From assembly GCF_002356295.1 (NCBI RefSeq), contig NZ_AP018042.1, forward strand, positions 620,001-684,000: a DNA stretch of 64,000 bases. Direction: 5' to 3'. Position numbers and translations under genes: made by a program. This DNA comes from Labilibaculum antarcticum. Its GTDB lineage: Bacteria; Bacteroidota; Bacteroidia; Bacteroidales; Marinifilaceae. This document shows positions 1 to 64,000 of the stretch, one piece after another; within the stretch, counting starts at the first letter, position 1, and every line of letters begins with the position of its first letter. The notes under the pieces are model-generated. The model saw nothing but the letters and a program-made list of their open reading frames with translations. It was not told the DNA's origin and did not search any database.

Positions 1-2367
1 AGATGCTGACCAATATAAAGGTTTCCATGCTGCAAACTTTGTATTAGCAGGATCTCCGCATTGATGAGCCAACAGCAGAACTTTTCCTCCTTGTTCCAAC
101 TTATTAAAAGCTTCGGAATTTAAACTTTCGGTAATTAAAATGTCATCCTGCTTCAAGTCCAATTGTTTTGGATAAATCCAGATGTGCCAGGCATTCACAA
201 ATTCGGTACCTTGAACACTTAGTTGCAATGTGTATTGGGAAGCTTTCTTTACGTCGGGTAATTTTACTTCCAGAACGCCAACTTTTAATAATGTTCCCTT
301 CTGATAATCAGCAGCAGAAAAGACACCTTCAAGTAATTCTTCTTCAATATCCGAAACCAAACTCCATCTAATGCTTTGATTATTTAAATCGGCTTCACCA
401 AAATGATGTAGTAAAACTTCTGATTTTAATGAGTCTCCTCCCCAAAAAGTATAGGACGGTAATTTTACCAAAGGAACAATGGTATTGCTAAATTGGCGAA
501 ACTCTTCGGGGGTAACAATTCCTTTCGAATCGTAAAAACAATCCAACCACCCAATTAAAGCTTCTCCTTGTCCCTGATAATCCTGCATACTCAACAACTG
601 AATTCCCGCACAAGAAGGGGTGCGCATAAAGGATTCTATTTCATCTTTGTACAACAAAACAGAAAGTTTACCCGAAGCTTGATGCAGCTCCTTGTCCTGA
701 GAAAAAACACCATTCTTTTTAGCCTGTTCTCTAAAACCTTCTAAATTTCGGGCACGAAGCACACCAGTATATTTGTCAATTTCTTTCCATTCAGGATAAA
801 CCGGCCACTGACCAATTTCATGGGCAATTACAGGAACAGGTGTTTGTCCGTAGTTTTTCTCATAATCCCAATTGTTGTTGTTGGTCATGTGCTGACGTAC
901 TCCTCCAATGCCAGGGTAACTATGGGTTGCTGAGTATTCACAATTTGGGGTTACCGTTCGGGCTGTAGAGGCTGCATACAAACGACGTGAGTCTTTTTCT
1001 TTTGCCTGACGCATCCATTCACCCATTACATCAAAATCGGAGTTTCCTAACTCATTTCCAATGCAAAACAGAATGAAAGACGGGTGATTCCCATAGGTGT
1101 CGAGAACACGATTAATTTCCGCTTTTACAAATTCTGATGCGTCGGGGTTATCTGGTCCTAACCCTTTAGGTTCACCTTGTGTGTACATTTCGGGTCTGTC
1201 TTTCGACTCTTCTTTACTTAAAGCCATCCACCAATCGATCCATGTTGAAGCTTCTGCCTGAATATATATTCCTAACTCATCGGCTGCTGTAAAAGCCGCT
1301 TCGGGCGGACACCATGAATGAAAACGAACGTGATTTAATCCATACTCTTTATAAATTCGGAAAATACGCTTCCATCCTTCTACATCCATGCTTGGATAAC
1401 CTGTTAATGGAAAATGAACACAATCCAGATTTCCTCGTAAAAAAACAGATTCGCCGTTTATTAAAACATGACTTTTGGATGCTGAAACCTTACTAAAACC
1501 AAAATTTGTTTCGTAAGTATCAACAGATTCTCCATCTTTCAAAGTTGCCTCCAATCGATAAATAGCCGGGTTGAATTCGTTCCACAGTTTGATCTTGTTA
1601 GTAATGGGAATAACAACTTGTTGCTGCATATCTGTTACTGACACCAAGCTTTCAACAAGCAGCTTATTATTTGATGTATCGAACACTTTTACTTCAAGAG
1701 AAGTAGTTAATCCTCCCGTTTTTGAAAGCTTCACATCAAGTTCAAGTTGATTGTTTTCTGCATAGGGAAAAGTACGAATACTCTCAATATTAAGATCGTT
1801 GCGGGCTTGTAACTCTATTTTACCTACAACTCCATTCCATATGGATTGAGTGTACTCTCCGTAAGCATGTCCCTTATCGCCCATATTGCGAATGAGGCTA
1901 TTGTCAATTCGCAATGTTAAACGGTGTTTTCCTTCTTTAAGAACTCCTAAATGATGCACGTGAGGCGTTGCTAAAGCATCTTTTGTGCTTAACTCTTTGC
2001 CATCAACATAAATTTTAGACTGCCACAGTACGCGTTCTAACAATAGAGTAATTTCCTTATCTTTCCATTCCTCTGGAATCTCTATTTCGCGCTGATACCA
2101 TGCTGCACCAATATATTTATGTACTCGGGTTAAAATCCCATAGTCAGATCCACTTGTTTTCTCACCATACCCAGCTTCATCTGTTGTACCCGGAAGCTTA
2201 ATTTGATCTTTAAGATCTTGATTAAACCAAGATTGCTGAACACCTACATTTTCGGGATCGAGTTGAAAAGCCCATTCTCCAGACAGATCAACTTGTGATT
2301 TTTGAATTGGTGCGCATGCTCCCAAAAGACACATGAATATAATTAGTAATAAATTTAACCGTTTCAT
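1..2367 (-). CDS. GH2 beta-galactosidase-like lipoprotein (3' end outside window)
   Basis: The frame stays open from the ATG at 2367 to the left edge (789 codons), so the C-terminus is missing. The product begins with a lipoprotein signal ending LLGAC, so it is probably tethered to the outer membrane or periplasmic face. A jelly-roll sugar-binding domain (about 25-190, containing GEWAFQLDP and GAAWYQREI) is followed by an Ig-like domain and a TIM barrel. The barrel holds GNELG near residue 437 (expected GH2 acid/base) and HEIGQW near 516 (probable nucleophile region). It lies 71 bp downstream of the GH110 gene and is probably co-transcribed. Family 2 is clear; beta-galactosidase specificity is inferred from the neighbour. 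Confidence 0.85.
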   Translation of the reverse strand, partial: MKRLNLLLIIFMCLLGACAPIQKSQVDLSGEWAFQLDPENVGVQQSWFNQDLKDQIKLPGTTDEAGYGEKTSGSDYGILTRVHKYIGAAWYQREIEIPEEWKDKEITLLLERVLWQSKIYVDGKELSTKDALATPHVHHLGVLKEGKHRLTLRIDNSLIRNMGDKGHAYGEYTQSIWNGVVGKIELQARNDLNIESIRTFPYAENNQLELDVKLSKTGGLTTSLEVKVFDTSNNKLLVESLVSVTDMQQQVVIPITNKIKLWNEFNPAIYRLEATLKDGESVDTYETNFGFSKVSASKSHVLINGESVFLRGNLDCVHFPLTGYPSMDVEGWKRIFRIYKEYGLNHVRFHSWCPPEAAFTAADELGIYIQAEASTWIDWWMALSKEESKDRPEMYTQGEPKGLGPDNPDASEFVKAEINRVLDTYGNHPSFILFCIGNELGNSDFDVMGEWMRQAKEKDSRRLYAASTARTVTPNCEYSATHSYPGIGGVRQHMTNNNNWDYEKNYGQTPVPVIAHEIGQWPVYPEWKEIDKYTGVLRARNLEGFREQAKKNGVFSQDKELHQASGKLSVLLYKDEIESFMRTPSCAGIQLLSMQDYQGQGEALIGWLDCFYDSKGIVTPEEFRQFSNTIVPLVKLPSYTFWGGDSLKSEVLLHHFGEADLNNQSIRWSLVSDIEEELLEGVFSAADYQKGTLLKVGVLEVKLPDVKKASQYTLQLSVQGTEFVNAWHIWIYPKQLDLKQDDILITESLNSEAFNKLEQGGKVLLLAHQCGDPANTKFAAWKPLYWSAS

Positions 2368-2438
2368 TTCATTAAATTTTAAGTTCATTTTCTATTTACC
2401 AAGTTCAAAAGGCTTCACGATCTCAGCTTATACTTCAA

Positions 2439-4283
2439 TTACTGAATCGTCAACTCTTCATTATCCAAATCTACTTCCTTCCTGTTCATTCTTTTTAACA
2501 CAATATTCTTACCCAAGACATCCTCACCTATTTTATTTCCGGATATTTTCACATTCAAACATGCATCAATCAAAAAAGAAGCCTTTTGAAAGTGCCAGGG
2601 ATTGTAGTCGTAGCTACGTGTAATGATGTTGTTCATGAAACTTAAACCATCAACTGATAAGGCGTACAGAATAGGATAATCGGATGGTGCAAATGAATTA
2701 TTTTCGATTCTTATATTTTTATGAAATGGGCGCAATGAATCCGGCTCAGGAATTTCGGGGTAAATACTAATAATTGCATTACAGAATTGATAAAAGGAAG
2801 AATTACAAGGTGTTCTAAACTCATTGTTTCTAATGGTAACATCTGTAACAGCACCGCTTTCGTACCAATTATTAGCATCTCCCGCAATTAAAATGGCAGA
2901 ACCACTCGTTTCGAATACATTATTTTCAATCACTACTTTGCCTGGTGTAGAAATTAGATACCCCCGAGCTCTGCAGCTCCCCACAAAACAATTTGTTATG
3001 GTAGCATTAGGTGTCCAACTTAAATTCTCAATAGAATATCCGGCATTTAAAATTTTAGGTATTTCGGATTCAAATTCGAGTATGATAGTATCTTTTGTTA
3101 AAAGTTTGAAGCTTTTAACCATTCCATTGCCAATGGAATTCATTGATTTTTTATCAATAAAACTAAGTTTATCCCCTTTCTCAGCCCAATTTAATCCACA
3201 ACTCATGCTGTGTGCGAACTTACATTTCAACGAGTAATCATTTATTCTATCAACAATAGGAACACAGGTTCCATGAATATTAATTGGATCATCCATTAAA
3301 CCCTGGGCGTCACAATCATCAATAATAATTTCTCCCTTGCATCCCATAAAATGCAAACCATCATCATGGCCACTTAGGTATCTTTTTTTGTGTGGATTCG
3401 GTATCATATTTACATTTCTCATCTCTATGTTTTCACAATATTGAGAAAGAATACCCAGGCCAGAAGTGTGATATACATTAATATTTTCCAGTTTCGAATT
3501 TTTACTGTGAAATAAAAACATTCCTGCATGATCCCGGGTACTATGCCGCATGATTAAATGATTCCCAACAGCAGGTGTTTTGGTGAAATCCGCCTGCATT
3601 AAAATAAGGCCTGGCGCTGTTTCGGTATATTTTACATTCTCTATATCTCCATTCACACAACCATGTCCCCCTGTAAATGCTGGAATTATGTGATCATTGT
3701 TGTATTCAATCAACCATGAGCCATTTGAAAGTTTCCATTCCTCTTCCCAATTCTTACCAATAAAAGTCAATCCTTTTTTATGAACTCTATGGGGAAATTG
3801 AAGAGTATCAATTCGAACTAAAATATGGATTGAATCAGCCTCAACAACTTCCGATTCAGCGGTTAAAGGAATATCCCAGTCGATATTTACATTCTGAATA
3901 GTAATATTTTCAGAATGATCCAAGGTGAATGGCTGTATATGTCCATGATAGATAAAATCGGAGCCTTGAGCATCTATCGTAATATTTTTCTTCCCTTCAA
4001 TCAAAATCGCTAATCTTTTAGGATTTACATCGTAGGTATTGGTTTCAAAATAGGCTTTGTAATAGTTTGAATCGGGGTAAAAATCATAACGCCCTTTTGG
4101 AAAAACAATTTTCACAGGCTCATCCCCCAGGTTCTCAATTAACTGATTTGCCAAAGCAGTCACACTTTGATTTGTATTGGCTGCAATTCCAAAATCAGCA
4201 ACATTTATTTGTTTTACATTCTCATCGCTGTTACAAGCAACAAGAACAAATAGTAACATTATAGATGATATTAATATTTTCAT
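2439..4283 (-). CDS. GH110 alpha-1,3-galactosidase-like lipoprotein
   Basis: A 614-residue protein predicted to be a right-handed beta-helix exo-glycosidase removing terminal alpha-1,3-linked galactose. The internal ATG at 4283 is preferred over 4322 because it starts a lipoprotein signal ending LVAC. GH110 hallmarks are HDDGLHF near residue 307 and DDPINIHGTC near 331. The spacing of these acidic residues fits the three catalytic aspartates I recall for characterised GH110 enzymes. Repeated N-x-h-I/V turns (for example ITIQNVNID, VVIENNVFE, VTIRNNEF) mark the helix coils. It sits between the symporter and the GH2 gene in a probable three-gene operon. Blood-group B, carrageenan-type or other alpha-galactosides are all possible substrates. 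Confidence 0.85.
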   Translation of the reverse strand: MKILISSIMLLFVLVACNSDENVKQINVADFGIAANTNQSVTALANQLIENLGDEPVKIVFPKGRYDFYPDSNYYKAYFETNTYDVNPKRLAILIEGKKNITIDAQGSDFIYHGHIQPFTLDHSENITIQNVNIDWDIPLTAESEVVEADSIHILVRIDTLQFPHRVHKKGLTFIGKNWEEEWKLSNGSWLIEYNNDHIIPAFTGGHGCVNGDIENVKYTETAPGLILMQADFTKTPAVGNHLIMRHSTRDHAGMFLFHSKNSKLENINVYHTSGLGILSQYCENIEMRNVNMIPNPHKKRYLSGHDDGLHFMGCKGEIIIDDCDAQGLMDDPINIHGTCVPIVDRINDYSLKCKFAHSMSCGLNWAEKGDKLSFIDKKSMNSIGNGMVKSFKLLTKDTIILEFESEIPKILNAGYSIENLSWTPNATITNCFVGSCRARGYLISTPGKVVIENNVFETSGSAILIAGDANNWYESGAVTDVTIRNNEFRTPCNSSFYQFCNAIISIYPEIPEPDSLRPFHKNIRIENNSFAPSDYPILYALSVDGLSFMNNIITRSYDYNPWHFQKASFLIDACLNVKISGNKIGEDVLGKNIVLKRMNRKEVDLDNEELTIQ

Positions 4284-4327
4284 TATTGAAGTTTTAAAAT
4301 TACGACACATAAAATTAGACATCCAAT

Positions 4328-5713
4328 CTACTTGATTAGCTCATGTTCTATTTCTTCTAATGTTTTACCTTTTGTTTCAGGAAGTTTTTTCCAAATAAAT
4401 AAAAATCCCATAACGGATATCAATCCATACAACCAAAATGTACCTGAGGCATTAAGCAATTTATTAAGAAAAGGAAAAGAATATGTAAGAAGAAAACTTG
4501 CTGTCCAAAGCGAAACTGTGGCCACAGCCATTGCGCCTCCACGAATTTTATTGGGAAATATTTCAGATAAAACAACCCACGTAATAGGAGCCAATGACAT
4601 TGCATAGCAAGCAATTGCTAAAATAACCAAGAAAAGCAAGATAAATCCACTAAACTGGAAGTAATATGCTGCTCCCATAAGTGCATAGATACCTGCTAAT
4701 CCTCCAGCACCAATAAGCATCAAATTTCGTCTTCCAAAGCGATCTACGGTGTAAATTGCTACAAAAGTGAATAAGAGATTTACACTACCAGTAATCACAA
4801 TATTGAATAGAATATCAGAAACTCCATAACCTGCCGCTGTAAAAATTTCATCGGCATAATTAAAGATGACATTAATACCACACCACTGCTGAAAAGCTGC
4901 TAATACAATACCAATAAGTAATACTTTTTTCAATTTTGGATCAAACAATTGACGCCAGTTTACTTTCTCTGGAGACAAGCTTAAAGATTCCTTAATACTT
5001 ACATATTCTGATTGGGCATAAATAGTTCCTCCAATACGAGTCAGAATCTTTTCAACCGTTTTTTCTGCTCCGTTTTTAGCCAACCAACGAGGACTCTCAG
5101 GTACAAAAAACATCAAAACTAAAAACAAACCTGCAGGAAATAATTCAGCCCAAAACATCCAACGCCAACCAACTTGGCCATTCCATGAAGCAAGTATTTC
5201 AGCATCCGAAGCATCAACTGTCACCACATCGGCAATTTGCCAATTAACCAATTGTGCAGCCAAAATACCAATTACAATAGTTAACTGATTCAAAGAAACA
5301 AAACGCCCTCTCATACTTGCAGGGGAAACCTCTGCAATATACATGGGCGATAAATTCGATGCTAACCCAATACCAATACCTCCTAATATCCTATAAAAAA
5401 CAAAAACATTAAATATATCGGAATAACCTGTTCCTAAGGCTGATATTAAGAATAAAAAAGCCGAAAATATCAATAATTTTTTACGCCCAAAGCGATCACT
5501 TAAAATTCCGGAAATAATTGATCCTAACAAACAGCCAACCAAAGCACAACTCATTGCCCATCCTTGTAAATTAGGCGATTGTGCTATATCAAAGAATTTC
5601 TCGTAAAATGGCTTTGCACCACCAATAACCACCCAATCATACCCAAATAGTAAGCCTCCCATGGCTGAAACCATAGAAATAGCAAAAATATATTTCGAAT
5701 TAAATTTAATCAT
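4328..5713 (-). CDS. Sugar/proton symporter, MFS sugar-porter family
   Basis: A 461-residue inner-membrane protein with about twelve hydrophobic segments. Sugar-porter signatures are visible: GGLLFGYDWVVIGG in helix 1, DRFGRKK after helix 2, PESPRWL before the central loop and PETKGKTLEEIE at the C-terminus. It resembles XylE/GalP-type transporters and probably imports the monosaccharide released by the GH110 and GH2 enzymes, plausibly galactose. It is the first gene of the run 5713 to 1, with a 44-bp gap to the preferred GH110 start, and is divergent from the AraC regulator at 5865. The exact sugar is not determinable. Confidence 0.88.
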   Translation of the reverse strand: MIKFNSKYIFAISMVSAMGGLLFGYDWVVIGGAKPFYEKFFDIAQSPNLQGWAMSCALVGCLLGSIISGILSDRFGRKKLLIFSAFLFLISALGTGYSDIFNVFVFYRILGGIGIGLASNLSPMYIAEVSPASMRGRFVSLNQLTIVIGILAAQLVNWQIADVVTVDASDAEILASWNGQVGWRWMFWAELFPAGLFLVLMFFVPESPRWLAKNGAEKTVEKILTRIGGTIYAQSEYVSIKESLSLSPEKVNWRQLFDPKLKKVLLIGIVLAAFQQWCGINVIFNYADEIFTAAGYGVSDILFNIVITGSVNLLFTFVAIYTVDRFGRRNLMLIGAGGLAGIYALMGAAYYFQFSGFILLFLVILAIACYAMSLAPITWVVLSEIFPNKIRGGAMAVATVSLWTASFLLTYSFPFLNKLLNASGTFWLYGLISVMGFLFIWKKLPETKGKTLEEIEHELIK

Positions 5714-5864
5714 TTTTAAAAGTATTGATTTACTAAGTTTTACTACTCTTTATTATATATCTCAAAATAAGCTTATAAACAGCGAATAAAAAATGGAAGT
5801 TCTCCTTAAAAGAATGGACTATATTACTATTTTTACATTTAAACATCAGCTCTAAGCATATCAA

Positions 5865-6743
5865 ATGAAAAAGAAAGAGGGCTTTACAGGTCAACGAACA
5901 GTTATTATTCCTCAATTCATTCTCAACGAACTTCGTAATGATGAATTAGGGTGTCAACTCTATCTGAGTGATATAGGATTTTATCCATATGCTAAATCAC
6001 ACCAACGTTCGCGAAATGAAGGATGCAAGCAAAATATATTTATTTACTGTACCCAAGGAGAAGGTTGGCTTTCTATTGCTGGTAAAATAACACCTATTAA
6101 AGCCAATCAGTATTTCATTATCCCCGAAGGAACTCCCCATGACTACGGAAGCAACAACAATAATCCATGGAGTATTTACTGGTTACACTACTCCGGGCAT
6201 TTAGCAACTCATTTTGATGATCCCTCAGGAAAAGTTAAAATAAAAAATATTCCTATTGTAGCAATGACTAACGATAGAATTCAACTTTTTGAGGAAATCA
6301 TTCAAAACCTGGAAATGGGTTATAGTCAGGAAAATCTATATTATGCCAATATCTGTTTGTGGCACTTTTTAGCTTCTTTCAAATATCCGAGTCAATTTGG
6401 ACAAATACGAACAAAACCTGAAAAAGATCTGATTGAAACCTCAATCATTTATATGCGTGAAAATCTATCAAATAAACTAAATCTTGAAACTCTTGCAAGC
6501 CACTCGGGACTCTCGCCCTCCCATTATTCAATGCTATTTCGACATAAAACAAAACGTCCGCCCATGGACTATCTCATTCATTTACGCATACAAAAGGCCT
6601 GTCAGATACTTGATGCTACAAAGCGTCGTATTAATGACGTGGGTAATCATGTTGGATATGAAGATCCTTATTACTTCTCTCGTATCTTCAAAAAAGTTGT
6701 CGGGATCTCTCCTGCACAATATCGTAAAGAACCAAAAGGGTAA
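5865..6743 (+). CDS. AraC-family transcriptional regulator with cupin sensor
   Basis: A 292-residue one-component regulator. Residues about 40-115 form an AraC-type sugar-binding cupin (VIIPQFILN, GEGWLSIAGK, YFIIPEGTPHDYG). Residues about 190-290 form two helix-turn-helix motifs (LETLASHSGLSPSHYSMLF and INDVGNHVGYEDPYYFSRIFK, ending ISPAQYRK). It is transcribed away from the symporter and shares a 150-bp intergenic region with it, so it probably controls the symporter-GH110-GH2 operon in response to a released sugar. It converges on susD, with a shared hairpin between them. Confidence 0.92.
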   Translation: MKKKEGFTGQRTVIIPQFILNELRNDELGCQLYLSDIGFYPYAKSHQRSRNEGCKQNIFIYCTQGEGWLSIAGKITPIKANQYFIIPEGTPHDYGSNNNNPWSIYWLHYSGHLATHFDDPSGKVKIKNIPIVAMTNDRIQLFEEIIQNLEMGYSQENLYYANICLWHFLASFKYPSQFGQIRTKPEKDLIETSIIYMRENLSNKLNLETLASHSGLSPSHYSMLFRHKTKRPPMDYLIHLRIQKACQILDATKRRINDVGNHVGYEDPYYFSRIFKKVVGISPAQYRKEPKG

Positions 6744-6762
6744 ACCAAAATCCACTAAAGTA

Positions 6763-6807
6763 AAAAGGTGCTTTACAGTGTTATTTAAACACCTTAAGGC
6801 ACCTTTT
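6763..6807. terminator. Two-tier bidirectional terminator hairpin
   Basis: A 9-bp outer stem (6763-6771 pairing 6799-6807) encloses an inner 5-bp stem (6778-6782 with 6788-6792). A- and T-rich flanks lie on both sides. It sits between the convergent AraC and susD genes and can serve both. Confidence 0.7.
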
Positions 6808-6824
6808 AATAATCACACTACTAA

Positions 6825-8651
6825 CTAATAACCATCATTTTGTATAATATCTGGATTTTTATCCATCGTTAAGGTTGGAATCGGCATCAACATCAATCGA
6901 GGTGCCCAAACTTTATTAGCACTATTGTTTCCAATAGGATCTAAGGTTTGACCATTCATCACAACACTTGCTGCCTGATCGCCTTTTATTCCACCATTAC
7001 GTTCAGAATCCTCATAAAGACGAATATCAAAATAACGCAGACCTTCTCCAGCTAATTCAACACGTCTTTCACGACGGATAAAATTAACACCAGCATCTTT
7101 ACCTAAACCGGCAGGCACATTTGGCATTCCGCAACGAGTACGTAATTCATTTAAGACACCAGAAACACTTCCGTCAAAGCCTGTTGTTTGAGTGTGGGCT
7201 TCTGCATAGATCAAATACATCTCTGCTAAACGAATTACCGGAAAATCTGCTCCACTCATATGGTAAGCATCGCCCCATACTGAGGCAACATCATCACCAC
7301 CACTCATTTTACGAAAAACAAAACCGGTTTGTCCGTAATTGTTATTATCATGCCTGTATTCAAAATAACTGTCATCAACAAAGGTATTTACCGCCGAAAA
7401 AGGAAAAACTATTGAAGCATACATTCTACTATCGCGGTTAAGAAATTGCTGCATGTATTTTTTATTAGCCAATTCATCTTTAATCGTTGAAACGGCATCA
7501 CTAAATGAGATATTATCCTCTACCGTACTTTCATTGCCATCGGCACCATTCTGAATGGTTCTAACTTCGCTCTTTAAGGCTTTAAAATCTTCTACACGAC
7601 TAGTAATTGGTGACAGAGCAGGTTTTGTTTTTCCATCACCCATCCAGTAAACGTCAACCAAGTCTTGAATTGGAGCAATAGTTGCCCAACCTTGCTTGCT
7701 CGTTAAATTTGGAGACAAGAAAGAAGTTACAGGGTTAAAATCGCCAAAATCCTCATTTGCCGCATATTCTTTTGCCAGTATTGTTTCTGTATTACCATCT
7801 ACATGCCACAAGTTCATGTAGTTAAAAACCCCTTTAATGAACGCATTCTCATCAATACCTAATTGATCAAAATCTACCAATGATTTAAAAAATTCAGCAT
7901 CCTTTTTCATCTCATCAGTTAATTCTCCAATGGTGTAAAGTTGGTAACCCCCGTTATCAATAACGTATTTCGCGGCACCTTCAGCAGCTGTGTAATCACC
8001 AAAATAGTAAGCTGAACGAGCCTTTAATGCATAAGCTATAGACTTTGTAAAACGACCAGGGTCATTTACTTCCGGAAGTAAAGCAATTGCTTCGTCGAAC
8101 TCCTGAAGAATCCATGCGCGAACCTCTTCTTTTGGTTCTCTAGTTAAAATTTCAAATTCATTCTCAACAGTTTTCACCAAGGAAATATCACCATAAAACA
8201 GAGTCAAATTTGTATAATGCCAAGCTCTCATAACACGAGCTTCACTTTTATACTTGCTGCGAAGTGCCTCATCAACCTTGTCAAACTCATCAACCTTATT
8301 AATAATCAGGTTACAAACTCTTACAGAACCATAGGTATTGCCCATATCACCATAATTCTTCCATTCTCCATATCCAAAACTTTCAGATCCGGAAACGGTA
8401 TTCGTTTGAATTTTAGCTCCGTGACTATCCCAGGAATTACGTGAATAACCATTGTCAGCGTATCCTTCATAAAAAGCAACATCAGAACCAATAACCTGGT
8501 TGTAGACTGAATTTCTTAAATTCTGTAATTGAGAGGCATCTACTTTTGATGGATCTAAAGACCCCTGTGGTGATTTATCCAGAAAATCATCTGAACAACC
8601 CGTCCCTATCAAAAGACTTGCACCAATAAAGAGTTTTATAATATTTTTCAT
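6825..8651 (-). CDS. SusD/RagB-family glycan-binding lipoprotein
   Basis: A 608-residue outer-membrane lipoprotein that caps the SusC porin and binds oligosaccharide. It has a signal ending LIGTGC followed by SDDFLDKSP, the classic SusD N-terminus. A TPR-rich body follows (RAWHYTNLTLFYGD, AYALKARSAYYFGDYTAAE). The C-terminal half carries FPVIRLAEMYLIYAEA, FIRRERRVELAGEGLRYFDI and the usual terminal LMPIPTLTMDKNPDIIQN. It lies 51 bp downstream of susC and is almost certainly co-transcribed. Confidence 0.95.
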   Translation of the reverse strand: MKNIIKLFIGASLLIGTGCSDDFLDKSPQGSLDPSKVDASQLQNLRNSVYNQVIGSDVAFYEGYADNGYSRNSWDSHGAKIQTNTVSGSESFGYGEWKNYGDMGNTYGSVRVCNLIINKVDEFDKVDEALRSKYKSEARVMRAWHYTNLTLFYGDISLVKTVENEFEILTREPKEEVRAWILQEFDEAIALLPEVNDPGRFTKSIAYALKARSAYYFGDYTAAEGAAKYVIDNGGYQLYTIGELTDEMKKDAEFFKSLVDFDQLGIDENAFIKGVFNYMNLWHVDGNTETILAKEYAANEDFGDFNPVTSFLSPNLTSKQGWATIAPIQDLVDVYWMGDGKTKPALSPITSRVEDFKALKSEVRTIQNGADGNESTVEDNISFSDAVSTIKDELANKKYMQQFLNRDSRMYASIVFPFSAVNTFVDDSYFEYRHDNNNYGQTGFVFRKMSGGDDVASVWGDAYHMSGADFPVIRLAEMYLIYAEAHTQTTGFDGSVSGVLNELRTRCGMPNVPAGLGKDAGVNFIRRERRVELAGEGLRYFDIRLYEDSERNGGIKGDQAASVVMNGQTLDPIGNNSANKVWAPRLMLMPIPTLTMDKNPDIIQNDGY

Positions 8652-8702
8652 ATTTTATTTTTTTATATTGACATAACTCAAGGGCTATGTTGTTATCACT
8701 AA

Positions 8703-11700
8703 TTAAAACGTAACCGAAACTCCTGATGTAAATGTTTTTACACCCAACTGAGCTCCACGTCCTGAAGATCTTTCAGGATCGAAATCCTTCATACGGTGAT
8801 CACCTCTAATTGTAAAAGGATTATCGGCTGATAAATAAACTCTTACTTTGTTAAGACCAACTTTTCGTGCAAGTTCCTTAGAGATATTATAGCTTAATGA
8901 GATATTCTTGATCCGGAAATAAGAAGCATCAAACAACCAATATGAAGACATTTTGTTATTGTATGTGTACCGGTCATCTGTTTCTCTAAATAACTTTGGA
9001 TAATTAGCATTTTGATTTGTTACTGTCCAGTTATCCTTTTGCCAGTTACGAGGTACTGAATTATTAAAGAATGCCTGAGAAGCCTCATTATCCATATACA
9101 TCTTTACTCCAGAAACACCCTGCCCTGTAACAGAAAGAGAGACATTCTTATAATTAAGCTCCAAATTTATACCATAAGTAAAATCAGGAACATCTTTTGC
9201 TACAATAGTTCTGTCCTTAGCATCAATTACACCATCTTCGTTTTGATCTACAAACTTTACCATACCAGCTTCCGGCATTTGTGTACCGTAAGGAATCAGA
9301 TTACCAGCATCTTCATCTGCTGTAGAATAAAGCCCATCTGCCTCTAACATATAAAAAGACCCAACAGACTCACCTTTTTCTAAAATAAAATAACTATCAG
9401 GAGGTAATTGATCAACCTTATCACCAAGGTCTAATATTTCATTTTTGTTGTACGCTAAATTAAAACCAAACTGATAAGAAAAATCACCTATGTCTTTACG
9501 ATGAGTCAAAGCCAATTCGATACCACGATTACGAACACTTCCAACATTCCGTGCAGGAACCTTATCACTACTTAATCCTGTTTCAGCATAAACATCCTCT
9601 GCTTGGATTAAGATATCATCAGTAATTCTGTTGTAAAGATCCATTGAAAACCCTAAAAGACCATTGCCAAAAATAGCATCAACTCCAAAGTTAGTAGTAG
9701 TAGCAGTCTCCCATGTTAAGTGAGGATTTCCAATACGTCCTTCAACTAAAGTTGGGAGAACGTTTCCGCTAACCAATGCTGTCCCACTTGCTTCGTAAGT
9801 TGAATAAGTATCATACAAACCAACATTGTTAATGTTACCATTCTGTCCCCAAGAAGCTCTCAGTTTTAAATTATCTAACCATTCTACATCAGTTAAAAAT
9901 GCTTCTTGATCCATACGCCATCCTGCTGAGAATGATGGGAAATATCCCCAACGTCCTTCTTTAGCAAAACGGGAAGATGCATCAGCACGTAAATTAGCCT
10001 CAAATAGATATTTTTGATTGTAATTGTAAGTTAATCGTCCAAAATAAGACAGTGTACTTGATTCTTGTACATCCCCCTCTGTTGTCAATTGCTTTTCTGG
10101 ATCTCTGGATCCTCCATCTAAAGCATTCATCTCATTACTGGCAAAATCTTTCCGTCCAACCTTTAAATTCTTAAAAGTATAGGTGTCGGCATGTATTCCG
10201 GCCATAGCAGAAATATTATGAACCTCATTTAAAGTCTTTTCATAATTTACCCATCCATCGTAATTCAATTTCTCTGAATACTGCCAATTCACATCCATCT
10301 GATTCACATCCGATTCAGTACCTGAAATAAGTCCAGAGGAAGGATTCAGAAAACTAGGAACACCTTCTTTTTTATTCTGAAAAGAAAATCCTCTGTAATC
10401 CCAGTACCTATAACCAACTTGATTACTGATCTTTAAACCTTCCATCGGAGTGATTTCTGCTGTCATTGAACCCAAAAGATGTTTGGTGTCAGAATTAGCG
10501 CGGCCACCTTCTTCCAGGGTTCTAAGAGGATTAGCATTAATCTGTGCAGGAGAAGCCATAGAATTATCACGAACCGATCCCCAGTCTCCATTGGTGTGTT
10601 TCGCTACTTGCGTTGGAGGAACACGTAAAAACTCAGTTAGTGCAGCATATCCCTTCTCTCTTTCGTATTTTTTATAAATAAAATTCACATTAGAGGTAAC
10701 AGTCAACCAGGGCTTTAATTTCGAAGTCGTTTTCGATGAAAAATTATAACGATTAGTTGCTTCTCCAGGAGTGAAAGTTTCGTTTCTTAAAAAACCCAAA
10801 CCAAAAGCATATGTTGTTTTATCACCACCTCCAGAAAACAACATGTTGTGCTTTGTGAAAAGAGCTTTATCATCCAATACTTCATCAAACCAATTGGTAT
10901 TTGGATAACGATCAAGATCTGTACCTGCCTTGTAGTTTGCTACATCTTCAGCACTAAAGCGCAAACCATCTTCACCAACACCACTATTTAACTCCGAAGT
11001 ACGATACATTTCAGCATAAGTCCATGAATCAACAACTTCAGGTGTATAAGTAGAAGTGCTAAATCCTACAGATCCATTGTAGACCACTTGCAACTTCCCT
11101 TTGGTTCCTGTTTTAGTAGTCACTAAAACAACCCCATAAGCAGCTTTTGCCCCATATATAGCAGCCGAAGAAGCATCCTTTAAGAAGGAAAGATTCTCAA
11201 TAACACTTGGGTCCATATTGCTAAAAAAATCAGAACTCACTTCGATACCATCCACAATATAAAGAGGAGAAGATGAACCTAAATTACCACGTCCACGAAT
11301 ATTGATTGAAGTCCCACCTGGGCGAGAGATAATAGTTACTCCTGGAATTGCTCCCTGAAGTGATTTCAAGATGTTTTCGGATGGTCTATCCTCAATTTTC
11401 TTTGCATCAATAGAAACTACAGACCCAGTCATATTTACCTTTTTCTGTGTTCCATAACCAACTACAACAAGCTCGTCAAGCAATTCTGTTTCCTCTTCCA
11501 TGGTACAATTAATAACAGAAGATGACGCAGTAATCGTTTGCGTTTTAAATCCCATGAAAGAAAACTCAAGTACATCTCCCATGCTACATGTTAATTCGTA
11601 AGCTCCATCAAAATCAGTGGAAACTCCATTAATGGTTCCTTTTACAATGATATTGACTCCAGGAAGAGGAAGTCCACTATTATCCAGAACCGTTCCTTTA

Positions 11701-11771
11701 ATGACTGAGCTCTGAGCATGCAAAGACATACCTATTAAACAGAGACAAATAGTCAATAAGATGTTTTTCAT
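8703..11771 (-). CDS. SusC/RagA-family TonB-dependent outer-membrane transporter
   Basis: A 1022-residue outer-membrane importer. After a signal peptide ending in HAQ comes a carboxypeptidase-D-like Ig domain (about 24-100, GTVLDNSGLPLPGVNIIVKG). Next are the TonB-box/SusC signature (LDELVVVGYGTQKK), the plug domain (about 115-220, containing LYIVDGIE and FLKDASSAAIYGAKAAYGVV) and a long beta-barrel ending in an aromatic strand (GVSVTF). It is the first gene of the susC-susD pair and faces the hybrid sensor gene at 12072, its probable regulator. The plug is intact and no frameshift is visible. Substrate is inferred from the neighbouring galactosidases only. Confidence 0.96.
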   Translation of the reverse strand: MKNILLTICLCLIGMSLHAQSSVIKGTVLDNSGLPLPGVNIIVKGTINGVSTDFDGAYELTCSMGDVLEFSFMGFKTQTITASSSVINCTMEEETELLDELVVVGYGTQKKVNMTGSVVSIDAKKIEDRPSENILKSLQGAIPGVTIISRPGGTSINIRGRGNLGSSSPLYIVDGIEVSSDFFSNMDPSVIENLSFLKDASSAAIYGAKAAYGVVLVTTKTGTKGKLQVVYNGSVGFSTSTYTPEVVDSWTYAEMYRTSELNSGVGEDGLRFSAEDVANYKAGTDLDRYPNTNWFDEVLDDKALFTKHNMLFSGGGDKTTYAFGLGFLRNETFTPGEATNRYNFSSKTTSKLKPWLTVTSNVNFIYKKYEREKGYAALTEFLRVPPTQVAKHTNGDWGSVRDNSMASPAQINANPLRTLEEGGRANSDTKHLLGSMTAEITPMEGLKISNQVGYRYWDYRGFSFQNKKEGVPSFLNPSSGLISGTESDVNQMDVNWQYSEKLNYDGWVNYEKTLNEVHNISAMAGIHADTYTFKNLKVGRKDFASNEMNALDGGSRDPEKQLTTEGDVQESSTLSYFGRLTYNYNQKYLFEANLRADASSRFAKEGRWGYFPSFSAGWRMDQEAFLTDVEWLDNLKLRASWGQNGNINNVGLYDTYSTYEASGTALVSGNVLPTLVEGRIGNPHLTWETATTTNFGVDAIFGNGLLGFSMDLYNRITDDILIQAEDVYAETGLSSDKVPARNVGSVRNRGIELALTHRKDIGDFSYQFGFNLAYNKNEILDLGDKVDQLPPDSYFILEKGESVGSFYMLEADGLYSTADEDAGNLIPYGTQMPEAGMVKFVDQNEDGVIDAKDRTIVAKDVPDFTYGINLELNYKNVSLSVTGQGVSGVKMYMDNEASQAFFNNSVPRNWQKDNWTVTNQNANYPKLFRETDDRYTYNNKMSSYWLFDASYFRIKNISLSYNISKELARKVGLNKVRVYLSADNPFTIRGDHRMKDFDPERSSGRGAQLGVKTFTSGVSVTF

Positions 11772-12071
11772 AAATTTTAAAATTAAGTTAGAAATATATT
11801 TAATTTAGGGATTCGAAATAACGCCCCCTTTCTTATTATAGCACTGGTTGCTACTGGTCGTCACTTCTATAGTTTCAAAATTGACTAATAGTCTTTGTAA
11901 TAAAGCAGAAATTTTAGTCTAATAGGGGGAAATTTTCACAATCCTTCATAAACAGCGAGTTTGCAAGATATTCATTTTAAGATTTAAGAATAACTTCATC
12001 GTGCTTTTATTGTGATTATTCTAGGCATAACTGTATTTTTACCATGACCAAAATGTAGAAACGAATTCATC
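11772..12071. other. Divergent promoter region, susC / hybrid sensor
   Basis: Three hundred AT-rich bases separate the divergent susC and hybrid-sensor genes. No coding frame, strong hairpin or exact TAnnTTTG box was recognised. It must hold the susC promoter and is the expected binding region of the AraC domain of the 12072 protein. Confidence 0.4.
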
Positions 12072-15000
12072 ATGCTTAAATTTAAATTGTATATCACTAA
12101 ATCTATTCTTCTAATAATAGCTTGCAATACTTTTCTCCTTTCATATGCAGATGACCCCACAAACTTTATCCATGTAATAGCAGAGGTAGGTCAACAGCAA
12201 ACTATTGCCACAAGCGTTGTTGAAGATTCACTTGGCTATCTGTGGCTCAATTCTCAGACAGGCATTCTACGCTTTGACGGATATGATTACCGTCAATATT
12301 CAAACAGTGAAATATTTGGTAAGGATGCATCTTCAACCTCAATTCTAGACTTATCAAAAGATTCTCATGGTAACATATGGTGTGTATCTAAAAAAGGATC
12401 AATATCCAAACTGATGCCATCAGAAAAGTTTGTACCACAATATTCCAGTATTACAAAGTTGGCTGAGAATCAAAGCTTGGAGTCATTAAAGATTGGTTCA
12501 TCGAGACTTTGGTTAGGCAGCAATTTCGGAACTGTAATTGGTCAATCTTTTGCAGATTCAACAATTATTAGCTTTGACATTTACTCATCCGGTGAAACTA
12601 TTACCTCTATCGCTGAAGGAAAAGATAATACTGTATGGTTCAGTACCAACAAAGGCCGGATCTTTAAGGGAAATACATCAACTATGGCCCTAACAGAACT
12701 AAAAGGACCTTTCAGTAATCCCTTTAACACAATCATTTTAAGCAACGATAAAAATGGAAATCTTTGGATTGGAACAGAACTTTACGGATTGTTCTTCTAT
12801 GACTTAAAAACTGAAACCTACGAACATTTTTACAACAAAGCCAAGACTTCACATTTCGTTCCAACCAATATGATCATTCGCATTTTTTGCGACAGTAAAG
12901 GAATCATTTGGGCAGGTACGGATGGTGGCGGACTTTACCGAGTGAATCCGAAAACAAAAGAAGTGAGAAGATATACTCATTCTAAAACCAATAAATTTTC
13001 GTTACAGAGCAATACGATTATAGGACTGGGAGAAACAAACAACAATGACATTTGGATATTCACAAATTATGGCAATATCAATATCTTACTCAGTGAATCA
13101 TTTACTTTTGGATATTTTAGTGGCAGTATTTCCGGTTCTCCTACAAGAGTTCTATCCATATTAAAATGTAAAAATGGCAATCTTTGGATTGGTACCGATG
13201 GAGAAGGAATCACCATAATTGATAACACAGGAAAAGCAATTCAGCAATTCATTGCAAAAACCAACACGGCCAATGGCCTGACCGGAGATTACATACAAAC
13301 AATAGTTGAGGACGAAAAACAAAACAAATGGATTGGAACTTACCTTAACGGATTACTCCATTACGATACAAAGACAAATAAATTCTCATCGATAAAAACA
13401 GTAAATAAGGTCGGACAGATAGCTACAGATATCAGGTCTTTATTCATCGACAGTAAAAATAGAATTTGGGTTGGCAGCAATGTGGGGATATCTGTCTACT
13501 CACTATCTGACAAACAAATAGCCTTTTATCCGCACAATAAAAACGGTCTTAAAGGAAGTATCGCAGAGGTCTTTTTGAAAGATGAAAACAATCAGATTTG
13601 GATAGGAATGGTTGACGGTGGATTGTTCTTATTTCAAGAGGAAAAAACATTGGAAGATTCCTTTTTCATCCCTTTTCAATTAGTAAATACTGAAAATAAG
13701 GTTGAGAATAGTATAAGTCATGGTGCTTCAGATGATCAAGGAAATCTCTATTTTGTAAATTCTTATTCCAAACTACTTAAATTCAATACTAAGGAAAAAA
13801 AAACAAAACCTATTATCGGATTTAGTGATGAAGAGATTCACGGAGTAGTAGCTGTGATTGCTGAAGACAGCTCTAATTTATGGGTTTCACGAATAAACGG
13901 TATTTCTCATCTGGATCTTTCAACAGGTCACAGTTATTTTTATTCATGGAAAAACGGAACATTAAAAAATCGCTTTCTTTCAGGAAGTGCTGCCAAAGAT
14001 AAAGATGGTATCCTCTATTTTGGAGGTGTGGGAGGATTAAATCATTTTGATCCGGCCCGAATAAAAAAAACAAAAATGGAGTTACGGCTTCGCATTAATC
14101 AGCTTAAAATTGTTAACAGAGATGCGGAAGAATTAATTCCTGAACAACTTTCCGTTGGGATAGAGCAAATCAAAACTTTAAAGCTCAATCATAAGCAAAC
14201 CTCTTTTTCTTTTCAATTCTCAGTAATAAACGATCACCTGGATCCAAACTATTTTTATGCCTACCGACTTAAAGGATTTGATAAAGACTGGATCACAACT
14301 AAAAACACACGGGTGGCTACTTATACAAATATCCCTTATGGCAATTATACGTTTGAAGTAAAAGCAGGAACTAAAAGAAAGCTTTGGGATATTCAGACTC
14401 AAACAATAGAGCTTAAAATCCTCCCCCCATTTTGGCTAAGATGGTGGGCTTATTTGATTTATACAATTCTGTTTTTAATCATCAGTTTTTTTATAATTCG
14501 CTACTCCATTATGTGGGCACGATTAAAGAAAAAATTATTTTTGAAAGAACTGCAAAATGAGAAAAACAAGGAGTTATATGAATTGAAGATGAATTTCTTC
14601 GCGAAAATGTCGCACGAAATTCAAACGCCTTTAACCCTGATTCTTTCACCCATCGAAAATATGATTGAACGTGCAGAGGGGAATCTCTTACTTCGACAGC
14701 GCCTGCAGGTTATTAAGAACAATGCCAACCGATTATCGCGGATTGCAATGGAATTGATGACAGTTCGAAATAAAGAATTGGGAAAATTGAAAATCAGCGT
14801 CAGCGAGAATAACATTATAAAAGATATAAATAATACGGCCCTTTCTTTTATGGAACATGCCAGGTTCAAGCAAATTGATTTTAGTGTGGAAGGAATTGAA
14901 AAAGAAGAAATTCTGCTTTGGTATGATCGGCAAAAACTAGAACATGTAATTTACAATCTATTGGCCAATGCCTTCAAATTTACACCGCGGGAAGGAAAAA

Positions 15001-16172
15001 TAATATTAGCCATTAACGAGAATATTGAAGAAAGAAAGGTCGAAATAAAAATAATTGATACCGGCATTGGTATTCCGGGCAATGAACTCACAAATATCTT
15101 TAATCTTTTCTATCAATCGAAAGATGGAAAAGCAATTGGCGGAACTGGAATTGGCCTGGCTTTAAGTCAAGAATTGATTCTCCTGCACAAAGGAAAGATC
15201 ACGGTAGAATCAGAACATCATAAAGGAACAACGTTTACCCTATCAATTCCAACTGGCAATCAGCATTTCAGACAGGAAGAAATTGCCTACCATGAATCCA
15301 ACAAGGAAGAAATAAATGAAAAACCAATTCTGCCTTCAAATTTAAATGAGGGATTAAAAGAATTGATTCCTGATGAAAACAAAAAAAACATTTTGATTGT
15401 TGAAGACAATTATGAAATGTTGATGTTTCTGGAAGATAGCTTTAAGATTTTATACAATGTAAGAGTTGCACAGAACGGACAGGAGGCTATAGACTGCCTG
15501 TCTGATTACAAAGCGGATATTATTTTAAGTGATGTAATGATGCCAATCATGGACGGAATTACACTGTGCAAAAATTTAAAAGAGAAAAAATGCACTCGTC
15601 ACATTCCAATTATATTACTGACAACAAAAAATACGACAAGTTCTAAACTGGAAGGTCTGAAGTTTGGCGCGATAGAATATATTAACAAACCATTTAATGT
15701 AAAAGAGCTCTTATTAAAAGTAAATAACATTTTAGATGCGCAAAAAAGAGTAATCGAACAATATCGTGCTGAGATTCTTACAGATTGCAAAAAACTGGAA
15801 GTAGAATCACCAGATGAAAAGTTCATTGAATCGGTTCTTCTGGAAATGGAAAAGAACTTTGAGGATCCGGAGTTTAGATTGGAAGAACTAGCCGTGAGTT
15901 TAAACATGAGCTATTCCAACATCTATAGAAAATTCCAGTCTTTAACTGACAAGACTCTAGTCGATTTCATGCGTTCATTTCGTCTACAAAAGACTATCCC
16001 TTTGTTAGTTAATTACAATTTCACTATATCAGAAATAGCTTTTAGGGTAGGCTTTAACGATCCTAAATATTTTTCCAAATGCTTTAAGAAAGAATATCAA
16101 AAAACACCAAAGCAATACAAACTGGAACATGAGTCAATGAGATGCTCAGGTAACTTAAACCCCGATAAATAA
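12072..16172 (+). CDS. Hybrid two-component system protein (one-protein sensor-kinase-regulator)
   Basis: A 1366-residue inner-membrane regulator typical of Bacteroidota polysaccharide loci. Order: signal/TM segment; about fourteen Reg_prop beta-propeller repeats (for example NLWIGTELYGLFFY, GIIWAGTDGGGLYRV); Y_Y_Y domain (about 705-770); TM helix near 785-805; HisKA with MSHEIQTPL near 840; HATPase with N box NLLANAFKF, DTGIGIP and GGTGIGLAL; receiver domain with phosphoacceptor Asp in SDVMMPIMDG near 1151 and Lys in INKPF; C-terminal AraC HTH (ISEIAFRVGFNDPKYFSKCF). All catalytic residues appear intact. The periplasmic propeller dimer is expected to bind an oligosaccharide and activate susC/susD. 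Confidence 0.95.
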   Translation: MLKFKLYITKSILLIIACNTFLLSYADDPTNFIHVIAEVGQQQTIATSVVEDSLGYLWLNSQTGILRFDGYDYRQYSNSEIFGKDASSTSILDLSKDSHGNIWCVSKKGSISKLMPSEKFVPQYSSITKLAENQSLESLKIGSSRLWLGSNFGTVIGQSFADSTIISFDIYSSGETITSIAEGKDNTVWFSTNKGRIFKGNTSTMALTELKGPFSNPFNTIILSNDKNGNLWIGTELYGLFFYDLKTETYEHFYNKAKTSHFVPTNMIIRIFCDSKGIIWAGTDGGGLYRVNPKTKEVRRYTHSKTNKFSLQSNTIIGLGETNNNDIWIFTNYGNINILLSESFTFGYFSGSISGSPTRVLSILKCKNGNLWIGTDGEGITIIDNTGKAIQQFIAKTNTANGLTGDYIQTIVEDEKQNKWIGTYLNGLLHYDTKTNKFSSIKTVNKVGQIATDIRSLFIDSKNRIWVGSNVGISVYSLSDKQIAFYPHNKNGLKGSIAEVFLKDENNQIWIGMVDGGLFLFQEEKTLEDSFFIPFQLVNTENKVENSISHGASDDQGNLYFVNSYSKLLKFNTKEKKTKPIIGFSDEEIHGVVAVIAEDSSNLWVSRINGISHLDLSTGHSYFYSWKNGTLKNRFLSGSAAKDKDGILYFGGVGGLNHFDPARIKKTKMELRLRINQLKIVNRDAEELIPEQLSVGIEQIKTLKLNHKQTSFSFQFSVINDHLDPNYFYAYRLKGFDKDWITTKNTRVATYTNIPYGNYTFEVKAGTKRKLWDIQTQTIELKILPPFWLRWWAYLIYTILFLIISFFIIRYSIMWARLKKKLFLKELQNEKNKELYELKMNFFAKMSHEIQTPLTLILSPIENMIERAEGNLLLRQRLQVIKNNANRLSRIAMELMTVRNKELGKLKISVSENNIIKDINNTALSFMEHARFKQIDFSVEGIEKEEILLWYDRQKLEHVIYNLLANAFKFTPREGKIILAINENIEERKVEIKIIDTGIGIPGNELTNIFNLFYQSKDGKAIGGTGIGLALSQELILLHKGKITVESEHHKGTTFTLSIPTGNQHFRQEEIAYHESNKEEINEKPILPSNLNEGLKELIPDENKKNILIVEDNYEMLMFLEDSFKILYNVRVAQNGQEAIDCLSDYKADIILSDVMMPIMDGITLCKNLKEKKCTRHIPIILLTTKNTTSSKLEGLKFGAIEYINKPFNVKELLLKVNNILDAQKRVIEQYRAEILTDCKKLEVESPDEKFIESVLLEMEKNFEDPEFRLEELAVSLNMSYSNIYRKFQSLTDKTLVDFMRSFRLQKTIPLLVNYNFTISEIAFRVGFNDPKYFSKCFKKEYQKTPKQYKLEHESMRCSGNLNPDK

Positions 16173-16406
16173 ATTCCTGCCTAAACATAGATTTCTTCTG
16201 TTCTTCCTTTCATCTTTCCTTTTTGCCCTTGTATTTATTGCAAGCCTTAAAGGCTTTGATTATTCGAATTCCTACGATGATCAGCTTACACTGTAAAAGA
16301 AATAAGTCGGAAAAAAATGATGAATTCGGATTTGTATTTGGAACCAAAATCTTATGTGATCGGAGCGGTTGCAGTTTTCAAAATAAATACCCAAACCAGA
16401 AAGTAG
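16173..16406 (+). pseudogene. Possible decayed coding fragments
   Basis: Two protein-like stretches survive in different frames. One, after about 16180, has no start codon and reads like a signal peptide (LLFFLSSFLFALVFIASLKG) before a stop. The other is a 29-codon frame at 16317-16406 containing LYLEPKSYVIGAVAVFKI. They could be ends of one gene destroyed by deletion and frameshift. The family is not recognised, and chance cannot be excluded at this length. Confidence 0.3.
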
Positions 16407-16412
16407 TCAGAA

Positions 16413-16445
16413 ATAAAAAAACCGTTTCATTACTTTATGAAACGG
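16413..16445 (-). terminator. Intrinsic terminator of the ROK kinase gene
   Basis: A perfect 9-bp stem (16422-16430 with 16437-16445) and 6-nt loop are followed, reading the minus strand, by a T-rich run (16413-16421). It lies 30 bp after the stop of the ROK kinase gene and ends the amino-sugar module. Confidence 0.85.
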
Positions 16446-16474
16446 CCTTACCAATAAAGTATTTATTGTGATTA

Positions 16475-17428
16475 TTATACCTGATCGTTCCATATTAAAG
16501 CTGACGCTCCTAAAACTGCAGCATCATCGCCTAATTCTGAAGGCAACAGACTAATTTTATTTTTATATAGGAACAATAAATTCTTCTCCATTGCCTCACG
16601 GACAGGTTCAAAAATAAGCTCTCCAGCCTTTGCCAGTCCTCCAAAAAAGAATATAGCTTTAGGACTAGTAACCGAAGCTACATTTGCCAAAGCTTCCCCT
16701 AACATTTTGCCCGTATAGGCAAACACTTCCATCGCCAGTAAATCTCCGTCATTGGCCGCATCAGCAACCATTTTTGCAGTCAATTTATTAAACGGAATTT
16801 CTCGCAAAGAACTATCACCCAAATGTTTTGCCAACATCTTATACACAGTTCGTTTTACTCCGGTGGCCGATACATAGGTCTCCAAACACCCTCTTCGTCC
16901 ACAACCACATTCCCGGCCTTCAGGTCTCACAATAATGTGTCCAACTTCTCCGGCAAATCCATCATGTCCGTAAAGCAAATCGCCGTTTACAACAATACCA
17001 CTTCCCAAACCAGTACCCAGAGTAATAACCATATAGTCAGCCATATTTTTTGCACCTCCAAATATACGCTCACCCAAAGCCGCAGCATTGGCATCATTGG
17101 TAAGTTTTACAGGTACATTCATGCGTTCCTTCACCAAACGGGAAATTTCCAGCAATCCTTTCCACCTTAAATTGGCGGCATTTTCGATTGTGCCGGTATG
17201 AAAATTTCCATTTGGAGCTCCAATACCTATCCCTATTAGGTTAAGATCTTCACTTGAATCTTCAATCGTCTTATCCATTAGATTACACAAGTCATTCAGG
17301 AAATCCTCAAATCGTTCTTGGTCCTGAGTAGGAAGATTTCCATTTCCCCATGATTTTCCGTTTGCATCAATACATGAAAAAAATGTATTGGTTCCTCCTA
17401 TATCTATACCTACTGCTATATCTGCCAT
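16475..17428 (-). CDS. ROK-family sugar kinase
   Basis: A 317-residue cytoplasmic kinase of the ROK family, most likely phosphorylating glucose or an N-acetylhexosamine. The N-terminal phosphate-binding loop is GIDIGGTNT, the catalytic Asp is in LTNDANAAALGE, and the zinc site is CGCGRRGCLE. ITLGTGLGSGIVVNG marks the second half. No N-terminal HTH is present, so this is an enzyme rather than a repressor. As the last gene of the amino-sugar module, it may feed GlcNAc-6-P or glucose-6-P to the enzymes upstream. The 208-bp gap upstream carries a repeated GGAGTAGT motif, so it may have its own promoter. Confidence 0.88.
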   Translation of the reverse strand: MADIAVGIDIGGTNTFFSCIDANGKSWGNGNLPTQDQERFEDFLNDLCNLMDKTIEDSSEDLNLIGIGIGAPNGNFHTGTIENAANLRWKGLLEISRLVKERMNVPVKLTNDANAAALGERIFGGAKNMADYMVITLGTGLGSGIVVNGDLLYGHDGFAGEVGHIIVRPEGRECGCGRRGCLETYVSATGVKRTVYKMLAKHLGDSSLREIPFNKLTAKMVADAANDGDLLAMEVFAYTGKMLGEALANVASVTSPKAIFFFGGLAKAGELIFEPVREAMEKNLLFLYKNKISLLPSELGDDAAVLGASALIWNDQV

Positions 17429-17466
17429 GACAATTTATTCTAATTTGCTTTCAAATAAAAATGAAC

Positions 17467-17547
17467 GTAGTAGTACTCCGGTTATTGGAGTAGTAGTACT
17501 CTTGGTATCGGAGTAGTCTACTACGGTTCTAGTCGTGGTACTACTCC
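17467..17547. promoter_or_regulatory. Cluster of four GGAGTAGT-type motifs
   Basis: Within 81 bp the core GGAGTA(G/C)TA occurs four times: inverted at 17467-17479, direct at 17487-17501, direct at 17510-17526 and inverted at 17537-17547. The inner copies can pair with the outer ones in 8-9 bp stems. The cluster lies between the CBM9-like gene and the ROK kinase start on the minus strand. It may be a multi-site operator or a structured leader. Confidence 0.5.
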
Positions 17548-17636
17548 TAATTGTTGGTCGTGAAAAGTAAACTTATTGATGCCGAACACAGTAAGTCTGA
17601 TACCAAAATTACATAGTAAGACTATTCTTCTTTTTG

Positions 17637-18290
17637 TTAATTTTCGAATTTCAACTTTCCGAATGATGACGGTATATGAAAATCAGGATCTTTAGAATCA
17701 GGTTTTACCCATGAAATCCATCTTAAATCTGCTTCTACTTGTCCTTCAGGTAATTTCATACAGTACCCACGGTACAAACCTGCTTCCAATACACGATCTT
17801 TTAATAAACCCAAACCTTCCAGTGAAGATAGCTTTATAGCTCCTTCCACTGCATAACCGTTTGTATTTTCCGAAGCTTTTACATCCAGATTTTTAGATTC
17901 GGGCCACGACCATTCATAATCAAAATCGCGGTAATAGCGGGTTACGTAATCTAAAACTCTACCACGAGCGTCCATCTCCAAGCAATAATATGGATTCAGT
18001 TTCTCGTCTTGTCTAAAAAATATCTCAATGCGATCGCTGTGAACTACCTCCATTTTGTGATCTTCATCAACGAAAGTAAGTACATTATCATCTTCTACAT
18101 CGAAACGAAAATACAAATACTCATCATCATGCAAAGCTCTGAAATTGGTTTTGGGAGCTTTCTGATTTTCCCATGGATAAGAGAAATCTGAATTCACATT
18201 AGCCATTTCCCAAACAGGATGCATTTCTTGTCCTGTAATTGTCAAATAACCTTGTTTTATTCGTTTTACGATATATTCTTTCATAATCAT
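17637..18290 (-). CDS. CBM9-like carbohydrate-binding domain protein
   Basis: A 217-residue protein made almost entirely of a CBM9/DOMON-like beta-sandwich. Typical features are the opening binding loop (HPVWEMANVNSDF), LHDDEYLYFRFDVED, the edge strand SDRIEIFFRQDEK and the closing YCMKLPEGQVEADLRWISWV. No signal peptide is visible, so it appears cytoplasmic, which is unusual for a sugar-binding module. The start may be 18290 or 18284. It lies 63 bp downstream of the NagB-PIG-L fusion and is presumably co-transcribed, but no enzymatic activity can be assigned. Confidence 0.75.
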   Translation of the reverse strand: MIMKEYIVKRIKQGYLTITGQEMHPVWEMANVNSDFSYPWENQKAPKTNFRALHDDEYLYFRFDVEDDNVLTFVDEDHKMEVVHSDRIEIFFRQDEKLNPYYCLEMDARGRVLDYVTRYYRDFDYEWSWPESKNLDVKASENTNGYAVEGAIKLSSLEGLGLLKDRVLEAGLYRGYCMKLPEGQVEADLRWISWVKPDSKDPDFHIPSSFGKLKFEN

Positions 18291-18353
18291 TCAGATAAAA
18301 AAAATGGACCAGAGGACAAAAAGTCCTCCGATCCGGGTATTTATGTGTGGTAG

Positions 18354-20681
18354 TTAAAACGGATTTTCTTCAACTGCTTTTTCAAGATCTTGTGCCATAG
18401 CAACAAACTCGTCGACAGTCATCTCCTTCATATAAACCAGACCATGAGTAGCACGTACCAATGGATGATTGTTTTCGTAGAAGAAATTCTTGCCTAACAG
18501 CAATTGAATTTGTTTCAACTGCTGAACCCAAATTTTTTGAGTTAACTCGTTGAATTTGCCATCGTACTCATAACTTGGAAAGGATGCATTTACCTGACTT
18601 AAATAACTTTCGCTAAATGAGTTTTCCATAACATCAAGAGCATTCAGTGAAACCGGCACAATAGAATCGGCTTCGGAAGGATGGTATTTAAACCAAACAT
18701 TTCGGTAACCAATAATTCGAAGTTTCGATAAATCTTCCTCTTCTTTCCACTCCTTAACTGCACCAGCAATAGCTTGCAATACTTTATAATGTGTATCCGG
18801 TCCACTTCCTTCCGGATCCATTGCCAAACTAATAATTGTTGGCTTGTGTTTTCTAAATTCTTCCAGTACAGGAAGCATGTCTCTGTTCTTTTCAGGGCTT
18901 TCTGTAAACACATCACCTTTATAAAAGCCCAAACGCAAGTGATGAACATTTTTAACCGGAGTACCGAAGTGAGCCCAAACCAACTCCTCTTCAAACTCAC
19001 GAATCATTCCTTTCATTTTCTGAACTTCAGGAGAATTTTTTCCTCCGTCGTAGCTATTTTCTAAATCGCTGATAATACTTGCGATTTCTTCAGTTAAATG
19101 TGATTTATTTCGAACACTCCAAACTTCAACAATGGAACGAATTACACGATGACACAAACCTCTTCGCTTTCCGTTTTGATTGCGGGCCGCAACTGAATTC
19201 AAGAAATGATACACATCTTTGTCCCACTTTTTGCTATATCCTACTTCGAAGAAATCAGGATAATCCAGCATTTGAATTTCACCTTTTGCAATATAATCCT
19301 GACATTCTTTCAACACACCAATTACAAAATCATTTGTAACCGCTGTAAAACCAGATGTAAGAACAGAAAAATGAACGTCGTTGGTTGCTGAACGCATCTG
19401 CCGGTTGGTGTATGGCATAATTCCCAGCATGATATCATCGTGATGAGGACCCGTATGATAAATTACCTCGTTGGTATCAGGTTTCATTCCCTTTTCCATC
19501 TTCTTTTTGATGGAATCGATAACAGTATGAACAGTTTCCGCATTCAAATTAGGAATCTGACTGGTGTAAGGATCAGCCTTTAAATCTTCCAAAGTTAAAT
19601 GATGACCGTATTTATTGATTTTCTGACAAAGATCAATAATTGATCTTTCTGATTTTGAATGAGTCCACTCTCCTGTTTTATAAAACTGATTCACACTATC
19701 AGTCAACTTGCAGGCCGCACCCTTTGTTAAGTAAAAACGACTGTTTTTCTGACGCTGTAGCACCGAAGCTGGATAAATAGCATTTGGCGCACTTTCCAGT
19801 GATCCTTTTACAATCTCAGCTTTGGCTTCACCTGCAGCAAAAATAATGGAAACAGCATTTGAATCGTGAGTAATCGTATCCAAGCCAATGGTAATCACCA
19901 AACGGTTTCTTGATATTTCAATCCCGCCCAAATCACCTGCGGCAACTGCCTGTGTCTCGAAATTTGTTTTTGTTAATCGTGTAGTCGAAAAATGATCCGA
20001 TCCTCGGGTGTTAAAGGCAATATGACCATCAGGGCCAAGTCCTCCCAAGAAAAAGCCGATGCCCCCTTTATCACGGATTTTTTGCTCATAAGAAGTACAC
20101 CAGTTGTCAATCATGAAAATTGATTTCTGCTGCATCTCTTCCACAACACTTTTTGCTTCACGGTAACGAAGCGACAAATCAATATTGTAATCAGGAAAAA
20201 CTTCCAGAAAATGCTTATTATCTACCAATGGAATTTCGTCTGAATTAATTAGCAATGAATTGGATATATCCAAGCCAAAACCATCAATATAGTATTTCAT
20301 CACATAATTGTAGAAACTATTGTGCTGGCGCGGATCAATTGGATAAAACTCATCAATCTGAACAAACTGTAAACCACTCAAATCTGGTTTCGCCATGTTT
20401 CCAAGTCCATACTGACTGCGGATATCCATTCCTTTAGGCTTGTCCCAATTCTCAAGAAGAAACTGAGTGTACTTGATAAAATACTCTGGTGTTTTACCTG
20501 TTGGCAAACTAATAACTCCCTGAGGATTCTGTTCTGCCCACTCCAAAAACCGAAGAGAAGTCATCAAACCCAATTTCGGGAAATTATCTACCGTTACATA
20601 AGGTATTTTGGCTGTAATTTCCGGCACTCCAGATAATTCATGAAATGCTTGCTCTACTTTTGATGTAAAAATTGTTTTCAT
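18354..20681 (-). CDS. NagB-like / PIG-L deacetylase-like fusion protein
   Basis: A 775-residue cytoplasmic fusion. The ATG at 20681 (MKTIFTSKVEQ) is preferred because the longer 20732 start adds only a basic tail. Residues about 1-340 match glucosamine-6-phosphate deaminase: LPTGKTPEYF, QIDEFYP and GGLGPDGHIAFN. The residue equivalent to E. coli Glu148 in the NEP motif is Thr here (FNTRGS). Residues about 420-700 match PIG-L/LmbE deacetylases (HTGPHHDDIMLG and LTSGFTAVTN). The fusion could couple deacetylation and deamination of GlcNAc-6-P, replacing the missing nagA. The altered active site makes true deaminase activity uncertain. Confidence 0.82.
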   Translation of the reverse strand: MKTIFTSKVEQAFHELSGVPEITAKIPYVTVDNFPKLGLMTSLRFLEWAEQNPQGVISLPTGKTPEYFIKYTQFLLENWDKPKGMDIRSQYGLGNMAKPDLSGLQFVQIDEFYPIDPRQHNSFYNYVMKYYIDGFGLDISNSLLINSDEIPLVDNKHFLEVFPDYNIDLSLRYREAKSVVEEMQQKSIFMIDNWCTSYEQKIRDKGGIGFFLGGLGPDGHIAFNTRGSDHFSTTRLTKTNFETQAVAAGDLGGIEISRNRLVITIGLDTITHDSNAVSIIFAAGEAKAEIVKGSLESAPNAIYPASVLQRQKNSRFYLTKGAACKLTDSVNQFYKTGEWTHSKSERSIIDLCQKINKYGHHLTLEDLKADPYTSQIPNLNAETVHTVIDSIKKKMEKGMKPDTNEVIYHTGPHHDDIMLGIMPYTNRQMRSATNDVHFSVLTSGFTAVTNDFVIGVLKECQDYIAKGEIQMLDYPDFFEVGYSKKWDKDVYHFLNSVAARNQNGKRRGLCHRVIRSIVEVWSVRNKSHLTEEIASIISDLENSYDGGKNSPEVQKMKGMIREFEEELVWAHFGTPVKNVHHLRLGFYKGDVFTESPEKNRDMLPVLEEFRKHKPTIISLAMDPEGSGPDTHYKVLQAIAGAVKEWKEEEDLSKLRIIGYRNVWFKYHPSEADSIVPVSLNALDVMENSFSESYLSQVNASFPSYEYDGKFNELTQKIWVQQLKQIQLLLGKNFFYENNHPLVRATHGLVYMKEMTVDEFVAMAQDLEKAVEENPF

Positions 20682-20819
20682 TTTCTTTTTATTTCTATAA
20701 TCTCTTAACCTTACTCGTTTAAAACACTTCATTTTCGTGAGAAAACAACTGTTTGTTTTAAATTACGCTACCACACGATTAAATACCGGGTTCAGTATCA
20801 GAAACAAAAATCTTGTTTA

Positions 20820-21923
20820 TTACACTGATAATTCTTTGCTGTATTTTGACACCACCTGCTTCATTTGCTCATATTGCTCTTCCATGCTTGTTAATAATTT
20901 GTATTGAGCATGAGTTCTAATCAAATTGTGCTGCGGTGCTTTTATTTTATAATAGTTATCCCCATCAATATAATCCATTAAGAATCGAAGAACCTGTTCG
21001 AAAGTGATGTATCTGGCCGAAAAAGCAAGATATTCCATTTCAAAAGCGGTCAAAAACGAAACTGTCTCTTCCAAATATCCTTTGGTATATGCCTTGAATA
21101 TATCCATATCCATGCTCACACGATCCAAATTATCATCATCCTCTAAGCCAGTATTGGTATATGATCTCATAGAATCACCGTAATCATTCAGCACCGTACT
21201 ATTCAAGACTGTATCCAAATCGATCACACACAAATCATTTCCCTCTTTATCAAAAAGAATATTGTTGATTTTGGTATCGTTATGAGTTACCCGTGTAGGG
21301 ATCGTTCCATCCTCAACAAGAGTCCAGAATTCAAGCATTTCCTTACGGCGATCCTCAACCCAGGCAATCTCTTCAGTCAATTCAGCCTTACGGCCTGCAG
21401 GATCTTTTATCAACACTTCATCCCATTGCTTAAAACGAAATCTGATATTATGAAATCCAGGCAGAATATCGACCAATGGTTCTTTCATATCCGATAACAT
21501 CGATTGAAATTTTCCGATTCCTTTACCTCCAGCATAAGCCAATTCAGGACTATCTGCTGCTTCGTATGTCAAATTATCTTTAATAAAAAGACACATCGCC
21601 CAAAACTCTCCTTCTTCATCTTTGAAATAAAGATCCCCAGTTTTAGTTGGTGTGATAGTCATTGCTTCACGCATGATATCTCCACCTTTAGCAGCAACCT
21701 TCTTTTTAAGGTGAGTTGTTACTTTTAAAATATTCCCCATCATACTAGGAACATCCTTAAATATATTCTTATTCTTGCGTTGGAATAAATAGTTTGGAGC
21801 TTCTTCCCCAACAGTCGTTACAATAAATGTATCGTTAATAAAACCTTCTCCAAGAGGTTTAATATCTGCTATTTCCCCTTCTATAGAGAATTTTAATGCT
21901 ATTCCTTTTAAATTATCTGTCAT
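20820..21923 (-). CDS. NahK-like N-acetylhexosamine 1-kinase (APH fold)
   Basis: A 367-residue aminoglycoside-phosphotransferase-fold kinase. The catalytic loop is RVTHNDTKINNILFD near residue 210, and the metal-binding segment is VIDLDTVLNSTVLNDYGD. This DTKxNN form matches anomeric N-acetylhexosamine kinases rather than the HGD of aminoglycoside kinases. It would convert GlcNAc or GalNAc plus ATP to the 1-phosphate. Neighbours fit exactly: a phosphohexosamine mutase to interconvert 1-P and 6-P, and a nucleotidyltransferase to make the UDP-sugar. The permease gene lies 57 bp upstream. Substrate preference is inferred. Confidence 0.82.
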   Translation of the reverse strand: MTDNLKGIALKFSIEGEIADIKPLGEGFINDTFIVTTVGEEAPNYLFQRKNKNIFKDVPSMMGNILKVTTHLKKKVAAKGGDIMREAMTITPTKTGDLYFKDEEGEFWAMCLFIKDNLTYEAADSPELAYAGGKGIGKFQSMLSDMKEPLVDILPGFHNIRFRFKQWDEVLIKDPAGRKAELTEEIAWVEDRRKEMLEFWTLVEDGTIPTRVTHNDTKINNILFDKEGNDLCVIDLDTVLNSTVLNDYGDSMRSYTNTGLEDDDNLDRVSMDMDIFKAYTKGYLEETVSFLTAFEMEYLAFSARYITFEQVLRFLMDYIDGDNYYKIKAPQHNLIRTHAQYKLLTSMEEQYEQMKQVVSKYSKELSV

Positions 21924-21980
21924 ATTTCATCTTTGAATGAGGGCACAAGAATCGTATTGCTCATGCCCAAATTGGACTTA

Positions 21981-23204
21981 TTATTTTGTTCTTATTTTAT
22001 GTCCTTTTAAACCGTAATAAAGAATATAAAGGAAACAAGGAACACAAACCCAATAGGCATTCTGTGCACCAACAGAATCCTTCATTAAACCGTAAATAGT
22101 TGGAATTAAAGCTCCACCAACAATAGCGATAACCATTAATGATGAACCTGCTTTGGTAAATTTACCCAAATCAGTCATTGCCAATGGCCATAAAGCAGGC
22201 CACATTAAGGAACATCCCAAAGCCATAAATGCGATGAAGAAAATCGATAAATCTTCAGGGGAAAACACAACCATTAATGATCCAAATAGAGCCAGAACAG
22301 CACAAATTCGCAAGGCTGTAGCCTGACTAAGATATTTAGGAATTAAGGCTGCACCACAGATATATCCAATAACCATACCTATAGGGGCAATCCATGCGTA
22401 ATATTCCGGATTGGCCAAGCCAAGAGTTGTTGCATAATCAACCAAAGTTCCTAACGAAACAGTTTCAACTCCAACATATAGGAAAAGGGCAAGTACACCT
22501 AACAAAAGATGAGGAAACTGCCAAACCGATGTTTTATTTGCGGCATAAGGACAATCGTCTGCTGAATCTTCATCCTCTCCTACTGCTTTTACTTCCGGAA
22601 GTTTAGCCAATAGTGCCAATACACCTAGAAGAACAAAAACACCAATAATAATGTAAAAAGGTATGTTTATGTCAGTTAGTGATACATTTTCCACTTCTTT
22701 TCCAATAATCAAAGCCAAAAATAAAGGCGCAATTGGCCAGGCCAATTTATTTGCAATCCCCATATAGCTCATTCGCTTTGCGGCGCTTTCAATAGGTCCT
22801 AATATGGTAATATACGGATTCACAGAGGCCTGCAGGAAAGTATTTCCCATACCGCTAATGAACGAAGCCAGCAAAAACAGAGGCAGACTTTCCATTCTTG
22901 CAGATGGAATAAATAAATAAAAACCAACTGCAAACATGATAAAAGATAAAGCCATTGTTTTTTTATAACCTATTTTACCGATCACCAATGAAGCTGGATA
23001 TCCAAAAATTAAAAACGCGGAGAAAGTAGCTGCAATCACTAAATATGATTCGGCAGAAGAAATATCCAAAGTTTTCTTTAAAAGCGGAATAATATAACTG
23101 TTTATCCCCAGTGCAAATCCAATTGCAAAAAACATTACTCCAACTATAACAAGAGGAATTACGTACCTGCTTACTTTAGTATCCACTACTTGTGCGCTTA
23201 CCAT
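21981..23204 (-). CDS. FHS-family sugar permease (FucP/GluP/NagP-like)
   Basis: A 407-residue inner-membrane MFS protein with about twelve helices. It belongs to the fucose/glucose-galactose/GlcNAc proton symporter family. The first helix and loop (FFAIGFALGINSYIIPLLKK) and GMGNTFLQASVNPYITILGP in helix 4 are the family marks. In this context of NahK, NagB-like and ROK proteins it is most plausibly a GlcNAc or GalNAc permease (NagP-like). It lies 64 bp downstream of the mutase gene and 57 bp upstream of the kinase gene, consistent with one operon. Confidence 0.85.
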   Translation of the reverse strand: MVSAQVVDTKVSRYVIPLVIVGVMFFAIGFALGINSYIIPLLKKTLDISSAESYLVIAATFSAFLIFGYPASLVIGKIGYKKTMALSFIMFAVGFYLFIPSARMESLPLFLLASFISGMGNTFLQASVNPYITILGPIESAAKRMSYMGIANKLAWPIAPLFLALIIGKEVENVSLTDINIPFYIIIGVFVLLGVLALLAKLPEVKAVGEDEDSADDCPYAANKTSVWQFPHLLLGVLALFLYVGVETVSLGTLVDYATTLGLANPEYYAWIAPIGMVIGYICGAALIPKYLSQATALRICAVLALFGSLMVVFSPEDLSIFFIAFMALGCSLMWPALWPLAMTDLGKFTKAGSSLMVIAIVGGALIPTIYGLMKDSVGAQNAYWVCVPCFLYILYYGLKGHKIRTK

Positions 23205-23268
23205 AATTTTAAAAATTATAAGATTACTATTTATATATTATATTCTTAAGTCTAAAATAATCACTTCC

Positions 23269-24648
23269 TCAAATTGTGTTTTTCATCAATTGCCTTACGC
23301 AATCCACTAAATTACAGGCATACTCTTCAGTAGTTGCTTCTGAGTAAATTCGAATAATGGGCTCCGTATTTGATTTTCTCAGGTGCACCCATCCTTCCGG
23401 AAAACTAATCTTCAGTCCGTCGATTGTATTACAAGGATAATCGTTAAATTTTTTGCGAACTTGATCCATTATGCCATTCAAATTGGAAACACCCTCCAAT
23501 TCAATTTTTTGTTTTACAATTTTATAATCGGGATAGCCCGCCCTCAGTTCTGAGCAAGTTAATTTTGATTTAGCCAGATAGGTCAGAAATAATGCCACTC
23601 CAACAAGTGCATCTCTTCCATTGTGCAATTCAGGATAAATCACACCTCCGTTGCCCTCACCTCCTATTACTGCCGAATGATTCTTCATTTCCCGAACCAC
23701 ATTCACCTCGCCTACTGCTGATTCATAAAACTCAATGCCATGCTTTTCGGCAATTTCGCGAAGTGCCATTGTTGATGATAAATTGGCAACTAAACTGCCT
23801 TTTGTATTTTGAAGTACATAATCAGCCACCGACACCAAAGTATATTCTTCGCCAAATGCCTGCCCGTTTTCGCAAACCAAAGCTAAACGATCAACATCCG
23901 GATCTACAACAATTCCAAGGTCTAATCTTTCATTCTTAACATATTCCGATATTTCTACAATATTTTCAGGGAGAGGTTCCGGATTATGAGCAAAATTACC
24001 ATCAGGATTGCAATTGATTTCCTTCACCTTTTTCACACCTAAAGCCATCAGTAATTTAGGAATTGCAATTCCTCCTACCGAATTCACTCCATCAACAGCA
24101 ATCGAAAAATCAGCTTCTTCAATCAGCTTTTTATCCACCAAAGGTAAATCCAGTATATGTTGAATATGAGTCTCTAAGTAATCATCTTTCCGAGAGTACT
24201 TTCCTAAATCATCAACTTCGTTGTAATTGAAATCCTGTTCTTCAACAAGATGCAGCAAATCCTTTCCATCCTGATCAGAAATAAATTCGCCTTTTGCATT
24301 CAATAGTTTTAGAGCATTCCAATTTTTCGGATTGTGACTTGCTGTAATAATAATACCTCCTCCGGCTTTAAAATCAGTAACAGCCATTTCCACTGATGGA
24401 GTAGTTGCCAATCCAAGATCAACAACATCGACACCTACTGAAAGCAATGCTCCAACAACAAGCTGATTCACCATCTCACCGCTGATTCTAGCATCACGAC
24501 CAATTATTACTTTTTTATTAGCACCACTATTTCGAAGCCATATGCCAAAAGCTCCTGATATGCTAACGATATCCATTGGTGTTAAGGATTGTCCTGGTCT
24601 TCCTCCGATAGTACCTCTTATACCGGATATAGATTTTATTAATGTCAT
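23269..24648 (-). CDS. glmM: Phosphoglucosamine mutase-like phosphohexomutase
   Basis: A 459-residue cytoplasmic alpha-D-phosphohexomutase. The phosphoserine loop is IITASHNPKNWNALK near residue 106, the Mg-binding loop is VDPDVDRLAL, the substrate loop is GEGNGG and the phosphate-binding site is RKSNTEPIIRIY. It would interconvert hexosamine 6- and 1-phosphates, linking NahK to glycolysis and to UDP-sugar synthesis. A Shine-Dalgarno-like TAGGAG (24655-24660) lies six bases before the ATG. The stop overlaps nothing; the pyrophosphorylase-like gene ends only 17 bp upstream. It may be a catabolic paralogue rather than the housekeeping GlmM, so the symbol is tentative. Confidence 0.85.
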   Translation of the reverse strand: MTLIKSISGIRGTIGGRPGQSLTPMDIVSISGAFGIWLRNSGANKKVIIGRDARISGEMVNQLVVGALLSVGVDVVDLGLATTPSVEMAVTDFKAGGGIIITASHNPKNWNALKLLNAKGEFISDQDGKDLLHLVEEQDFNYNEVDDLGKYSRKDDYLETHIQHILDLPLVDKKLIEEADFSIAVDGVNSVGGIAIPKLLMALGVKKVKEINCNPDGNFAHNPEPLPENIVEISEYVKNERLDLGIVVDPDVDRLALVCENGQAFGEEYTLVSVADYVLQNTKGSLVANLSSTMALREIAEKHGIEFYESAVGEVNVVREMKNHSAVIGGEGNGGVIYPELHNGRDALVGVALFLTYLAKSKLTCSELRAGYPDYKIVKQKIELEGVSNLNGIMDQVRKKFNDYPCNTIDGLKISFPEGWVHLRKSNTEPIIRIYSEATTEEYACNLVDCVRQLMKNTI

Positions 24649-24665
24649 TTTATTCTCCTATAAAA

Positions 24666-25565
24666 TTATGCCCACAATTTAGAAGGATATGTTCCCTTCT
24701 CAATCAATTTACCAATCGCTTTAATTGCTTTTTCTTTATCCTCCCGGTAAGTCACCCCAAACCACTGAGCATCCGACTTCAATACTTTAACCTGTGTTTT
24801 TCCATCTTTAATGACCTTAGCAACTACTGAAGGAATAAAAAATTCTGATTTCAACTGATCTCCCTCAGTATTTAAGAAAGAAATAAACTGAGCTTCCAAA
24901 TGATCAAATACTTTAGGAGTAAAACCCCAAAAATTCATAGAAACTGTTGTTTCCGGAGCAAGCTGAATCCATTCTTCATTCTCCTTGTACGCAATTCCAT
25001 TTTCCAACTTCTCAATATGAGTACGCTCAACAACAGTTGTTAGATGATCATTATCATTGGTTTCACAAACACCTCTTGATACTGATCCATTTTCTGAAAT
25101 GGTATTGCCTAACTGGTAGCCAACCATACAGTTTTCTTCATCAGTAATAGACTTACTCAAATAATCAACAATAGTAGTAAAAGCCTCAACACCATAGTAA
25201 TCGTCTGCATTAATCACCGCAAAAGGTTCATTAATACATTCTTTAGCCATTAAAATTGCATGACCCGTTCCCCAAGGTTTTTCACGTTCCAAATTATATA
25301 CGGATCCCTCAGGTACCTTTCCTATTTCCTGATTTACGTAATCAACTTCAATCTTCCCGGCTAGTTTTGTATCAAAAAGCTCTTTAAACTCTTCCTCAAA
25401 ACTCTCTCTAATAACAAAAACAATCTTACCAAAGCCGGCCTCAATTGCATCATGTATCGAATAATCAATAATGATTTCATTCGTTGGTCCAATCGGATCG
25501 ATCTGCTTTAATCCCCCATACCGACTTCCCATTCCTGCTGCTAATACCAATAACGTAGGTTTCAT
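24666..25565 (-). CDS. NDP-sugar pyrophosphorylase-like nucleotidyltransferase
   Basis: A 299-residue single-domain nucleotidyltransferase. The start at 25565 (MKPTLLVLAAGMGSRYGGLK) places the nucleotide-binding loop at the extreme N-terminus as usual; 25583 is an alternative. Further motifs are GTGHAILMAKE and the metal-binding FAVINADDYYG. No left-handed beta-helix acetyltransferase domain follows, so it is not a GlmU. With the NahK-like and mutase genes immediately downstream, it probably makes UDP-GlcNAc/GalNAc or UDP-hexose from salvaged 1-phosphate. The exact base and sugar are unknown. Confidence 0.82.
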   Translation of the reverse strand: MKPTLLVLAAGMGSRYGGLKQIDPIGPTNEIIIDYSIHDAIEAGFGKIVFVIRESFEEEFKELFDTKLAGKIEVDYVNQEIGKVPEGSVYNLEREKPWGTGHAILMAKECINEPFAVINADDYYGVEAFTTIVDYLSKSITDEENCMVGYQLGNTISENGSVSRGVCETNDNDHLTTVVERTHIEKLENGIAYKENEEWIQLAPETTVSMNFWGFTPKVFDHLEAQFISFLNTEGDQLKSEFFIPSVVAKVIKDGKTQVKVLKSDAQWFGVTYREDKEKAIKAIGKLIEKGTYPSKLWA

Positions 25566-25825
25566 ATCTTTTCTAAATATCAATATTCAAATCAATTTTA
25601 ACTCTGCTCTTTTCTCTTTATCGATACATTCATGTAAAGATTTTTTCGAAATAAAAGCAACCATCTGCCATGCATCACTACTACTACAATGTTCCAATGG
25701 TTTTTAGAAAAGGCAGATGGTCACAATACTTTATAAAAATTGCTCCCTGTAAGAACACTACTTCTAAACAAATCTTCAACGCAAGTTGAAAACAACAGGG
25801 AGACAATTTTCTTCTTAACCAATCA

Positions 25826-27052
25826 CTAACTACTACTTAATATTTTCTTCATAACGTTTGCCATGGTTCCCATAAGAGCTGCATCATCTAATAAATCCGA
25901 ATTTACCAGCTCAGTCTCTGAACTAATTTTATCCATGGCATATTTATTCATCCACATACTTACCGGACTAATAATATACTTTCCTGCCTGAGCTAATCTT
26001 CCTCCAATAATTATCATTTCAGGATTCAGTAAGTGAATCAAAGTCACCAGACCTTTCCCTAAATATTCACACATCTTGTTTAATTGGTCAATAGCAAACT
26101 GATCGCCAGCCAAAATTGCATCAACAACAGCTCTCAAGTCAATATTTTTCCCCTCAGCCTGATATTTGGCTAAAAAACTTTCCTGACCTTTCTCAATTCC
26201 TTCTCTTATTTGCCGCACCAAAATCTTCCCGGACGTTAAAGTTTCCAGGCAACCAATTTTCCCGCAATTACAAAGCGTTCCCTCAGGATCGATTAAGATG
26301 TGCCCAAACTCACCGGCAAATCCATTTTTACCACTATGTAATTCACCATTTAAGATCATGCCTAAACCAATACCGTTACTTAAATTCAAGCACAATACAT
26401 TCTTTTTACCTTTGGCTTTTCCAAAAGCCATCTCTCCCAATGCCATGGTACGGGCATCATTGTCCAGCAATATTGAAAATCCAAGTTCCCGATTCATATA
26501 ATTCCGCAAACCTTCTTCTGCAAAGGACAAATGCGTATGTGTCAATCCATTTTCGGCATCAACCAAACCCGGAATTGAAATTCCAACAGCTAACACCTTT
26601 TCCCGATCAACATTTATTGTTTCAAGAGCGACATTGACCTTTTCAACCAATGCCTGACAATACTCACTGCTGTTTTCCAATTCAAACTCTTTAAACTCCT
26701 CACGATATACCAAGTGGTTATTCATATCGAAAACAGCAAGATTCAGTGTATGTAAATTAATATCAACACCAACTACATATTGATATTCAGGATTAACGCA
26801 AAATAAATTTGGACGTCTTCCTCCAATTGATTCTCCAATACCATTTTCAAGAATCACCCCAAAACCTAGAAGATCTTCAACAAGTGAAGCAACTAAAGGC
26901 TGACTCATTTTTACCGTTTTCACGATCTCCGCAATTGAAGCAACTCCATTATAATACAAATGGGATAGTATTTTACGATACTGATCTTGCCTCCTATTTT
27001 TAGCATTAACAGTACCTCCAAGTGTTTTTTCGTATAGAAATTCTGGTTTCAA
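25826..27052 (-). CDS. ROK-family transcriptional regulator (NagC/Mlc-like)
   Basis: A 408-residue regulator. Residues about 20-80 form a winged helix-turn-helix (ILSHLYYNGVASIAEIVKTV, then MSQPLVASLVEDLLGFGVI). The rest is a ROK domain with GVDINLHTLNLAVFD, the SIPGLVDAENG loop, LDNDARTMALGE and the zinc site CNCGKIGCLE. The glycine pattern of the first loop is degraded compared with ROK kinases, as in repressors. It is first in the run and 243 bp from the next gene, so it probably represses the amino-sugar operon and is released by a phosphorylated amino sugar. Confidence 0.88.
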   Translation of the reverse strand: MKPEFLYEKTLGGTVNAKNRRQDQYRKILSHLYYNGVASIAEIVKTVKMSQPLVASLVEDLLGFGVILENGIGESIGGRRPNLFCVNPEYQYVVGVDINLHTLNLAVFDMNNHLVYREEFKEFELENSSEYCQALVEKVNVALETINVDREKVLAVGISIPGLVDAENGLTHTHLSFAEEGLRNYMNRELGFSILLDNDARTMALGEMAFGKAKGKKNVLCLNLSNGIGLGMILNGELHSGKNGFAGEFGHILIDPEGTLCNCGKIGCLETLTSGKILVRQIREGIEKGQESFLAKYQAEGKNIDLRAVVDAILAGDQFAIDQLNKMCEYLGKGLVTLIHLLNPEMIIIGGRLAQAGKYIISPVSMWMNKYAMDKISSETELVNSDLLDDAALMGTMANVMKKILSSS

Positions 27053-27268
27053 ATCAGCGTGAGTTTTAAATTATTATTCGTACCCGAAAACAAACGTACG
27101 AAATTTATTTTAAACATGACAATACTTTTATTTTTTATTTTAAAAGATAGGGGTGACAAATGAAGAGGAATACCTGACTATGTAAACGAACTATTTTAGC
27201 CCAAACTATAGTAGTTTATGAAACTATTGTTACCATAAATATAGTCTGTCTGAAAATAAACTTATTGT

Positions 27269-27294
27269 CTCAACCAAAATATTAATTGGTTGAG
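27269..27294. repeat. 9-bp perfect inverted repeat
   Basis: The arms CTCAACCAA (27269-27277) and TTGGTTGAG (27286-27294) are separated by 8 AT-rich bases. It lies directly before the surviving IS30-like coding remnant. It could be an operator for the ROK regulator upstream or part of the decayed element. No T-run suggests it is not a terminator. Confidence 0.5.
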
Positions 27295-27521
27295 ATGACA
27301 AAGCAATACCACTCATGGGAAAGGGGATCGAACGAGAATTTAAATGGATTAATTAGATAGTTTTCCATAAAAAAAGTGACTCATAAAATAGAAGTCATCA
27401 AAGAATTAGAGATGTTCAATGGAAATTAAATAATAGGCCTAGAAAACAGCTTATGTATGAAATCCCAATATTTGTGATGAATAAATTATTATTTAACTCA
27501 GAAGTTACATTTATCCGTTGA
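27295..27521 (+). mobile_element. IS30-family transposase 3' remnant
   Basis: Two frames together preserve the end of an IS30-type DDE transposase. The first reads YHSWERGSNENLNGLIR followed by an in-frame stop; the second reads QWKLNNRPRKQLMYEI and ends LLFNSEVTFIR-stop. Both match the conserved IS30 C-terminal blocks (SWERGTNENTNGLLR and LNNRPRK). The N-terminal two thirds is absent, so this is inactive. No terminal inverted repeats could be paired. Confidence 0.75.
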
Positions 27522-27546
27522 ATTCAACATTGATTAAATCCTTCTT

Positions 27547-27953
27547 GAAAATGATAAATTCCCTGAGCATGCACTTATGATTCTTGAGATTTTAATTCCA
27601 GAGCTAAAGAAATATTTTTTTCAACTACTCCTTAGGAATGTGGGGACACTCTCCATATAGAGCATCAAATATTGGATTGTTTTAGATACATAGAACGAAA
27701 TAATGACATTTTAGCAAAATAGACTGAGCTGGCATCCAATTCTTTTATTCATCTATTTACCACAAATGTAGGTTCCACTCCTCAAAATTTCATAAAAGAG
27801 AAATACGCGAAAGCCTGTGTATTTCTCGATCATACAGAAATTAAAATTGATAAAATCGCCTAATAATTAGAATCTTACGATCAACACCACCTTACGCTTG
27901 TATTTAGCAATATCACAGAAAAACCTCCTTTAATTTATCGAAAGGGCTTATAA
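27547..27953 (+). pseudogene. Decayed AraC-family regulator
   Basis: A broken gene whose C-terminal half is still readable across frames. ENDKFPEHALMILEILIPEL, DCFRYIERNND, ELASNSFIHLFTTNVGSTPQ, FIKEKYAKACVFLDHTEIKI and IDKIA, then LTLVFSNITEKPPLIYRKG, follow the usual order of an AraC two-HTH domain. Several stops and at least one frameshift interrupt it (for example after LAK and after DKIA). No start was found; the 5' part abuts the IS30 remnant and may have been lost with it. Confidence 0.75.
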
Positions 27954-28121
27954 TATTAAAAGTCTTATTTAGTATTAATAACGTTGATATAAATAAATCA
28001 CATAGTCTCCAAGAGATTACAATAATACAACTCTTGGATAACAGTGAACTCCCAAGTGAACACTAATAACCACGCCTCTCTAAACGACAATAAATCAAGC
28101 GTTATAACATACTTAAGATAC

Positions 28122-28138
28122 TCCCTCTCTCTCCGCCA
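28122..28138 (+). other. tRNA-Ser 3'-end fragment, probable att site
   Basis: Seventeen bases (TCCCTCTCTCTCCGCCA) match the 3' T-stem/acceptor end, discriminator G and CCA of bacterial tRNA-Ser. The upstream sequence shows no D, anticodon or T-loop, so no complete tRNA exists here. Such 3' fragments are what tyrosine-recombinase integration leaves at the distal junction of an island. A strong hairpin 21 bp further on would be the original tRNA terminator. Confidence 0.6.
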
Positions 28139-28159
28139 TGCAGAAATGCAATAGAAGGA

Positions 28160-28192
28160 AAAGCCTTGTAAACGTTAAGTTTACAAGGCTTT
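28160..28192 (+). terminator. Strong hairpin downstream of the tRNA fragment
   Basis: A perfect 14-bp stem (28160-28173 with 28179-28192) with a 5-nt loop is followed by a pyrimidine-rich stretch (cttcattt). No gene ends nearby on the plus strand, which fits a terminator inherited from a tRNA gene. Confidence 0.75.
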
Positions 28193-28585
28193 CTTCATTT
28201 AGTACCAAGGCAATTCAAACACCTAAAACAACATTAAAAAGGTGTAGCATTCGGTGTAGATTCGAAAGCTTAATTTCGCCACGCCTACTACAGGTGCTAA
28301 CACACTACAATTCAGCATTTTGACCCGTTCATAAATCAATCGTTTGCTCGTTTTGACAACCTGAAAAGAGAAAAATCTGATTGGTATTAATATTGCAGAA
28401 GGAACAGTGGAAAAATACAGAACAAGCTATAAACACACGAACGAATTTATGAAACACCAATATAAAGCTGATGAAAGGCCCTTTGCGGAAACCAGGTTCC
28501 AATTTATTTGAGATTCCGAATTTCATATTAAACCCCAACCTAAGTATAAGTCCACTATTCTTAAACCGGAGAACCAGAAAACTGA

Positions 28586-31500
28586 TCAGACATTCCGTTT
28601 CTGACACGGAATCGTAAAATAGAAACTGGTGCCCTTTCCCAATTCGCTTTCACACCAAATGGCTCCGGAATTTTTTAAGACAAACTCGTGACAAAGAATC
28701 AGTCCCAATCCTGTACCTTTTTCACCGGATGTACCTGTCGTTTTGTACTTCATATCAATTCGGAAGAGCTTTTCTAAATTATCTGACGAAATCCCCATCC
28801 CCTCATCTCTCACCTCAACTTCCAGAAATTTCTCCTCCTTCTTTACTTTTACCTCAATCTCTTTCCCCGAATCGGTGAACTTCACGGCATTGTTGATCAA
28901 ATTGCGTAAAACAGTATTAATCATCTGCGGATCCGCATAAGCAGTACAATTTCCACCTACATCGGTTCGTAAATGAATCCCTTTCTTCTCTGCATGAATA
29001 CGATGCAAATTAATGTTCTCATGAATCTGTAGTGAAAGGTCGAACTTAGTAGGCGTGTACTCGATATGCCCCTGTTGAGATTTGGACCACAAAAGTAAAT
29101 TCTCCAACAAATTGTATATCAGCTCGGCAGAATGATGTATGCGTTTCAGAGCTAAAATCTTATCCTCCTCTTCCAGATTAGCATAACCTTCATCTACAAC
29201 CTGACTTAAGGAATAGAGACTCGAGAAAGGGTTTTTCAAATCGTGGGCCAGGATAGAAAAGAACTTGTCCTTGGTAGCATTCAGCTCATCCAACTCCTCT
29301 TTTTGCCGACGTATTCGTTGCTCAGCTTCTTTCCTTTCGGTTATCTGACGAGACACAATGGTAATGCCCGTGAGATCCCCCTGAGAATTACGCCGAGGAC
29401 TAATTTTTGCATTAAACCAGTGCATCCCTTTCTGGTTCACACAATAATCAAACTCCTGTACCTTATCACTTTGTTGAAGCCGACCAAAAGCAATCTGCAG
29501 CTCCTCCACAACCTGTGGTGGAAAACCGACCTCCTTGTAATGCTTGTTGAGGAAGAATTGAGGATTCTCATAAAGGAGATCCTGATTGCCTGGATTGTAA
29601 AACTCCTGAAACACCCCATCCCGATCTAGAACAAAAACAAGATCGTTAAGTGAGGAGATGGTAGATTTCAATTTCTCTTCACTTTCTTCCACTTTATTTT
29701 TCTGTAATGCAATTTCGTTAGTTCGCTCCAATATACGCTCTTCAAGGATTCTATTCTCCTTGTTTAAATTTCGTTCCCTCAACTTAATGATCCCTACTAT
29801 CAGCAGAAGCCCTAAAAGAATATAGGCCGCGTAGGCATAATTACTGAGCCACCAAGGTGGCAGAATTCTAATTTCAAGCCGGGTAGGATTTTCGTTCCAA
29901 ATACCATCATCATTTGTTCCTTTAACCCAAAAAGTATAGCAGCCACTGGGCAGATTGGTAAAAGGTACAAAATGGCGATTACCAACCTCAAACCACTCGT
30001 CCCGAAGTCCCTCCATTTTATAGGCATATCTGTTTTTGAAAGGCTTAGTATAATCCAAAGCCGCATAAGCAATCGTGAAGGAGTAGTCCTTGTAGGAAAG
30101 CTCCATCTTGTTGGTATAAACATTGAGGTTTTGCTTTCGACCAGCCCTTTCTTTGATAAAAGAGGTAATCACCACCGGCGGAATAAAAGTATTATCTTCG
30201 AGGGAATCGGGGTGAAAAGAAATCAAGCCATCCATTCCTCCAAAATAAATATTCTGCTTATCATCCTGATATACAGCTTTCAAATTGAATTCAACACCCT
30301 GCAGACCTTCATTAACAGAATAAGATTTAAACTCGTGAGTCGTGGAATTAAGCAAGGCCAGTCCTCTGCCGGTAGAAAACCAAAGATTATTGTTCTTGTC
30401 CTCAATAATATCGTAAATAATGTTGCTGGGCAATCCATCCTTCATGGAGTAATAGGTGAAAAGAGAATCTGTTTTGTTGAACTGATTCACCCCGGTGCTG
30501 GTACCGATCCAAATATCTCCTTTGTAATCCTCGCAAAGAGAGATGGTGAAATCATCGCAGAGCGTATTGCTCTTCTCGTTTTCGTGCGAATAATGACGCA
30601 TTTGCTTCTCCCCCGAGAGGTAGCAATCCATTCCGGCTAAGGTCGCAATCCATACATTGCCATCCTTATCTTCTAATATGGAATAAACCAGATTGCTACT
30701 GATTCCATAGGGTTGCTCCGCCCCCGCCTGATAGTAGGCTGTCTTTTTTGTGTTAAGATCAAAAGTAAAGATACCGTTTCCGGTTCCAATCCAAATTTCC
30801 CCATTTGAGATCTCAGCTATGCAATAGACTCGGTTATTGGTGAAAAAATCAGGTGTCTCAAGTCCAAAATACTCAGCGAATGGCGTGAAAGTTTGTTGCT
30901 GCTTATTGTAGATGCTAACTCCGTTGCGAGTGCCCATCCAAATCCTTGATTCACTGTCTTCAAACAATACATGAACATGATTATTGGGAATGTTACGATC
31001 CCCTTCAAATTCGGAGGAATAATGCAACATTTCTCTGGACTTTGGATTGAAAATATTCAAGCCCTTGCCCCAATTCCCCACCCAAAACCGATTGCGATCA
31101 TCGACATAAACCGATGCTATAATATTGTCGAGCAGATCAATCGAATTGGGATCATCTGTTTTCTTATAGCTTCGGAACTTCTTCGTTTTCAGATCTGTTT
31201 TGTCAATTCCGGCGATCGTACCAATCCATAGGTTATGAGACCGATCCTCGAACAATGAATACACGATATCGTGGCCAATATAGTTCTCATAGTTAGGACC
31301 ACTCCTAAAAAGAGTCAACTCAAAATTTCCTGTATCCCAACTCCAATCCATTCGGTTTAAGCCCCCCTCCTCTGTTCCGATCCAGTATACGCCATTGCTA
31401 TCCTGCAAAATCGAACGAATATAGTTATTACTCAAAGAATTGGCACAATCAGTTTCTTCCTGATAGCGGGTAAATCGTTTGGTTTCAAGATTATAGAAAT

Positions 31501-32236
31501 TGAGCCCATTTTTCGTTCCAATCAGAATATTTCCAAGCATATCTTCATAAAGAGCTGTGATGTGATTATCGGAAATAGAATGCGGATTGGATTCCTCATA
31601 ATGAAAATTGAGAAAAGTTTTCTTCTCGGGATCAAAAACGCTCAATCCCGCCGAGGAGCCCTGCCAAATCATCCCCCTACTGCTTTTGAGGATGGGAAAG
31701 CCAACATCATGGAGAGCCCCATCGTAGTGCAAGCTATTGGTATAGCTCTCCAAACTGTCAGTTTTATAATTGTACCTTGAGAGAACAGGAGGGATATTGA
31801 TGTAAATGAAATTGTCATCAGCCAACGTACCGTATACAAAATTATCAGGCACAATAGAATCGTTCAATTTATGAGGAACAAGGGTAAATTCACCTGTTCT
31901 CTTGTTGTAACAATTTAAGCCCTCTTTTGTGCCTAGCCAAATATTACCTTGACGGTCTTCAGTAATATCGTAAATCCAGTTGTTCGAAAGAGATTGTTTA
32001 TCAGTTGGATCATAAAAAAAGTTTTTAAAGCTATAACCATCAAACTTATTTAGTCCATTCTGAGTGCCAAACCAAAGGTATCCTTCAGAATCCTGAAAGA
32101 TGCACTTAATTTCACTTTGAGAAATTCCATCCTCTACCCCATAATGCTTAAACGTGACCAATTGAGCATTTACATTTGTGGTTTTACAGAATAAAGAACC
32201 ACAGAAAAAAAGTAGTATGAGGATTCGATAATTCAT
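28586..32236 (-). CDS. Reg_prop sensor histidine kinase with PAS domain (non-hybrid)
   Basis: A 1216-residue membrane sensor. The start at 32236 (MNYRILILLFFCGSLF) gives a signal peptide; the longer frame to 32344 adds a basic non-signal tail. About 14 Reg_prop repeats form a double propeller, followed by a Y_Y_Y domain, one TM helix (ILLGLLLIVGIIKL), a coiled coil, a PAS domain and HisKA with AHDLKNPF near residue 995. HATPase boxes NLINNAVKF, DEGMGIS and GEKGTGLGLIL close the protein. Unlike the 12072 protein it has no receiver or HTH, so it needs an external response regulator, which is not in the window. Confidence 0.92.
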   Translation of the reverse strand: MNYRILILLFFCGSLFCKTTNVNAQLVTFKHYGVEDGISQSEIKCIFQDSEGYLWFGTQNGLNKFDGYSFKNFFYDPTDKQSLSNNWIYDITEDRQGNIWLGTKEGLNCYNKRTGEFTLVPHKLNDSIVPDNFVYGTLADDNFIYINIPPVLSRYNYKTDSLESYTNSLHYDGALHDVGFPILKSSRGMIWQGSSAGLSVFDPEKKTFLNFHYEESNPHSISDNHITALYEDMLGNILIGTKNGLNFYNLETKRFTRYQEETDCANSLSNNYIRSILQDSNGVYWIGTEEGGLNRMDWSWDTGNFELTLFRSGPNYENYIGHDIVYSLFEDRSHNLWIGTIAGIDKTDLKTKKFRSYKKTDDPNSIDLLDNIIASVYVDDRNRFWVGNWGKGLNIFNPKSREMLHYSSEFEGDRNIPNNHVHVLFEDSESRIWMGTRNGVSIYNKQQQTFTPFAEYFGLETPDFFTNNRVYCIAEISNGEIWIGTGNGIFTFDLNTKKTAYYQAGAEQPYGISSNLVYSILEDKDGNVWIATLAGMDCYLSGEKQMRHYSHENEKSNTLCDDFTISLCEDYKGDIWIGTSTGVNQFNKTDSLFTYYSMKDGLPSNIIYDIIEDKNNNLWFSTGRGLALLNSTTHEFKSYSVNEGLQGVEFNLKAVYQDDKQNIYFGGMDGLISFHPDSLEDNTFIPPVVITSFIKERAGRKQNLNVYTNKMELSYKDYSFTIAYAALDYTKPFKNRYAYKMEGLRDEWFEVGNRHFVPFTNLPSGCYTFWVKGTNDDGIWNENPTRLEIRILPPWWLSNYAYAAYILLGLLLIVGIIKLRERNLNKENRILEERILERTNEIALQKNKVEESEEKLKSTISSLNDLVFVLDRDGVFQEFYNPGNQDLLYENPQFFLNKHYKEVGFPPQVVEELQIAFGRLQQSDKVQEFDYCVNQKGMHWFNAKISPRRNSQGDLTGITIVSRQITERKEAEQRIRRQKEELDELNATKDKFFSILAHDLKNPFSSLYSLSQVVDEGYANLEEEDKILALKRIHHSAELIYNLLENLLLWSKSQQGHIEYTPTKFDLSLQIHENINLHRIHAEKKGIHLRTDVGGNCTAYADPQMINTVLRNLINNAVKFTDSGKEIEVKVKKEEKFLEVEVRDEGMGISSDNLEKLFRIDMKYKTTGTSGEKGTGLGLILCHEFVLKNSGAIWCESELGKGTSFYFTIPCQKRNV

Positions 32237-32453
32237 CCGTTCTTTTTGGGTTGAGTCTTTTCGTATCTGTAATTTACGCCTTTTTTCCCATTCAAGACAA
32301 AAGTGAAGCCTTTGATATTCACTAAAACTGATACAACCAGCCAAAAAAATTACAGTAAAAAAAATCAGAATGAACTTTTAATAAAAGGAATACAAATTTC
32401 GTCCAATCAACTCATGAATTATCGGAGAAACAAGATCGAGCAGACCTCGCTCA

Positions 32454-32485
32454 GGTGATAAGGTAATAAGGTAATAAGGTAATAA
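32454..32485. repeat. Short 8-bp tandem repeat
   Basis: The unit GGTAATAA occurs three times in a row after one variant unit (GGTGATAA). It lies between the histidine kinase and nuclease genes. Nothing else was recognised in this 320-bp gap. Confidence 0.7.
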
Positions 32486-32556
32486 ATGTACAACTAACTG
32501 CATGACTAGACACCATTTTTGCTTTCGAATGATAAATAACTTCCGCATCCGAAATC

Positions 32557-33456
32557 CTAGCCGCAAATATGCTTCAATTCATTCTGTAGTGCTTTTTGCT
32601 TCTTTAGGCTTAGCCCAAATGAATCTAATAAATGAGAATTTTCTTTTAACTGAAGACAAGTAAGAATGCTTTGGCCCATTAATTCCTGTTTTTGCTTTTT
32701 AGTAAGCGTGTGTAGAATGGTAACGGGATACAAATGAAGTTCTTCAATGGTTTCTTTCAATCCTTTATTCCGGGGATAATCCCATGCCAAAAGATTCAAG
32801 CCACTACCTATTCCATATTGAATTGAATCATCAGAAAAGCGAGTATTTGTAACCACCCATCCTGTAAAGGAAAGACCTTTGTATTCGGGCATATTCTTTC
32901 TTTTATCGATAATATCGTTCACGCGGGAGCGAACATACAGTGGCACTTGAACGCTAACATGTTTTCCTTGATCTTTATGATATTTACATTCAACCAGATG
33001 TTGAGTGTTTTTGTGAGTTGCTATTACATCCATTTCGTGAGTAACACAAACACCATCTACCACCACTCCTACTTCAATATCAAAACCTTGTTTTTTGAAC
33101 AACTGTCCGATGAATTGCTCAAAAGGATATCCCGTTGGTCCCAATTCCATGATTGCTTTCTTCAAACGATAACGCATGGCCGAGGAACTTTCTTCTCGAC
33201 GCAAAACTGAAAAGGCCCTGGAATATATTTGTTTGGTTGTTACTCCCGTGAAAATCCACTCTTTGATATTCAAAAGAATTTTTTCTATTGCAAATGTACT
33301 TGCCCCGGCATTTTGCAATGACCGCTCTAACTTATCAATTTCAAAAGGCTCTTCATCACCCGAAGCCTTTTTTACAAGTATCAATTTACTATTGAAGGAA
33401 TTTGACTCCTTACTGTCTTTATTATTAATATTCACACACTGTTTCGGATTGTTCAT
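32557..33456 (-). CDS. ATP-cone / Mrr-like restriction endonuclease fusion
   Basis: A 299-residue protein. Residues about 25-110 form an ATP-cone, the nucleotide-sensing domain of ribonucleotide reductases and NrdR (ILVKKASGDEEPFEIDKLER, SLQNAG, REESSSAMRYRLKKAI). Residues about 115-235 form a PD-(D/E)XK nuclease of the Mrr/RecB type, with FEQFIGQLFKKQGFDIEVG, catalytic EMDVIA and VECKYH. A helical C-terminal tail follows. No methylase or helicase partner is adjacent; CorA lies upstream and a kinase downstream. A role in defence or DNA turnover gated by nucleotide levels is inference. Confidence 0.8.
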   Translation of the reverse strand: MNNPKQCVNINNKDSKESNSFNSKLILVKKASGDEEPFEIDKLERSLQNAGASTFAIEKILLNIKEWIFTGVTTKQIYSRAFSVLRREESSSAMRYRLKKAIMELGPTGYPFEQFIGQLFKKQGFDIEVGVVVDGVCVTHEMDVIATHKNTQHLVECKYHKDQGKHVSVQVPLYVRSRVNDIIDKRKNMPEYKGLSFTGWVVTNTRFSDDSIQYGIGSGLNLLAWDYPRNKGLKETIEELHLYPVTILHTLTKKQKQELMGQSILTCLQLKENSHLLDSFGLSLKKQKALQNELKHICG

Positions 33457-33566
33457 ATTGGTGTTTTAGTTTTGTCATTTCCATGAAGGAAGGCTAAAGC
33501 TAAAAAATATTGAATTACATTACTATGCAAAGCTTGCCTATTTGCAGTAATACTTTCTGCGATCCA

Positions 33567-34637
33567 TCACAACCATTTCTTTTTTCTAAAATACCATATC
33601 ATTCCTACTGCTACTAAAATCATAATGGCAATTATACTGAAGTAGCCATATTTCCACTCCAGTTCGGGCATGTACTTAAAATTCATTCCGTAGACTCCGG
33701 CCAAAAAAGTAAGTGGAATAAAAATGGTTGCTATTAAAGTAAGCAACTTCATGGTTTTATTTAATTGATTGTTCTGTTCCGATTGGTGTGTATCACGAAC
33801 ATTTGAAAGGTAATCGCGCAGGTAATCCAACTGATCGATAACGAATAAAATATGATCCTGCGTATCCCGAAAAAACTTAACATTCTCATCAAGAAACAGG
33901 TCTGATTCACTCTGTATTAAAAGATCATAAGCCTCTTTTAAAGGTAATATAACACGTCGGGCCTTCATTATCTGTTTCTTAAAATCCTGAATTTTTCGTG
34001 GCACTAAATCAGAATTTTCATTTTCTATGAACTCCTCGAACTTAACCAGTTGATCGTTCCAATTTTCAATTAAATGAAAATAATTATCCACTATTGTATC
34101 TGCCACAGCAAAAAACAGGTAATCGACTCCTTTCGATCGTATTCTTCTTGTACTGTTTTCTAAACGACTGAGCAAAGAATCCAATACCGGATGATGCGTA
34201 TCCATAAATGAAATCACATAATTTTCGCCCAGAATGATGTTAATCGGAATGGACTGAAATTTATACTCTCCGGTTTTGGGAATCAGTAGTTTTAATGATA
34301 AAAAACTGTAATGGTCCAAATCCTCAAACTTGGGCCGTAAGTGCGAATTAAGAGCATCTTCCAAAGTTAGATTGTGAATATCTAGCTGATTCCCTAAATT
34401 CTCATAAGCTGGAATATCAATTCCTGAAAAAATAACCCAGGAAACCATTTCCTTATCTTTAAAATCATATTTAATATGATCTAAATCAGTCTTGTAATCC
34501 ACCGATTTAATCTCTTCCGAATTGTATTGTATTACCTGAACTGATGCAGACTCTATTTCTTTATATCCAATATGTAATAAAGTTCCAGGCGCCATTCCTG
34601 ATTTTTCAGAAATACGACTTGTTTTTTTCTTTACCAT
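33567..34637 (-). CDS. corA: CorA-type magnesium/cobalt channel
   Basis: A 356-residue CorA-family channel. The cytoplasmic domain (VSWVIFSGIDIPAYENLG, LTLEDALNSHLRPKFEDLDH) leads through a long coiled helix to two C-terminal TM segments. The selectivity loop is GVYGMNFKYMPELEWKYGY. The start at 34637 (MVKKKTSRIS) is preferred over 34679 because it leaves room for a promoter facing the divergent MscS gene. It shares this intergenic space with an osmotic channel, suggesting an ion-homeostasis neighbourhood. Confidence 0.9.
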   Translation of the reverse strand: MVKKKTSRISEKSGMAPGTLLHIGYKEIESASVQVIQYNSEEIKSVDYKTDLDHIKYDFKDKEMVSWVIFSGIDIPAYENLGNQLDIHNLTLEDALNSHLRPKFEDLDHYSFLSLKLLIPKTGEYKFQSIPINIILGENYVISFMDTHHPVLDSLLSRLENSTRRIRSKGVDYLFFAVADTIVDNYFHLIENWNDQLVKFEEFIENENSDLVPRKIQDFKKQIMKARRVILPLKEAYDLLIQSESDLFLDENVKFFRDTQDHILFVIDQLDYLRDYLSNVRDTHQSEQNNQLNKTMKLLTLIATIFIPLTFLAGVYGMNFKYMPELEWKYGYFSIIAIMILVAVGMIWYFRKKKWL

Positions 34638-34711
34638 GACTAAAATAGATAGGTTTAATTGTATCTTTAAATTAAACAATTCTCTTACTAATTAACCATT
34701 ATTTTTCAACA

Positions 34712-35599
34712 ATGATAGAAACATTTGAAGCTATTTTAATAAATCTTGGGATCGGCTATAAACTACTTTTTATTCTTATTACAATCGTATTGGGTTTTCT
34801 CATTTCCAAACTCATTCTGTTTTTCATGAATCGCATGTTGAAAAAAGCTTCCGATAAATTAAATGTTGATCCTACCAATTACAGTTTCTTAAAAAACGCT
34901 GTTAGTTTTCTGATTTTCATCGTAACAGTAATCATTATTTTTTATTCAATTCCTGAATTAAAAAGTGTTGGAATGAGTTTGATGGCAAGTGCCGGAATTT
35001 TTGCGGCGATTCTTGGTTTTGCATCTCAGCAAGCATTTTCAAATATTATAAGTGGTATTTTCATTGTTATATTTAAACCTTTTAGGGTTGGCGATTTTAT
35101 TAAAATTGGAGAATTGCACCTTGGTACGGTAGAAGACATTACTTTGCGACACACGGTGATTAATAACCCTGAAAATAGGAGGATCATTATTCCAAATTCG
35201 GTTATTAGTTCAGAAACCATTTTGAATTCTTCAATTACTGATCCCAAAATCTGCGCGTTCATAGAAATAGGAATCAGTTATCATTCCAACATCGATAAAG
35301 CGATTGAAATCATTCAAAATAAAGCATCTCATCATCCAAATTTTCACGACAACAGAACAGATGAAGAAAAAAGCGGAAATATTGATCAGGTAATTGTTAG
35401 AGTTATAAACCTTGGTGATTCGTGCATTACACTTAGAGCCTATGTTTGGGCCGAAAACTCGAGCAAAGCTTTTGAGATGAAGTGCGATTTATTTAAATCG
35501 ATTAAAGAGCAATTTGATAAAGACGGAATCGAAATTCCATTTCCTCATCAAACAGTCTATCTTCGACAAGAGGAACCCTTAAAAATCACTCAAATTTAG
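34712..35599 (+). CDS. MscS-family mechanosensitive channel (first copy)
   Basis: A 295-residue small-conductance channel. Two N-terminal helices are followed by the pore-lining TM3 (GMSLMASAGIFAAILGFASQ), then the beta domain (IFKPFRVGDFIKIGE, EDITLRHTVI, RRIIIPNS) and a C-terminal alpha/beta vestibule. It opens on membrane tension to release solutes. It is divergent from corA and convergent with the second MscS gene, with a hairpin and a CTTGT-rich satellite between them. Confidence 0.93.
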   Translation: MIETFEAILINLGIGYKLLFILITIVLGFLISKLILFFMNRMLKKASDKLNVDPTNYSFLKNAVSFLIFIVTVIIIFYSIPELKSVGMSLMASAGIFAAILGFASQQAFSNIISGIFIVIFKPFRVGDFIKIGELHLGTVEDITLRHTVINNPENRRIIIPNSVISSETILNSSITDPKICAFIEIGISYHSNIDKAIEIIQNKASHHPNFHDNRTDEEKSGNIDQVIVRVINLGDSCITLRAYVWAENSSKAFEMKCDLFKSIKEQFDKDGIEIPFPHQTVYLRQEEPLKITQI

Positions 35600-35634
35600 A
35601 ATCTATTTGTTTCCCATTCGCATATTAACAGGAA

Positions 35635-35677
35635 AAGTCAAGTATCAATAAAGTTAAATCTTCATGATACTTGACTT
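35635..35677 (+). terminator. Intrinsic terminator after mscS
   Basis: A perfect 13-bp stem (35635-35647 with 35665-35677) with a 17-nt loop and a T-rich tail lies 36 bp after the MscS stop. Confidence 0.75.
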
Positions 35678-35689
35678 CTTATTTGTGTT

Positions 35690-35955
35690 CTTTTTTTGCA
35701 ACTTGTTACTTGTTCCTTGATACTTACCACCTGTCACTTGCTGCTTATCCCTTGTCCCTTGTTCCCTTGTTACTTGTCTCTTGCTCCCTTGTTACTTATT
35801 ACTTTACTTGTTACTTGTCCCTTGTTCCCTTGTTACTTGTCTCTTGCTCCCTTGTTACTTATTACTTTACTTGTTACTTGTCCCTTGCTCCTTGTTACTT
35901 TTTAATTGGCACTTGTTACTTGTCACTTGTCCCTTTTTACTTGGTACTTGTCACT
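35690..35955. repeat. CTTGT/ACTTGT pyrimidine-rich satellite
   Basis: About 265 bp consist of loosely repeated ACTTGT, CCTTGT and TACTTG words. A near-perfect 63-bp tandem duplication lies inside it (35761-35823 and 35824-35886). The plus strand is strongly pyrimidine-biased. Open frames here are low-complexity artefacts. It fills the space between two convergent MscS genes. Confidence 0.9.
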
Positions 35956-35960
35956 TCCTA

Positions 35961-36920
35961 TTAAATAGAATTCTCCGAGCTAAGAATCTCACAATCCAAC
36001 AATTCTTTGATTACATTTTCAGTTAATTCACTTTTGAAGGCAAACTCAAACCGAATGTCCATCACATAAGCTTTTAGCCGCATTTTGTAGCAAAGCTTAT
36101 CGTACTTGATATCATTCACGAAAATAACAGCGATCGGCTTTGCTAAATACACATAATTTGAAATCTTGGCTACTTCAATGGCAATTTTTCGTACCTGATG
36201 TGTATCGATGGTAATTGGCAAATAAATTTCGGCAACCACCTGACAATTCGTCTCGCCCGAATTAGAATTGGAAATAGACTGGTTCATCAGTTCTCCGTTG
36301 GGCAGAGTAACAATTGAATCATCAGCAGTTTGCACCCGGGTCGATCGCAAGGACATGTCGAGAACCTCACCATAAGTGCTTCCCACTTCAATTTTATCAC
36401 CAATTTTAAACGGACGGTCGATAATGATCACAAAACCACCAAATATATTCTTTAAAATATCCTGAGCGGCAAAACCTACGGCAACACCCACAGATGCACC
36501 AAAAGCAATCAAGGATCCCAATGGTGGATTAAATATTCCCTTCACGATAATATAAGAAATTATCATCCAGCAAATAATTTTCACTACCGGCACAATGGCC
36601 TTCCCTTTCACCCTCCTGTCCGGGCTTTTTTCAGACCAAATCTCGATGGTTCGGGTTAAAAAACGAACTATAAAATATCCAATTAAGATAAAAACCAAAG
36701 CCCAAAAGATCTTCGAAAAAGAAATGATATTTGAAACATCCGGAGCATCTAATTTCTCACCTATTGATTTAATTACGTCATCGGTGGAGGAAACAACCGA
36801 ATCGCCTTTTATCACTTCAGTCTTTGCAATGGAATTGGCAATCTGATTCTGCGATAGTAAGGTTTGTGTACAAATAAAAAGGCTACCAGTAAACAGCAGT
36901 ATACTTATGAGTTTTTTCAT
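35961..36920 (-). CDS. MscS-family mechanosensitive channel (second copy, operon with P-loop protein)
   Basis: A 319-residue channel with a signal-like N-terminus ending in LLSQNQ, so its N-terminal domain is exported. Two helices (about 70-90 and 108-128) precede a pore helix (LIAFGASVGVAVGFAAQDIL). The beta domain follows (IIDRPFKIGDKIEVGSTYG, LRSTRVQTADDSIVTLPNGE). It begins 34 bp after the stop of the 968-residue protein, so the two are almost certainly co-transcribed. That pairing suggests a regulated channel. Confidence 0.92.
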   Translation of the reverse strand: MKKLISILLFTGSLFICTQTLLSQNQIANSIAKTEVIKGDSVVSSTDDVIKSIGEKLDAPDVSNIISFSKIFWALVFILIGYFIVRFLTRTIEIWSEKSPDRRVKGKAIVPVVKIICWMIISYIIVKGIFNPPLGSLIAFGASVGVAVGFAAQDILKNIFGGFVIIIDRPFKIGDKIEVGSTYGEVLDMSLRSTRVQTADDSIVTLPNGELMNQSISNSNSGETNCQVVAEIYLPITIDTHQVRKIAIEVAKISNYVYLAKPIAVIFVNDIKYDKLCYKMRLKAYVMDIRFEFAFKSELTENVIKELLDCEILSSENSI

Positions 36921-36954
36921 TTTATCTTGTAATTATTTTTATTCTAAAACGTGT

Positions 36955-39861
36955 TTAGTGTATGTAGTTCAAAACAGCCAGGTGATTCGCAATCTGCCTG
37001 TAAACCAATGGATTTATAAGATAAACCTCATTCCTTTTAATTAAAATTCCATCGTCGGTAAAGACCATTAAATGAGCAAAACTTTCCTCCTTTTCCCAAT
37101 CAAAAATAGCTGCATGCTCCTCCAGCAAAAGACCTCCGTGAAGAACCAAGGCATGCAAAGTGGTTATTTGAGAAGGACTTAGCGTGTTGAAAAAAGAATA
37201 CTCTAAATGTTTGTACTGCAAATAGAAATTATTGTCCTCGACACTTATCACCGATCGCATCCAGAACAACAAGGCCAATGAAAGATTGTTTTCAGCAAAT
37301 TTGTACAAGCGGTTAAAATAATCTTCGTGCAAATAAGTCTGTTTCTCTGCCTCCGACATTCTTTTATAAGATCGTTTCGGATGAAATTCTGTCGGGGGTA
37401 AAAAGTTAAGTTTGAAGCCGCTAAACTTATGCCGTTTAATAATTATCTCGGTTAGCTGCTCCTTATTCAAGCTATCCAGGTTTACAACATATCCAAAATA
37501 ATCACTCATCTTTAAGGTATAATCAAGGTACTTGAATGTGTAAAGCAAACAGGTACTCAACCAATAAATACGCGAATTGGTTTGTGATATCAACCTGAAA
37601 AACTGCGATAGATTTTTAAAACCATGACGTTTCCGAAGAAATAATTGATGAACATTCTCAATAACAATTATTCTACGCCCCTTCAGCTCTTGAATTTTTT
37701 CTATCAATTCGTCAATCGATTCAAATTTTAAATCTTTGAAAACAGTTTTCAAAAACAGAATAAAATCTTCTTCACTGCTAATTTTACGATCCAAACTGAA
37801 TCTGTAAAAAGGATATTGATGCCCAAATTTATCTTCAAAAACATTCACTACCGAAGTAATTCCACTGCCATTTTCTCCCACCAAACAAGTCGGTGCAAAC
37901 TTTGCATTTGTCCAGTTGCTATAAGCAATTTCAAGTTGTTGAATAACCTTAGGTCTCTCAATTCGAAATTTTGCATTTGCTATGGGCGCAATTTTAAATA
38001 AGCGTTGGTACATTAAGGGCAAACGTGCAATTGCTATTTCTGTTTCCGACAAGTAATTGGATAATTCACTGCCAATGGTTTCCTTTTTTTCGGATAAGCC
38101 CAAAACTTTACGATATGCCGTATATTTTAATCGGGCCTGCTTATTCAAATCAAGAATTCGCGCCTGAGATCTACTCAAAACATCTTTTAAAAAAGACAAG
38201 CCGTTAATCAGAAGATTTTTAGCATTTCGGATTCTTTTTTTCCGAATCATCTCCGTCTGCTTCTGATCTAAATTATCTGGTAAGATAGCAGAGCTAATCT
38301 CTGCTATAAAGCTGCTATTTATCTTGTTGATTTGGTCTATTACCTCTCTTGACAGCTCTACATTGTATTGCCTGTTTTCTTTTGCTTTCTGAACAGCCCG
38401 CTCAATACCTTCCCCAAATTCCGAAAGCTGATTGATTCCCCCCTCAAGATCCTCGGCATTGTAATATTCCAAGGCATACTCCACGATTCCAGACAATTCA
38501 CTTGTATTGGATAAAGTCTTCTGCATGCCATTTATTAAAGCCTCCTTCTGAATAAAAAGCGGATTCTCAATCGATTCATTTAAACAACCACTCACAATAT
38601 CCATCACATTTGTTTCCCGAAGCTTAGGGACTCTTGAATTTTTATTCCAGCCTTTTCGGGAGGGAAGTAAATAACTCGATGGTATTGATTCAATTTCTTT
38701 GATGCAGTTTGATGTCAAAAGATCAAAATGCAGCGAAAAATCCGTTTCCATTAACTTCTCAATGTAATTGGGAATTCGCTCAGCAAGTAATTGTTTCGAC
38801 AGCAAATTATCCTGAACATCTTGCAGGTCGCTCTCGTTCTCAATTTTTTCAGACGCTTTCTCCAGATTACTCACAAAAAAAGCATCCGATGCGAGCAAAA
38901 CCTCATCGAGAATGCTTTTAATCTTAACTTCTGATTGATTAAAGATATTGGTAATGGCTAAATTCGAAAATCGAACTTCGTAAACAAGTCGCCAATGCTC
39001 AAACAAAGCAAATGCCCGGCTGCTGTAATTGGCAAATAATTGCTGCTGATTCTTTAAAATCTTACTTGCTCTTTTAGTCAACTTTCGCGATTGAATCTTA
39101 CTGGAAGGAAACTCTAAAGTACCTGCTTTTGCATGCAATTCGGCATACAATAAATCCAGAGCCTCTTTCATCTCTTTAAAATGCAATTCAATTTCAATCT
39201 TTTTGGCTCCTATCTGCTGGCTTAGTTCTGTTAACTGTTGAGTAAAATCATTTTCAATCCATTTGCTATTTACAAGCAGGTTAGCTTCTATTTGTTTATC
39301 GATTTCCTTTATCGATTGAAAAATATTCTGTCGAAATGATAGAACATCCTCAACAATAGGATTCGCATCTTCTAACAAATGCACAAAATAGATCAATTCA
39401 GCCAACTGTTGACGATGAATTTTATGCTTCCAGAAATTTTTAGGTATTGCTTCCTTTTTAATTAATTTCCGAAATAAATTCCTGACACTCAGCAATCCCC
39501 AATTGATTTTAAGGAAGAACAATTTCCCCAACTTTCTTGTTTTCAAGACTATTCCATCCGAAGGCAAAGCATAAAACCGATCCTTATCCTGAACCTCATC
39601 AACCTGCTCCTCAAAACCAGAAATATATTCCCTAATCTCTGCAAACTGATCGAAAAATTCAGAAACATCAAACTTATTTATCTCATGAAAATTATCGTGA
39701 ATATATTTTTTAAATTCCTCACTACTCTTTCGGTAGCCGGATAAATCATCAGAGATATCCTTGCTTTTTTCAATCGAACCGATCGTTTCCTGTAAAGTAG
39801 ATATCATGCTCTCAACGGGATGAAGAGAGCTTAGTAATTTGGATGTGTATTTGCTGTACAT
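36955..39861 (-). CDS. Large coiled-coil protein with degenerate P-loop ATPase domain
   Basis: A 968-residue protein of no recognised family. Residues 1-600 are helical with long coiled-coil segments and no clear TM helix. Residues about 650-860 resemble an AAA/STAND P-loop domain: the Walker A position reads CLVGENGSGITS, with Ile where Lys is essential, and the Walker B-like strand is RRIIVIENVHQLF. The C-terminus (LSPSQITTLHALVLHGGLLL to the end) looks like a winged helix. It is upstream of and probably co-transcribed with an MscS channel. A scaffold or non-hydrolysing nucleotide sensor controlling the channel is inference. Confidence 0.7.
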   Translation of the reverse strand: MYSKYTSKLLSSLHPVESMISTLQETIGSIEKSKDISDDLSGYRKSSEEFKKYIHDNFHEINKFDVSEFFDQFAEIREYISGFEEQVDEVQDKDRFYALPSDGIVLKTRKLGKLFFLKINWGLLSVRNLFRKLIKKEAIPKNFWKHKIHRQQLAELIYFVHLLEDANPIVEDVLSFRQNIFQSIKEIDKQIEANLLVNSKWIENDFTQQLTELSQQIGAKKIEIELHFKEMKEALDLLYAELHAKAGTLEFPSSKIQSRKLTKRASKILKNQQQLFANYSSRAFALFEHWRLVYEVRFSNLAITNIFNQSEVKIKSILDEVLLASDAFFVSNLEKASEKIENESDLQDVQDNLLSKQLLAERIPNYIEKLMETDFSLHFDLLTSNCIKEIESIPSSYLLPSRKGWNKNSRVPKLRETNVMDIVSGCLNESIENPLFIQKEALINGMQKTLSNTSELSGIVEYALEYYNAEDLEGGINQLSEFGEGIERAVQKAKENRQYNVELSREVIDQINKINSSFIAEISSAILPDNLDQKQTEMIRKKRIRNAKNLLINGLSFLKDVLSRSQARILDLNKQARLKYTAYRKVLGLSEKKETIGSELSNYLSETEIAIARLPLMYQRLFKIAPIANAKFRIERPKVIQQLEIAYSNWTNAKFAPTCLVGENGSGITSVVNVFEDKFGHQYPFYRFSLDRKISSEEDFILFLKTVFKDLKFESIDELIEKIQELKGRRIIVIENVHQLFLRKRHGFKNLSQFFRLISQTNSRIYWLSTCLLYTFKYLDYTLKMSDYFGYVVNLDSLNKEQLTEIIIKRHKFSGFKLNFLPPTEFHPKRSYKRMSEAEKQTYLHEDYFNRLYKFAENNLSLALLFWMRSVISVEDNNFYLQYKHLEYSFFNTLSPSQITTLHALVLHGGLLLEEHAAIFDWEKEESFAHLMVFTDDGILIKRNEVYLINPLVYRQIANHLAVLNYIH

Positions 39862-39985
39862 AGTTTATGTGATCATTAATAGCATGATTTAAAATACAAA
39901 AAATACCTGATATACCAACATCATTATAAATGGAGAAATTTACCTGCGGATTTAAGATACAAACCTTCACCAGATGAAGATAACT

Positions 39986-40356
39986 TTTTACTTGGATGAC
40001 TAAAATCACCACGCATATGAGACTTTTTTTTGCTTGGTGAGCTCAAATCGCCACGCATATAAGACAACTTCCTGATTGGTGGGCTCATCTGTAACTCATA
40101 CGCGACTTCCTTTTACTTGGTGGACTCATATGAAACTCATGCGAGACTTTCTTTTACTTGGTGGACTCATCTGAAACTCATGCGAGACTTTCTTTTACTT
40201 GGTGGCCTCATCTGAAACTCATACGCGACTTCCTTTTACTTGGTGGACTCATATGAAACTCATGCGGAACTTTCTTTTACTTGGTGGTCTCATCTGAAAC
40301 ACATATGAGACATTTTTTTGCTTGATGAGCTCATATGAAACTCATACGGGACATTT
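39986..40356. repeat. 41-bp tandem repeat array, about nine copies
   Basis: Units begin with (T)TTTACTTGGTGG and contain CTCATNTGAAACTCATRCGNGAC. Unit starts are near 39986, 40028, 40070, 40111, 40152, 40193, 40234, 40275 and 40316; the last five spacings are exactly 41 bp. The first copies are more diverged than the central ones. No frame is open across the array. It follows the start of the 968-residue gene on the minus strand. Confidence 0.9.
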
Positions 40357-40377
40357 TTACACTTCGCTACTAATAGC

Positions 40378-40570
40378 TAACAAATTATATATCGGCATTC
40401 AGGTTTAGAAATTAGTCGATGCAAACTTAGGGAGGTAAACCGCTCAAGGGGATAAAAACCGCCTTGAGGGTGTTATTGGAATTACCCTGTCAGTGCTTAC
40501 AAAGCCTGACAGCGGTTTAATGGGTACCATAAAAAAAGGCCAAACTGGGAGCTTGGCCTGTTGGGTTTTG
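40378..40570. repeat. Dispersed intergenic element, copy 1 (with hairpin)
   Basis: It shares the core RGGNARGYAAACCGCTCAAG...GGATAA and a terminal hairpin with copies near 43.3, 44.9, 47.6 and 49.5 kb. The hairpin arms GGCCAA and TTGGCC (40538-40543 and 40553-40558) follow an eight-A run, so on the minus strand it resembles a terminator for the glyoxalase gene. Confidence 0.65.
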
Positions 40571-40594
40571 ACGATTAATCTGCATAAAAGAAAA

Positions 40595-40697
40595 GTATTG
40601 CCGCTCTCACTTGTGGTGATGGTACCGATTTATTGCATGCACTGAGAGCCTAACTTTGAGTGAGTCCCTCAACAAAACACTAAAACGATGGCAATAC
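40595..40697. other. Compact multi-stem element, candidate structured RNA or MITE
   Basis: An 8-bp closing stem (40595-40602 with 40690-40697) encloses two hairpins. The first has stems 40603-40609/40643-40649 and 40616-40621/40636-40642 with one bulge; the second pairs 40656-40660 with 40668-40672. The closing and first stems abut, as in a junction. It ends 17 bp from the glyoxalase stop. Strand, expression and family are unknown. Confidence 0.45.
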
Positions 40698-40713
40698 GTC
40701 TAATTTAGATCTC

Positions 40714-41094
40714 TTAGCTTCTTATAATCTCAATCTTATATCCATCAGGATCCGTAATGAAATAGTATTTAGGTTTTTCACCTGGCAAGCCTTTAAGGTC
40801 TGTTGTTTCGATCCCCATATTTTTATGAAATTCACGAGATCCTTCCAAATCACTAACGGTCAATGCAAAGTGACTAAATCCATTTCCTATCTCATAGGGT
40901 TTTTCGGTATCATAATTATGGGTAATCTCTATTTCAAAATTTTTATTTTCATCACTAAGGTACACGAGAGTGAACTTATAATCAGGATAATCCAGTCTCT
41001 TTACTTCCTCCAAAGACAATGCTTTTTTATAAAAATCTACTGATTTGTCTAAATCCATTACTCTGATACAGGCATGTTCTAATTTGTATTTCAT
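40714..41094 (-). CDS. gloA: Lactoylglutathione lyase-like glyoxalase (VOC family)
   Basis: A 126-residue metalloenzyme with two VOC beta-alpha-beta-beta-beta units. Metal ligands are visible: His in KLEHACIRV, Glu in FEIEITHNY, His in GFSHFALTV and Glu in GYKIEII near the C-terminus, matching GloA. It would detoxify methylglyoxal as a thiol adduct; the thiol partner in this lineage may not be glutathione. A full AGGAGG (41102-41107) lies seven bases before the ATG, unusual for Bacteroidota. Confidence 0.9.
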   Translation of the reverse strand: MKYKLEHACIRVMDLDKSVDFYKKALSLEEVKRLDYPDYKFTLVYLSDENKNFEIEITHNYDTEKPYEIGNGFSHFALTVSDLEGSREFHKNMGIETTDLKGLPGEKPKYYFITDPDGYKIEIIRS

Positions 41095-41243
41095 TGTTTT
41101 TCCTCCTCAAGCTTAATTTCTTTTATTATTCTTCTATGATTTTAAAAAAGGATAACACAGATCACTTTTTGTCCCCTTGATTATTCCATAGATTCATTTT
41201 ATAAAATGAATCAGTACAAAAATAGTAGAGATTTTCTGATAAA

Positions 41244-41497
41244 TAATGACTCTGCAAGTAAATTATGAACTTCTTGAAGCTATTTAGCTATTCTTAACAT
41301 TTGCATAGAAAAAAATATCTGCTCTTCATATCAAGCATAACGGTCTTACCTTTTATTCTACTATACCTATCCCATAAAGCGAATCCACATGAAAATAAAA
41401 ACATGAAGAAAAAGATTTCAAGGACATGTATGATTCCAATTCTGAATTAGCACTTGAACGCCTTATCCAAATTGATTGTTTGCCTTTACAAAACCAC
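41244..41497. repeat. Direct duplication, copy A (upstream flank of cyclase stop)
   Basis: About 250 bp are repeated at 43013-43250. Identity is complete over roughly 41357-41480 and lower outside. A 34-codon frame (41426-41530) starts MYDSNSELALERLIQIDCLP here and shares its first 22 residues with the frame in copy B. The rest of the 437-bp gap (41095-41531) shows nothing else. Confidence 0.85.
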
Positions 41498-41531
41498 TAC
41501 GGCTTGAATAAATGCCTGTTTTACCGTTGAA

Positions 41532-42596
41532 CTATGATTTAACGGAATAGAATTTAATATTTTCAGTTTTACCACGTAAGGGCAAGTCACTAAGTAATTT
41601 AAAATTATAGCCATTGGCAGATTGAATTTGATCGATCACATTCTGTGTTATAATCAACTTCTCATTAAACTCATTGCACTTTTTCTCTAAACGGGCAGCT
41701 GTATTTAATACGTCGCCATGATATGCGATTTCACGTTTTATATCTCCGATTTCAGTTGCAGTTACAATCCCTACATCCATACCGGCTTTGAAGATAGGTA
41801 TTTCGCCATATTTTGACTTAAAATATTCTTTTTGCCGGTTAAGTATATCGCTGAATTCAAAAAATGCGTTCAGGCAATTAAGTTCGCGAAACCCTTCTTT
41901 CTTGCTCCAGAATAGAATTACCTCATCGCCAGCATATTGATAGACCCTCGCATTAAATTTCTGAATAACCGGAGTTAATTCATGAACACACTCTTTTATA
42001 AATTTACTGTATTCAATATGTCCTAATTTTTCGGCCAGACTTGTTGAGTTTTTAAGATCCACAAAGAGAAAGATTAATTCTTCATTTCGGGGATGATAGT
42101 ATTTACCTGTTAATAGATCGATAAGCAAACCAGGACCAAGTTTCTGATTGATGTAAAGGATAAAATTCAATATCAGGATAAACGATGCGTAATAGAGCAC
42201 GCCGGATATATAAAACTTAGCGGATAGTAAAGCTTGAAATTTCTCCATCTGCTCTTGAGGGACTAATTCAAAAAATAAAAACAATTCGAAAATCAGCAAA
42301 CACACGATAATTAGCCCAATCAGGTACAAAGCACTTTTCAATAAAATATTAAAACCAAAACTTTTTCTTCTGAAGATCTGTTTTTCCGTCAATTGGTTAA
42401 CGAGAATAAAAAGAATTCCAAGTAAGATTCCTGAAAATATTACCTCAAGGTGCCAAATATTAGTGTCAAAATATTCTTTTAAGACTCCCTCTTGTATGAA
42501 ATCCTCTACTCCAAAGTACGAGAAAATGGCATACATGTATAGGACAAGAATAAACGACAATATTATAATAAGCCATTCTCTTAAGTTCGTTCTCAT
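41532..42596 (-). CDS. Membrane-anchored class III nucleotidyl cyclase
   Basis: A 354-residue protein. Four hydrophobic segments (about 8-28, 45-63, 84-110 and 130-150) precede a class III cyclase catalytic domain (about 170-345). The two metal-binding aspartates are in LFVDLKNSTSLAE and YAGDEVILFW. The transition-state Asn and Arg are in HGDVLNTAARLE. This suggests membrane-linked cAMP (possibly cGMP) production. A near-identical direct repeat flanks the gene on both sides, which is unusual. No cyclic-nucleotide-binding protein is adjacent. Confidence 0.88.
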   Translation of the reverse strand: MRTNLREWLIIILSFILVLYMYAIFSYFGVEDFIQEGVLKEYFDTNIWHLEVIFSGILLGILFILVNQLTEKQIFRRKSFGFNILLKSALYLIGLIIVCLLIFELFLFFELVPQEQMEKFQALLSAKFYISGVLYYASFILILNFILYINQKLGPGLLIDLLTGKYYHPRNEELIFLFVDLKNSTSLAEKLGHIEYSKFIKECVHELTPVIQKFNARVYQYAGDEVILFWSKKEGFRELNCLNAFFEFSDILNRQKEYFKSKYGEIPIFKAGMDVGIVTATEIGDIKREIAYHGDVLNTAARLEKKCNEFNEKLIITQNVIDQIQSANGYNFKLLSDLPLRGKTENIKFYSVKS

Positions 42597-42679
42597 ATTA
42601 TATGGTTATATGACGCCCAAGGGCTCGCATATGAAATGCAAGGGATTTTGAAACTCTTACCTATCCTGTTTGCACTGAG

Positions 42680-42741
42680 CCAAATCTACATTTATACGTA
42701 AATTTAATGTTTTAAACTTGATCGTCAAATTGTAGATTTGG
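42680..42741. other. Long-loop inverted repeat upstream of cyclase
   Basis: Perfect 11-bp arms CCAAATCTACA (42680-42690) and TGTAGATTTGG (42731-42741) are 40 bp apart, extendable past one bulge. It lies 84 bp before the cyclase start and could be a regulator site or a cruciform. The stretch 42742-43012 shows no recognisable gene. Confidence 0.5.
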
Positions 42742-43012
42742 TGGTGCTTACTGATCAAACAAACTTATCGTAAACTACTCTGTCAGCCTAGCATTTTACA
42801 ATGCATTGTTGGGCTTACCTATTTATTCCGGTTATTGTGATTTTGTATGATGGCCGGTTCTAGTTTACCAATTGCTTTTTGCCTTTTCTCTCCGGCCTTT
42901 GGCTTTAACCCAAATAGAAACCTGGTAATATTATTTGTCTGAATTAGTTTATACAAAATAACCGACAGGAATAGCAGTAAATGCGATAATTAAAAACTTA
43001 ATATACGGACTC

Positions 43013-43250
43013 AGTTAGTAAATTATGAGCTTCTTGATTCTATTTAGCTATTCTTAACTTTTGCATAGCAAAAATATATGCTCTTCAGATCAAGCATTAC
43101 GGTCTTGTCTTTTGTTCTACTATACCTATCCCATAAAGCGAATCCACATGAAAATAAAAACATGAAGAAAAAGATTTCAAGGACATGTATGATTCCAATT
43201 CTGAATTAGCACTTGAACGCCTTATCCAAATTGATTGCTTGCCCTTACAA
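43013..43250. repeat. Direct duplication, copy B
   Basis: This is the second copy of the sequence at 41244-41497, about 1.77 kb away in the same orientation. The two bracket the cyclase gene. Copy B runs straight into dispersed-element copy 2. Confidence 0.85.
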
Positions 43251-43319
43251 ACTGCTCAAGAGGTTAAAAACCGTCTTGTTAGTATTAATGAAAGAATCCT
43301 GTCATGGGTAAATCGGTAA
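43185..43319 (+). CDS. Possible 44-aa protein or gene remnant
   Basis: A short frame reads MYDSNSELALERLIQIDCLP and ends ERILSWVNR. Its composition is protein-like and helical. Five protein-like codons upstream (EEKDF) suggest it may be the 3' tail of a longer lost gene. Its first 22 residues recur at 41426. No ribosome-binding site is obvious and the family is not recognised. Confidence 0.3.
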   Translation: MYDSNSELALERLIQIDCLPLQTAQEVKNRLVSINERILSWVNR

Positions 43320-43370
43320 GATAAAAACAGCCCAAACTGAGAGTTTAGGCTGTGGGGGCTTAAAGTTTAG
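43251..43370. repeat. Dispersed intergenic element, copy 2
   Basis: It contains AACTGCTCAAGAGGTTAAAA, AGAATCCTGTCA and GGTAAATCGGTAAGATAAAA, all shared with copy 3. The hairpin at 43327-43353 pairs ACAGCC with GGCTGT and AAACT with AGTTT around one mismatch. It is positioned as a minus-strand terminator about 190 bp beyond the PstS-like gene. Confidence 0.75.
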
Positions 43371-43540
43371 AATATCCAAAGCAGGCGGTCACGAAACTAT
43401 TCGCCACCAAACCTAAATGGTGAATACCTGTGCCTCACATCTTTATTATCAACACACTTACCTTCATCGCTTTTGTTGAATGGTCGTGCTTTATTTCTTT
43501 TTTCAGATCGAAAATGGGCTAACGAGATCTTTCGTTTATG

Positions 43541-44506
43541 TTAATTTTCAATATATGAAAGACAGCGTTGTATTTCACTTGACCGAAGTTCCATATATCC
43601 CATTTCAGGAACTATTTTCTGCCCGTCAATTATAGTCCATTTTAAAAAATCATATAATTCTTTCGTTGAAGGTTTTTGTGATGCTACAAATTGTAGAGGT
43701 CTGTTCAATATGCAAGGATATTTACCTAACCACATTGCTCGTTGCAATTCTGTAAAGTTTTCGTAAAAATTCTCTTTCATATCAAGACTTCCATTTTGAT
43801 TCAGATCTAATGGGATGATTCCGATGTCATCCCGAAACTCTTTTGATTCAGGATCAAAAGAGTAAATAAAATTGCAGTAACCAATTGCAAGAGAATCGCC
43901 TTTGATGGCTTCTATTAACTGATTTTCCCCGAGAATACCAGTTCCACTCATCTTTTGGTCATCCAGCCATAAAAATTTTGATAATATATCTGTAGCACCT
44001 GCTTGGTCAGAACGAAAATAAACGGATACTGGTTGTTTTCCCGGCTCTCCAAAAAGATTACCCCAAGAAGTTATTTCACCGGTAAACAATTTTGACATAT
44101 CGTCTTTTTTAATCCCCGCTTCCAAAATTTGAGACCAATACGGATTTTTTTTATTGACTATCATAACAACTGAGAGTTTGGCTACTGGCAGTATCCAAAC
44201 CGCTGACTCTAACTTGTCAGGTAGTTCTGACGAAATCATCAACAAATCGGTTTTATCTGAATAAATTTCAGAAAGTACTTCTCCAGAACCAACAGGAGAT
44301 AAATTAAATAAAACCAAGGGATGAATTTTCTGATATTCAGTAATCCACCGTTGTACAAGGGGCATCAGCGCATAAGCTCCTTTTATGTTTATTTCTCCTT
44401 TATGAGTTGGCAAAGATTCCTTTTCCTGCTGTTGCTGCGGTGTTTTATTTACACATCCTATCGTTAAAAATATTATAAAAATAAAAACACATCTTATTGC
44501 TTTCAT
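43541..44506 (-). CDS. PstS-like substrate-binding lipoprotein
   Basis: A 321-residue lipoprotein (signal ending FLTIGC). It has the PstS/PBP-like phosphate-binding fold: GEINIKGAYALMPLVQRW, LSPVGSGEVLSEIYSDKTDL, LFTGEITSWGNLFGEP and FRSDQAGATDILSKFLW. No pstC, pstA, pstB or phoU gene is adjacent, so it is an orphan. It could supply a distant Pst transporter or bind another anion. The family is confident but the ligand is not. Confidence 0.82.
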   Translation of the reverse strand: MKAIRCVFIFIIFLTIGCVNKTPQQQQEKESLPTHKGEINIKGAYALMPLVQRWITEYQKIHPLVLFNLSPVGSGEVLSEIYSDKTDLLMISSELPDKLESAVWILPVAKLSVVMIVNKKNPYWSQILEAGIKKDDMSKLFTGEITSWGNLFGEPGKQPVSVYFRSDQAGATDILSKFLWLDDQKMSGTGILGENQLIEAIKGDSLAIGYCNFIYSFDPESKEFRDDIGIIPLDLNQNGSLDMKENFYENFTELQRAMWLGKYPCILNRPLQFVASQKPSTKELYDFLKWTIIDGQKIVPEMGYMELRSSEIQRCLSYIEN

Positions 44507-44769
44507 AGTATTGATTATTAATTTGTTAAAAAGAAGACCTATACTTAAAATTACAAAATATCTTTATATTTTGTACGGTAATTATTCAGATAATTATATG
44601 TTCTGTGATGTCATCAGGTTAATTATTCGAGAAGTTTCTTTTTCAACTTTTATTTTGAATTCGTCTTTTCATCACTGTTCTATATCAAGCACTCTGTTTT
44701 AAATTTTCTTGGACCTTTTTTTGCAACATTAGTATGATAATTGTAAGAATGAACACTAATTGAATTTAA

Positions 44770-45005
44770 ATTGTGAATGGACGAAACAAACATCGTTTAA
44801 CAAAAGATTTAATCCGTAATAAAATAAGAAGAACTTGCCAAAACACTAACCAAATGTAGCAATTCAGCTACATAAAATTGGGGAAGCAAACCGCTTAGGA
44901 GGTTAAAACCTGTCTTGAGAGTACCAATGGAAGAATCCTGTCAGTGGTAAATCGCTAAGATAAAAAAAGCCCAAACTGAGAGTTTAGGCTGTGGGGTTTT
45001 AACGG
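44770..45005. repeat. Dispersed intergenic element, copy 3 (most complete)
   Basis: It has all blocks of the family: ACGAAACAAACATCGTTTAA, AACAAAAGATTTAATCC, AATAAAATAAGAAGAACTTG, CAAACCGCTTAGGAGG and the hairpin 44968-44990 between an A-run and GGGGTTTT. It lies 60 bp beyond the stop of the stress-protein gene. The remaining 44507-44769 shows no supportable gene. Confidence 0.8.
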
Positions 45006-45064
45006 AATCTAAGCTTAATTTACAAAAAAGTAGTTAGAAGCAATAGTACTTCAAATCTTCTTTA

Positions 45065-45346
45065 TTAAAACAAGGATGCAATTTTTGAAAATCCTTCTTT
45101 AAATGAATCTGCTGCCGATGAAAAAGCATTTTTCACGTCTTCCCATTTGTCATCCGTTGCATTTTCCAGCTCGGAGTATTTTGCTTTAAGATCAGCCTTC
45201 TTTGTTTCTAAATCTTTAAGGGTCTCCTCGTATTTAGATTTAACATCATCTTTTGTCGACTCTTTTTTTGCCTTAAATTCATTGATTTTGGCCGAAACTT
45301 CATCAATCGTTTGATTTGCTTTTGCTTTGAATTCTTCTTTGTTCAT
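45065..45346 (-). CDS. Small coiled-coil stress-type protein (sll1863-like)
   Basis: A 93-residue soluble protein made of charged heptad-like helix (MNKEEFKAKANQTIDEVSAK, DLETKKADLKAKYSELEN) with an amphipathic C-terminal helix (ADSFKEGFSKIASLF). It resembles the sll1863/YtxH-like stress proteins. A strong AAGGAG (45353-45358) precedes the ATG by six bases, suggesting high expression. Dispersed element copy 3 supplies a hairpin after it. Function is unproven. Confidence 0.75.
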   Translation of the reverse strand: MNKEEFKAKANQTIDEVSAKINEFKAKKESTKDDVKSKYEETLKDLETKKADLKAKYSELENATDDKWEDVKNAFSSAADSFKEGFSKIASLF

Positions 45347-45589
45347 TTTTTTCTCCTTTGTGCATTTTTCATGCTTTAATTATGCCTATAATTATGGATT
45401 TTCGGCTAACTCCTACTGTTACTTCATTTTTTTACAGTGTATTCTTCCATTTGCTTCAATGGTTATGAATAGGTATTTATATTTCTTTTATTCATCTTAA
45501 AACATACACTTATACACCTCTTAGAGTAATGTCAATGTATACAGCTAGCCGTATAGGCCAGTCAGGTACAAATATTACGTCCCCCCCCC

Positions 45590-45725
45590 GAATCTACGAA
45601 ACAATAATTTATTAACAAAAGATTTAATGAGTAATAAGACAAAAAGAACTTTTTAAAACGCTGACAAATCTTCTACTTTTCCAGAATTTAGCAATTAGCC
45701 GGTTTGCTTTAGTGAAGTATTTTAA
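45590..45725. repeat. Dispersed intergenic element, copy 4 (5' part) after a C9 tract
   Basis: GAATCTACGAAACAATAATT, TTAACAAAAGATTTAAT and AAAAAGAACTTTTTAAAACG match copies 3 and 6. A run of nine C residues (45581-45589) abuts its left end. No hairpin follows. The rest of the 787-bp gap (45347-46133) holds no supportable gene. Confidence 0.65.
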
Positions 45726-46133
45726 AATCCATGTTCATTTTAATGGGATTGCAGACTTCCGGGATATCAATTCCTGATTTGAAACAGAAACTTTTCAATA
45801 CTTCCAAATCGGATGAGATTGCAAGTATTGAATACCTGTGCTTTAAGCCGCGCATAGGTAATACATAACTATTTAAACCCCATGGATATTTTTTTCTTTT
45901 TACACAATACAGGGAAAATTTATTTTTTTTTGATAAATAAATATCACAAAAAACAAGGCCTCAAAGAATAGTAACATTACATTGTTATTCTGGCACCTTT
46001 ACATGACTTTGTGCCACATTTCGCAGTATGGATCGTTTTTTGTAGGATAATAAACCGAGCAGTCCAGCTATAATATATAACCGAACATAACTCAATATTA
46101 ATTTACATTGTTTAATTAAAAAGGAGATCTAAT

Positions 46134-46247
46134 ATGGGAGCAGCAGGAAACAAAAAGCCAAAAAAACACAAACATGACAAGCACATTCCGTCTTATCAAG
46201 TTGAAAAAACCAACACAAAGTTTGACGATCTAAAGAAAAAGAAATAA
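46134..46247 (+). CDS. 37-aa lysine/histidine-rich small protein
   Basis: The frame encodes MGAAGNKKPKKHKHDKHIPS then a 17-residue tail ending DDLKKKK. It is supported by a strong AAGGAG (46121-46126) seven bases before the ATG and a 13-bp terminator 18 bp after the stop, so this is a complete monocistronic unit. The KKHKHDKH stretch suggests nucleic-acid or metal binding. No family is recognised. Confidence 0.7.
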   Translation: MGAAGNKKPKKHKHDKHIPSYQVEKTNTKFDDLKKKK

Positions 46248-46265
46248 TTTTTTCTTTGGATTTAG

Positions 46266-46306
46266 ATAAAACAGAAATGAAGTTTAACACTTTATTTCTG
46301 TTTTAT
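46266..46306 (+). terminator. Intrinsic terminator of the 37-aa gene
   Basis: Perfect 13-bp arms (46266-46278 and 46294-46306) and a T-rich tail follow the small gene closely. The stem AAAACAGAAAT/ATTTCTGTTTT is AT-rich but long. Confidence 0.8.
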
Positions 46307-46307
46307 T

Positions 46308-46500
46308 TTAAACAAGTTTAATTGGTAATAACACAAGAAGAACTTGTTAAACACTTGTCCCAATTATTAGTTTTCAGAAGTCCTTTATGCGCTCTGATTC
46401 TAATGGTTAACAGATTCTGCAGTATCAATAATTTAGTAATTATCAGATGTAAACTTGGGGTATAAAACCTCTCAGAGCAACTATTATTGCGGCAATTATC
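46308..46500. repeat. Dispersed intergenic element, copy 5 (degenerate)
   Basis: TTAATTGGTAATAACACAAG, AGAAGAACTTGTTAAACACT and CAGATGTAAACTTGGGGTAT correspond to blocks of copies 1, 3 and 6. The hairpin is lost. It ends just before the stop of the third MscS gene. Confidence 0.5.
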
Positions 46501-46507
46501 TTATACA

Positions 46508-47437
46508 TTATTGTATTTTTGGGCATTCTTTATTCTCAATGTTTACTCTTGTTTTTGGTAAACTTTCCGGATAATTCTTTTGAATAAATTCAATCATTTT
46601 CTCTCGGATGAATACTCTCAAGTCCCAAGCCGTTGGTGAGTTTTTAGCACTAACCAGAATTCTAAGTTCCATGTAATTTTCCTTCGAATCGGTAACCTGA
46701 ATTACGTTTACCTTTTTATCCCACAATTCACAGTCTTTTAGTAAACGAGCTAACTCTTCTCTAAGGGCTTCAACAGATATTGTATAATCGGTATAAATAA
46801 AAACGGTTCCAAGAATATCGGCAGTTGTTCTTGTCCAATTCTGAAAAGGTTTTTCTAAGAAATACGAGGTTGGCAAAACCAAACGCCTTTTATCCCATAT
46901 TCTCACAACAATATAGGTTAGGTTAATCTCTTCGATCCAACCCCATTCATTTTCAACAACAACAGCATCATCTATTCTAAATGGCTGTGTAATTGCGATC
47001 TGAATACCCGCCAATACTGCTCCAACAATTTTTTGAGCAGATAAGCCCAAAATAATTCCTACAACTCCTGCTGATGCAAAAATTCCAATTCCAATTTCCT
47101 TTATGCTCTCGATAGAAATCAGAATTAAGCCTATCGTAATGAGGATAATAACAAAAACAATTACTTTTTCCAGTAGATTTATCTGGGTGTGCAGTTTCCT
47201 TGATTTAAGATTGTCTTCGTAACTGATGTCAAATCTTTTAAGAAGGCGATGCTTTAGAATTCTAACAATTTCAATCAATATCCAGGAAGAACAGGCGAGT
47301 ATTAAAATATACTTTACTGAAATAACGATGGAACTAAGCCAGAAATTGGATTCGTTTAAAAAACTAAAAATCTGCGTATAGAGTGCCAGAAAAGTTAGTA
47401 ATACAATGCTCAAAATTAATCTAGTAAATTTTCTCAT
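46508..47437 (-). CDS. MscS-family mechanosensitive channel (third copy)
   Basis: A 309-residue channel. The start at 47437 (MRKFTRLILSIVLLTFLALY) is preferred; 47476 adds 13 residues. Three N-terminal helices are followed by the pore helix (IGIFASAGVVGIILGLSAQK), beta domain (ITQPFRIDDAVVVENEWG, RRLVLPTSYFLEKPFQNW) and vestibule. It is more diverged from the two MscS proteins at 34.7-36.9 kb, so it is not a recent tandem copy. Confidence 0.92.
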   Translation of the reverse strand: MRKFTRLILSIVLLTFLALYTQIFSFLNESNFWLSSIVISVKYILILACSSWILIEIVRILKHRLLKRFDISYEDNLKSRKLHTQINLLEKVIVFVIILITIGLILISIESIKEIGIGIFASAGVVGIILGLSAQKIVGAVLAGIQIAITQPFRIDDAVVVENEWGWIEEINLTYIVVRIWDKRRLVLPTSYFLEKPFQNWTRTTADILGTVFIYTDYTISVEALREELARLLKDCELWDKKVNVIQVTDSKENYMELRILVSAKNSPTAWDLRVFIREKMIEFIQKNYPESLPKTRVNIENKECPKIQ

Positions 47438-47529
47438 CAATTTATTATTTAACGTGACTCTGGCCGCATAAAACACAAGTTAAAAGTGTACTTATCGAGC
47501 CAATTATCGGAGTAATGAACACTTATTAT

Positions 47530-47715
47530 ATTTCGTTCCTGAATCTACAAAACAAACATCATTTAGCAAAAGATTTAATCCCTAATAAAATAAGAAGAGC
47601 TAGCTAAAACACTAACCGAATGTAGCAATTCGTCTACATAAAATTGGGGAAACAAAACACTCAAGGGGATGAAAAAAGTCCAAGCTGAGAGTTTCGGCTA
47701 TGGGGTTTTAACAGT
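47530..47715. repeat. Dispersed intergenic element, copy 6
   Basis: Blocks GAATCTACAAAACAAACATC, AGCAAAAGATTTAATCCCTA, GGGGAAACAAAACACTCAAG and hairpin 47677-47699 match copy 3, with an internal deletion removing the middle. It lies 144 bp beyond the stop of the GH5 gene. Nothing else is visible in the 421-bp gap. Confidence 0.75.
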
Positions 47716-47858
47716 TAGTATAGAAATAATGGCCGACCGGAAAGTTCGGGAGCATGACAAATACCTCTCAAATTACCATAAAATTAAAACGGGCTAAGAG
47801 AATATCAAAATTACCTCTACCTCTGCTATTCGTTTTATAAATTGTTGTGGTGCCTTAA

Positions 47859-49079
47859 TTAATTCAATCCTAATGCATCGCAAAAGCCCTTATTTGGATA
47901 ACAATTTTCAAACTTGCTATTCTCTACAAATTGATTTAACAATTCCTTTACCTCTTCGGGTTTAATTCCTTCAAGACTATCTTTCAGTGCTCTAACTTTA
48001 CTAAATGTGCGTCTATCGCTCTCTGCATAACGTATAAAATTGTCATAAGCACCAGGTTTATTAAAGTTCATTGGACCCCGTGTATTATCCATTTTCTTGT
48101 ATGGCCAAAATGTCCAATGAATCTTATTCAGATCCAATAATTCTCGAAAGTCTTTAACCCATTCATCTTCATTCTCACCACTTTCGCCCATCAATATTGG
48201 CACATTATATTTATCTCTAAAGTCAATAAATTGCTGTATTTCCTTTTGTACCGGCGGCATCCAATATTTATGAAATGTATAGGCTAACTTATCATCAAAG
48301 GGCTCAGAGAAAACTGAAAAATCGGTCTCCCATACAGCGCCTCCTAAAAATACAATATGATGTTCATCTACCTCCCTTATTGCTTTCGTAATCCTTTTAT
48401 ACAGGGGCTCTAAATAGGGTTTTAGACTGTCATTATCAAAAAAATGAGGAATAGGTTCGTTCAATAAGTTATATCCTATAACAGTAGTATTATTTACATA
48501 CCTTTTTGCTAAGTCTTGCCAAATATCACAGGTTTGTTGTTTCATACCTTCATCTACCATTAACCAAGGATAGCCATCACTATTATCTATATTATCACCT
48601 GTTTGTCCGCCTGGAGCACCATGCATATCAAGTAATACATAAATATCGTATTTCTCACACCAATCAATAGCTTTGTCCAGGTATTTATAACCATGCATAT
48701 CTCTTCCCAAAAAATCATCATGAGTCAATAAGCGATAATCAAATGGCAAGCGTATGGTATTTACACCGTTTTCTGACAACCACTTTATATCGGCTTCAGA
48801 GATATAATTCTCAAGAAAGGCATCCCAAAAGGCTGTGGTTGCACTATTGCCAATCAATTCACGTATGGCTTGGTCTATTTTGCGTGGCGAGTTACAATCC
48901 TGTAATTTAAACATATAGCCTTCCGGCAGTAACCAATTTCCCAAATTAACGCCTTTAAGGTGCAATAGTTCACCTTGTGGTGAGTAGATATTTTCACCCT
49001 CTACAAAAGCATATTTTTTTTCTGTAATTTGACAAGATGCAGCACTTACTATCAAAATGAGAAACATCCAAATTTTCAT
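47859..49079 (-). CDS. GH5-family glycoside hydrolase lipoprotein
   Basis: A 406-residue lipoprotein. The start at 49079 gives a signal ending SAASC; the longer start at 49130 would bury it. GH5 marks are KGVNLGNWLLPEGYMF, NTIRLPFDYRL, YVLLDMHGAPGGQ, the acid/base Glu in YNLLNEPIPHF near residue 206 and the nucleophile Glu in PILMGESGENEDEW near 303. The fold fits an endo- or exo-beta-glucanase. It stands alone, without a SusC/SusD pair or transporter nearby. Confidence 0.9.
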   Translation of the reverse strand: MKIWMFLILIVSAASCQITEKKYAFVEGENIYSPQGELLHLKGVNLGNWLLPEGYMFKLQDCNSPRKIDQAIRELIGNSATTAFWDAFLENYISEADIKWLSENGVNTIRLPFDYRLLTHDDFLGRDMHGYKYLDKAIDWCEKYDIYVLLDMHGAPGGQTGDNIDNSDGYPWLMVDEGMKQQTCDIWQDLAKRYVNNTTVIGYNLLNEPIPHFFDNDSLKPYLEPLYKRITKAIREVDEHHIVFLGGAVWETDFSVFSEPFDDKLAYTFHKYWMPPVQKEIQQFIDFRDKYNVPILMGESGENEDEWVKDFRELLDLNKIHWTFWPYKKMDNTRGPMNFNKPGAYDNFIRYAESDRRTFSKVRALKDSLEGIKPEEVKELLNQFVENSKFENCYPNKGFCDALGLN

Positions 49080-49479
49080 TTTCAGAACTATCAATTTACT
49101 TAGATTACAAAGATTACAGGGAACATCCATTACTTGTCAATTTATTCATGTAAACAATCTTATTTTCCACTTCACAATAACACTCGTTTTAAATGAGTCC
49201 AATCACGCTAAACAGAAAAAATACGCTACAATTTGTTTTCAACAATAATATTTTTGCTATTCCTCCCAATCGAGATGTACTGTGTAAGTATTTATGCTTA
49301 TTCGGATTGAAATGTAGGAATCTTTTTTATTTGCGCCAAAGAATTATTAGTAAAATATTGCTGAGTTTTATTGTTATGCGGGGAATGGAATATACAATCG
49401 AATTGAAGATGAAATAGACAGAGCAAAATTACTGAAATACTGATTACCAGGAATCTAACAGTACTATAAATAGCCCAAA
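49080..49479. other. Intergenic stretch without supportable gene
   Basis: Four hundred bases between the GH5 start and dispersed element copy 7 contain only short open frames lacking ribosome sites or protein-like composition. The GH5 promoter presumably lies here. Confidence 0.4.
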
Positions 49480-49620
49480 CTTATTTACAAATGGTACAAG
49501 TCTTCGACGTTTTCAATAGTTAGCAATTAGTCGATGTAAAGTTAGGGAAGCAAACCGCTCAAGGGGATAAGAACCACATTGGAGGTATTATTGGAAATAG
49601 CCTGAGCTTTTAGATAAAAA
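49480..49620. repeat. Dispersed intergenic element, copy 7
   Basis: AATTAGTCGATGTAAAGTTA, GGGAAGCAAACCGCTCAAGG and GGTATTATTGGAAATAGCCT match copy 1. It ends 4 bp from the stop of the MFS exporter gene and lacks the terminal hairpin. Confidence 0.7.
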
Positions 49621-49624
49621 AATA

Positions 49625-50794
49625 TTATTTCTTATTTAACCACAACACAAAAGGGATTGCTCCTAAGGACAAAACAGAAGAAATAAGATATGTTTTTTCG
49701 AGCCCGATCCAATCCCCCATTAATCCGGCAAAAAACACTGCCAAGGCAGCGGTAATAAAACTCACAGTCATATAAATACTGTTCATAAATACGGGGAACT
49801 CTTTCGATCGATCCTGCACCAATGCTATTAATACAGGTCCAGGGGCAAAAATAAAAAAGCCCAATAACACTAAAAATACAAACGAGAGCCAGCCTACTGA
49901 ATTAATGAACAAGAACATCATAATAGGCGACATTATACTTGCAATCAACAATGTGTTTCTTCGCCCGATTCGATCTGAAATACTTCCCGCCAAAATTGTT
50001 CCCAAAGCCCCTGCAAGTTGAAAAACAGCCAAAGCCGAATTGGCAAACCAAAGGCTCTCTCCTCTTTCGGAATAATAAAAAGTAGGCAGAAATGCAGACA
50101 ATCCCGATTTCATGACGGCCCTGAATAGGGTGATTCCGATAAGCACAAGGAAAAATGGCAGGTATTTTTTTAGTGTTGACAATACATATTTTTTCTCCGC
50201 CTTTTTAGTTTTAATTTCATCGGAGATTTTTATGTTTTTAAGTTTTAAGAATAGAATAAATGATGCAATTAAACCAAAGGGGATCAATCTCCATGTCCCT
50301 TCCAATCCCCAATACGAAACCGAAGCTGTAATGATTAAAGGTCCTGCAGTTCTGGCCAATTCTCCTCCAAACATATAATAGCTCATTCCTCGTCCGGTAA
50401 GCTTACCAGACAATCGTTTTACCATTGTTGGTGCAGGCACATGAAACACGGCACTACTTATTCCCATTGTAAAGAGTAATATCGAGATAATCGCGAAGGA
50501 AGGAGCCAAACCCAATAGGCTCATTGCTATTGCAGTAATTGCCGGGGTAACGATTATAAAATATCGTGCAGCTGTTCTTTCTGCAATTATTCCAATAATC
50601 GGATTCAAAAACCATGGAATGCGCATGATCAAATCCCATAGTGACGCCATTGCCAAAGTCACTCCAAATTTTTCTATCAGCAAAGGTCTCAGTGGAGCCA
50701 GAAATGAAGAATAAATATCATGCAACATGTGTGATGCTGCAACAAGGATCACATTGTTCGATTGAAACTTTTTAGACGATTGCTCTTCTTTCAT
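49625..50794 (-). CDS. MFS transporter, fosmidomycin-resistance (Fsr)-like
   Basis: A 389-residue inner-membrane protein with about twelve helices. The opening AASHMLHDIYSSFLAPLRPL and the helix-5 region SSAVFHVPAPTMVKRLSG match the Fsr-type branch of MFS exporters. SDRIGRRN is the conserved loop between helices 8 and 9. It probably exports a small hydrophobic or anionic compound; drug specificity cannot be inferred. It is a single-gene unit. Confidence 0.82.
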   Translation of the reverse strand: MKEEQSSKKFQSNNVILVAASHMLHDIYSSFLAPLRPLLIEKFGVTLAMASLWDLIMRIPWFLNPIIGIIAERTAARYFIIVTPAITAIAMSLLGLAPSFAIISILLFTMGISSAVFHVPAPTMVKRLSGKLTGRGMSYYMFGGELARTAGPLIITASVSYWGLEGTWRLIPFGLIASFILFLKLKNIKISDEIKTKKAEKKYVLSTLKKYLPFFLVLIGITLFRAVMKSGLSAFLPTFYYSERGESLWFANSALAVFQLAGALGTILAGSISDRIGRRNTLLIASIMSPIMMFLFINSVGWLSFVFLVLLGFFIFAPGPVLIALVQDRSKEFPVFMNSIYMTVSFITAALAVFFAGLMGDWIGLEKTYLISSVLSLGAIPFVLWLNKK

Positions 50795-51143
50795 GAGATA
50801 ACACTATTTATCTTGAAAAGATGTAGTTAATTTCTATTGAATACGTTAACTAACAATTCAATTGAAGTGCAAATGTATATCATTTTCCTTACTTGCTGTA
50901 TGTTTATAAAAACAAAGGATTTTGTTTCTACTGATAGATCATAACTTATTGTTTACTTTTTCCAATCAAATGATTTCTACGACTTCAGTTTGTGAGCAAG
51001 CTCTTTTTTTCACTAGAAGAAAATAAACCAAGTTGATTCATTTCCCTAAACGACTATTCCTAAATCGTAAGACTAAATTAACACGATCGGGCAGAATACT
51101 TATTTGCTTCTGTTATCTTTGTGTTTTCAAAACAGGATTATAA
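50795..51143. other. Divergent promoter region
   Basis: This 349-bp AT-rich stretch separates the divergent exporter and FUSC genes. Apart from the TAnnTTTG box near 51114, nothing was recognised. Confidence 0.4.
51114..51121 (+). promoter_or_regulatory. Bacteroidota -7 box (TATCTTTG) of FUSC gene
   Basis: TATCTTTG fits the TAnnTTTG consensus and lies 22 bases before the ATG. No convincing -33 TTTG partner was found at standard spacing. Confidence 0.5.
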
Positions 51144-53288
51144 ATGAGGAACAAATCGACGCTTGACAGATTTCAGGGAAAAGGATGGTATGAATTCATG
51201 ATTAAGAATTTATGGAGGTATCCGAATAGATTACTCGCGATTAAAGCAGCAATAGCCATGAGTCTTCTATTAATTCCATTTGTTGTTAACGGTTCTGCGT
51301 TTATGGGCGTAACTCTTGCTTTGGGTGCCCTGGCAGGTGCTCTTTCCGAAACCGATGATCATCCCAAAGGACGTGTAAAAGCACTGGCAATTACTATTAT
51401 TAGCTTCATCATTTCGAGCTTATCGGTTGAATTGCTGTTACCTCATCCGATTCTATTTGGCATTGGATTAATTGGTTCTACCATTACATTTATTGTTGTA
51501 GGCGGATTGAGTGAACGATACCGTGGGGTTACATTTGGGGCTTTACTTGTTGGTATTTACACCATGCTGGGAGCCAGTATTTCGCCAGACTGGTATTGGC
51601 AGCCAATGCTATTACCTGCAGGTGCCTTGTGTTACGGAATTTTATCTCTTATATTACTTATTCTTCGTCCAAACAGACTAATTGAAGAGCAATTGGCCCA
51701 GGGATTTGAAGATCTTTCCCTATACATGAAGGAAAAAGCCAGACTTTTCCCAAGTGATGCAAAATCTCAGGAAAAAATACGTGGTCGGCTGGCAACTTTA
51801 AACATTCAATTTATTAATTCATTGGAGAGATCTAAAAATGTTTTGAACTCCTACTCCGATGTTCTGGATGATCACAATGTTCTGCGCCCCTACCTGCATC
51901 AATTTGTATTGTTGCAAAGTTTGCACGAGAGAGCCTCTTCGAGCCATGAACGATACGATTTGTTAAGTGACGAACCTGATAATATCGAAATTCTGGAAGG
52001 ATTGGGGCAATTACTATTGCAGTTATCTCTTGCTTGCCACGAAGTTTCGAAAAGCTTGCTGATGGGCACAACTTATCATCATTCGATTTCGCTAAAGTGG
52101 ACTATTTCGGCCTTGAAGGATAAAATCAAAAAGCAAAATTCAACGGCAAAAAGCACTAATCTTAGCTTATTACTTCAGAATCTTACTCAATCTCATTTTT
52201 CATTGCAAAACATGAATTACAATCTGCATTCAGGACTGCTTCCGAAGGTAGATAGAGATCCCAAAAGCATACGGCAAAAGCTAAGAGAACAATTGAGCTG
52301 GTCACATCCGCGATTTAGATACGCCATTCGATTGAGCACCTGTTTTATAATTGGGTACATTCTTATTCTGACTTTCGATCTCGAAAAAGGATACTGGATT
52401 TTACTAACCAGTTTATTTGTTTGTCAGCCAAGTTACAGCGAAACACGACAGCGATTGTTTCAAAGAATTATTGGCACCTTAAGTGGAGTGGTTGCCGGTG
52501 TGCTAATTGTGCAAATTCTACCAACCATTGCCGGGCAAGTACTTTTATTGCTCGTAGCAGCTTATGCATTTTTTGTGTGGCTACGAAAAAACTATGCAAT
52601 ATCGGTGGTGTTTGTTACCATTTTAGTAATAGCTGCCTTTAATTTAATTGCAGGAAGAGGCGTTGTTGTTATGGAAGCAAGAGTAATGGACACATTGATA
52701 GGAGCACTTCTTGCTATTATTGTAGTCCGTTTCATGTGGCCCGATTGGCAATACAAGCATTTGCCAGGCTTACTTTCATCGGCACTGGAAAAAAACCGAA
52801 ACTACTTCAGTTCTATATTACTCGAATACAAAGAATCGAATGAGGATGATTTGGATTATCGAGTTGCAAGGCATCGTGCAAATCAGGCCGATAATGCTCT
52901 TGCGTTGTCGTGGAGAGGAATGAAATTGGAGCCTAAACGACATCAGAAATTTCAGAAACATGCCTTTTCACTAACTTACCTCAACCACGCATTACTTTCC
53001 TATTTATCAGCCTTAGGAGCGCATCGGGGCATTAAAAATTACATTAGTGATGATCAGTGGGAAATGTTTCACAATATCGAAAAGGAACTTAGCAAAGCGG
53101 TTACCAGTATGCAAAAGCTAGAAGCCTGTGATTCGACACAAAGTCTTACAAAATTCATTGATGATTTAGGACATAAAATTACAGAATTGGAAAGAGGTAC
53201 TGAGCGCCAAAAATTTGTTATTCTATACAATATTGCTGAAGTTACAGAACAGTTATTGCAGGAGGCATCGCAACTGGCTAAAGAGTAA
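51144..53288 (+). CDS. FUSC-family membrane protein (YccS/YhfK-like)
   Basis: A 714-residue inner-membrane protein. Two hydrophobic clusters (about 30-175 and 395-530, the second containing GYWILLTSLFVCQPSYSETR) are each followed by a soluble helical domain. This duplicated layout and the QPSYSETRQRLFQRIIGT motif place it with YccS/YhfK and aromatic-acid efflux proteins. No periplasmic adaptor gene accompanies it, so it may act as a stand-alone exporter. It converges on the PaaE-like gene with a 12-bp gap. Confidence 0.88.
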   Translation: MRNKSTLDRFQGKGWYEFMIKNLWRYPNRLLAIKAAIAMSLLLIPFVVNGSAFMGVTLALGALAGALSETDDHPKGRVKALAITIISFIISSLSVELLLPHPILFGIGLIGSTITFIVVGGLSERYRGVTFGALLVGIYTMLGASISPDWYWQPMLLPAGALCYGILSLILLILRPNRLIEEQLAQGFEDLSLYMKEKARLFPSDAKSQEKIRGRLATLNIQFINSLERSKNVLNSYSDVLDDHNVLRPYLHQFVLLQSLHERASSSHERYDLLSDEPDNIEILEGLGQLLLQLSLACHEVSKSLLMGTTYHHSISLKWTISALKDKIKKQNSTAKSTNLSLLLQNLTQSHFSLQNMNYNLHSGLLPKVDRDPKSIRQKLREQLSWSHPRFRYAIRLSTCFIIGYILILTFDLEKGYWILLTSLFVCQPSYSETRQRLFQRIIGTLSGVVAGVLIVQILPTIAGQVLLLLVAAYAFFVWLRKNYAISVVFVTILVIAAFNLIAGRGVVVMEARVMDTLIGALLAIIVVRFMWPDWQYKHLPGLLSSALEKNRNYFSSILLEYKESNEDDLDYRVARHRANQADNALALSWRGMKLEPKRHQKFQKHAFSLTYLNHALLSYLSALGAHRGIKNYISDDQWEMFHNIEKELSKAVTSMQKLEACDSTQSLTKFIDDLGHKITELERGTERQKFVILYNIAEVTEQLLQEASQLAKE

Positions 53289-53300
53289 GCTTCCCCCTTA

Positions 53301-54371
53301 TTATTCGAATTCAATTTTCACCTTGGGTGTTTTAGCTAGTGATTGGCAGGCTAGTATCATGTTGTTCTTCACCTCTTCAGCACTCAAGGCCATGGATGTT
53401 TTCATCTGCACTTCTCCTTCGATTAAGTGCGCTTTGCAGGTTCCACATATACCGCTCTTACAAAAATACGGAGCGGGTGCACCAATTCGTATCAGGCCTT
53501 CCAATATGGTTTCGTCTTCAGCTAATTGTACCTGAAAGTATTCAGACCTAATGCTTGCTTCTATTGTTGCATTCTTCTCCGATTTTAATCCTTCTTCGTA
53601 ATCAATTTCTTGAGCCGAAAAATATTCAAAATGAATATTTTTTGTTGGAATCCCCTTATCAATCAGCGTATTCTCAATCATTTGATTCATTCCATCTGGC
53701 CCGCAAATATAATATTCTGAAATTTGTGTTGTTGATGGATTTTCGAGTATAAAGGCTTCCACCATATCCTCATCAATTCGACCTCGTTTCCCATTCCAAG
53801 GAGCCAACGAGAAATCCAGGAATCGTTTTGAAAGAGTTTGCGTAATTCTCAATTGATCTGGAAATTTAGCCTGCCATTCCAACAACTCCTCATGAAACAA
53901 AATTTCAGGCAAATTTCTGTTCCCATAAAGCAAAAAAACCTTACTTTTTGGTTCTGCCAATAGTATCGATTTTAGCATGGAGTAAATTGGAGTGATGCCA
54001 CTACCAGCCGCAAAAAAATAATAAGTCTTAGCAACTTTCGAATTCGGACTTAGCATAAAATCGCCTTGCGGCTTGGATATTTCGAGGATATCTCCAACAT
54101 TTAAATTGTTTGCAACATGATTCGAGACCAAACCATCTTTCTGAATTTTTACACTTACCTGATACAATCCTTTTTCGTAGAGAGAATTGTGTAACGAATA
54201 CATTCTTAATTCTTCCTTGTCATTTACAACAAAGCGAAAACAAAGGTGTTGTCCCGGATCAAACTTAAAAATAGACAACAACTCATCTGGAATTTGAAAG
54301 CTTACTGTTACAGCTTCTTTTATTGGTTTGTGAATTGAAAATATGGGTATGCGATAAAATTCCTGTTTCAT
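53301..54371 (-). CDS. PaaE-like flavin/2Fe-2S reductase
   Basis: A 356-residue oxidoreductase. The start at 54371 (MKQEFYRIPIF) is preferred because an earlier start at 54443 lies inside a terminator stem. The FAD domain carries RMYSLHNS (RxYS motif) and the NAD(P) domain FAAGSGITPIYSML. The C-terminal plant-type ferredoxin domain has CKSGICGTC plus a fourth Cys in ILACQ. It resembles PaaE and similar reductases. No paaABCD genes are nearby, so its partner oxygenase or acceptor is unknown. Confidence 0.87.
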   Translation of the reverse strand: MKQEFYRIPIFSIHKPIKEAVTVSFQIPDELLSIFKFDPGQHLCFRFVVNDKEELRMYSLHNSLYEKGLYQVSVKIQKDGLVSNHVANNLNVGDILEISKPQGDFMLSPNSKVAKTYYFFAAGSGITPIYSMLKSILLAEPKSKVFLLYGNRNLPEILFHEELLEWQAKFPDQLRITQTLSKRFLDFSLAPWNGKRGRIDEDMVEAFILENPSTTQISEYYICGPDGMNQMIENTLIDKGIPTKNIHFEYFSAQEIDYEEGLKSEKNATIEASIRSEYFQVQLAEDETILEGLIRIGAPAPYFCKSGICGTCKAHLIEGEVQMKTSMALSAEEVKNNMILACQSLAKTPKVKIEFE

Positions 54372-54431
54372 AATTTTCGAGCTTTCTAATGATTCTGCTT
54401 TAAAATACATAGAATTTGGCGATTTCGAGCA

Positions 54432-54459
54432 TAAAAAAACCACCCTTTAAAAGGTGGTT
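54432..54459 (-). terminator. Intrinsic terminator of the POT-like gene
   Basis: Arms AACCACC (54438-54444) and GGTGGTT (54453-54459) are followed on the minus strand by a T-run (54432-54439). It lies 24 bp after the POT-like stop and before the reductase start. Confidence 0.8.
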
Positions 54460-54482
54460 CAATATTTTATCATCGTAAGATA

Positions 54483-55886
54483 TTAGGCTGCTAATTCATT
54501 TTGAGCATCTAATTTTCTGGTAATTCGTCCGTAAACGATAAGGGCGATAGCTGAAGTTGTAGCAATAGCAACAAAATAGTACCAAATGTAATGAGCATGA
54601 GCAGAAGCAAGTTCCCATTCGGCATGATTTGCAAATAGTTTTGGATCCGGGCAGTATTTAGACAATAAATATCCTGACAATCCGAATCCTATAATAGAGG
54701 AAATAAATGAGTGTAAATGACTAAATCCCAAATACATTCCTTCTTCACCCTTGGGCGCTTGCAAGGAGAAATACTCTAAAAACCGTGGTGAAATAAATGA
54801 TTCTGCAAATCCTTGGAACACAATACCAATAATCATCATAAAAGCAACCGGATGCAAACTAAAAAGGCCTAAATTAATAGATTCAACATCCAATAAATTT
54901 CCTGAGGCCATACATAAAGCCGACACAGGCATTATGAACATACCAACCGTCATGGAAAACAGAGCGGTTTTCTTTCGCATCAACTGAGTAATTAGTCCCA
55001 CAAAAAGAAAAACAATCAAAGGATTCACGTTGGCATACCAAGATGGAGATGCTCCCTCTCCTGCCATGCGCAACACATATTTCGGCATGGTAGCATACAA
55101 TTGATGTTGTACCATCCAAAATCCTGTAACAATCAGAATTAAAGCAACCAATCGACCATTGGTAAGTACTTTTAGTAAAGCCGCCCAAATTTCCGACATG
55201 CTCTTGCCTTCACCTTCACTGCTAGAACTTTTATAGAAGAAGTAAACAGCTACTAATCCAAGCAAAGTTGCTCCTGCTGAGAAATAATTTAAGGTAATTA
55301 AGCCCTCATTCCCCATTGCTTCACGCAATGGTTTCACAATGGTTTTTCCCGAAAAAGCACCTATGTTCACCATGGTATAAAAGATCGAAAACCCTCTTGC
55401 ACGATTGGCTACAGTTGTTTCCTTGGCTACTGTTCCTGTTATAACTGATTTAATAAAAGATCCACCAATCATTATTAGTATGACAATTGGAATAATGAAC
55501 CATTTATGAGAACTAGTCTCTAATCCTGTAAATACGGTGATTTTGGAATATTCAACCAATCCTGCCGATTCCAATAAGGTGGGGAAAATGGCCAATCCTG
55601 CGTAACCCAAACTCAAAAGAGAGAATGCCAGTAATAATGCATTTTTAAAACCCATTTTATCAGCTAAGGCACCGCTAAATGTTGGCAACAAGTATAATCC
55701 ACCTGCAAATAATCCGGAAATCAAGGCGGCTTCAACATCCGTAAAGCTTAATATTCTTGATAAATAAATGGTTATTACTATGAATACGCCATAATATGCA
55801 GCTCTTTCCAATAGCTCAACCGAGTTGGCTACCCAAAAGGCTTTTGAAAATTTCTCCTTTATCGTTTTCTCTTTTTCACTACTCAT
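54483..55886 (-). CDS. POT/MFS-family transporter (peptide-transporter-like)
   Basis: A 467-residue inner-membrane protein with about twelve helices. NSVELLERAAYYG in helix 1 is the ExxER-type motif of proton-coupled oligopeptide transporters, and FSIFYTMVNIGAFSGK resembles the second POT signature. It is shorter than some POT proteins and lacks the two extra helices. It probably imports di- or tripeptides, though drugs or nucleosides are possible. It is a single-gene unit ended by its own hairpin. Confidence 0.8.
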   Translation of the reverse strand: MSSEKEKTIKEKFSKAFWVANSVELLERAAYYGVFIVITIYLSRILSFTDVEAALISGLFAGGLYLLPTFSGALADKMGFKNALLLAFSLLSLGYAGLAIFPTLLESAGLVEYSKITVFTGLETSSHKWFIIPIVILIMIGGSFIKSVITGTVAKETTVANRARGFSIFYTMVNIGAFSGKTIVKPLREAMGNEGLITLNYFSAGATLLGLVAVYFFYKSSSSEGEGKSMSEIWAALLKVLTNGRLVALILIVTGFWMVQHQLYATMPKYVLRMAGEGASPSWYANVNPLIVFLFVGLITQLMRKKTALFSMTVGMFIMPVSALCMASGNLLDVESINLGLFSLHPVAFMMIIGIVFQGFAESFISPRFLEYFSLQAPKGEEGMYLGFSHLHSFISSIIGFGLSGYLLSKYCPDPKLFANHAEWELASAHAHYIWYYFVAIATTSAIALIVYGRITRKLDAQNELAA

Positions 55887-56071
55887 ACTTCTATCTTTAA
55901 TTATATCTTAAGATTATTCCTTTTCGGTTTTGGATTCTAAAAATAGAATTCCTTTATGGATTTAACAAGTCGAGAAAACCATATAAATAGCTTATGTTAT
56001 CCTTAATGGATACAATCAAGCTGCAGAGAAGGGCAATATTTACAGACCAAAGGAAATATTAACTGATTAAG

Positions 56072-56262
56072 GCGACTTTTATTTTATTAGCAAACCTTTC
56101 TTCAAATATCTCGGTGCTCGTCATCTTTAGGCACATGCGACTTTTATTTTATTAGCAAATCCTCCTACAATAGTATAGTGCAGCACATCTTTACGTACAA
56201 ACATTTTTTTGTTTTATTAACAGAGCTTCTTTAAATTCTATAGTGCTCTGCACCCTATAAGC
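56072..56262. repeat. Degenerate ~65-bp tandem repeat, three copies
   Basis: Copies begin near 56072, 56137 and 56201. The first two share GCGACTTTTATTTTATTAGC exactly; the third keeps TTTTGTTTTATTAACAGAGC. A GTGCWC-containing segment ends each unit. It fills the space between the terminator of the dehydrogenase gene and the POT-like promoter. The rest of the 429-bp gap shows nothing else. Confidence 0.8.
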
Positions 56263-56293
56263 AAAAAAAAAGCTCAGGCAATACCTGAGCTTT
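56263..56293 (-). terminator. Intrinsic terminator of tdh
   Basis: A perfect 10-bp stem (56269-56278 with 56284-56293) and 5-nt loop are followed on the minus strand by a T-run (56263-56271). It lies 23 bp after the tdh stop. Confidence 0.9.
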
Positions 56294-56315
56294 ACATTAT
56301 ATTTTAGAGAAAAAT

Positions 56316-57347
56316 TTATTCCCAATCGAGAATCACTTTTCCACAATTTCCTTCTTCCATGATATCGAATCCTTTTTGGAATTCATCCGCCTTAAAGCGA
56401 TGAGAAATCATTGGTGATAAGTCCAAACCACTCATCAACATTTGTTCCATTTGGTACCATGTTTCGTACATTTCACGACCGTATATTCCTTTTAACTGAA
56501 GTCCTTTAAAAATGATATCGTTCCAGTTTACTTTTGTTTGCGCAGGCAAAATACCCAAAAGAGAAATCTTACCAGAATTGTACATATGAGAAACCATATC
56601 ACTAAAAGCTGCTGGTGCACCTGAACATTCCAGTCCAATATCAAATCCAATCATACCCAAATCCTTAATGGCATCATCAAGGCTCTCGGTCAACGGATTA
56701 ACGACACGATCGGCTCCCATTTTTTTAGCCAGCTCAATTCTGTACGGATTGGTTTCTGTTGCCACTACGTAGCGAGCTCCTGCAAACTTTGCAATTGCGA
56801 CACACATGCTTCCAATTAAACCTGCACCTGTAACCAATACATCTTCTCCAATTATCTGCCACGAAAGAGTGGTATGTGTTGCATTTCCGAATGGATCCAT
56901 GATCGCCAAAAGCTCATCACTAATCTCATCACTCATTTTCATCAAGTTTGATGAAGGAATGGCAGCATATTCTGCAAAAATACCATCTATATTTACACCA
57001 ATACCAACGGTGTGTTCACACACATGCTTACGTCCACGCCTACAGTTTCGGCAATGTCCACAAGCAATATGACCTTCACCTGTAACACGATCACCAATTT
57101 TAAAGCCAGTAACCCCAGCTCCCATTTCAGTAACCTCGCCAACATATTCGTGACCAATGATCATACCTGGTTTAATGGTATTTTGCGCCCACTCATCCCA
57201 TTTATAAATATGCAAATCGGTACCACAAATAGCGGTTTTTCTAATTTTTACAAGAACATCGTTAACTCCTACTTTAGGAACATCGACTTCTTCCATCCAC
57301 AAACCCTTTTCGGCTTTGGATTTTACAAGAGCCCTCATTTTTGTCAT
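56316..57347 (-). CDS. tdh: L-threonine 3-dehydrogenase
   Basis: A 343-residue zinc-dependent medium-chain dehydrogenase that oxidises threonine to 2-amino-3-ketobutyrate with NAD. Catalytic zinc ligands appear in AICGTDLHI and [10 protein letters not shown]. The structural zinc cluster is [15 protein letters not shown]. The Rossmann loop is [10 protein letters not shown]. Length and motifs match Tdh; sorbitol dehydrogenases lack several of these. The partner ligase gene kbl is not adjacent. Confidence 0.92.
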
Positions 57348-57567
57348 TGTCGTTGTCGTTTTGTTATATTGTTGTTGTCTTAAGTATTTAAATCTCTACA
57401 AACATGGCTGTTGCATATCTGCTTAATCTATTTCGAAAATAGAAAAACTAAATTGGTTTTTCAATGTATTTTTAGAATTTTGATCAGAAAAAAGAAAACA
57501 TTAAATAAACACCTGATTTACAACCCGTAAAAGACTGCGCATGTATCTAAAATAAGTGATACAATTT

Positions 57568-59010
57568 TCAAATCGTTTTCTCAATCCGATAAAATTTAAA
57601 GCCGGTATCAAGTCTGTGAAATATTTTTCCAGCTCTCACAATTCTATCTTTTGTAAGATCCGATATAGCTGAAAAACCCATTCGAAAAGCATCCGAATCC
57701 TCCTTTACAGCTTCGGTATTCTGAACACAGATAAAACGTCGGTTAGATGATTGCATTTCGTCTAATTTGAAAACAGCATGAACAGCAGATGCTGATCCAG
57801 CAAAAAGATCTAAAATCAAATCTTCCTCATCGCTTAATTGCTCAAATATTTTAACCAATAAAGCTGTTGGCTTGGGATATTTAAACGGGTTTCCTTCCGG
57901 ATATAATTCCTTCAATTCCCGGGTTCCTTTGCTCGTTGGAATATCTGTGATAATGGAAGAAATCGGATTGTAAATACTTTTCAGCTCCGATTTATATTTT
58001 TTCAATAAAAACCGTTTGCCTTTGTCTTTGGGAAAGATCAATTTCCCAGAATCAAACCATTCGCGAACACGTTGTTCCGAAAAAGCCCAATACCGACCCT
58101 GTGGGGGTAAATATTCTTCCTGAGTATATGGATTTGTAATTGTAAAACGCGAATTAGAATTGCCACTTGCGGCCGATGGATTATCAGGAATCCAATCTCC
58201 ATTTAAATCATGATCAGGATTCGAATAATTCGATAAATCCTTAGGCTCTCCCTTCAACTTTATTTCCTTGGAATCTTTAGCGTAAATTAAAATATATTCG
58301 TGATTTGCAGCAAATGAATTGCTGGAGGCACTTGAGTTTGATCGATTTACCCAGATGAAACAGCCCACAAAATTCTCTTCTCCAAAAATCTCATTACAAA
58401 CCAGTTGCATATTGGGTTTCTCACTCTCGTCAATAGATATGGCAATTGCACCATTATCAGTTAAAAGTTGCCTCGATAAAACCAATCTTGGATAAATCAT
58501 GTTCAGCCAATTGGTGTGTACTTCGCCGCTCTCAATCTGATTTTTCAGGAAAGAATCAACCCGGTTAATTCCGGAACCATTTAAAAATTCCAAGTACTGA
58601 TTCGAGCGAATTTTAAAACGATCATTGTAACCAAAATCATTCCCCGTATTGTAGGGAGGATCGACATAAATCAATTTAATTTTACCCACATAATCTTTCT
58701 GCAGCAAGCGCAAAGCATCCAAATTATCTCCTTCGACAAACAGATTTTTAGTTTTATTTGGCCGAAGCGATTTCGCCTTATCGAAAACCAATTTATCGGT
58801 TGTTTTTTCATTTGCCTGTTGCAGGGACGTATCTTTCCCAAACCAGCTCAGTCCGTAATTCAATTCATCTTGAAACTGATCGGCTTCCAGATAAAGTTTA
58901 AGCTTCTGAATATCCAATTGTTCTCCAACAAAAACTTCCGGGAGAAGACTTTTCAGTTCAGTTATTTTTTTTTGTTTCTGGTAGAAAGAGAGTAGCTTTT
59001 TTCCTTGCAT
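57568..59010 (-). CDS. Orphan type III-like DNA adenine methyltransferase
   Basis: A 480-residue beta-class N6-adenine methyltransferase (catalytic motif before SAM motif). The catalytic DPPY is in IYVDPPYNTGNDFGYNDRF near residue 117; the SAM-binding loop is LDLFAGSASAVHAVF near 405. LFVEGDNLDALRLLQ is the usual preceding helix. Mod subunits of type III systems are normally longer, and no Res helicase-nuclease gene is next to it. It may be a solitary epigenetic or protective methylase. Target sequence unknown. Confidence 0.87.
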   Translation of the reverse strand: MQGKKLLSFYQKQKKITELKSLLPEVFVGEQLDIQKLKLYLEADQFQDELNYGLSWFGKDTSLQQANEKTTDKLVFDKAKSLRPNKTKNLFVEGDNLDALRLLQKDYVGKIKLIYVDPPYNTGNDFGYNDRFKIRSNQYLEFLNGSGINRVDSFLKNQIESGEVHTNWLNMIYPRLVLSRQLLTDNGAIAISIDESEKPNMQLVCNEIFGEENFVGCFIWVNRSNSSASSNSFAANHEYILIYAKDSKEIKLKGEPKDLSNYSNPDHDLNGDWIPDNPSAASGNSNSRFTITNPYTQEEYLPPQGRYWAFSEQRVREWFDSGKLIFPKDKGKRFLLKKYKSELKSIYNPISSIITDIPTSKGTRELKELYPEGNPFKYPKPTALLVKIFEQLSDEEDLILDLFAGSASAVHAVFKLDEMQSSNRRFICVQNTEAVKEDSDAFRMGFSAISDLTKDRIVRAGKIFHRLDTGFKFYRIEKTI

Positions 59011-59090
59011 AACAACAAGTCTGAGGTAATGTAATTTATTTCACAAACCTACAACTTTTCAGTCTTGAATAAAAATCCCGAAACTCACTA

Positions 59091-59334
59091 TCATGTTGAA
59101 AAAAATGGCTCACAATTCTGATTTAGAAATAATTCCTCATGCAAATAATCATTATTGCCAATAATGCGAATTAGATAAGCTCCATCGGGCAAAATTACCG
59201 AGTAATCATTCCTCGCAAAACTGCTTCTGGGAGTCTACACTTAAACACACAATTTCTCCAGATAAACTGACCCCTTCAATTGGATAAATTCCTTCGCGAT
59301 ATATCTTTAGGTAGCTTATTTTTGTTTCAAACAT
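59091..59334 (-). pseudogene. Frameshifted small gene, possible T9SS-like tail
   Basis: Two frames read as one protein if one base is removed near 59215. The first starts MFETKISYLKIYREGIYPIE and ends QKQFCEE-stop; the second continues NDYSVILPDGAYLIRIIG and ends CEPFFST-stop. The LPDGAYLIRI strand pattern resembles type IX secretion C-terminal domains, but no passenger domain is present. The rest of 59011-59463 shows only the dbpA promoter. Confidence 0.45.
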
Positions 59335-59451
59335 TGCAAAAATAAGTGTGGGAAACCTATTGTTTGTTCTCCTTACGCAATCAAAAGCTGATTTAATTGT
59401 AAGAATTTTCAACTATTTGAGATCACTAACTTTCTGTAATCTAGTTTTTGT

Positions 59452-59459
59452 TATCTTTG
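59452..59459 (+). promoter_or_regulatory. Bacteroidota -7 box (TATCTTTG) at the dbpA start
   Basis: TATCTTTG matches TAnnTTTG and ends only four bases before the ATG, so transcription would begin at or within the start codon region. This suggests a leaderless message. No -33 partner was identified confidently. Confidence 0.5.
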
Positions 59460-59463
59460 CGCC

Positions 59464-60786
59464 ATGCAAGCAAAAAATATTGATAATAAAAAGATTTTAG
59501 AGAAGCTATCGATTCAGAATTTGAATGAGATGCAAGAGGAATGCGCAAAAGCCTATACAAAAAATAGCGATCTGCTTTTGGTATCCCCAACAGGATCAGG
59601 AAAAACACTGGCTTTTTTATTACCAATGCTTGCAGAGTTAGATCCTGAAGTAAATGCCGTTCAGACACTAATTTTAACTCCCGCTAGAGAACTTTCTTTG
59701 CAAATAGAGGGTGTTTTTAAAAGCATGGGGACTAATTTTAAGGTGAACTGTTGTTATGGCGGACATCCAATGTCAACCGAAAAAAACAATTTAAAAACAC
59801 CTCCTGCAGTGCTTATTGGTACTCCAGGAAGAATTGCAGATCATATTCGAAGAGGCAATTTTGATTGTAGAAATATCAAAACTCTGATATTGGACGAGTT
59901 TGATAAGTCTCTTGAATTGGGATTCCAAAAAGAGATGAAAGAAGTTACACTCGCTCTGCCTTCTAAAATTAAAAAGATATTAACCTCTGCCACAAATAAT
60001 ATCGACATTCCGGATTTCGCAAGACTAAATTCACTCATCGAATTGGACTTTATTCCCAATGCAAAGCCGATTGCTTTGGCTCAAAAGAAAGTTATCTCAG
60101 AAGACAAAGACAAATTAGCGACTCTTTTTCAATTGGTTTGTCATTTAGGAAATCAGCCAAGCTTGGTATTCTGTAATCACCGTGATGCAGTAGAACGTAT
60201 TGGCAAGCATTTTTTAAATGAAGGCATTCAGTGCGATGTATTTCATGGTGGATTGGAACAGGATGATCGAGAGAGAGCTCTTCTAAAATTCAGAAATGGA
60301 AGTCATAACCTACTAATTGTTACCGATCTTGCATCAAGAGGATTGGATATTCCTGAAATTGAAAATGTAATTCACTACCAACTACCAAGAGTAGAAGAAG
60401 CATTTACACATAGAAATGGGCGAACAGCCAGAATGAATGCCGCAGGAACTTCGTATTTGGTACTTGCTAAGGACGAAACACCTCCTGAATTTATTCCTGA
60501 AGACATTGAAATTCTTGAATTGACTGATGATAAACCATTGCCTGCAGAACCAGAATGGGAAACTCTTTACATTTGCCTTGGCCGAAAAGAGAAAATCAAT
60601 AAAATTGACTTGGTTGGATTCTTTTGTAAGATTGCAAATTTGAGGAAAGATGAAATTGGAAAGATTGATGTTCTCGATCACTCCTCCTTCGTTGCCGTAA
60701 AAAGAGGAATGGGTGAAAAACTAGCTCGTAAACTTAAAAACGAACTCATTAAAAAGAAGAAAGTTAAAATTGAGGTTGCGTATTAA
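59464..60786 (+). CDS. dbpA: DEAD-box RNA helicase, DbpA-like
   Basis: A 440-residue ATP-dependent RNA helicase. Motif I is SPTGSGKT, motif II is DEFD (instead of DEAD), motif III is SATNN and motif VI is HRNGRTAR. The C-terminal 75 residues (TLYICLGRKEKINKIDLVGF, EIGKIDVLDHSSFVAVKRG) form a DbpA RNA-binding domain, which in E. coli recognises hairpin 92 of 23S rRNA during 50S assembly. It converges on the HAD gene with a 9-bp gap. Confidence 0.92.
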   Translation: MQAKNIDNKKILEKLSIQNLNEMQEECAKAYTKNSDLLLVSPTGSGKTLAFLLPMLAELDPEVNAVQTLILTPARELSLQIEGVFKSMGTNFKVNCCYGGHPMSTEKNNLKTPPAVLIGTPGRIADHIRRGNFDCRNIKTLILDEFDKSLELGFQKEMKEVTLALPSKIKKILTSATNNIDIPDFARLNSLIELDFIPNAKPIALAQKKVISEDKDKLATLFQLVCHLGNQPSLVFCNHRDAVERIGKHFLNEGIQCDVFHGGLEQDDRERALLKFRNGSHNLLIVTDLASRGLDIPEIENVIHYQLPRVEEAFTHRNGRTARMNAAGTSYLVLAKDETPPEFIPEDIEILELTDDKPLPAEPEWETLYICLGRKEKINKIDLVGFFCKIANLRKDEIGKIDVLDHSSFVAVKRGMGEKLARKLKNELIKKKKVKIEVAY

Positions 60787-60795
60787 GAAATACAT

Positions 60796-61206
60796 TTAAT
60801 CACCAAAAACTTTATCGATAAAACGAATGAACATCTGTTTAGTTTTGGATTCTTTATCCGGAACTAAATTTTGTGTGGAAATACTTCCGAAGATATCTTC
60901 CCATTCCGGTAATCCACCAAAATTGCGATCATCGATGTATAAATCGGCATAAATTTTACGGCTAATTGTGTCATCAAATTCTTCTTCGGGGTAATTGCTG
61001 TTCACGCAATAGAACTCCAGACCTCTTTTTTCGCAATAATCGACTGCCTCGAATAGCATTCCTCCTGTTCTATAAGTCCATAAAATAATTTGATGACCTT
61101 CCTTTTGTAAAGCGATCAAACTTTCAATAGCAAAAGGAATCTCACTTCCAATCTCAGGATATTTGTGTTGTACGATTGTGCCATCAAAATCTACTGCAAT
61201 AATCAT
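60796..61206 (-). CDS. Small HAD-superfamily hydrolase
   Basis: A 136-residue minimal HAD protein without a cap domain. Motif I is AVDFDGTIV, motif II is ILWTYRTGG and motif IV is LYIDDRNFGG. It resembles small Bacteroides HAD phosphatases of the BT0820 type. Substrate is unknown; a nucleotide or sugar phosphate is likely. Confidence 0.85.
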   Translation of the reverse strand: MIIAVDFDGTIVQHKYPEIGSEIPFAIESLIALQKEGHQIILWTYRTGGMLFEAVDYCEKRGLEFYCVNSNYPEEEFDDTISRKIYADLYIDDRNFGGLPEWEDIFGSISTQNLVPDKESKTKQMFIRFIDKVFGD

Positions 61207-61322
61207 AAAGGGAATAATTAAGTGTCAAGCTGATATAAAAATATAGAATTATTTTATTCTTTCTCAATGATTAACAACAAAAATGGTCTGAATTGCTATT
61301 CAGACCATTTATATTTTCTATG

Positions 61323-63710
61323 TTAATTACTCGAAACCTTTCCCCACAATCGTCGAACAACCCCCGGCGGCGTGTCTTCGTAGTAATAACCGTTACCGCT
61401 AGAGTTCATTGAAGACTTGCCTTGATAGCCATTCATTGCTACATCATTTAATACCAATGAAACATTCCTTAAAGTTCCCTTTACAGCCAACTGGTTCACA
61501 AAATCAATTTGTGAACGATGACTGAAACCTTGCCGAAGAACAAATAGATTTGCATCTGCAAATCTTCCTGTAATGATACCATCTGTTACCATGGAAAGAG
61601 GAGCATTATCGATAAAAATGTAATCGTATTTCCCTTTCACCTCACTTAAAAACTTTTCAAACCTACCATTTTCCAATAGTTCAGCAGGATTTGGAGGAAC
61701 GGGTCCTGAGGTTACGCAATAAAGATTCTCAATGTGTGTTTCCTGAATAATCTCGTCGCAATTGCTATAACTGATCAAATACGTGCTTAGGCCAAGCTTA
61801 TTATCCAAATCGAAAGCAACTTCTATTTTTGGCTTTCGTAAATCAGCTCCAATCAATAAAACCCTCTTATTATTCATGGCGACAATAGTAGCCAAATTAA
61901 CAGTTGCGAAGGATTTTCCTTCTTCGGGAACCGTTGAATGAATTCCGATTATTTTAGTCGGATTATTGGGTAGAACGTAGTTCAAATTTGTACGTAAGGT
62001 CCTAAATGACTCAGCTAGAGCCGATCGGGAATGATGAAATACGGGAACTGCTTCGCTGTATTTATTGTGGGCAATAGTTCCTAAAACAGGAAGCTGAGTT
62101 CTCTTCATCAATTCTTCCTTATTCTGGATATTATCATTAAAGAATTCTTTTAGAATAATAATTAAAAAAGGAAGACCAATCCCCAGAAACATACCTATTA
62201 ATAAATTAATTGCTGTTTTGGGTTTAATTTTAACAATCGTTGCCAATCTTGCCGGATCAATTATTTGTGAATCGGACACATTAGATGCTTTGGCAATGGC
62301 TGCTTCTGCACGTTTTTTCAGTAGAAAAGTATAAAGTTCGTTGTTTAGATCGAAATTCCTTTTCATACTAACCAGTTTTTGCTCATGCTTTGGCATTCGG
62401 GCCAATTGCTCTTTAACGTCCTCCATTCTGGCATTTAAACTCTGTACTTCAATTCGAGAATTGGCCACCGTACTTTGAAGATTCTCCTTTAAACTTTGTT
62501 GAATTAACTGAATTTCCTTATTCAGAATTACCATACTCGGATTTTTCTCCTGAACACTATAAGAAAGTACTTCCCGCTTTCCGTACAAATCGGTCAATTT
62601 AGCCACTAATGCGTCTAATGAAGGATCTGTAACGCCGGTTATGGAAGGAGCTATTACTTGTTTCATTTGGTTTGCATCACCTAAATTCCGCAACAAATTT
62701 TTATAGTAATCCAAAGAAATTTGAGCTCTTGATAGCAAACTTTCCAACTCGCCCACTTTTGCAACTATTACACCGGCTTCTTGCCCCAAATCAACAATTC
62801 GATTTTTCGATCTGAAATTGGTAACACTTTGACCTGCCATTTGAAGAGAATCGACAATTCCCTCTAACTGAGAATCGATAAAGCGTACCGTACTTTCAGA
62901 TTTCTTATTTTTTTCGATCAAACCAAATTGAATAAAAACCCAATTCAATTCATTTAAATAATCTACTCCTCTTTCCGGTTCTGAATTATCAATTCGAAGC
63001 TGTATCAACTCCGCCTTTTTCTCAGCCACACTTATTGTCATACTTTCCATATAATCGAGAGTAAGCCCATCTAAATTATTGAAAACGAAATAATTGTGTT
63101 CCTCCTTATTAATTTTCTGTTGTTTCGTCTTAATTAAAAAGTGAAAGTATTTGTTCTTAAATTCCCGATCGAAATAGGCTGTTGCTTCGAATTTAACATG
63201 CACTTCAGCCCCCTTATAATCCACTTTCCCATCTACTTTAATTCGATAAGTTTTCTGATCAATCTGAACAATTGAAATCGGTAAGTTGGTAATATTACCC
63301 CCGTCCAACTGCTGAACTTCAAATGGTTCATGTCTATATAAACCTCTATCGGAAAACAACTGCTTTTTATACCAGGCTTGATTCCAACCCAAGTTTCTCA
63401 TTGCTTTCCGGTTAATCGTATATGATTTAAGAATTTCTACATGGTTCTGTATGTTTGCTTTGTCTTGAATTTTGTAGCCTTCAAACATACTTTGTGCACT
63501 GGATTCATCTGCATCAACATGAATTAAAAGAGAACTTCTCATCATGTAAACAGGATTGGAATACTTACTAATAAAATAAGCCAATAAAATACCCAAGGCT
63601 CCGCATACCGCAAACATCTTCCATTGCGACAACAACCGAAAAAGAAATTCCTTCACATCCGGACTATCTTTTTGATCAAAATAATCCATTACTTCATCTA
63701 CATGTTTCAT
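61323..63710 (-). CDS. Wzc-type polysaccharide co-polymerase and tyrosine autokinase
   Basis: A 795-residue inner-membrane protein. An N-terminal TM helix near 33-52 and a Wzz-like periplasmic domain are followed by long coiled coils (about 265-460) and a second TM helix near 500-520. The cytoplasmic BY-kinase has Walker A TVPEEGKSFATVNLA, Walker A' LIGADLRKPK and Walker B YDYIFIDNAPL. The C-terminus has a short Tyr cluster (GYYYED). It controls chain length and export of a capsule or exopolysaccharide, with the Wza-like gene beside it. Confidence 0.94.
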   Translation of the reverse strand: MKHVDEVMDYFDQKDSPDVKEFLFRLLSQWKMFAVCGALGILLAYFISKYSNPVYMMRSSLLIHVDADESSAQSMFEGYKIQDKANIQNHVEILKSYTINRKAMRNLGWNQAWYKKQLFSDRGLYRHEPFEVQQLDGGNITNLPISIVQIDQKTYRIKVDGKVDYKGAEVHVKFEATAYFDREFKNKYFHFLIKTKQQKINKEEHNYFVFNNLDGLTLDYMESMTISVAEKKAELIQLRIDNSEPERGVDYLNELNWVFIQFGLIEKNKKSESTVRFIDSQLEGIVDSLQMAGQSVTNFRSKNRIVDLGQEAGVIVAKVGELESLLSRAQISLDYYKNLLRNLGDANQMKQVIAPSITGVTDPSLDALVAKLTDLYGKREVLSYSVQEKNPSMVILNKEIQLIQQSLKENLQSTVANSRIEVQSLNARMEDVKEQLARMPKHEQKLVSMKRNFDLNNELYTFLLKKRAEAAIAKASNVSDSQIIDPARLATIVKIKPKTAINLLIGMFLGIGLPFLIIILKEFFNDNIQNKEELMKRTQLPVLGTIAHNKYSEAVPVFHHSRSALAESFRTLRTNLNYVLPNNPTKIIGIHSTVPEEGKSFATVNLATIVAMNNKRVLLIGADLRKPKIEVAFDLDNKLGLSTYLISYSNCDEIIQETHIENLYCVTSGPVPPNPAELLENGRFEKFLSEVKGKYDYIFIDNAPLSMVTDGIITGRFADANLFVLRQGFSHRSQIDFVNQLAVKGTLRNVSLVLNDVAMNGYQGKSSMNSSGNGYYYEDTPPGVVRRLWGKVSSN

Positions 63711-63755
63711 TGAAATAAATTTTGTGTTAGAATAATCACCAAGCGATATGGCTTA

Positions 63756-64000
63756 TTAGTTCGTTAATATTAAACTTGTTATCAATACTGCCGTAGATAC
63801 TGTCGATAGCAATAAACTGTAAACGGCCGAATTCATATTCGTATTTTTAATTTTATGAGGCTCCACATAAACAACATCGTTGGGTTGCAGAAAAAAGGCC
63901 TTCGATTTCAGAAAGTCTTTCTTTGTTAAATCCAAACGAAATGTTTCACTTTGTTTCTCAGAAGTCCGCATAACCAGAACACGATCAATTTTGGCATATT
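63756..64000 (-). CDS. Wza-type polysaccharide export protein (C-terminal part)
   Basis: The frame is open to the right edge, so only about the last 81 residues are seen. They include DRVLVMRTSEKQSETFRLDL and LQPNDVVYVEPHKIKN, the SLBB/export-protein ending, then a hydrophobic C-terminal helix. The stop is 45 bp before the Wzc-type start, so the genes form an operon. Confidence 0.85.
   Translation of the reverse strand, partial: YAKIDRVLVMRTSEKQSETFRLDLTKKDFLKSKAFFLQPNDVVYVEPHKIKNTNMNSAVYSLLLSTVSTAVLITSLILTN

Follow-up and report, generated by a model that had tools for sequence, protein, structure and literature searches.

A P-loop protein without the Walker A lysine and its partner MscS channel gene in Bacteroidota

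What would a giant P-loop protein that has lost its Walker A lysine be doing directly ahead of a gene for an MscS channel? The two genes lie within the window, a stretch of 64,000 nucleotides from the genome of Labilibaculum antarcticum, and an initial annotation had proposed that they might act together in defence or in osmotic signalling. The reading favoured here, with a probability of roughly 60%, is that they are one version of an undescribed ion- and turgor-control module of Bacteroidota, in which a cytosolic P-loop protein would regulate its own MscS channel, hydrolysis having probably been lost in this version.

The locus and the inheritance of the pair

The giant, 968 residues long, is encoded by an open reading frame on the reverse strand (36955..39861). 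The gene for its MscS partner, a protein of 319 residues, follows on the same strand (35961..36920) after a spacer of 34 bp (36921..36954, reverse strand), and the reading-frame coordinates agree with the distance first noted. Beyond the pair lie a second, canonical MscS gene in convergent orientation (34712..35599, forward strand; PF00924 and PF21082 by Pfam) and a CorA-like Mg2+ transporter gene (33567..34679, reverse strand; PF01544, E 1.3e-69). A relative of the second MscS gene adjoins the pair in most loci of the genus, as it does in some loci from other genera, and the CorA-like gene is a syntenic neighbour in 3/3 long genus loci. The whole 5.7-Mb host genome contains eight matches to PF00924. 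Promoter- and terminator-like sites at the locus are rarer than in shuffled sequence.

The partner is MscS-like by its match to PF00924 (E 4e-22; score 78.6 bits, cut-off 20.2), a cut-off also passed by all 19 partner genes of relatives that were scanned with Pfam. Among PDB chains the partner profile matches MscS best (1.5e-18), with YnaI at about 1e-15, and the beta-domain and pore region of these Escherichia coli channels are present. Unlike them, the window's partner has an N-terminus resembling a signal peptide (judged by eye) and a C-terminal segment that alignments show to be conserved in its subfamily; it is genetically linked to the P-loop giant, and co-occurrence ties the subfamily to the giant.

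The pairing was followed through 112 loci from across the phylum Bacteroidota, each of which encodes the P-loop core. A same-strand MscS gene adjoins the core in 100 of them, 96 recognised by profile and four (L096, L112, L114 and L115) by Pfam. Where the MscS gene lies downstream (91 pairs), it is separated from the giant by -11 to 189 bp, with a median of 3 bp and negative values in 24, and in one clade the order of the genes is reversed and the pair is kept. No MscS gene was found beside the core in L127 and L130, nor, on the downstream flank alone, in L039, L060, L062 and L065-L067. Before counting, L002, L018-L020, L050, L076 and L124 were dropped as duplicates or a non-relative, L071, L072 and L075 as short P-loop fragments from proteins that are probably unrelated, and L073 and L074 for want of a core match; for the adjacency count by profile, 20 short loci were exchanged for longer copies (L125-L144). 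One search for relatives gave 26 matches, some of them weak and probably unrelated (E 1e-6 to 1e-3).

Presence and absence follow the same pattern. Giant relatives occur in 15 of 56 genomes of the host's family, the window genome included; in 52 genomes of this family, both genes are present in 15, neither in 36, and a broken MscS remnant alone in one. Across 393 genomes both are found in 15, the giant only in one and an MscS fragment only in one, the last two at contig ends. Of the 55 places listed for this count, 25 (weaker or second pieces) were left out; another listing was used without three places in G999, those in G930 and G985, and second pieces of giants. Coverage beyond the phylum consisted of a genome-contig scan that finds close relatives, together with plasmid and phage collections. 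The giant and its MscS gene are a conserved pair, neither a chance arrangement nor a local oddity: the proposal that they stay together across genomes is borne out by adjacency and by joint presence and absence, and the possibility that they would prove unlinked in relatives falls away. The adjacency may reflect co-regulation only.

The P-loop and its missing lysine

The P-loop core of the giant spans about residues 596-968. Both motifs named in the initial annotation are there: the Walker A sequence GENGSGITS at residues 662-670 (37852..37878, reverse strand), with Ile668 (37858-37860, reverse strand) at the position of the lysine, and a Walker-B-like IIVIEN at residues 731-736 (37654..37671, reverse strand). 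The latter departs from the hhhhDE consensus, Glu735 being the first acidic position and Asn736 occupying that of the catalytic glutamate. Lacking the Walker A lysine, and with Asn for the second acidic residue in Walker B, the giant of the window's lineage has most likely lost ATP hydrolysis.

The giant itself scores over no cut-off in Pfam and NCBIfam (AAA_22, E 0.09). Judged from sequence, its assignment as a P-loop protein is nonetheless real, as first proposed, because relatives pass the cut-offs (L094 for AAA_22, 28.9 against 27 bits; L123 for PF00004, 24.2 against 21.2 bits) and because profile searches and alignment match its core with relatives carrying the canonical GxxxxGK[ST]. A simple hydropathy scan found no transmembrane segment in the 968-residue protein, and hence no SLC12 transmembrane domain, so that the giant is probably cytosolic. 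Sequence comparison with the PDB gave either no match or just two weak matches of coiled-coil-like character (E 0.55 and 7.6). AlphaFold models of the C-terminal core and of the full giant, with four close sequences each, have a mean pLDDT of 35, and the full-length model has long helices, at low confidence, before residue 590. Against an orthologue that is 79% identical, dN/dS is about 0.14; the giant is under purifying selection.

The lysine is present in 31/31 type II/III cores and in 35/81 type-I cores, 46/81 being without it. Taken literally, the concern that most homologues retain the lysine is correct when the wider family is counted (66 of the 112 cores), whereas in the group around the window giant 34 of 38 cores lack it, so that it is not a local mutation; as read from the aligned cores, the loss is common to the whole lineage. 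Since 35 type-I cores keep the lysine, its loss is not required for pairing. The isoleucine itself varies: the position of Ile668 is M, L, A, V, T, S, N, R or K in relatives, and nine different residues, for the most part small or aliphatic, take the place of the lysine in type I. The group of 38 corresponds to a clade of a quick tree (34 rows, SH-aLRT 95) plus near-duplicates; that tree also omits L004, L006, L011, L013, L065, L067, L068, L097, L100 and L101, and a careful tree keeps only five type II rows. A minimum of five lysine changes is required on the careful tree and six on the quick tree. As the branching at the base of the group is not resolved in the careful tree, either one loss followed by regains or several losses may have taken place.

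The first acidic position of Walker B is Glu in 69/81 type-I cores. A link between the lysine and an Asp in Walker B, first suggested by the four Lys-bearing members of the window group, all with Asp, was rejected: Lys-bearing type-I cores mostly have Glu (29/35), L034 has Asp without the lysine, and tree-independent pairs were not significant.

The loop's glycines and Ser/Thr pair are nearly invariant. In the 46 Lys-less type-I cores G667, S/T669 and S/T670 are each retained in all 46 and G665 in 44, stricter for the two Ser/Thr than in Lys-bearing type I (32/35 and 30/35). Such retention would not be needed by a pure scaffold, and it counts against the rather unlikely view that the giant is a structural adaptor, with no nucleotide role here, that would gather MscS into clusters or link it to other cell machinery. 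The diversity of the residues replacing the lysine and the helical character of the long N-terminal part in the low-confidence model would suit an adaptor; however, short giants of 440-466 residues that are mainly core (L095-L097, L099-L102, L106) are MscS-paired too, so that the constant element is the core rather than the long N-terminal part.

It is improbable that the giant is instead an active NTPase with a non-canonical loop, in which Arg810 (37432..37434, reverse strand), or Arg620 and Arg869, stands in for the lysine. In its favour, Arg810 is invariant in 112/112 aligned cores, the Ser/Thr after the loop are kept, Arg occupies the lysine position in nine cores, and Lys-less type-I cores carry R or K at residue 620 (46/46) and R at residue 869 (44/46), both less conserved in Lys-bearing type I (26/35 and 21/35) and not conserved in type II. 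Against it, these two arginines are still common in Lys-bearing type I and may thus be a type-I trait, and the Walker B of the window giant reads E-N, not D-E.

Salt transporters and the role of the module

The relatives indicate what such a pair may be for. PF00324 (SLC12) is found in all five N-termini tested, and 17 of 20 fetched giants have 10-12 N-terminal transmembrane segments by hydropathy. The N-terminus of L136 matches NKCC1 at E 4e-64, compared with 1e-5 for the best amino-acid transporter. In L108 and L110 the core is fused to a Na+/H+-exchanger domain and a TrkH-family gene, KtrB-like in L110, lies behind the MscS gene. Most of the SLC12- or exchanger-fused relatives have their own MscS gene, and the window genome holds a second set comprising a P-loop protein, an MscS gene and an exchanger, with gaps of 0 and 5 bp. 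The osmotic role raised at the outset fits these fusions and adjacencies, and the sequence comparisons point to salt and cell-volume control, rather than phage defence, as the role of the module.

An NTPase joined to a membrane effector is an established defence logic, one relative weakly matches a STAND model and BrxC/D below cut-offs, and a nuclease gene two genes past the MscS gene (32557-33456) matches PADLOC CARF-PDDEXK models (E 5e-8); yet an anti-phage defence pair, with the NTPase as sensor and MscS as an effector that permeabilises the membrane, is hardly credible, given a best PADLOC E of 0.035 for the giant and no match for its MscS, the failure of tblastn to match the C-terminal 379 residues in 72,556 plasmid and 50,697 phage records, the synteny with CorA and the second MscS gene within the genus and in part outside it, and the family's fusions to salt transporters.

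In the favoured regulatory reading, the giant with its long N-terminal part would act from the cytosol on its own MscS, probably on the cytosolic part of the channel, and may set the opening threshold or the assembly of the channel in step with the nucleotide or ionic state. Where sister versions join the core to an SLC12 cotransporter or Na+/H+-exchanger domain, a single controller would govern both salt transport and MscS-mediated release. The giant of the window's lineage might bind nucleotide passively as a sensor, or its loop might serve as a fixed structural switch. The observed support consists of conserved adjacency, joint presence and absence, the fusions, recurrent absence of the lysine with the loop kept, and purifying selection. 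Contact with the channel, its gating by a catalytically dead NTPase as the initial annotation had it, the loss of hydrolysis and the signal sensed are inferred. A broader extension is tentative, its odds somewhat short of even: a phylum-wide cell-volume controller, in which P-loop regulators would link MscS valves with SLC12, Na+/H+-exchanger and TrkH/KtrB salt transporters, Lys-less pseudo-NTPase lineages would keep the phosphate loop as a nucleotide or ionic sensor, and MscS would be controlled by ligand and not by tension alone.

Known counterparts and significance

Control of an ion channel or transporter by a cytosolic nucleotide-responsive subunit is familiar from SUR-Kir6 (KATP) and KtrA-KtrB. 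The likeness to KtrA-KtrB extends to the KtrB-like gene of one variant operon (L110), but in Pfam the giants match no RCK model, their ABC matches all stay below the cut-off, and the channel is MscS. With AAA+ and STAND NTPases (AAA_22, AAA_16, PF00004), two classes not separated here, the family shares the P-loop and the Walker-B-like strand, and some relatives exceed the AAA_22 or AAA cut-offs; the window giant exceeds none, lacks the Walker A lysine and is paired with a channel. The N-terminal domain of a type II relative resembles SLC12 cation-chloride cotransporters (NKCC1, KCC) by sequence, but in that protein it is joined to the P-loop core, with an MscS gene behind, whereas the window giant has no transporter domain. 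No described P-loop/MscS or SLC12/MscS system was found in the literature accessible to the search, with preprints and most subscription papers outside its scope, and terms for such systems had no match in PMC7159879 and PMC8195603. Within this limited literature the module of P-loop regulator, MscS and salt transporter is new; its parts belong to known superfamilies.

The natural occurrence of Lys-bearing and Lys-less versions permits experimental comparison. MscS is the textbook example of a valve that responds to tension only. If the regulatory reading is true, a dedicated, co-inherited P-loop partner would place some MscS channels under the control of cell state, and the SLC12 fusion would be the bacterial equivalent of the way animal cells control their volume, built from one polypeptide and one channel.

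A conserved pair of a giant P-loop protein and an MscS channel

The initial annotation described a 968-aa giant P-loop protein (36955-39861, minus strand) encoded 34 bp ahead of an MscS channel gene (35961-36920, minus strand, 319 aa), and an ORF check finds both exactly so; its proposed Walker motifs, GENGSGITS and IIVIEN (residues 731-736), coincide in alignments with the relatives' P-loop and Walker B positions. The same annotation also gives the protein putative coiled-coil and winged-helix parts. The host, from a genus of the phylum Bacteroidota, has a 5.7 Mb genome in a single contig. For the giant, scores stay below the cut-offs of all Pfam and NCBIfam models, and PADLOC gives no good match. 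The closest named relatives found, two Labilibaculum records and one Marinifilaceae MAG, carry giants of 77-79% identity. Orthologue comparison among loci L001-L003 gives a dN/dS of ∼0.14 overall and ∼0.08 in the P-loop region; the giant is thus a working gene, under purifying selection that is strongest in that region.

When the family's 56 genomes were queried with the window protein, 15 proved to contain relatives. An MscS gene follows all 15 full-length family giants; the copy at L016 is split into two ORFs. Profile searches of genome samples drawn from larger groups gave matches in 48/393 genomes of the order, 26/395 of the class (some weak and probably unrelated) and 49/247 of the phylum. 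The pairing is conserved at the loci examined: 100 of 112 loci encoding the C-terminal P-loop part, or core (about residues 596-968), have an adjoining MscS gene on the same strand. Profiles detect 96 of them, 91 downstream and five upstream of the core gene, and Pfam adds four (L112, L096, L114, L115) that were hidden by a long ORF start or missed by the profile. Because neighbours of this kind went into the partner profiles, those profiles are not independent; the Pfam model confirms 20/20 partners scanned, the window's MscS among them. No MscS neighbour was counted at L026, L041, L068 and L117, which are cut by sequence ends, and none was seen at L039, L060, L062 and L065-L067, for all of which the sequence covered the downstream side only, or at L127 and L130. 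With eight PF00924 matches in the window's whole genome, coincidence cannot account for so high a rate of adjacency.

The two genes also come and go together. Among 52 genomes of the family, the MscS subfamily of the pair (matches at E 1e-80 or better) occurs in the 15 with a giant and in G026, where the copy is broken and no giant was detected; the other 36 have neither, their best other MscS match being 1.9e-23. Decayed MscS pieces of the subfamily lie at two places in G026 (L145, L147), possibly marking recent loss of the pair. In the order set, with type-I giants (those with cores like the window protein's) separated from weaker matches by a line that we set at 1e-100, both genes occur in 15 of 393 genomes; G164 has the giant only (1.5e-185), and a contig end lies 283 bases away from it; G381 has an MscS fragment only, at a contig end.

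Both in the window and in the three long genus loci, the pair has CorA and a second, canonical MscS beside it, and relatives of the second MscS occur in other genera (L008-L010, L051-L053). Searches of plasmid and phage collections did not find the core. Between the two convergent MscS genes lies a tandem array (35701-35956; 7-bp unit ACTTGTT, ∼37 copies, 70% match, inner unit 63 bp), and in the window sequence another, of 41/123 bp, lies upstream of the giant (40076-40352). A protein at 32557-33456 with ATP-cone-like and Mrr/Card1-like nuclease matches has relatives at L018-L020 and at the distant locus L025, where the relative directly adjoins the MscS gene.

A P-loop without its lysine

The Walker A lysine, reported as Ile in the window protein (residue 668), is absent from all 15 full-length family giants, and the residue itself varies (I 6, A 4, M 2, L 2, V 1). 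Lys does occur in most cores of the wider set (66 of 112), but its absence from 34/38 cores of the window protein's group does not fit a local mutation. Types were divided by length, motif and tree: Lys is present in 31/31 type II/III cores, and its presence throughout the type II outgroup suggests that it is the ancestral state. In 81 type-I-like cores it is present in 35 and absent from 46 (I 11, A 9, R 9, V 6, M 3, T 3, L 2, S 2, N 1). All 46 keep the preceding Gly and both following Ser/Thr, and 44 keep Gly665, so the loop is more than a decayed remnant. The position after the first acidic Walker B residue is N, G or S in 35/35 type-I cores that have Lys. Of the 46 without it, at least 44 have N, D, S, G or H there (a lower bound, the top five letters being tallied), the acidic D in 6. 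This pattern suggests that many type-I cores already hydrolysed weakly before they lost Lys.

Core and channel combined with salt transporters

The window exemplifies the simplest arrangement, a core protein of ∼1000 aa followed by MscS. At L108 and L110, a Na+/H+-exchanger domain (PF00999, 3e-20 and 4e-20) is fused to the core in open frames of 1433-1455 aa, followed by MscS and a TrkH-family gene (PF02386, 1e-35 and 1e-41; KtrB match at 7e-59 in L110); L115 has 11 transmembrane segments (counted throughout by a simple hydropathy scan) without a Pfam match there. Fusions of 1638-1740 aa join an SLC12-like domain to the core (L125-L138, L141-L143). Among 20 giants fetched, 17 have 10-12 N-terminal transmembrane segments, and a 217-253-aa MscS gene follows 15 of these; PF00324 matches 5/5 tested N-termini of the SLC12-like fusions, and that of L136 matches NKCC1 at 4e-64. 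In the window's own genome (L123) and at L144, the order is a core protein (786-814 aa), an MscS (237-244 aa) and a Na+/H+ exchanger, with gaps of 0 and 5 bp in the former. This L123 operon (596-5022) encodes an 814-aa P-loop protein with Lys and a divergent 237-aa MscS-like protein, missed by the genome-wide PF00924 scan. MscS lies upstream of the core protein at L112-L114, L116 and L118-L120, and short giants of 440-466 aa (L095-L097, L099-L102, L106) are mainly core.

A putative controller of the channel

P-loop enzymes missing this lysine are unlikely to hydrolyse nucleotides, and by analogy hydrolysis by the giants of the window's lineage is unlikely. The retention of the loop despite the missing Lys argues for a role in binding or switching. 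Core and MscS are the constant elements and salt transporters the variable ones. The simplest reading, in which we infer contact, sensing and gating, is that the core would control its MscS partner and, in the fused versions, the transporter as well.
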